Below are positions 1 through 23,811 of a stretch of DNA of 23,811 bases, in pieces; position 1 is the stretch's first letter, and the number at the start of each line of letters is the position of its first letter. The position numbers were made by a program, and so were the translations under genes. The notes beneath the pieces were generated by a model that was given only the letters and a program-made list of their open reading frames with translations, was not told where the DNA came from and made no database searches. Source of the DNA: a virus; the IMG/VR virus record IMGVR_UViG_3300032093_000838, positions 1 to 23,811 of that record; one strand, 5' to 3'.

Positions 1-1
1 C

Positions 2-364
2 ACGCTCTTCAAAAACATTCAAGATGTCACCCGCCAAGGGGAGCTTGTATTTCTTGCAAAAGACCACGCAAAAAGAGTCTACGCAATCCGAGGGGATAAA
101 AGCACGCTCTGGGATATTCCAAAGCCTACAAAATCCGAAACAGGCCACAGCACGCAAAAGCCCGTTGAGTGCATGGCGCGCCCAATCCGCAACCACGACA
201 GCGAATTTGTCTACGAACCTTTCTCCGGCAGCGGCACAACCATCATTGCCTGCGAGCAACTTGGACGCAAATGCCGCGCGATTGAGTTGAACCCAGGATA
301 TGTCGCCGTGGCTCTGCAACGGTGGGCCGACGCCACTGGCAAGATGCCCAAGCGCCTCGCATGA
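2..364 (+). CDS. DNA methyltransferase, C-terminal part (5' end outside window)
   Basis: The open frame runs in from the left edge, so only about the last 120 residues are visible. They carry a TQKPVE motif (motif X region of N4/N6 DNA methylases), then VYEPFSGSGTT, the S-adenosylmethionine-binding motif I, then AIELNPGYVAVAL. With motif I near the C-terminus, the catalytic (D/S)PP(Y/W) motif should lie upstream, as in beta-class enzymes. The family methylates adenine N6 or cytosine N4, and phage copies often protect against host restriction or modify phage DNA. The TGA stop overlaps the terminase ATG (ATGA at 361), so the gene belongs to the packaging operon. Target sequence cannot be told from this part. 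Confidence 0.9.
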   Translation, partial: TLFKNIQDVTRQGELVFLAKDHAKRVYAIRGDKSTLWDIPKPTKSETGHSTQKPVECMARPIRNHDSEFVYEPFSGSGTTIIACEQLGRKCRAIELNPGYVAVALQRWADATGKMPKRLA

Positions 365-2064
365 CCCCCGCCGCCGAAGCCCTCCGCGAGCACCTCCGCT
401 CGATCTACGCGCCGATTGACCGGCGCACCGTAACCGAGTGGTGCGCTGACGAGGTGATCCTGAGCGAGCGGCAGACGCAGATGCCCGGCAACTTCAGCAC
501 CCGCCTCACGCCCTACCTCCGCGAGCCGCTCGAGTGCTTCGGCGATGTCGATGTCTCCGACCTCGTGCTCGTCTTCGGAACGCAGACCGGCAAGACGACG
601 ATGGTGCAAGCAGGCACGGCATGGCGCATCGTGAACAAGCCGCAGCCCGTCGTGTGGGTCATGCCCACCGAAGGCCTCGCCCGATCCTTCTCCGAGACGC
701 GGTGGCTCCCGCTATTCGACGACAGCGCCACGCTCGCCGCTCAGAAGCCAGCGGACCGGCACCGATTCAAAAACCTCGAGCAGCATTTTTCGCGGTGCTC
801 GCTCGTCTTCGTCGGCAGCAACTCCCCGGCAAACCTCGCCAGCCGCCCCGCCGGACTCCTGCTCATGGACGAGGTGGACAAATTCGCCCGCGAGACCGAC
901 CAAGAAACCTCCGCGCTTTTCCTCGCAGAGAACCGCACCAAGTCCTTCGTCGGCGCGCTTCGCGTCAAGACCAGCACCCCCACCACGCCAGACGGAGCGA
1001 TCTGGCAGGAATACCAGAAAGGCACGCAGGAAAAATTCATGCTCGCATGTCCGCACTGCCACGAGCGCATCGAGCTTTTGTGGGAACAGGTGAAGTGGGA
1101 CACCGACGCGAAAGTGGCCGGCAAGTGGAACATGGCTCGAGTCGAAGAATCCGCGCGCTACATTTGCCAGCGGTGCGGAGGCGAGTGGAACGACGGCCAG
1201 AAGATCGAAGCCCTCCAAGACGGCAAGTGGCAGGCCACAAACCCCAGCGCCCAACGCGGCTTTCGCAGCTTCCACCTAAACTCCCTCTACGCTCCCTGGC
1301 GCAGTTGCACATTCGGCGCGCTCGCCGTGAAATTCCTCCGCGACAAGGACACGCTCAACGGCCTCCAAGATTTCACCAACAGCACGATGGCCATGCCGTG
1401 GGAGCAGGTCGAGACCAGCATAGGAGACGCCAACATTCTCAGCCTGCGCGGCGACTACACGCGCGGCACCTGCCCGATCGAGCCAGCGCACATCGTCACC
1501 TGCGCCGACATCGGCCAGGACAAACAGCACTGGACCACGGTCGCCTTCGACGCCAACGGCCAGAGCTATGTCCTCGACTACGGCACCACGCTCACCATCG
1601 AAGACCTCCTCGCCGACTCGCCCCGCCGCATCTACCGCACGCCCAGCGGGCAGGAGGTCCGCCCCGAGTGCGGCCTCATGGATTCCGGCTTCGCCACCTT
1701 CCGCGTTTACACCGCCTGCCAAACCAGCGCCGGATTCTGGCACGCCGCCAAAGGCTCCGGCGCAACCTTCGGCAGCCGCATCGGCCGCACCGTCATCGAC
1801 GACTTCCCCGGCGTCGTGCTCTACACCTTCGTTGACCACGCCATAAAGACGGAACTTTTCATTGATCGCATCCGCAACGGCAAGCCCCCGCTCGCCATCC
1901 CACGCGACACCACCGAGGACTTCCTACGCGGCATGAGCGGCCAGCGCCTCGTCCCCCGCAAGACCGCCACCGGCCAAGAGTTCGTCTGGAAATCCGTCGC
2001 GCAAGACCACTACATGGACGCCGTAAAACTCTGCCATGTCGCCTGGCACATCTTGAAAAACTGA
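361..2064 (+). CDS. Terminase large subunit, GpA family
   Basis: This is the 567-residue DNA packaging motor and nuclease that pumps phage DNA into the prohead. Walker A is GTQTGKTT at residues 73-80 and Walker B is LLLMDE at 166-171. A probable zinc site pairs CPHC (230-233) with CQRC (269-272). The GpA-type segment FHLNSLYAPW follows near 305-313, and a nuclease-type acidic motif CADIGQDKQHW lies near 381-391. An in-frame ATG 39 bases upstream (322) lies inside the methylase gene; I chose 361 because it makes the usual 4-base ATGA overlap and MTPAAEAL is a plausible N-terminus. GpA enzymes usually work with a DNA-binding small subunit, and none is visible directly upstream. Confidence 0.95.
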   Translation: MTPAAEALREHLRSIYAPIDRRTVTEWCADEVILSERQTQMPGNFSTRLTPYLREPLECFGDVDVSDLVLVFGTQTGKTTMVQAGTAWRIVNKPQPVVWVMPTEGLARSFSETRWLPLFDDSATLAAQKPADRHRFKNLEQHFSRCSLVFVGSNSPANLASRPAGLLLMDEVDKFARETDQETSALFLAENRTKSFVGALRVKTSTPTTPDGAIWQEYQKGTQEKFMLACPHCHERIELLWEQVKWDTDAKVAGKWNMARVEESARYICQRCGGEWNDGQKIEALQDGKWQATNPSAQRGFRSFHLNSLYAPWRSCTFGALAVKFLRDKDTLNGLQDFTNSTMAMPWEQVETSIGDANILSLRGDYTRGTCPIEPAHIVTCADIGQDKQHWTTVAFDANGQSYVLDYGTTLTIEDLLADSPRRIYRTPSGQEVRPECGLMDSGFATFRVYTACQTSAGFWHAAKGSGATFGSRIGRTVIDDFPGVVLYTFVDHAIKTELFIDRIRNGKPPLAIPRDTTEDFLRGMSGQRLVPRKTATGQEFVWKSVAQDHYMDAVKLCHVAWHILKN

Positions 2065-2067
2065 CCT

Positions 2068-2280
2068 GTGAAAAAATCACAACTCTGGAAAATATACTGC
2101 GCAAAAAATCCCGCATTCGAGCGCGATGGAAATGTTACTTTGTCAACGCGCGGCCTCCGCAAGATGTTCGATCAGACATGGGACTTGGCCATTCACGAAG
2201 GCGAAGAGGAGAACGAAGCCCCGCCGGTCACCGACTCAAAAGGCGTTGCAGACCTTATGAAAATCTTCGGCATGTCCTAA
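2068..2280 (+). CDS. Small hypothetical protein downstream of terminase
   Basis: A 70-residue protein with a GTG start 3 bases after the terminase stop. The N-terminus is basic (MKKSQLWKIYCAKNP), the middle has STRGLRKMFDQTWD, and the C-terminal half is acidic. There is no membrane segment or signal peptide. Close spacing and a terminator directly after its stop make it the last gene of the left transcription unit. I do not recognise the family. Its place next to the terminase suggests a packaging or head role, but that is inference from position only. The GTG sits in the left arm of a short hairpin (TGTGA, five A, TCACA; 2067-2081). Confidence 0.7.
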   Translation: MKKSQLWKIYCAKNPAFERDGNVTLSTRGLRKMFDQTWDLAIHEGEEENEAPPVTDSKGVADLMKIFGMS

Positions 2281-2313
2281 CCATTTTCGTGGCGTCACGA
2301 AAATGGTTTTTTT
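2281..2313 (+). terminator. Intrinsic terminator after the terminase unit
   Basis: A perfect 11-bp stem, CCATTTTCGTG (2281-2291) and CACGAAAATGG (2296-2306), has a 4-base GCGT loop and is followed by seven T (2307-2313). It begins on the base after the stop codon of the previous gene. This is a textbook Rho-independent terminator and separates the methylase-terminase unit from the portal-capsid unit. Confidence 0.9.
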
Positions 2314-2530
2314 GTCGGAAAAACACCTACACATTTCCGACAAAACTATCTGCGCCGAGGTATAAAATCGGGCTATTCGCTCACGAGTATACCCCGCACA
2401 GCTTAAAATTTACGCTAAAGCTCAAGCGTGCCTTGAGTTTTAAGGCAAAATCTAAACATCCCGCCGACAGATTTGCCAAATTCCGCAAATCCCCCCTCTG
2501 CGTCTCCGCGCCTCTGCGGGAGATTCTTCT
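2311..2530 (+). other. Non-coding, hairpin-rich interval between terminase and gpW-position gene
   Basis: No convincing gene lies here. The interval is more AT-rich than its flanks. A second hairpin has perfect 11-base arms TTTGTCGGAAA (2311-2321) and TTTCCGACAAA (2334-2344), sharing its left arm with the T-tract of the upstream terminator. A third structure has a continuous right arm CTTGAGTTTTAAG (2432-2444) pairing with CTCAAG (2421-2426) and CTTAAAA (2402-2408), leaving a 12-base bulge. A tandem octamer repeat follows. This could be a structured leader or small RNA, or an inserted host-derived intergenic fragment; the sequence alone does not decide. Confidence 0.5.
2495..2518. repeat. Tandem octamer repeat of the CCTCTGCG type
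   Basis: Three adjacent 8-base units: CCTCTGCG, TCTCCGCG, CCTCTGCG. The minus strand reads as the CGCAGAGGCGCGGAGACGCAGAG type of dispersed intergenic repeat, which I recognise from several bacterial chromosomes (translated as QRRGDAE-like peptides). In a phage it may mark a piece picked up from a host chromosome. Confidence 0.55.
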
Positions 2531-2553
2531 TTTGACACGCCCCCTCCGGCGTG
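2531..2553 (+). promoter_or_regulatory. TTTGACA-hairpin-start element 1
   Basis: TTTGACA at 2531-2537 is followed by CACGCC (2536-2541), a 6-base loop and GGCGTG (2548-2553). The GTG start codon at 2551 is the last half of the right arm. Distance from the TTTGACA 5' end to the start codon is 20 bases. The stem would hide the start codon in the mRNA. Confidence 0.5.
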
Positions 2554-2826
2554 ACCGACCTCGACAAAATCAGCGGCGTTAAAAGTTTCCTCCGCCGCAC
2601 CAAAACCACAGCGGAACTCGAAGCCCTCGCGCTCTCGACCTTCGCGTCGGCCACCGAGGAAGTCGTCATCACCAGCCTCGGCTCCGAAGGCGCAAGCAGC
2701 GCCGGGCAAATCTCGTTCCCGAAGTGGCTCCTCCTCCAAGCCGTCGAAGAACTCCTCTCCGAAGGCACCCACGGCCGCCAGCTCGGCCCCTTCGCCAACT
2801 TCGGCGCGGTGACCTCCCCCGTTTGA
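2551..2826 (+). CDS. Small head-joining candidate in the gpW position
   Basis: A 91-residue protein with a GTG start, lying between the terminase and portal genes where lambda carries gpW, a head completion protein. The sequence is mostly helical-looking: an N-terminal segment (GVKSFLRRTKTTAELEAL), a middle ITSLGSEGASSAGQISFP, and a hydrophobic helix WLLLQAVEELL. Length is a little above that of lambda gpW. I do not see clear gpW residues, so the call rests on position and size. The stop codon overlaps the next TTTGACA element, 16 bases before the portal start. Confidence 0.6.
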   Translation: MTDLDKISGVKSFLRRTKTTAELEALALSTFASATEEVVITSLGSEGASSAGQISFPKWLLLQAVEELLSEGTHGRQLGPFANFGAVTSPV

Positions 2827-2851
2827 CACGCCGCCGAGGGCAATGCCCTCG
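2822..2851 (+). promoter_or_regulatory. TTTGACA-hairpin-start element 2
   Basis: TTTGACA at 2822-2828 contains the TGA stop of the previous gene. A perfect 7-bp stem CGAGGGC (2835-2841) and GCCCTCG (2845-2851) follows with a 3-base loop. The portal ATG (2843) begins in the loop and ends in the right arm. Spacing from TTTGACA to start is 21 bases. Confidence 0.55.
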
Positions 2852-4297
2852 AAAATCAAGAAATCAAGTGGATGGGGAGGCACTCGCCCCGGCGCCGGCC
2901 GCCCGCGCAAACTAGACGCCAAAGCCGCCGCCTTTGAAGCCGCCGAGCACTCGCCCGCCCGCAGCTTGATTTTCGTCAACACCGTTGACCCCAAGCGCGA
3001 AGTCACGCCCCGCACCCGCGAGGAACTCATCCGCAAAGCCCGTTGGCTCTACAACAACATCCCCTCTGTCACCTACATCATTGAGCACATCGCTCAACGC
3101 GCCATCGGCCTCGGCATTGTTCCAAAAGCCCGCACCACCGACCCAGCGTGGAACCGCATCGCCGAGCGCCATTTCGAGGATCGCGCTTGTGGAGAAGCCT
3201 GGGCGTTCGACGCCAGCGACTCCGTCAATTTCTACTCCGCGCAATCCCTCATCGTCCGACAGGTCGCACTCGATGGCGATGTCTTCGCGCAGAAGCTCGT
3301 CACCGGCACCGACGGCGCGCGCTTCCGCTTCATCGGCGGCGAGAGCGTCGGCAATACGCTGAACTCCCCCGACTACGCTTTCGACGGCCTCCTCCTCGAC
3401 CGCTTCGGCGCGCCCCGCAGCTACCGCGTCATCACCGACCGCACCAATGGGAAATTCGTCGATGTCCCCGCCGATGACATGATGCACATCCGCCATGTCC
3501 GCCGCATCGGCCAGCCGCGCGGCGTCTCGTGGCTCCACTCCGCCATCATCCCCGCGCAAGACCAAAGCGAGACAAAAGCCTATGTGAAAGGCGCGTTCAA
3601 AGCCGGAAGCCAGATCGGCTATTCCATCACCAGCAACGAAGCCGTGAAGATCGGCCTCGGCGCTGGCAAAATCACCAACGCCGCCGGGGAGGAAATCACC
3701 ACGGACAACCTTTACAACGGCACGCTTATCCCCCGCCTCAAGCCAGGCGAATCAATTCAAAGTTTCAAAAACGAAATCCCCGGCCCCGCTTTCGAGCCGC
3801 TCATGCGCGACTACACCTCGGACATCGCCCGCGCTATCGGCGTGCCGCCCGAGGCCCTCATGCTCCTCGTCGGCCTCGCAGGCACCGAGACCCGCGCCCT
3901 CCTCGAGGTCGCGCAGAACTTCCTCGACCGCATTCAGCAGATGGTCATCGATCAATTCTGTTTCCCCGCGTGGAAATACTGGGTGTGGCAGGAAATCCAA
4001 GCCGGTCGCCTGCCCTATCCCGGCGATGATTGGTGGCGCGTCGAGTGGGTCACCCCCCGCAAGATCACGGTCGATAATGGGAGAGATGGAAGGTTGTATG
4101 CCCAACTCCTCGACTCCGGTTATCTGAGTTGGGAGCGCTACTGCAACATGCACGGCCTCGATGCCGAAGCCGAAGAGGACGACATCCTCGCCTCCTATGT
4201 CCGCCGCAAAGCCAAGTGCGAAGCCCTTGGCCTCGACCTCGGCCAAGTCTTCCCCAACCAGCAGTCTCAACTCACCTCAACCCCAATCCCATCATGA
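2843..4297 (+). CDS. Portal protein, lambda family
   Basis: A 484-residue protein that forms the dodecameric vertex ring through which DNA enters the head. Typical lambda-type portal features are the N-terminal helix RKARWLYNNIPSVTYIIEHI, the acidic/aromatic block around FYSAQSLIVRQVALDGDVF, and RHVRRIGQPRGVSWLHSAII, followed by YVKGAFKAGSQIGYSI. The later block RDYTSDIARAIGVPPEALML is also characteristic. The first 25 residues contain GWGGTRPGAGRPRK, a basic AT-hook-like segment not needed for the portal fold. The gene overlaps the protease gene by ATGA at its end. The start codon lies within a hairpin. Confidence 0.93.
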   Translation: MPSKIKKSSGWGGTRPGAGRPRKLDAKAAAFEAAEHSPARSLIFVNTVDPKREVTPRTREELIRKARWLYNNIPSVTYIIEHIAQRAIGLGIVPKARTTDPAWNRIAERHFEDRACGEAWAFDASDSVNFYSAQSLIVRQVALDGDVFAQKLVTGTDGARFRFIGGESVGNTLNSPDYAFDGLLLDRFGAPRSYRVITDRTNGKFVDVPADDMMHIRHVRRIGQPRGVSWLHSAIIPAQDQSETKAYVKGAFKAGSQIGYSITSNEAVKIGLGAGKITNAAGEEITTDNLYNGTLIPRLKPGESIQSFKNEIPGPAFEPLMRDYTSDIARAIGVPPEALMLLVGLAGTETRALLEVAQNFLDRIQQMVIDQFCFPAWKYWVWQEIQAGRLPYPGDDWWRVEWVTPRKITVDNGRDGRLYAQLLDSGYLSWERYCNMHGLDAEAEEDDILASYVRRKAKCEALGLDLGQVFPNQQSQLTSTPIPS

Positions 4298-5376
4298 CCA
4301 AATTTTATGCACTGGAAAAATCCAACGACGGCACGGCAACGGTTCACCTCTACGATGAGGTCGGTGCTTTCGGCGCAGGCTCAAAAGAATTCCTCGCAGA
4401 CCTCGGCAAGCTCGACGGCCAGCACATCCACCTCCGCATCAACTCCCCAGGCGGTTCCGTGGTTGAAGGCACCGCGATTTACAACGCTCTCCGCCGCCAC
4501 AAAGGCGGCCTGACCGTCCACATCGACGCCCTCGCCGCCTCGATGGCCAGCGTCATCGCCATGGCCGGAGCGCCAGTCTACATCGCCGACAACGCCCTTA
4601 TGATGATCCACAATCCGTGGACCGTCTCCATGGGCGACAGCGACCAGCTTCGCAAAGAAGCTGACCTTCTCGACAAGCTCAAGAGCACGCTGGTCAACGC
4701 CTACACGCGCAAGACCGGCATGGATCAGGAGCAGATCGCCGAGATGATGGACTCCGAGACATGGCTCGATGCTGTCGAAGCCGTCGCCCTCGGCTTCGCC
4801 GACGCCATCGAGGAAGGCGTCGCCGCCGCAGCCACCGCCACACCGGAAAGTTTGCGCGCGCGATTTGACAAATTCGCCAAGGGCATGACCGAACCAGTAG
4901 TCACCGAAACGCCCGAACAGCCCGAGGTCGTCGAGACCCCCGAGGCCAGCATCGTGAGCGAAAACGCCGAAACTCCCGCGCCCGAAGTCATCGAGACTCC
5001 CGTCTCGGAAGAAGTCGTTGAGGAAATCCCCGCCGAGCCAGTCGCCGAGCCACAAGCCAAGGCCAGCGCCGCAGACTCCATCCTCGCCAAATACAACGAA
5101 CTTTCCGCGAAGCTCGACAGCGCCCTCGCCGAAGCCTCCGCCTACCGGGCGAAGTTCGACGGCGTCACCCAAGACCTCGCCCGCCTCGAGCGTAGCCTCG
5201 GCCTCGCTCCCGCCCGCGTCGTCCCTGTCATCGAAAATTCCGCGTCAGAGGCATCCGATCCCGTTGCCGAATATCTGGCCGCAGTCGAGGCCGGCGACCG
5301 CAAAGCCGCCTCGCTCCTCTTCGAGAAACACAAAGCCGCCATCTGGCAGCACCGCAATAAAATTTCCAAGGCCTGA
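4294..5376 (+). CDS. ClpP-like head maturation protease fused to scaffold-like domain
   Basis: A 360-residue protein starting at an ATGA overlap with the portal gene. Residues 1-180 are a ClpP-like serine protease: INSPGGSV (50-56), catalytic Ser83 in AASMAS, and His106 in MIHNPW. The family cleaves scaffold and capsid proteins in the prohead. Residues 195-260 are a low-complexity linker rich in Glu, Pro and Val. Residues 258-305 form a likely coiled coil (DSILAKYNELSAKLDSALAE), followed by a helical C-terminus. Lambda uses an internal start in gpC to make its scaffold; here the C-terminal half could likewise act as scaffold, either as part of the fusion or from an internal start. That role is inference from architecture. 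Confidence 0.9.
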   Translation: MTKFYALEKSNDGTATVHLYDEVGAFGAGSKEFLADLGKLDGQHIHLRINSPGGSVVEGTAIYNALRRHKGGLTVHIDALAASMASVIAMAGAPVYIADNALMMIHNPWTVSMGDSDQLRKEADLLDKLKSTLVNAYTRKTGMDQEQIAEMMDSETWLDAVEAVALGFADAIEEGVAAAATATPESLRARFDKFAKGMTEPVVTETPEQPEVVETPEASIVSENAETPAPEVIETPVSEEVVEEIPAEPVAEPQAKASAADSILAKYNELSAKLDSALAEASAYRAKFDGVTQDLARLERSLGLAPARVVPVIENSASEASDPVAEYLAAVEAGDRKAASLLFEKHKAAIWQHRNKISKA

Positions 5377-5385
5377 GCCAAGGAG

Positions 5386-5414
5386 AACCCAACCACCAAC
5401 CCAACACCACCAAA
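5386..5414 (+). promoter_or_regulatory. A/C-only leader of the major capsid gene
   Basis: Twenty-nine bases made only of A and C lie directly before the capsid ATG. An AAGGAG sits just upstream at 5380-5385, about 30 bases from the start, too far for normal Shine-Dalgarno use. The leader should be unstructured and could load ribosomes by a non-Shine-Dalgarno route. The capsid gene should be the most translated gene of the phage. Confidence 0.5.
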
Positions 5415-6260
5415 ATGCCCAATACATTCGACAGCGCCCTGGTTGCTGACTCCATCGCTCAGCAGACCAAAACCGTCCTCAGCAAGCGCCTCAGCGCGCT
5501 CAACCTCTTCGCCTCCGATTTCTCTTCGGATGTTAAGAAGCCAAAAGACACCGTCCATGTGCCAATCGCTTCCGCGACTGCCAGCACCTCGGTGAACCCC
5601 ACCACCTTCAACAGCATCGGCGGCACGACCCTCGGCAAAGCCACGGTCTCACTCGATCACATATACCAGCCCTTCGGCCTCAGCTACAGCGACCTCCAAT
5701 CCGCGCACCGCTTGGAGCGCCTCATCCAGATCAACCTCGACGCTATCGCGGACAAAATCTGGACCCTCGCCACGACTCCCGTGACCGTTGCGAACTTCGG
5801 CGCGGCCGTTGTTACCTCCGCCCCCTCGAGCGTGAACGCCGCCAGCGGCGACCTCGCCAAGCTCTGGGCCGGAGTCCACAAGAGCGCCCGCAAAGGCCTC
5901 GTGGTCTCGCCCGTTGTTTACAGCCAACTCATCCCGACCAGCACCACCGCCCTCAACCTCGGCGACGGAGCTTACGGCTTCGAGAACGGCGTCCACTACG
6001 CCACCAGCTTCGGCGGTGAAGCGGGCCTCTACGGCTTCGCATGTTCCCCAGAGGCGCTCGTCATGGCCGCAGCCGTTCCCGCCCTCGCGGATAACGACTA
6101 CCTCGTCAGCGACTCTGTCACCCTCGATCAGATCGGCCTCTCGATCGCTTACAATGTGTATAGCGACAAGAGCACCCGCTCGCTCATCGCTTCCTTGGAA
6201 GTGATGTTCGGTGCAGCCCCGGGCCTCACAGCAGGCACGATGGCCCTGATGGTCGACTAA
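5415..6260 (+). CDS. Major capsid protein
   Basis: A 281-residue protein directly after the head protease, the usual place of the major capsid protein. It starts MPNTFDSALVADSIAQQTKT, has a likely spine-helix region SAHRLERLIQINLDAIADKI, and later GLVVSPVVYSQLI and SLIASLEVMFGAAPG, patterns common in HK97-fold capsid proteins. It has no transmembrane segment. There is no separate decoration protein gene between protease and capsid, unlike lambda gpD. The gene has an A/C-rich leader and is followed by a strong terminator, so it ends a transcription unit. A precise capsid subfamily is not assigned. Confidence 0.85.
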   Translation: MPNTFDSALVADSIAQQTKTVLSKRLSALNLFASDFSSDVKKPKDTVHVPIASATASTSVNPTTFNSIGGTTLGKATVSLDHIYQPFGLSYSDLQSAHRLERLIQINLDAIADKIWTLATTPVTVANFGAAVVTSAPSSVNAASGDLAKLWAGVHKSARKGLVVSPVVYSQLIPTSTTALNLGDGAYGFENGVHYATSFGGEAGLYGFACSPEALVMAAAVPALADNDYLVSDSVTLDQIGLSIAYNVYSDKSTRSLIASLEVMFGAAPGLTAGTMALMVD

Positions 6261-6289
6261 TTCCCGACACCCGACAACACCAGCCCGCA

Positions 6290-6333
6290 AACGCCTCGCC
6301 GGTTCTCACTCCCGGCGGGGCGTTCTGCTTTTT
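6290..6333 (+). terminator. Intrinsic terminator after the capsid gene
   Basis: A 13-bp stem with one G-T pair, AACGCCTCGCCGG (6290-6302) and CCGGCGGGGCGTT (6312-6324), has a 9-base loop and is followed by CTGC and five T (6329-6333). The T-tract runs directly into the TTTGACA of the next element. Confidence 0.85.
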
Positions 6334-6355
6334 GACACGGCACGAGAAGCGTGTC
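6331..6355 (+). promoter_or_regulatory. TTTGACA-hairpin-start element 3
   Basis: TTTGACA at 6331-6337 overlaps the left arm GACACG (6334-6339). The right arm CGTGTC (6350-6355) contains the GTG start at 6351, with a 10-base loop. The spacing of 20 bases from TTTGACA to start equals that of element 1. Confidence 0.5.
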
Positions 6356-6677
6356 GCCTGAGCAAAAATCCCGCCTCGAAACCCTCGCCGCCTCCGCGCG
6401 CAATTCACTCCTCGGGATTCCGGTAAAATTCCGCGCGCAGGATCTCCGCGCCTGCATCTCCCCCGTCGCCGTCTCCTTTGATCTCGAGTCCGGCGGCCTC
6501 CGCCAGGGCGGCGAGTTCGCCGTCCGCTTTCAAGCCAGCGACCTCGAGAGCGCCCCACGCCGTGGCGAATCGATCCACTTCCACGGCCGCAGCTACCTCG
6601 TCCAATCCGTCGGCGAATCGCTCAACAACCCCGCCGAATACACCGCCACCGTCAGCCCCGCAGGAGGTGGCCAATGA
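6351..6677 (+). CDS. Head-tail connector candidate
   Basis: A 108-residue protein with a GTG start, placed between capsid and tail genes. The C-terminal half reads as beta strands (GGEFAVRFQASDL, GESIHFHGRSYLVQSVG, EYTATVSPAGGG), which resembles small head-closure proteins such as lambda FII, where the DNA exit is sealed and the tail joins. The N-terminus is helical and basic. It overlaps the next gene by ATGA with a GGAGG nearby (6663-6667), a rare good Shine-Dalgarno in this window. Function is inferred from order and size. Confidence 0.65.
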   Translation: MSPEQKSRLETLAASARNSLLGIPVKFRAQDLRACISPVAVSFDLESGGLRQGGEFAVRFQASDLESAPRRGESIHFHGRSYLVQSVGESLNNPAEYTATVSPAGGGQ

Positions 6678-7081
6678 ATTTAGAAGTCGAAACCTCCCTC
6701 GCCGCCTGGCTCCGCGGGCAACCCGCCTTTGACGGCATCCCCGTCCACACCGGCCAAAGCTCCGACCCGATCCCAAACGACCAGCCGGTCCTCATCGTCG
6801 GAGTCGAGAGCACCGAGGCCATCGTGCGCGGCCTATACAAAGTCACCGCCTCGATCGTCCTCGCCACCCCGAGCGTCGTCGAGGCCGCGCTCGATACCCA
6901 CGCCGCCCTCGCCGCCTCGCTCAAAACCTCCCTCCTCGCCGCCGACCAACTCGCCGCCTCCTTCCCCGCCCCGCTCACCCTCGCCGGAGCCGACCTCCGC
7001 ACCTGGAGCGAGAGCCAGCAAGACGGCCGCTGGATCACCACCGCCGCGCTGACCCTCGGCCTCGTCGAGTCCGCGATTTGA
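6674..7081 (+). CDS. Tail terminator / tail completion candidate
   Basis: A 135-residue protein translationally coupled to the preceding connector gene. It begins MNLEVETSLAAWLRGQPAFD, has a strand-rich middle (DQPVLIVGVESTEAIV, VTASIVLATPSVVEAAL) and a helical Ala-rich second half. Genes just before the tail tube usually encode the tail terminator (lambda gpU type), which caps tube growth and binds the head. No specific residues prove this. The TGA stop is part of a TTTGACA, but that copy lacks a hairpin and lies 57 bases from the next start. Confidence 0.6.
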   Translation: MNLEVETSLAAWLRGQPAFDGIPVHTGQSSDPIPNDQPVLIVGVESTEAIVRGLYKVTASIVLATPSVVEAALDTHAALAASLKTSLLAADQLAASFPAPLTLAGADLRTWSESQQDGRWITTAALTLGLVESAI

Positions 7082-7104
7082 CACCCGCCCCTCTCCGTAA
7101 CCCG

Positions 7105-7133
7105 CAACCAACCTAACCAACCCACTCAATTAA
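7105..7133 (+). promoter_or_regulatory. G-free leader of the tail tube gene
   Basis: No G occurs between 7105 and 7133. The stretch is C- and A-rich with CCAACC-type units, lacks a Shine-Dalgarno site and ends at the tail tube ATG. It resembles the leaders at 5386 and 16366. Confidence 0.45.
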
Positions 7134-7502
7134 ATGGCCAACACACTTTACCGCCACGCTGATTTATCCACCGCAACTTATGGCACACCTGTAGTTGCCG
7201 ACATGAAGGCACTGAGTTTCACAGTGTCAGAAACCGCTTCTCCAACAGAAATCAAGGATGACCAGGGGTCGGTTCTAGCGGTTGCCATCCCCGAGCCGGT
7301 TCAAGAAATCTCTATCTCCGGATATCGCACTGGCAGTTTTAGCGCCACCGTTGGCGATACGCTCGCCATCACGATGCCAGCTTCCGTGACTCTGGGAGCG
7401 ACCACCATCGTCACCGGCCTCACGACTACTTACGCGGCCGAGCAATTCGAACAGATCGAGATGACGGTCCGCTCTTACAAGACAGTGATGTCCGCCTCCT
7501 AA
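7134..7502 (+). CDS. Tail tube protein
   Basis: A 122-residue protein, beta-rich throughout: LYRHADLSTATYGTPVV, ALSFTVSETASPTEIKDD, EISISGYRTGSFSATVGDTL, and EQIEMTVRSYKTVMSAS. Size, strand-rich make-up and position before the tail assembly chaperones fit the subunit that stacks to form the siphovirus tail tube. An A/C-rich leader like that of the capsid gene supports high expression. The first codons use more A and T than the neighbouring connector genes. It could in principle be another small beta-barrel virion protein. Confidence 0.75.
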   Translation: MANTLYRHADLSTATYGTPVVADMKALSFTVSETASPTEIKDDQGSVLAVAIPEPVQEISISGYRTGSFSATVGDTLAITMPASVTLGATTIVTGLTTTYAAEQFEQIEMTVRSYKTVMSAS

Positions 7503-7509
7503 TTCCCCA

Positions 7510-7566
7510 GCCCCTCCCGCCGGGGCAGTCGCCACGCGGCTCCCCGGCTCCCATTTACGAGAAATG
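7510..7566 (+). promoter_or_regulatory. Hairpin-rich spacer after tail tube, with start-codon hairpin
   Basis: Two mutually exclusive stems share the same GGGG: GCCCC (7510-7514) with GGGGC (7522-7526), or CCGGGG (7520-7525) with CCCCGG (7542-7547). No T-tract follows, so this is not a classic terminator. A separate small hairpin, CATTT (7552-7556) with AAATG (7562-7566), contains the next ATG (7564) in its right arm. The stretch could lower readthrough from the abundant tube message to the next gene. Confidence 0.4.
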
Positions 7567-8046
7567 AACCCACGACAAATCACCATTTTCACCACGCGAG
7601 ACCTTAAGCTCGCCACCATACTGGATCGCCTCGGCTTCGACTTTGAGAGCGACACCATCGCCACTCGCATCAAACGCGAGAGCGGCGAGGAATCCACGGT
7701 TTTCCATTTCAACTCGGTTCACCCCGAAACCGGACAGCAAGCCGAGGAAATTCTTCGCGTTTTTATCAAGACCAAGCAGGTCATCGATCAGATCACGGAA
7801 GCCGTAACGGGCAAAACTCTGGAAGAAGCCAAACCCATATCCCGGCGCTTGTGGAACGCTCACCTGGCAGCGCATCCCGGTTCTCTTGTGCCTGAGTTCA
7901 CTGCGCTGCTTTTTAACCGCGACGCCCTCCTGACCGTCATCAAATCCATCCCCCGCCAAGTGGTATTCCAGCGCAACGGCAAGACCATTTCCCTGCCAGA
8001 AAATGCAAGCCCCGAGGACAAAGCTCGCCTTGCAAAATTCATCTAA
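7564..8046 (+). CDS. Hypothetical protein between tail tube and tail chaperones
   Basis: A 160-residue soluble protein of unknown family, starting MNPRQITIFTTRDLKLATIL. It has a strand-like FDFESDTIATRIKRESGEESTVFHF, then a helical half (AEEILRVFIKTKQVIDQITEAV; AKPISRRLWNAHLAAHPGSL), and ends SPEDKARLAKFI. No membrane segment or metal motif is visible. Its place between tube and tape measure suggests a tail assembly role. It precedes the G-like gene by 19 bases, so the two are probably cotranscribed. Confidence 0.7.
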   Translation: MNPRQITIFTTRDLKLATILDRLGFDFESDTIATRIKRESGEESTVFHFNSVHPETGQQAEEILRVFIKTKQVIDQITEAVTGKTLEEAKPISRRLWNAHLAAHPGSLVPEFTALLFNRDALLTVIKSIPRQVVFQRNGKTISLPENASPEDKARLAKFI

Positions 8047-8065
8047 CCCACAACCCAAACGACAC

Positions 8066-8473
8066 ATGAAAAAAACGAAAGAAACCCAAGACCTAGAAAC
8101 CGACGATGAAGCCCTCCGCGAGGCTGGAATGCGCGAAGGCACGCGCACATCCGGAAAATTCAAGCTCCGCCCCTGCGTCCCTGGAACCATTAGCATAATC
8201 CGATCCAACATGCTCGAGAAGCGCGATGAGTTCTGGTTCGTCGCCGCCTTCGCCTTCGTCCACACCGCACCGCTCGAAGATGTCCTCGCCGTGGATTCCG
8301 ATCCGGTCGCCTTCAACAAAGCCGTCCGCAAATGGCAGATCGAAAACATCGCCGACCTCGAGGAACAGAACGAACTCTCCCGCCTGGTCTCGGCAGCGTG
8401 GGATAAGGTGAACGCCAGCGAAACCCGCGCGCAGCACGCCTCCGCGCCAACCGGCTCGAGCGGGGGAAAGTAG
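8066..8473 (+). CDS. Tail assembly chaperone, G-like (0-frame product)
   Basis: A 135-residue protein in the lambda G position. I start at 8066 (MKKTKETQDLE) rather than at an ATG 63 bases upstream, which would overlap the previous gene. The leader is A/C-rich and without Shine-Dalgarno. The core FWFVAAFAFVHTAPLEDVL and the helical RKWQIENIADLEEQNELSRL precede a disordered C-terminus ending SGGK. The stop TAG (8471-8473) comes directly after the slippery heptamer GGGAAAG. In lambda, gpG and gpG-T coat the tape measure during tail assembly and are absent from the virion. Confidence 0.8.
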   Translation: MKKTKETQDLETDDEALREAGMREGTRTSGKFKLRPCVPGTISIIRSNMLEKRDEFWFVAAFAFVHTAPLEDVLAVDSDPVAFNKAVRKWQIENIADLEEQNELSRLVSAAWDKVNASETRAQHASAPTGSSGGK

Positions 8474-8691
8474 CCTCCCCCAACTGGCTTGCATCCTATG
8501 TCTACCGCCTCGCCAGCGTCACCGGTTGGGGGTTTCAAGAAATCATGTGGGAGATCCCCTACGCGGCCGGTCTCCAAATCTTGGACGCCGATTCATTCAG
8601 CCGCGGCATACCTCGCGTTTATCTGCGCGATGATCCGGCGGCGGTTTTTGACTCCCTACAAGCGATAGAAAGCGTTTTCCAAAAACTCTGA
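8066..8691 (+). CDS. Tail assembly chaperone G-T fusion by -1 frameshift
   Basis: Slippage of one base back on GGGAAAG (8464-8470) continues in the -1 frame with GTA at 8470 and runs open to a TGA at 8689-8691. It adds 73 residues (VASPNWLASYVYRL, EIMWEIPYAAGLQIL, AIESVFQKL) for a total of 208. The added part has no credible start of its own. The WEIPYAAGLQIL block resembles the T-domain of gpG-T proteins, which recruits tail tube subunits to the chaperone-coated tape measure. Identity rests on the slippery site, its stem and gene order. Confidence 0.8.
8464..8532 (+). promoter_or_regulatory. Programmed -1 frameshift signal
   Basis: The heptamer G GGA AAG (8464-8470), the sequence used by lambda G-T, is followed at once by the 0-frame stop TAG. 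After a 6-base spacer (8471-8476), CCCCCAACTGG (8477-8487) can pair with CCGGTTGGGGG (8522-8532): 11 bp with one G-U pair and a 34-base loop. Spacer length and stem strength are what a stimulatory structure needs. Confidence 0.85.
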
Positions 8692-8695
8692 TCCC

Positions 8696-9460
8696 ATGGG
8701 CAACCCGATCCAAATCGACGACAAAAAGTTTCTTCGCAAAATGAAGAAATACGAAGAGGTCGTCGGCAAGGAGGTCGCCCAACTCGTCCAGAATGCCGGT
8801 CGCCTCTGCGCCATCGAGTGCGCCAAATACACCGCCCCGCGCGGCACCGGATCGGATTCCAAAAAGACAGGCGAGAAAAGAGTCACTAAAGACCTGCGCG
8901 GGATTTTCACCATCGTGAATCCTTTCTGGTGGGATGAGGTGAACAACATGTCTTACGACGCGCTAATCCATAAAAAGCACGGAGGCGTCTGGGTTACCAA
9001 AGATCAGAAAAAAATCTCAGGAGTTGAAGAAGCAAAAGCCTGGCATAAATCCAATCGCTCCGGCGGAAAAACCGACCGACTTGGGCTCATAGATCGGGCG
9101 GTCATTCAGCAAAGAGTCTACAAAAAATACCTCGCCGAGACTTTGAAGAAAGTCGGCATCTCAAAAGCCGGGTGGGCAATCGTCGCCGAGCAGTGCAAGG
9201 CCGATGTCCGCGAGCCGCTGAAAGGCTTCCCTGCATGGGTAAAGCGCAACATGCCCAAGGCCAGCGGAGTCGTTTCCGAAGCCAAGCGCGACGGCTTTGG
9301 CTTCGAGATCAAACTGAACAATAAAGTTGGCTATTCCCGCGACACGCTGGACTCCCAATCCGAATCCTTCGCTGTGAACCTGGCGAAAAAGAAAATGCTT
9401 TCGATGATGAATAGAGCCATCCGCTACGAGAAAGCCAAACAAGCCCAGCTTCAATCATGA
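8696..9460 (+). CDS. Hypothetical tail protein, possibly gp10-like
   Basis: A 254-residue, lysine-rich protein, 4 bases after the end of the T frame and overlapping the tape measure gene by ATGA. The N-terminal half has an alpha-helical KFLRKMKKYEEVVGKEVAQL, then CAIECAKYTAPRGTG, a pattern seen in HK97 gp10-like tail completion proteins (helix followed by an APRGTG turn). The C-terminal half ends MLSMMNRAIRYEKAKQAQLQ. A tail completion or minor tail role is inferred. In lambda no gene lies between T and H, so this is an extra gene. The ATG sits in the palindrome CCCATGGG. Confidence 0.65.
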   Translation: MGNPIQIDDKKFLRKMKKYEEVVGKEVAQLVQNAGRLCAIECAKYTAPRGTGSDSKKTGEKRVTKDLRGIFTIVNPFWWDEVNNMSYDALIHKKHGGVWVTKDQKKISGVEEAKAWHKSNRSGGKTDRLGLIDRAVIQQRVYKKYLAETLKKVGISKAGWAIVAEQCKADVREPLKGFPAWVKRNMPKASGVVSEAKRDGFGFEIKLNNKVGYSRDTLDSQSESFAVNLAKKKMLSMMNRAIRYEKAKQAQLQS

Positions 9461-11661
9461 GCGATGTAACAGTCACACTCGGGGCGAAAGACGAGGGACT
9501 TTCTAAGTCCCTTCAATCTATTTCCAAGAATCTTGATGACTTGAAAAACAAGGGAACCGGAGCCTCCAAAGGCTTCGACCTTTCTTTCGGCAAGATCGGC
9601 CTCGCGGCCGGTGTGGCCGGTGCCGCCGTGAAAGCTGGCATGATGGCCGTCGAGGGCGCGACCGCCGCCGCCCGCGCGGTGGTGGATGGATTTGGCAAAG
9701 CGATCGATCTCGGCGGCAAGCTCACGGACCTTTCCTCCCGCACCGGCGAAACGGCGGGCAGCCTGATGGTGCTCCAGCGCGCGTTTGAAAACTCCGATGT
9801 CGGCGCGGATAAGGTCGGTTCCACGATTAACAAGTTGCAGAAATTCATGGCCGAGGCCGCTGCCGGTGGGGCCGAGCAGACCGCCACGATGCAGGCGCTC
9901 GGCATCTCGATGAGCGACCTGGCGGGAAAAACTCCCACCGAGCAGCTCCAAGTCTTCGCCCAAAAGATCGCCGGAATTTCCGATCCCGCCCAGCGCGCCC
10001 GCGCTTCCATGGAAGTCTTTGGCAAAAGCGGCGGCGAACTCCTCCCTCTCCTCAATAATTTTTCCTCCGAACTGGAAACCGCGAAGGGCCAACTCGGCTC
10101 GATGCCTGGCGTGATGGACCGAACGGCCAAGGCGCTCGACGACTTGGGCGACAACTACAAGGCGATCCAGGCGAAAACTATGGAGTTTGCTGCTGGATTC
10201 CTCGAGGACGCGCTCCCTGCTCTCAATGCTTTCGTGGCCTCCCTCTCCGGCGTCGATGCCGCAAGTTTCGGCCAAAATCTGATGAAGCAAGTCATGAGCG
10301 TGGCGGATTTTCTCATCGGCGCTTTCAAGGCCCCGATGCCCGCCATCGAGGCGATCGGCCTCGGCCTCCTCGCCGGGGTGAAAATCGCGGGCAACAACTA
10401 CCTCAATTCCCTCATCGACGCGGGCCGGTTCGCCAAGGCGTTTTTCTCATCTGATCTCCCTGGCGTGATCTCCGGCGTGCTCGGCAACACGATTCTCAAA
10501 GTCTTTGTGGATGGCGCGAAGGCTTTCATCGATGCGATCCGTAGCGTGATCCGCGCCTTCGAGGATTGGCTCGGCGCGGCGATCAGCAATGTCGTTGATT
10601 TTTTCACGCGCAAATTCTCGGGCGTGATGAATGCAGTAGCCAAGGATTTCCAGGCTGCAATGAGCGACCCGATCGGATTCGTGAGCGGCAAGCTCGATAG
10701 CGCCCTAACGGCCGTGATGAACAACGGCGGCGACACTTTCAAATCCTCGTTCGACAAAGCCGGTGGCAGCGCGCTCGACAAGATCAGCGCCGGGCTCGGC
10801 GCGGCTTCCGAGGAATACGGCAAAAAAATCGTGGATGGCTCGATCCGTGCCACGAATGAGTTCGACAAGCTCGTCGGCACCCTCGGTAAGAGCGATCAGG
10901 ATTTCTTTGGGGCCAAAGCTACCGCCACGGCCGCCGCCGAGAAATTTGACGAAGTAAAAGCCGCAGGCACCAAGCTCCGCGAGGATTTCGAGAAATCAGC
11001 AACCTCAGCGGACGCGGCCAAGGACAACACGAAAAACGCCGCCGCCGAGGCCGAGGCCATCGCGGGCAGCTTCAATAAAGCCGAAGGCTCATCAAAAAAA
11101 ATCAAAGAAGAGTTGAGCGAGTCGGCGAAGCTCATGAAATCCATCGCCGACGCCGAGGCCAAAGATGCCGTGGACAAAGGCGGCAAGCTCGGCAAGCGCG
11201 TCCAGGACCAGATCGCCAGCGGGAATTTCGCCGGTGCCCGCCGCACCGCCGGAAAGATTGCGGCAAACGAAGCCGAGGCCAGCGTGCGCGGCACCGGCCA
11301 GAACCGCGACCGCCGCAGCATGGCCGACATCGGCAGCGATTACGGATTGAATCAAGGCAGTGGCGAAAGCGACGCCTCATTTAGCTCCCGCATTAAAAAC
11401 GCCCGTGAAAACGGAGTTTACGAAGACTTCAGCAACCTGCCGCCAAAAAAATCAGGCCTCGAGGAGATGAAAGCCAAAGGCTCGCTCAAGGACGAAATCG
11501 CCGCCAAAAAATCCGGAGTGGATAAGCCCGGCCAAGATGGCCAGAAGCCACCCGCCAAAGGCGACACCGCCAAGAAAGGCCTCGAGGGCGTCGTGGATGA
11601 AATCAAGAAACTCCTCGAAAAAATCGAGCCCAAGCTCCCCGTCGCCGCACTCACCGCATGA
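9457..11661 (+). CDS. Tail tape measure protein
   Basis: A 734-residue protein. It starts MSDVTVTLGAKDEGLSKSLQ, has the typical LGGKLTDLSSRTGETAGSL followed by VLQRAFENSDVGADKVGSTI and GKSGGELLPLL (TP901-type tape measure core), and hydrophobic stretches in the middle (AIGLGLLAGVKIAGNNYLNS). The C-terminal third is a helical, charged and Ala-rich region. Tape measure proteins set tail length at roughly 1.5 angstrom per residue, which would give a tail of about 110 nm; that figure is extrapolation. It is coupled by ATGA to both neighbours. Confidence 0.92.
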   Translation: MSDVTVTLGAKDEGLSKSLQSISKNLDDLKNKGTGASKGFDLSFGKIGLAAGVAGAAVKAGMMAVEGATAAARAVVDGFGKAIDLGGKLTDLSSRTGETAGSLMVLQRAFENSDVGADKVGSTINKLQKFMAEAAAGGAEQTATMQALGISMSDLAGKTPTEQLQVFAQKIAGISDPAQRARASMEVFGKSGGELLPLLNNFSSELETAKGQLGSMPGVMDRTAKALDDLGDNYKAIQAKTMEFAAGFLEDALPALNAFVASLSGVDAASFGQNLMKQVMSVADFLIGAFKAPMPAIEAIGLGLLAGVKIAGNNYLNSLIDAGRFAKAFFSSDLPGVISGVLGNTILKVFVDGAKAFIDAIRSVIRAFEDWLGAAISNVVDFFTRKFSGVMNAVAKDFQAAMSDPIGFVSGKLDSALTAVMNNGGDTFKSSFDKAGGSALDKISAGLGAASEEYGKKIVDGSIRATNEFDKLVGTLGKSDQDFFGAKATATAAAEKFDEVKAAGTKLREDFEKSATSADAAKDNTKNAAAEAEAIAGSFNKAEGSSKKIKEELSESAKLMKSIADAEAKDAVDKGGKLGKRVQDQIASGNFAGARRTAGKIAANEAEASVRGTGQNRDRRSMADIGSDYGLNQGSGESDASFSSRIKNARENGVYEDFSNLPPKKSGLEEMKAKGSLKDEIAAKKSGVDKPGQDGQKPPAKGDTAKKGLEGVVDEIKKLLEKIEPKLPVAALTA

Positions 11662-12392
11662 GCCACTCCATCTTCATCACCAGCCCCACCGCCCTGATCG
11701 CGCAGCCCGGCCGCGCCGTGAATACCTTCCTCTCCGGCCTCGTGCGCGTCGATCAGACCTACCTCGGCCTTACCAGCCAGTCCGCCACGCACCGCGCCAC
11801 CCTCGCCGTCGGCAATAACATGCCCGACGGCAATTCCTCCCCCTGCATCGACGGCCTCAAGATTTTCCCAGAAGTGCAGGAGCGCCGCCGCGAGGATGGA
11901 TTCACCGAGTTCATCGTCAGCGCCTACGGGCGCGCAAATACCACCGGCCGCCAAGAGACCTCCGTCGTCAGTGGGACTATATTAATCGCCGCAGCACAAG
12001 CAAACGATACAGAGCCGCTATCAAATGAAGGTGCGAGCAATACAGCGAGCGAGGCCTGGCAGCAAAGGACCGACTCATCGGCCCTTTTAGGGCAGACAAC
12101 GGTGAATTTTGTCGACTTAGCCAATTCGACATTGAGCCAAACGATTGTCACGCCTGTAAAAGCTTATAAATACAGCAATAGTGCAAACAAAGTCTTGGAT
12201 ATTACAATCCAAGCTAATGCTTTGCAAATATACAATCCACGCAACCTGGTTTACGGATCGCCGACTTCGGCGACAAAGGCTTTTTACGACTTAACAAGAA
12301 AAGTTTCCAATTTTAGCAAAACCAATTTTGGAGCTTTTGATGAATACAAAATATCTTTTGTTTCTGACATAAGCATTCAATTCCGAGTATGA
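11658..12392 (+). CDS. Minor tail / tail-tip protein
   Basis: A 244-residue protein coupled to the tape measure gene by ATGA. It begins MSHSIFITSPTALIAQPGRA, and the first 95 residues are GC-rich in coding (IDGLKIFPEVQERRREDGFT, EFIVSAYGRANTTGRQE). From about base 11970 the DNA becomes AT-rich, encoding a Ser/Thr/Asn-rich part (NANK-type strands) that ends EYKISFVSDISIQFRV. No known domain recognised. Position suggests a distal-tail or tip component. The abrupt base change within one gene suggests a recombined C-terminal half. Confidence 0.65.
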   Translation: MSHSIFITSPTALIAQPGRAVNTFLSGLVRVDQTYLGLTSQSATHRATLAVGNNMPDGNSSPCIDGLKIFPEVQERRREDGFTEFIVSAYGRANTTGRQETSVVSGTILIAAAQANDTEPLSNEGASNTASEAWQQRTDSSALLGQTTVNFVDLANSTLSQTIVTPVKAYKYSNSANKVLDITIQANALQIYNPRNLVYGSPTSATKAFYDLTRKVSNFSKTNFGAFDEYKISFVSDISIQFRV

Positions 12393-12658
12393 ACTTGCCA
12401 GTCGATTTCGAGGCGAAGGTCAAAGCGCCGCCAAGCGCGAGCGGCGGTGGCTACCCGGTGCAACTCTCAGCGGCCGATCTCATGCGCAACTTCGTCCACG
12501 CCGCCCTCGATGCCGATCCCTCCCTCATCGAGAAGACCACCGGCCAAGGCGGGCACCAAGCCCGCAAGCTCAAAATCCCCGCCGCGCCTGGGAGCGGCAC
12601 CCATGTCCTCGGCGCGGTGAATGGCACGCTGCAATGGATCGCCACGGAGGCGTGCTGA
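12389..12658 (+). CDS. Small hypothetical tail-region protein
   Basis: An 89-residue protein starting at an ATGA overlap with the previous gene. It begins MNLPVDFEAKVKAPPSASGG, continues YPVQLSAADLMRNFVHAALD, and ends LGAVNGTLQWIATEAC. GC-rich, unlike the AT-rich DNA on both sides. There is no signal peptide. Its C-terminal LGAVNGTLQWIA recalls short beta motifs of fibre or baseplate proteins, but I do not recognise a family. Confidence 0.65.
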   Translation: MNLPVDFEAKVKAPPSASGGGYPVQLSAADLMRNFVHAALDADPSLIEKTTGQGGHQARKLKIPAAPGSGTHVLGAVNGTLQWIATEAC

Positions 12659-12664
12659 CCCGCA

Positions 12665-13060
12665 ATGGCTATCAAGCTAAAGGATGGTAAGGTTGTGTTG
12701 AAAGACGGCAAGGCGAGCTGCACTTGTTGCGAGGAAAATCCGTGTAAATATCAGCTTGTTTGCATAAATGGGGTTCCAGTTCCAATTAACGAACAAGGAG
12801 GCACCCCGGGATGTGGTTGCGGAGGATCCACTCCTTATCAATTATGCGTCGATGATTTCCTTTCATGTTATTTTATTGTATATAGTTGCGACATAAATGG
12901 TTGGTTTATTTATTTCCTTGAAGATGACGGTTCGGGGAATCCATATCCCTGCACTGTAATGCTAATTTCTGAGAGTCCATTTGGAACATATACAGATACT
13001 TCAGCCGGCCCATGCGATGTGCCGGCAAGAAGGGCAATAACTGTATCTCAATGCGTATAA
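12665..13060 (+). CDS. Cysteine-rich hypothetical protein
   Basis: A 131-residue protein with 14 cysteines, starting MAIKLKDGKVVLKDGKASCT. A CTCCEENPC cluster is followed by VCINGVPVPINEQ, GCGCGG, and a strand-rich C-terminal half (CYFIVYSCDINGWFIYFLED) that lacks a signal peptide. Coding DNA is AT-rich, opposite to the GC-rich tail genes. Pairs of cysteines suggest metal binding or disulfides formed after release. It may be a displayed tail-tip or receptor-binding accessory; function unknown. Confidence 0.65.
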   Translation: MAIKLKDGKVVLKDGKASCTCCEENPCKYQLVCINGVPVPINEQGGTPGCGCGGSTPYQLCVDDFLSCYFIVYSCDINGWFIYFLEDDGSGNPYPCTVMLISESPFGTYTDTSAGPCDVPARRAITVSQCV

Positions 13061-13359
13061 TGAATGAAGAGAAGAATTTAGAAATAGCAAAGATGAGAAT
13101 GAAAATGCTCGCAGAGGCAGCGGGTAAATTTATTGTCTCTGGATTCAAGTCGCCGCCATCAGAAGTTTTAATTGAACGAGAATCTATTTGCCGCGCCTGT
13201 CCCGAATGGGACGCCGCCGCGCTGAACGCCACCGGCCGCTGCCGGAAATGCGGATGCAGCACCTGGGCAAAATTGCGCATGGCCACCGAGTCCTGCCCGA
13301 TCGGCAAGTGGGAAGCCGCCACGGCCGCGCCCGAGGTTTTGACAGGCGCGCGGGAATAG
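13060..13359 (+). CDS. Zinc-ribbon-like small protein
   Basis: A 99-residue protein whose ATG shares a base with the preceding TAA (TAATG). Cysteines are arranged as CRAC (44-47), CRKCGC (61-66) and a later Cys79 in SCPIGKW. The pattern C-x2-C, C-x2-C-x-C, CP-x-GKW resembles a small phage-associated metal-binding family found near tail fibre genes; likely a zinc ribbon. The first 40 codons are AT-rich and basic-helical, the Cys part GC-rich, with the change near base 13190. Function is unknown; adhesin assembly or nucleic acid binding are both possible. Confidence 0.7.
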   Translation: MNEEKNLEIAKMRMKMLAEAAGKFIVSGFKSPPSEVLIERESICRACPEWDAAALNATGRCRKCGCSTWAKLRMATESCPIGKWEAATAAPEVLTGARE

Positions 13360-13365
13360 CGCGCC
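13338..13365 (+). promoter_or_regulatory. TTTGACA-hairpin element 4 before the large fibre gene
   Basis: TTTGACA (13338-13344) lies in the end of the zinc-ribbon gene. A perfect 7-bp stem, GGCGCGC (13345-13351) and GCGCGCC (13359-13365), has a 7-base loop holding part of the previous stop. It ends one base before the ATG at 13367. Confidence 0.5.
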
Positions 13366-13366
13366 A

Positions 13367-15418
13367 ATGAAGTTCTACATCGATCTCGCCACCCGCCGTT
13401 TCGTGCGCGGTCCAGCCTCCAGCATTCCGCTGGAGCGGCTATTCCTCAAGCGCCGCGACAAGATCGATGTCGAAGTGATCTTCGTCGAAAAGTCCGCCAT
13501 CGTCGCCACGCCCACCGGCACGAGCTTTTCCACTGGCCTCAAGACCAATTTCTCGGACACCGCCTTCCTCGCTCTATCCGATGCCGACGGCCTGCTCGAT
13601 CTCTACACGACCGCCCTCGAGGCGCTTTTCGCCGACGATCCTGCGTCGGTCTCCGCCTACCTCGAGGTCAAGACCTCCCGCCCTGGCGAAGAGACCCGCA
13701 CCAGCACGCTTGGCGTAGACATTGAGAACTCCGTGATCCTCGGCGACGAGGGCTCCCCGGCGGCCGAGGTCTCGCTGAAAGCCACCAGCGCCGATGCCAC
13801 CGCTGGCGTCTCGAATGAAAAATGGATGACGCCTCTGCGCGTCTCCGAGGCGATCGCCGCGCTCGGTGGAGGCTCCGGCGGCACGGCGGTGAATTGGACC
13901 ACGCTCACCGGCAAACCCGCCTCGTTTCCTCCCTCCTCCCACACACATCCGATCAACGAAGTCACCGGCCTGCAAACCGCGCTGAATTCCAAGCAAGCCG
14001 CGGGCAGCTACGCAGCCTCCACGCACACGCACGATGCCAGCGCGATCACAAGCGGCACGCTGAGCATCGACCGCATCCCCGTGCTCCCCTCGCAGGCTCC
14101 CGTGGTGGTGAATGGCCTGCTCGCTAGCATCCCCTCCTCACAGGAATCCTCGATCGTCACCGGCACGGTGGTCATTACCTCGGACGGGAAGCGGTATGTT
14201 TACAAGGGCACCGGAGCGAAAACCTCGGCCGAGTCCTACATCATCCTCGCCGACATCGCGCCAAGCTGGGCCTCGATCTCCGACAAGCCAGCCGCCTTCG
14301 CACCGACCGCACATGCCCACCTCGTCTCTGAGATTGCTGGATTGCAAGGCGCGCTCGATGCCAAGCAACCCGCTGGCAGCTACGCCAGCGCCGCGCAAGG
14401 AGCGAAGGCCGACACCGCCAGCCAGCCGGGCCACATCCACGCCAGGGCAGATGTCACCGGCCTCGATTCCGCACTCGCCACAAAAATCACCGGGTCCGGC
14501 GTGGCCGACATGCAAGTCGTCACCGCCCTGCCATCCTCGCCATCGCCTACGACCTTCTACATCGTCATCCCCAGCGGCGCGACAACCGCCAGCGCCGTCA
14601 CGCTCGGCAGCGTCTCGCTCTTCACCGGCAGCGGGTCTGGCGGCGGAGGAGGAGGTGGCGGAGGCGGCGATACCACTTTCTCGCCTACCTCGCTCACTTC
14701 TCTCGCTCTGTGGCTTGATGCCACCACTGGCCTTTATAGCGCCACCACTGGAGGCTCACTTGTTACCACCAACGGCGGGGCCATTGCGCGGTGGGAAGAC
14801 CGCTCCACCAACGCCCGCCATTTCACGCAGGGCACCGTCAACAGCCGCCCTGTGCTATCCACCGCCTCGATCAACGGGAAAAACACAATCTCGTTCGACG
14901 GCACGGATGATTTCCTCGATAGCCTCTATAACCGCAGCTACCCGGCACAATCTCTCTTTGTTGTTTTTTCGATTTTTGCAGCAAAATCGACTTCTGGGTT
15001 ATTTTCCGAATCTGAATCGGGGGCATCCGATATAATCACTTACCTTCCGGCAATGCAGCGGGGCTCGGCTATCCCATTGATTGCATCCGCCGCAAACGGG
15101 AGCAGTGATGCGTTGTCTGCAAACAATTTAATCTTGTCAACTTTTGCAATAGGAACATTCACGCACACAGGAACGCAGATCATAAACTACCTAAACGGCG
15201 TTGCCGCATCGGCCGCAGTCGATACATTTCCCGCCACAAATCGCGAAGTTGTTCGCGCTCGACTCGGCGCACGCATCAACAGCACCGGAGGCATAGTTCA
15301 AGGCACCAACCTCTCCGGATCAATCGCTGAGGTCATCGCCTACGACCGTCTCCTCACCACCGCCGAGCGCCAACAAGTTGAGACCTACCTTGGCACCAAA
15401 TGGGGGATTGCGCTGTGA
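13367..15418 (+). CDS. Large tail fibre with lectin-like C-terminus
   Basis: A 683-residue fibre protein. Residues 1-150 form a coupling-type domain shared with the gene at 15712. Then comes a repeat region with HxH motifs: SHTHP and THTHD, then AHAHL and GHIHA, each HxH except THTHD leading into a GLxxAL segment. A Gly run (about residues 423-434) acts as a hinge. The C-terminal third starts LTSLALWLDATTGLYSA and reads as a concanavalin/LamG-like beta sandwich (WEDRSTNARHFTQG; TISFDGTDDFLDS; GSIAEVIAYDRLLTTAERQQ). That domain type is common in surface-sugar recognition. Part of it (about 14955-15200) is AT-rich. Confidence 0.85.
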   Translation: MKFYIDLATRRFVRGPASSIPLERLFLKRRDKIDVEVIFVEKSAIVATPTGTSFSTGLKTNFSDTAFLALSDADGLLDLYTTALEALFADDPASVSAYLEVKTSRPGEETRTSTLGVDIENSVILGDEGSPAAEVSLKATSADATAGVSNEKWMTPLRVSEAIAALGGGSGGTAVNWTTLTGKPASFPPSSHTHPINEVTGLQTALNSKQAAGSYAASTHTHDASAITSGTLSIDRIPVLPSQAPVVVNGLLASIPSSQESSIVTGTVVITSDGKRYVYKGTGAKTSAESYIILADIAPSWASISDKPAAFAPTAHAHLVSEIAGLQGALDAKQPAGSYASAAQGAKADTASQPGHIHARADVTGLDSALATKITGSGVADMQVVTALPSSPSPTTFYIVIPSGATTASAVTLGSVSLFTGSGSGGGGGGGGGGDTTFSPTSLTSLALWLDATTGLYSATTGGSLVTTNGGAIARWEDRSTNARHFTQGTVNSRPVLSTASINGKNTISFDGTDDFLDSLYNRSYPAQSLFVVFSIFAAKSTSGLFSESESGASDIITYLPAMQRGSAIPLIASAANGSSDALSANNLILSTFAIGTFTHTGTQIINYLNGVAASAAVDTFPATNREVVRARLGARINSTGGIVQGTNLSGSIAEVIAYDRLLTTAERQQVETYLGTKWGIAL

Positions 15419-15669
15419 ATCGATTCTTCCTGGCTGACCCCGACACCTACGAGGCGATCCGCGCCGAGATGGATGCCGCGAGTGGATTCCCCTCCGCGCA
15501 GGCCGCGACATGGTTCGCCCCCGCCGCGCAAGCTCCGCGAGACTTTGCGGGCCGCTGCCTGCTCGCCGCCATCGCGCCCATCGCCGCCCGATTCTCCGCC
15601 GAGGGCGTCGAGGAGATGACTGCCGAGGAATTCGCCGCCGCCCTGCCCCCGCCGCCGCCCGCTTCCTAA
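15415..15669 (+). CDS. Small fibre-associated hypothetical protein
   Basis: An 84-residue protein with a GTG start in a GTGA overlap with the fibre gene; an upstream ATG (15400) lies inside the fibre gene and I prefer 15415. It begins MNRFFLADPDTYEAIRAEMD, is helical in the middle (GRCLLAAIAPIAARFSAEG) and ends in a proline run (ALPPPPPAS). Small proteins just after a fibre gene often act as fibre assembly chaperones. That role is inference. It is followed by an intrinsic terminator. Confidence 0.65.
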   Translation: MNRFFLADPDTYEAIRAEMDAASGFPSAQAATWFAPAAQAPRDFAGRCLLAAIAPIAARFSAEGVEEMTAEEFAAALPPPPPAS

Positions 15670-15688
15670 AAAGCTCGGAGGGCTTTTT
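15668..15688 (+). terminator. Intrinsic terminator after the fibre unit
   Basis: AAAAAGCTC (15668-15676) pairs with GGGCTTTTT (15680-15688) with one G-T pair and a 3-base loop; the five T form the tail. It overlaps the preceding TAA stop. As at 6290, the T-tract leads directly into TTTGACA. Confidence 0.65.
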
Positions 15689-15711
15689 GACACGCCGCGA
15701 GTCGCAGCGGC
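15686..15711 (+). promoter_or_regulatory. TTTGACA-hairpin element 5
   Basis: TTTGACA at 15686-15692 is followed by GCCGC (15694-15698), an 8-base loop and GCGGC (15707-15711), which ends directly before the ATG at 15712. Confidence 0.45.
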
Positions 15712-16365
15712 ATGAAACTTTTCATCGATCGAAAAAAGCGCGAGTTCGTTAAGAGCGCGGCCAGCAATGTCGCTCTGGATCGGCTCGTGCTCAAACGCCG
15801 CGACCTCGTGCCGCTGGAGTATATTTTTGTCGAGAATGGCGCAGCCGTCGCCATGCCCGCAGGCACCGCCATTACCTGCGCGCTCAAGCTCTCGTTCACC
15901 GATGCAAATTTTCTTGCTTTGGCCTCAGGGGGATCACCCACCCTAAACCTAAACACCGCCCCCCTCGAGGCCGCCTTCTCGACCGGCAAAGCCTCCCTCC
16001 CCGCGCTGATTGAAATCCGCTGGACCGTGCCCGGGGAGACGACGCGAACCGCCACACTGAAAGCCGAAGTTCAAAACTCCGTAATCATCGGCACCGAGGG
16101 CACGCCGCAGGCGATGCCCGATGGCAAAAGCTCCGAGGCGGAGGCTATCGCGGGCACCGATAACGAAAAGTGGATGACTCCGCTCCGCACATCCCAAGCC
16201 ATCGAGGCCGCGCAGATCGTCTACCAATACAGCAGCACCTCCGCCTTTCCCGTTTCGGGCCGGTTGAACCGCCTCTATCTCGCCGCTGACACCGGCAACA
16301 TCCACCGCTGGACCGGCACCACCTACACCGAGGCACCCGGCACCATCGACGCTGGCACTTTTTGA
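15712..16365 (+). CDS. Second fibre-coupling protein, paralogous to the large fibre N-terminus
   Basis: A 217-residue protein. Its first 165 residues match the large fibre: MKLFIDRKKREFVKS against MKFYIDLATRRFVRG, LVLKRRDLVPLEYIFVE against LFLKRRDKIDVEVIFVE, NSVIIGTEGTP against NSVILGDEGSP, and NEKWMTPLRTSQAIEA against NEKWMTPLRVSEAIAA. The short C-terminus (RLNRLYLAADTGNIHRWTG) is a small beta motif found in many fibre proteins. It could attach an alternative fibre to the same baseplate site, or sit as an adaptor. This is a within-phage duplication followed by loss or replacement of the distal part. Confidence 0.75.
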   Translation: MKLFIDRKKREFVKSAASNVALDRLVLKRRDLVPLEYIFVENGAAVAMPAGTAITCALKLSFTDANFLALASGGSPTLNLNTAPLEAAFSTGKASLPALIEIRWTVPGETTRTATLKAEVQNSVIIGTEGTPQAMPDGKSSEAEAIAGTDNEKWMTPLRTSQAIEAAQIVYQYSSTSAFPVSGRLNRLYLAADTGNIHRWTGTTYTEAPGTIDAGTF

Positions 16366-16397
16366 CTCACCACTAACCACCAACAACCCACACACAA
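16366..16397 (+). promoter_or_regulatory. G-free leader of the fibre gene
   Basis: From the base after the previous TGA stop to the ATG at 16398 there is no G, only A, C and a few T (CCAC, AACC, CACA units). There is no Shine-Dalgarno site. It matches the leaders of capsid and tail tube genes. Confidence 0.45.
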
Positions 16398-17261
16398 ATG
16401 GCCGCACCAAAAATCCAAATCAAGCGGGGCACATCGACCCCGGCAAATAACAGCCTCCTCCTCGGCGAACTCGCCGCAGATTTGACCAACAAAGTCGTCT
16501 GGATCGGGCAGGCAAACGGCACGCCACTCGCCGTGGCAGGCGAGGGAGTCTTTGCCACCAAAGCCTACGCGGACTCCGCCAGCTCGTCGGGCAACGCCGC
16601 CACAGCCACCAAGCTCGCCACGGCCCGCACGATCTCGCTGAGCGCGGACGCTACCGGCTCGACCAGCTTTGATGGCAGCGCGAATGCAGACATTGCCGTC
16701 ACGCTGGCCAACAGCGGCGTCACAGCCGGAACGCACACTAAAGTCACTGTGAACGCCAAGGGCCTTGTCACCACCGGAGCGGGCCTCTCCGCCACCGACA
16801 TCCCAACTCTCACGGCTTCCAAGATCAGCGACTTCGACACTCAAGTCCGCACCAGCCGCCTCGACCAGATGGCCGCGCCGACTGCGAGCGTTTCGCTCAA
16901 CAGCCAAAAAGTCACCAGCCTCGCCGACCCGACCACCGCAACCGACGCCGCCAACAAAGGGTATGTGGACACCAAAGTCTCCGACCTGGTCAACGGCGCG
17001 CCAGCGCTCCTCGACACGCTCAAAGAACTCTCCGACGCGATCGGTGGAGACGCAAACTTCGCCACCACCATCACGACCAGCATCGGTGAAAAACTCGCCA
17101 AAGCCTCGAACCTCTCCGATCTCGCCAATGCAGCCACCGCCCGCACCAACCTCGGCCTCGGCAGCATCGCCACCCAGGACGCGAACAATGTCTCCATCAC
17201 CGGCGGCGCGATCTCCTTCGTCACGATCTCCGATGTGACGATTGATTGCGGCAGCTATTAA
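16398..17261 (+). CDS. Tail fibre protein with repeat region
   Basis: A 287-residue fibre protein. The N-terminus (PKIQIKRGTSTPANNSLLLG) is a capping motif seen at fibre starts. The middle contains phage fibre repeats: ATKLATARTISLSADATG, SFDGSANADIAVTLANSG, THTKVTVNAKGLVTTGAGLS. Later come KVTSLADPTTATDAANKGYV and LSDLANAATARTNLGLGSIA, both common in trimeric phage fibres. It ends TISDVTIDCGSY without an obvious receptor-binding head domain, so the tip may be supplied by the genes downstream. Confidence 0.85.
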   Translation: MAAPKIQIKRGTSTPANNSLLLGELAADLTNKVVWIGQANGTPLAVAGEGVFATKAYADSASSSGNAATATKLATARTISLSADATGSTSFDGSANADIAVTLANSGVTAGTHTKVTVNAKGLVTTGAGLSATDIPTLTASKISDFDTQVRTSRLDQMAAPTASVSLNSQKVTSLADPTTATDAANKGYVDTKVSDLVNGAPALLDTLKELSDAIGGDANFATTITTSIGEKLAKASNLSDLANAATARTNLGLGSIATQDANNVSITGGAISFVTISDVTIDCGSY

Positions 17262-17277
17262 AATCAACTCACCAAGC

Positions 17278-17322
17278 CCGCCGGGGTTCGATCCCCCGGC
17301 GGCAATCCATTTCGATAAATGG
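17278..17322 (+). promoter_or_regulatory. Double hairpin before the next fibre gene
   Basis: CCGCCGGGG (17278-17286) and CCCCGGCGG (17294-17302) make a perfect 9-bp stem whose loop is TTCGATC, the same heptamer as the T-loop of the tRNA-Leu fragment near 22910. No T-tract follows. Directly after it, CCATTT (17307-17312) pairs with AAATGG (17317-17322), whose right arm contains the ATG at 17319. Confidence 0.45.
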
Positions 17323-17771
17323 CAAATACCATTCTATTAAAGAAGAGCACGATTGCTGCAAAAGTTCCGACGACATCGGACCTCCAAGCCGGAGAGATTT
17401 GCCTTAATTTCGCCGACGCCAAAATCTACGGGCGGCACCCTGGCAACAACACCATCGTTACTTTCACCTCCGGCGGAGGAGGCGGCGCGGCCACGATTAA
17501 CGATCTCGATGAGATGTTTACCTCCGCTCGAGCGACCTACTACCACGAGGTGAACTACACCGCAGGCGGCGATGTCTCGGCCATCGAGGTCTATGCCAGT
17601 AGCGCGAAAACCACGCATCTCTACTCGCGTAGCTTCACCTACGACGCCTCGGGCAACCTCACCCAAATCCTCACTACAGACCAGCAAAACGCCGGGGTCT
17701 CCCTCACCAAAACCATCACCTACACGGGGTCTGGCGACATCGCCACCGTGACTCGCAACTACAATATATGA
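17319..17771 (+). CDS. Short fibre-like protein
   Basis: A 150-residue protein whose start (ILLKKSTIAAKVPTTSDLQ, then AGEICLNFADAKIYGRHPG) is related to the N-terminal cap of the fibre at 16398. A Gly run (TSGGGGGAAT) follows, then a beta-rich C-terminal half (FTYDASGNLTQILTTDQQNA, TITYTGSGDIATVTRNYNI) resembling YD/RHS-like strands. It overlaps the next gene by ATGA. It may connect to, or be part of, the same tail-tip assembly; distinct role unknown. Confidence 0.7.
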   Translation: MANTILLKKSTIAAKVPTTSDLQAGEICLNFADAKIYGRHPGNNTIVTFTSGGGGGAATINDLDEMFTSARATYYHEVNYTAGGDVSAIEVYASSAKTTHLYSRSFTYDASGNLTQILTTDQQNAGVSLTKTITYTGSGDIATVTRNYNI

Positions 17772-20032
17772 GCGCAACATCTGGATTTACAGGGGCAAAC
17801 ACAGGTCGCACCAACGGCGTCTTTTTTATTGGAGACGCACTTTTGTTGGGTGCAAACCAAAAGATCGAGTCGGAAGCAGTGGTAATTCAAGGCAGTGGCG
17901 CGATCCGCGCCAACGACAGCATTGCGGGGAACGAGGTCATTATAAAAAACTGTTCCATTTTTATTGATGGAGTTGACAGTCCATATTCTACTCTTACGGC
18001 AACCCTTTCTCACGCTGGGGCAAGCGAAAAACGGTCGGGGCAATCAAATGCCGATCTGACTTTTGACGGCTGCGTGATTATCAAAAGAGAATCGGCTGGA
18101 AGCGGCGCTAGGCGACATTACTTTATTTCTAATCTCTACGATACAAGAGTCGTATGCGAAAATAACCCCACCCTTTTTCTTTCAACCGAACCGTCAGCAA
18201 AGATTAAAAATCTCCTTCTCAAAAACTGTTCCGGGTTTCAACCAGCGGGCGCGTTTGCTTACGCAACGGGACTAACGCTTGATGCCACGGAATTATTGTA
18301 TTCGGATTTTGGTAGGCTGGAGATCGTGGGGTTCGAAACGGTAAACCCCGGCGTTACTCCGATTAAGATGGCTGGCGGAGTTGGCATTCTTAATTATCTT
18401 TACCTATGGAACAAAGGTGTTTCCATCAACAATACAAAGTATTATATTGTAAACCCAGGAGAATATGTAAACGGAGATTATCGCGGCAGCTATATCATTG
18501 AAGGATATTCTGTTAGTTGGAAATTTGTTGATACCACATCTTTGCCGGTGTCGGGAGTTAAAGTTTGTTTGTATGACAACATTGATAACATTCACGCCTA
18601 CAATGGAACGCTCGGGAAGCGAGCGGAATACATCACAAATTCCGCAGGTAAGCTCGTCGGCACCTGGGACTCTCGTTTGCGAACTACTGGCAGCTCGCAA
18701 GTGCGCGACACTTTGTTCTTGCTATCTTTAAGAACTAACACTAACGGATCGACTTATAGCGTCTCAAACGGGAAGCCGTATAGTTTGGACGCTGTTCAAA
18801 ATCAAATTGCGGTAAAATCTTACTTGCACGCCGCTAGCTCTTTTCAGCAAGGAACAAATTACGCAAATACCGCAAAAGTCGGCGCAATAAATGAAACTTA
18901 TTCTGCCAGTATTTTTGAGAATTTTTATTTAAACCTCGATGCAAGTATTAGCGAGCAAAATAAAAGTGTCGTTGATGCCTACACCGAACTCGGCAACCCG
19001 CTCAAACTCTACGACCGCGCGAAGGCCGCTTGGTATGACAACGAAAGCTATCCGCTCCTGACCAGAAACGGCAACGCCATCGACGCAGGCAGCTACAATG
19101 TCACCCTCGACGCCACGGCGGCGGCGGTCTATGCTTTTAACGCAGCGACCTCGACCATCACGATCAAAGCCTCTTACTTCGTCGGCAACATCGAGGGCAC
19201 CGGCACCTTCACGCTCCTGAATGGAGCCGAGATTTTGGGCACATTCGGCAGCACGGTGGTCTATCCGTGGGAGGTCGCCAATATCGAAGCTGGCTCCACG
19301 CTTCAACTCTTCAATGTCACGCAAAACGCCGAGATCGAAAACCTCGTCGTCAGCGGCACGGCAGGCACCAAAGTCTCGGCCAGCGGCAGCTACGCCACCG
19401 CCGAGGCCGCGCTTGGCGATACCATACGGCTTCGCGTAACCCGGCAAACAGGCGCAACAGCTTTCTTGCCGTTTGAATCTTTCGGCGTGGCGACGGCTTC
19501 CGGCCTCTCGTTCCGCGCAGATCAATCGCTCAATACGATCTACAATAGCAACAGCATAGACGGCTCTGGGATCAGCGGCATTTCGCTTTCGCCTGATTAC
19601 ACCAATGTCGAGATCGACCTTTCCGATTCTTCGGCTCCTTACGAAGTTAGCGCGCAGAGCATTTATGCTTACTACATTTACCTCCTAACGACATCGCAAG
19701 GCATCGCCAATTTCTTCGGAGCGATCACGCCGATCGACCGGATGAACTACCAGGTGAACTCCGCCGTGGTGCCCATCAAAATCCAAAACACCGGCAGCAC
19801 CGATGTCGTCATCAACGGAGGCCGAATCTTCCGCGATGATGGCGTAAGCATCATCAGCACCGGCACCGGCGCAGGCACCGGCAGCCTCGTGCACGATACC
19901 GGCTTCCTCCTTCAATTTCTGCAACCCCAAGTCGCCGCCGCGCTCACCGCCTTCGGCACCGCCAGCGCCACCGATCTCACCTCCATGGAATCCCGGCTGA
20001 AAAAGAAAATCACCCAAGCCGCCTTGCTGTGA
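17768..20032 (+). CDS. Large receptor-binding / fibre tip protein candidate
   Basis: A 754-residue protein coupled to the previous gene by ATGA. The first 400 residues are encoded by AT-rich DNA and read as repeated beta strands (EAVVIQGSGAIRANDSIAGN, AKIKNLLLKNCSGFQPAGA), resembling a right-handed beta-helix or similar adhesin. From about base 18965 the DNA turns GC-rich (SVVDAYTELGNPLKLYDRAK), with an Ig-like/beta domain (GTFTLLNGAEILGTFGSTVV) and a helical C-terminus ending in MESRLKKKITQAALL. The GC-rich half looks like a conserved fibre segment, the AT-rich half a swapped receptor-binding module. No enzymatic motif recognised. Confidence 0.8.
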   Translation: MSATSGFTGANTGRTNGVFFIGDALLLGANQKIESEAVVIQGSGAIRANDSIAGNEVIIKNCSIFIDGVDSPYSTLTATLSHAGASEKRSGQSNADLTFDGCVIIKRESAGSGARRHYFISNLYDTRVVCENNPTLFLSTEPSAKIKNLLLKNCSGFQPAGAFAYATGLTLDATELLYSDFGRLEIVGFETVNPGVTPIKMAGGVGILNYLYLWNKGVSINNTKYYIVNPGEYVNGDYRGSYIIEGYSVSWKFVDTTSLPVSGVKVCLYDNIDNIHAYNGTLGKRAEYITNSAGKLVGTWDSRLRTTGSSQVRDTLFLLSLRTNTNGSTYSVSNGKPYSLDAVQNQIAVKSYLHAASSFQQGTNYANTAKVGAINETYSASIFENFYLNLDASISEQNKSVVDAYTELGNPLKLYDRAKAAWYDNESYPLLTRNGNAIDAGSYNVTLDATAAAVYAFNAATSTITIKASYFVGNIEGTGTFTLLNGAEILGTFGSTVVYPWEVANIEAGSTLQLFNVTQNAEIENLVVSGTAGTKVSASGSYATAEAALGDTIRLRVTRQTGATAFLPFESFGVATASGLSFRADQSLNTIYNSNSIDGSGISGISLSPDYTNVEIDLSDSSAPYEVSAQSIYAYYIYLLTTSQGIANFFGAITPIDRMNYQVNSAVVPIKIQNTGSTDVVINGGRIFRDDGVSIISTGTGAGTGSLVHDTGFLLQFLQPQVAAALTAFGTASATDLTSMESRLKKKITQAALL

Positions 20033-20304
20033 TGCCAGAAGAATCCGCACACCGCCGAAAATCCGACGAGTTTTTCAGACTCTTCGACAACGCGCTAAAG
20101 ATCGGCACCTTCCTGGCTCTCGTCGGCGTGGCCCTGCTCGGCACCAAGTTCGTCACCAAGGAAGAATTCACCGCCGCCAATTCCCGCATCGAAAAAATCG
20201 AGCAAGTGCTGATCCGTATGGAGCAAAACGCCGTGACCGATGTGCGCCACGACAACCTCCTCGCCGACCACGAGCAACGCATCCGCCGCCTCGAGCAAAA
20301 GTGA
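20032..20304 (+). CDS. Small membrane protein with coiled coil; inner spanin candidate
   Basis: A 90-residue protein. TGATG at 20030 overlaps the previous stop; a GTG at 20029 would add one residue. It has a hydrophilic N-terminus, one transmembrane segment (residues 21-41, ALKIGTFLALVGVALLGTKF) and a helical coiled-coil C-terminus (SRIEKIEQVLIRMEQ, HEQRIRRLEQK). That layout fits an inner-membrane lysis accessory such as an i-spanin, although spanins usually have a longer periplasmic coil. A link to the lipoprotein at 20499 is inferred from proximity. Confidence 0.65.
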   Translation: MPEESAHRRKSDEFFRLFDNALKIGTFLALVGVALLGTKFVTKEEFTAANSRIEKIEQVLIRMEQNAVTDVRHDNLLADHEQRIRRLEQK

Positions 20305-20307
20305 CCC

Positions 20308-20331
20308 TTTGACATCTCCACAAGGGAGATG
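20308..20331 (+). promoter_or_regulatory. TTTGACA-hairpin-start element 6 (holin gene)
   Basis: TTTGACA at 20308-20314 overlaps the left arm CATCTCC (20313-20319). The right arm GGAGATG (20325-20331) holds both a Shine-Dalgarno-like GGGAG and the ATG at 20329, with a 5-base loop. Pairing would hide both. Spacing from TTTGACA to start is 21 bases. Confidence 0.55.
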
Positions 20332-20502
20332 AAAGCACTCTTCTACCTGCTGGATCGGCTCTCCGAGAACTCAACCTGGCGCGGAATCATCCTCTGTAGC
20401 ACGGCTGTCGGGCTCAAGCTCGAGCCCGAGTTGCAAAATCAAATCGTCGCCGCCGGACTCGGCCTCGTCGGTTTGATCAATGTGCTGCGCAAACAAAAAT
20501 GA
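20329..20502 (+). CDS. Holin-like small membrane protein
   Basis: A 57-residue protein, read directly from the DNA. It reads MKALFYLLDRLSENSTWRGI, then a hydrophobic stretch ILCSTAVGLKLEPEL, then IVAAGLGLVGLINVL and a basic tail RKQK. Two short hydrophobic helices separated by a charged turn, the STWRG motif before the first, and a charged C-terminus match a widespread small phage holin-like family. Such proteins form lesions in the inner membrane to release the amidase. The stop overlaps the lipoprotein ATG (ATGA at 20499). Confidence 0.75.
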   Translation: MKALFYLLDRLSENSTWRGIILCSTAVGLKLEPELQNQIVAAGLGLVGLINVLRKQK

Positions 20503-20750
20503 CCCCCGCCAAAGTCGCCGCCACGATGGTGATCCTCGGGTGGATATTCTTGGCCCTCGCCTTCCTCACCTCCTGCGTGGCTGTGCCGGTGCCTCCTTTC
20601 GGTGACCGCATCGGCGAAGCAGGCACGCTCCACATCAAGACCGTCGTGCGCTTCGAGCCACGCCTCACCGAAGGCGAACGCGAAAACGCCAATCTTCTGC
20701 ACGCCCTGAGCCAATACCAAAACAGCCTCCCCGCCTGGAAAGACAAGTGA
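20499..20750 (+). CDS. Small lipoprotein; outer spanin candidate
   Basis: An 83-residue protein with a signal peptide (KVAATMVILGWIFLALAF) and a perfect lipobox LTSC, so Cys26 should be lipidated. The mature part, VAVPVPPFGDRIGEAG, then a short segment with HIKTVVRFEPRLTEGER and a helical tail, is 58 residues. Its place in the lysis cluster and its small, partly proline-rich mature part suit an outer-membrane o-spanin. It could also be another phage surface lipoprotein, for example for exclusion. Translationally coupled to both neighbours. Confidence 0.75.
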   Translation: MTPAKVAATMVILGWIFLALAFLTSCVAVPVPPFGDRIGEAGTLHIKTVVRFEPRLTEGERENANLLHALSQYQNSLPAWKDK

Positions 20751-21346
20751 TGCACCTCTTCGACTTCCTCCGCCGCATGTTCCCCATGGCCCAGCCGCCC
20801 GCCGCGCCAGCGCCAACGGAGTCGAAGCCCGCGCCAGCGCAAAAGAAAACCACCCCCGCGCCAGCGCCCGCGAAATACTACCCGCAGACCAACCGGAAGA
20901 CGCCGAATGTCTCGGCCGGCCGCGTTATCAAGCCCACCCACATCGTCCTCCACCACAGCTCCGGCGCTTACGCTGGCAGCGTCTCGTGGTGCATGGACCC
21001 CGTGAGTAAAGTCTCCTACCACTGCATCGTCGCCAGAAACGGCAAGCGCACCGTGCTCGCCCTGCCCAGCCAACGAACATGGCACGCCGGCGTCTCCTCG
21101 TGGCAAGGCCGCAAAGACGCCAACTCCTTCAGCATCGGCCTCGCGTGGGAAGGGGACACCTACCAAGTGCCACTGAGCGACGACGCCATCCTCAGCGCCG
21201 TGGAATACCTCCTACCCATCCTCGACGAATACCACATCCCGCTTTCCAACATCATCCGCCACGCCGACATCGCACCAGGCCGCAAAGACGATTGCTCGCC
21301 CGCCGCTCACGCCGCCCTTCTCGCCGCTTTGAACCGCGCCGCATGA
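20750..21346 (+). CDS. Endolysin, N-acetylmuramoyl-L-alanine amidase (Amidase_2)
   Basis: A 198-residue protein starting at a TGATG overlap (20748-20752); a GTG at 20747 would add one residue. Residues 14-58 are a Pro/Ala/Lys-rich linker. Residues 59-198 are the amidase domain: IVLHHSS gives zinc ligand His68, RHADIAPGRKDDC gives His171 and Asp181 (10 apart, as in AmpD His154/Asp164), and Lys179 matches the catalytic lysine. It cuts the amide bond between N-acetylmuramic acid and L-alanine in peptidoglycan. There is no cleavable signal; a short basic N-terminus MHLFDFLRRMF could associate with membranes. Export would need the holin. Confidence 0.92.
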   Translation: MHLFDFLRRMFPMAQPPAAPAPTESKPAPAQKKTTPAPAPAKYYPQTNRKTPNVSAGRVIKPTHIVLHHSSGAYAGSVSWCMDPVSKVSYHCIVARNGKRTVLALPSQRTWHAGVSSWQGRKDANSFSIGLAWEGDTYQVPLSDDAILSAVEYLLPILDEYHIPLSNIIRHADIAPGRKDDCSPAAHAALLAALNRAA

Positions 21347-21597
21347 GCCGCAAAGCCAAAGCCAACCTGCCGAAAGACCGCGAGGCGATCCTCCTCCAAG
21401 TCCGGCAAACCCTCGCCGAGCATTTTGATTGCGGCGTGTGCGTCGTCTCGTGGGAAGACGCCGGCACCACCTACGACATGGATTTCAAATTCGGCAACTC
21501 CCACGCCGCCCGCAACCTCGCCCGCGAAGCCGAAGATATTCTCTGGCCGCTCGAGGACGAAGAGGAAGAGGAAGACGACGAGGAGGAAGTGGAATGA
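21343..21597 (+). CDS. Small acidic-tailed hypothetical protein
   Basis: An 84-residue protein starting in an ATGA overlap with the amidase gene. Basic N-terminus (MSRKAKANLPKDREAILLQV), a strand-rich middle (GVCVVSWEDAGTTYDMDFKF), then helices (HAARNLAREAEDILWPLED) and an acidic run of about 15 Glu/Asp. No family recognised. It is coupled with the next gene, so the pair may work together. Confidence 0.7.
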   Translation: MSRKAKANLPKDREAILLQVRQTLAEHFDCGVCVVSWEDAGTTYDMDFKFGNSHAARNLAREAEDILWPLEDEEEEEDDEEEVE

Positions 21598-21854
21598 AGG
21601 CCACACTTGAGTTCTCGCTGCCCGAGGAGCGCACAGAGCACATCGCGGCGGTGAAAGGCATGGATGCCATTTTAATACTGGATGACCTTCTTAACGAAAT
21701 CCGCTCCTACCTTAAACACGGCGCCGGTGAATTCCGCGAATGGCGAGACGAGGAAACCGGCAATCTGGTCACGGGCTGCGACCACACGCTCGAAAAAGTC
21801 CGCTCTTACATCTGGCAACTCCGCACGGACAACGAAATCCCCGACCTCCCATGA
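21594..21854 (+). CDS. Small hypothetical protein
   Basis: An 86-residue, acidic, helical protein starting at an ATGA overlap. It reads MKATLEFSLPEERTEHIAAV, then ILDDLLNEIRSYLKHGAGEF and HTLEKVRSYIWQLRTDNEIP. Start and helical content are typical of small phage accessory proteins downstream of lysis genes. No function recognised. It ends in the ATGA that starts the phosphoesterase gene. Confidence 0.7.
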   Translation: MKATLEFSLPEERTEHIAAVKGMDAILILDDLLNEIRSYLKHGAGEFREWRDEETGNLVTGCDHTLEKVRSYIWQLRTDNEIPDLP

Positions 21855-22582
21855 CACCGATTAAAAAATGGAAAAAGTGGATGGCCGTCGGATGCTCGCA
21901 CGGCGCCGAGATCGACCCCGAAGCCCGCGCCGCCGTTTTAAAATTCAAGGCCACCTGGAAGCCCCAGACCACCCTGCACCTCGGCGACTTCATTGACCTC
22001 GCCAGTTTCCGCGCCGGAGCCGTGCGTGACAGCAACGACGCCGACCACGCCGCCGATGTCGCGGGCGACCTCATGGCCGGCATCGAGTTCCTCCACGAAC
22101 TCGAGCCCAACCAAATCCTCTGCGGCAACCACGAAGCCCGCCTCTGGAAATTTTCCAAAAGCCCGAACGCACTCCTCGCCTACGCGGCCAACCTAACCAT
22201 CCAAAAAATCGAGGAGACCGCGAAGAAACTCCGCGCCCCGCTGACCCCCTACGGCATCCGCAACTATGTCGAACTCGGCGGCACGAAATTTGTGCATGGG
22301 AGCATGTTCAATACCAACGCCGTCAGGGATCACGCGGAGACCTATGGCAATGTAATCATGGCCCACCTCCACCGCGTCGGCTGGGAGCGCGCCCGTAACA
22401 TCGACGGCGCTTCCGGCTACTGCGTCGGCATGCTCGCCAACTTCGACATGCCGTATGCCGCCGAACGCCGCGCCACGCTGGCATGGTCGCAGGGGTTCGC
22501 GTGGGGCCACTACTGCGACAACGCTCTCACCGTAAATTTATGCGAAAGAAAAAAGGGAAACCCCTGGCTGCTCCCGCTCTAA
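21851..22582 (+). CDS. Calcineurin-like metallophosphoesterase
   Basis: A 243-residue protein; I start at the ATGA overlap with the previous gene. Motifs are GCSHG (14-18), LGDFID (44-49), GNHE (92-95), VHGSMF (148-153) and AHLHR (171-175), the order of calcineurin-like phosphoesterases, which use two metal ions to hydrolyse phosphoesters. The first motif is normally DxH; here it is Cys-Ser-His, so one metal ligand appears replaced. Phage members act on nucleic acids or nucleotides, but the substrate here is unknown. The C-terminus overlaps the next gene by 43 bases. Confidence 0.8.
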   Translation: MTPIKKWKKWMAVGCSHGAEIDPEARAAVLKFKATWKPQTTLHLGDFIDLASFRAGAVRDSNDADHAADVAGDLMAGIEFLHELEPNQILCGNHEARLWKFSKSPNALLAYAANLTIQKIEETAKKLRAPLTPYGIRNYVELGGTKFVHGSMFNTNAVRDHAETYGNVIMAHLHRVGWERARNIDGASGYCVGMLANFDMPYAAERRATLAWSQGFAWGHYCDNALTVNLCERKKGNPWLLPL

Positions 22583-22854
22583 GCGCCGCCTGGGCGAATT
22601 TTTACGAGTCCACCAAAGAGGACAACTTGGCCGCCTACGAAGCCGAAGGCTGGAAAACCGTCGCCAGCATAGCCGAGGAATCCGGCCAATCACTCGCAAC
22701 GGTGTTTTCTCAAATGAAAACGCTGACCACCCAAAAAACTTTTGAGAAAAAAATCATTCGCGTCATGTGCTCGAACGGCGTTCGCGGCGTGGCGATTTTC
22801 CGGCCAGTGAAAAACAAGAAACATGGCAACAGCGGGCAACAGCGTTGTAAGTAG
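22540..22854 (+). CDS. Winged-helix-like DNA-binding protein candidate
   Basis: A 104-residue basic protein. I start at 22540 (MRKKKGKPLA) inside the phosphoesterase gene. The region WKTVASIAEESGQSLATVFS looks like a helix-turn-helix, followed by a wing-like FEKKIIRVMCSNGVRGVAIF. Lying next to the attachment region, it could be an excisionase, a recombination directionality factor or a repressor. The C-terminal codons read through two GGCAACA repeats (22825-22841), so coding and cis-sites share DNA. Confidence 0.65.
   Translation: MRKKKGKPLAAPALSAAWANFYESTKEDNLAAYEAEGWKTVASIAEESGQSLATVFSQMKTLTTQKTFEKKIIRVMCSNGVRGVAIFRPVKNKKHGNSGQQRCK
22825..22841 (+). repeat. GGCAACA direct repeats, left pair
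   Basis: GGCAACA at 22825-22831 and 22835-22841, 10 bases apart, about one helical turn. They sit in the end of the winged-helix-like gene on the left of the attachment core. Together with the right group they look like arm-type sites for integrase or excisionase. Confidence 0.5.
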
Positions 22855-22875
22855 TTGTTAATCAAAAGCAGTAAA

Positions 22876-22929
22876 GCGACTCAAAATCGCGTTTCTCACG
22901 AAGTGTCGGTTCGATCCCGACCGCCGGTA
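22876..22929 (+). other. Attachment site core: 3' part of tRNA-Leu(CAA)
   Basis: GCGA (22876-22879), a CTCAAAA anticodon loop giving anticodon CAA (22882-22884) and TCGC (22887-22890) form the anticodon arm. A variable arm follows, then the T-arm GTCGG TTCGATC CCGAC (22905-22921) and the acceptor strand CGCCGGT plus discriminator A (22922-22929). CCA is not encoded. The 5' half (acceptor, D-arm) is absent upstream. A 3' tRNA fragment next to a tyrosine integrase is the usual attP/attR core. Confidence 0.8.
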
Positions 22930-22943
22930 ATTTGTTCAACGAA

Positions 22944-22984
22944 AGCCCGCAGAGGTGCATAAATAAAGCCTCTGCGGGCTTTTT
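22944..22984 (+). terminator. Intrinsic terminator between tRNA fragment and integrase
   Basis: AGCCCGCAGAGG (22944-22955) and CCTCTGCGGGCT (22969-22980) make a perfect 12-bp stem with a 13-base loop and a T-tract. The flanks (AACGAAA on the left, TTTTTCGTT on the right) extend the pairing, so it may work in both directions. Confidence 0.85.
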
Positions 22985-23044
22985 CGTTTCTGATTTGTTT
23001 CGACTCGTTTTGACCGCTTGTGACATTAAAAGGTTGATTTCGCG

Positions 23045-23081
23045 GGCAACACGGGCAACAGGTTGTTTTGCTATGGCAACA
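23045..23081 (+). repeat. GGCAACA direct repeats, right group
   Basis: GGCAACA at 23045-23051, 23054-23060 and 23075-23081, with phases of 9 and 21 bases. The last copy covers the integrase start codon (ATGGCAACA), as the left copy at 22825 does with an internal ATG. Occupancy could repress integrase translation or transcription. Confidence 0.5.
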
Positions 23082-23811
23082 CGACTTTTGTCCGAGGGAA
23101 CGCGATTCTTTGTTTCCTTCTACCCGGCGCGGCCCTCTACGCCGTGGAAAATGGAAATTCCTGCGGCGGTGGCTGGCTCTAGGATTCGCCGCTTTTTTGC
23201 GGAGGAGGCTACCGCTTACATTGAGGGCGGTCGGCTGGTGGCTCAGATCAAGGAGCAGGGGACGGATTCGCTGAAAGAGCCGACGGGCGTGTCGGTGGCT
23301 CGGGCGGTGGCGATGTTCAACGGGCAGTTTTCGGACTACTCGAAATCGCATCGGGAGAAAGTGGAGAAGGTGACGCGGTGGATCGCGGAGGGATTCAGCG
23401 GGCCGCTTAAGGGCGTGACGCCGGTGCGGTGCCTGGAGTGGTTCAAGACGGTGAAGGGGTGCTCGACTTCGCGGGCGACGATCTACCGCTACGCGCGGAT
23501 GTTTTTCAACTGGTGCGTGAAGATTGACCTTCTCGACAAGTCGCCGTGGCGGCCGGTGGTTTGCCCTGACTCGACGCCGAAAAGAAACATCCTTACTCCC
23601 GAGGAAATGGTGACGCTTCTATCAGACGAGGCGATGAGCGACACGCTGCGGGCTTCGATTTTGCTCGGTGGCTTCGCGGGCTTGCGGACGGTGGAGATTT
23701 TGCGGCTGCGGTGGGAGGATGTGGAGAAGGGCCAGATTTACATCGGGCCGGAAGTGGCGAAGCAGAAAAAGAAAGGCAACCGCGAGCGCCTTGTGGATAT
23801 GACGGAGCCGT
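23073..23811 (+). CDS. Tyrosine recombinase integrase, N-terminal part (cut by window end)
   Basis: At least 246 residues are visible, starting at ATG 23073. It begins MATRLLSEGTRFFVSFYPAR. A core-binding region follows (SVARAVAMFNGQFSDYSKSH; CLEWFKTVKGCSTSRATIYR; YARMFFNWCVKIDLL), then the catalytic domain: ILTPEEMVTLLSDEAM, then LGGFAGLRTVEILRLRWEDV, whose Arg is the first catalytic arginine of the family. The Lys, second Arg, His and Tyr lie beyond the edge. It catalyses site-specific integration, here probably at tRNA-Leu. It has no Shine-Dalgarno site. Confidence 0.9.
   Translation, partial: MATRLLSEGTRFFVSFYPARPSTPWKMEIPAAVAGSRIRRFFAEEATAYIEGGRLVAQIKEQGTDSLKEPTGVSVARAVAMFNGQFSDYSKSHREKVEKVTRWIAEGFSGPLKGVTPVRCLEWFKTVKGCSTSRATIYRYARMFFNWCVKIDLLDKSPWRPVVCPDSTPKRNILTPEEMVTLLSDEAMSDTLRASILLGGFAGLRTVEILRLRWEDVEKGQIYIGPEVAKQKKKGNRERLVDMTEP

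Follow-up and report, generated by a model that had tools for sequence, protein, structure and literature searches.

The end of a short gene in a phage genome raises the question of whether ribosomes that reach its stop codon can slip back by one base and continue into a second frame, which has no start of its own. The DNA analysed here, hereafter the window, is the 23,811-nucleotide stretch covering positions 1 to 23,811 of IMG/VR virus record IMGVR_UViG_3300032093_000838. A first-pass annotation, made from its letters, had proposed a programmed -1 frameshift cassette for a tail chaperone pair, G and G-T. The elements of this site are as follows:

8066–8473, plus strand: gene G, a zero-frame, tail-assembly-chaperone-like protein of 135 residues ending in ...SSGGK-stop; present in relatives, with no match in Pfam or PHROGs.
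8464–8470, plus strand: slippery heptamer G GGA AAG, from sequence reading; an in-phase heptamer is found in 69/69 distinct relatives.
8471–8473, plus strand: zero-frame stop TAG abutting the heptamer; a stop (TAG, TAA or TGA) in 69/69 relatives.
8470–8691, plus strand: T, the -1 frame C-terminal domain, 73 residues plus TGA (8689–8691), with no start of its own before residue 26.
8477–8487, plus strand: 5' arm of the stem, CCCCCAACTGG, paired and covarying in relatives as detailed below.
8522–8532, plus strand: 3' arm of the stem, CCGGTTGGGGG, pairing with 8477–8487 across a 34-nt loop (8488–8521).

G starts at the ATG at 8066, and its zero frame, read both by eye and by script, closes with ...GGG GGA AAG TAG, which places GGGAAAG in the X XXY YYZ phase. 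The coordinates proposed for the heptamer, the TAG and the stem held up on direct and scripted reading. The annotation had placed a six-base spacer after the TAG; its length is right and its placement is not, since the 6 nt separating heptamer and stem (8471–8476, TAGCCT) contain the stop codon. T, VASPNWLASYVYRLASVTGWG...FQKL, is read from 8470 in the -1 frame. This frame is open from 8407 and, as had been noted, extends for 73 codons from 8470 without a usable start: there is no ATG, GTG or TTG from the upstream stop to Trp6, and the first in-frame ATG of T is found at residue 26.

To place the site among its relatives, three scans of viral contigs were carried out, which returned 48, 50 and 73 loci in largely overlapping sets. 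In all 69 distinct sequences, which include close relatives and hence are not 69 independent events, the T frame is -1 relative to G, the heptamer is in phase and the next codon is a stop. The annotation had staked its reading on conservation of the downstream frame, and that frame is indeed kept in relatives. Four heptamers are used: GGGAAAG (27 sequences, all with TAG), GGGAAAC (20, with TAA in 17, TAG in 2 and TGA in 1), GGGGGAG (17, all with TAG) and AAAAAAC (5, with TAG in 3 and TAA in 2). This series also bears on transcriptional slippage, in which the G5A3 run would yield mRNAs of altered length that encode the fusion. The window does carry a run of five G before AAA; however, the run changes freely among relatives, where GGGAAAC has just three G and three A, yet phase, abutting stop and downstream stem are all retained, though polymerase slippage needs none of them. 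I regard this explanation as extremely improbable.

GGGGGAG is a noncanonical heptamer, and is confined to one clade (17/69 sequences). It resembles the GGGGGAA common at actinophage chaperone sites, for which the PRFect study proposed G:U re-pairing of tRNA-Glu on GGA as the explanation (PMC10885494), but differs in ending with G instead of A and in being followed directly by a stop. By analogy, a single G:U pair could let tRNA-Glu re-pair on GGA at GGGGGAG, and I infer shifting at this heptamer in its clade. A search of bacterial genomes gave a single match, on a contig of a Verrucomicrobia metagenome-assembled genome, in which T is 93% identical; this match suggests the host phylum, and is not proof for the window itself.

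T is 44–100% identical over its length among the relatives in the scan; a diverse alignment of 20 rows has 20 invariant columns, and substitutions cluster at the third positions of the T frame. Judged by this pattern, T is conserved as a protein, and would thus be a translated product. Once G has ended at 8473, ribosomes could re-initiate or use an internal start and make T alone, with no frameshift involved, and the ATG at residue 26 in the window offers such a start, as does the internal ATG from which T is annotated in a remote homolog, Akkermansia phage Moulinsart (described below). The best-conserved part of T (PNWLASYVY...TGWG) precedes the residue-26 ATG, however, and 24 of the 38 non-redundant relatives have no ATG, GTG or TTG between the upstream stop and Trp6. 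Moreover, in L017, L137 and L138 just 9 nt lie between the opening of the T frame and the shift point, and therefore entry must occur at the heptamer. Synthesis of T alone, which would also give the slippery heptamer no reason for conservation, is very improbable.

Downstream of the heptamer, the stem comprises 11 bp, including one G-U, and begins after 6 nt, within the distance of about 5–9 nt that is typical of structures following slippery sites. The 70-nt fold of the window site has an energy of -22 kcal/mol, which alone is unexceptional (z -1.17 against dinucleotide shuffles); energies lower than most shuffles were obtained for three relatives (L084, L158, L147) and for two remote loci, Moulinsart and L170. 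Across 38 non-redundant sequences, 95.9% of the cells of the 11 pairs are paired, and sliding the partner arm by 1–3 columns lowers pairing to 26–62%. The covariation score is 0.143, against 0.078 +/- 0.009 in shuffles (0/500 reach 0.143), a control under which shared ancestry remains in the score. The outermost pair is G-C in 23 sequences and C-G in 11, one arm contributing Ser AGC/TCC (and Gly GGC) and the opposite arm synonymous Gly GGC/GGG, and an inner pair changes from A-U to G-C in three sequences.

The covariation of the stem falls at mainly synonymous sites. All 38 sequences encode the proline of the 5' arm as CCC, while the invariant proline at T codon 30, outside the stem, uses CCC, CCG, CCA and CCT. 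Part of the conservation of the stem is nonetheless protein constraint, because its arms encode invariant residues (PNW, TGWG); double changes occur in just two of the 11 pairs, and the pair at columns 20/63 is broken in 9/38 relatives. Pseudoknot prediction had been suggested for this region, and no conserved pseudoknot emerged: a scan for conserved helices across relatives, covering 60 nt upstream and 160 nt downstream of the junction, recovered the stem and its register variant and no other helix. A search of Rfam gave no match.

Chance is ruled out as an explanation, since the site is conserved in every distinct relative and the stem covaries. The conserved heptamer, the conserved -1 frame, the covarying stem and the gene order described below sustain the reading of a -1 frameshift cassette encoding G and T, and these comparative data make a programmed -1 frameshift at 8464–8470 very likely. 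I consider it highly probable that the site acts as a programmed -1 ribosomal frameshift signal, through which one message yields two tail-assembly chaperones; I infer the slippage itself, how often it occurs and the role of the products as chaperones. For most ribosomes, translation would end at the UAG after ...GGA AAG, and the product would be the 135-residue G. The stem starting 6 nt downstream would hold the ribosome, and the tRNAs on GGA and AAG would each move one base back, onto GGG and AAA; this could precede the entry of UAG into the A site or come just after it. Slipped ribosomes would then read GUA GCC UCC..., adding the 73-residue T to form a 208-residue G-T fusion (135 + 73). By analogy to lambda, the tape measure protein would be coated by excess G, and GT, the rarer product, would recruit the major tail protein, with the slip frequency setting the G:GT ratio.

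The chaperone role was considered in the light of the neighbouring genes, which are the following:

7134–7502, plus strand: probable major tail protein, upstream of G, assigned by position; conserved in relatives, with no family match.
7564–8046: gene between the major tail gene and G, present in 23/23 relatives tested; no Pfam or PHROG match.
8696–9460: 254-residue gene lying after T and before the tape measure gene, absent from L083 and L147; no Pfam or PHROG match.
9457–11661, plus strand: tail length tape measure protein, downstream of T, with PHROG tape-measure matches; follows T in the relatives tested.

The order major tail, G, T, tape measure is therefore found in the window, with the major tail gene assigned by position and one extra gene on each side of G/T. 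Gene order was tested in 23 relatives; the tape measure gene comes after G/T in these, and a tail-tube-like gene stands before G/T wherever upstream genes could be matched. In L083, L147 and L174 the tape measure gene lies directly behind T.

No family library (Pfam, PHROGs) or fold library bore out the "T-domain-like" label that the annotation had given to the downstream frame. Pfam and PHROGs scans of G, T and the remote relatives returned nothing usable, and tblastn of T against 50,697 phage records found no match, nor did that of the G-T of L150 or the G of the remote L172 against phage records. The folds of G and T predicted with AlphaFold2 have pLDDT values of 72 and 74, and searches of PDB and BFVD with both models gave weak or unrelated matches only. 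A match of the T model to the "tape measure chaperone" of Burkholderia phage Mica (38 columns, E 3.7) was left unused. Because these family libraries are blank and no reliable fold match emerged among solved or viral chaperones, the label "tail assembly chaperone" is drawn from gene order and architecture, together with the remote homologs of T. Known tail chaperones are highly divergent among themselves, and sequence similarity is therefore not strictly defining for them. A real -1 frameshift in which G/GT serves some role other than tail-assembly chaperoning would fit with the two products being unnamed by family or fold libraries, and with the extra 254-residue gene that separates T from the tape measure gene. 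It fits poorly with the location of G/T in the relatives tested, where a tail tube gene lies on one side and the tape measure gene on the other, with the three loci where the tape measure gene directly follows T, and with an architecture and heptamers that are the same as in known G/GT pairs; I judge such a role to be improbable.

A tail-assembly chaperone pair would belong to a known kind, the lambda G/GT frameshift, and what is new is this sequence-divergent protein family. The lambda shift site is G_GGA_AAG (PMC7618472), and lambda gpG/gpGT share with the window the heptamer, the -1 direction, a short C-terminal T extension and a location between the major tail and tape measure genes, but show no detectable protein similarity in the libraries searched. 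The stop abutting the heptamer in every relative and the covarying stem at 6 nt are features of the present family. The Lactococcus phage TP901-1 site is GGGAAAG (PMC4493119), and haloarchaeal virus shift sites are G_GGA_AAC and A_AAA_AAC (PMC5009743). The G/GT pairs of TP901-1 and of haloarchaeal HCTV-1, -2 and -5 thus use the same heptamer set as the relatives here, whereas their hosts are different and T here has no match in the phage collection. The source of the window appears to be a tailed phage of Verrucomicrobia-type bacteria, with two versions of one tail-assembly helper.

Several other features of this genome were observed. At 13367–13470 and 15712–15810, two ORFs of the tail-fibre region open with a similar module (MKFYIDLATRRFV.../MKLFIDRKKREFV...) that carries an LERLFLKRRD/LDRLVLKRRD motif in both, a sequence likeness that suggests duplication of an N-terminal module. 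A strong terminator-like inverted repeat with a T run (ACCATTTTCGTGGCGTCACGAAAATGGTTTTTTT) is located at 2281–2314, after the terminase-side genes. The element at 2490–2525, CCCCTCTGCGTCTCCGCGCCTCTGCGGGAGA, presumably resembles the dispersed repeats of bacterial chromosomes, and would be unusual inside a compact phage genome. A tRNA gene seems to be represented by its 3' half at 22880–22935, with T arm GTCGGTTCGATCCCGAC, acceptor CGCCGGTA and perhaps a CAA anticodon for Leu, and this sequence adjoins an integrase-like ORF starting at 22932; this is a probable attachment site, and ARAGORN found no complete tRNA there.

A T profile run against 388 genomes of the host phylum identified remote T domains. 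In one of these loci, L170, a G-like ORF is followed by T in the -1 frame, with CCCAAAC as the slippery site; the locus also has a hairpin, and a tape measure gene comes immediately after T. Its G-T, used as a tblastn query against phage records, led to Akkermansia phage Moulinsart (ON453896), in which G ends in ...SKN-stop at A AAA AAC TAG, T is in the -1 frame, and a hairpin begins at the same distance as the stem of the window. The Moulinsart record presents this region (10632–11332) as two separate hypothetical proteins, with T from an internal ATG and the frameshift unannotated. Moulinsart is thus similar to the window in its remote T homolog (via L170), its heptamer with abutting TAG, its hairpin position and its Verrucomicrobiota host, but has three further genes before the tape measure gene. 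T-like domains were also found in L171, L172 and L173, with runs of A7–A10 at the G junction and, for L172, in the other frame; these junctions possibly reflect a different slippage mode, and were kept out of the proof for the frameshift. A further T-profile match, L169, was left out; I read its upstream frame as seemingly antisense to a host-like gene.

The position of the stop after the heptamer is invariant in 69/69 sequences, with free choice among the three stops. The annotation had suggested that a stop in this position may strengthen slippage by stalling; published results on the effect of a stop beside a slippery site disagree. In HIV-1, a stop introduced after the heptamer lowers shifting, with the release factor competing, according to bacterial and human-cell data (PMC4373837). 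The pea enation mosaic virus site needs a stop for full shifting, but which of the three is immaterial; in vitro, shifting drops by 72% with a sense codon instead (PMC4737148). In this phage lineage the abutting stop, of any kind, might be a selected and required part of the signal, with slippage taking place while the release factor is awaited and the G:GT ratio coupled to host termination speed. I suggest this only tentatively and find it rather doubtful. The abutting stop is not universal in the wider family, since that of L170, a remote relative, lies five codons past the heptamer.

These observations name two gene products, blank in the libraries, in a group of Verrucomicrobiota-associated phages, one of which, T, is readily overlooked for want of its own start. 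They also correct the annotation of a cultured phage, Moulinsart. Finally, the relatives form a natural series, with four heptamers and one fixed stop position, that is useful for testing the effect of the stop in bacteria.
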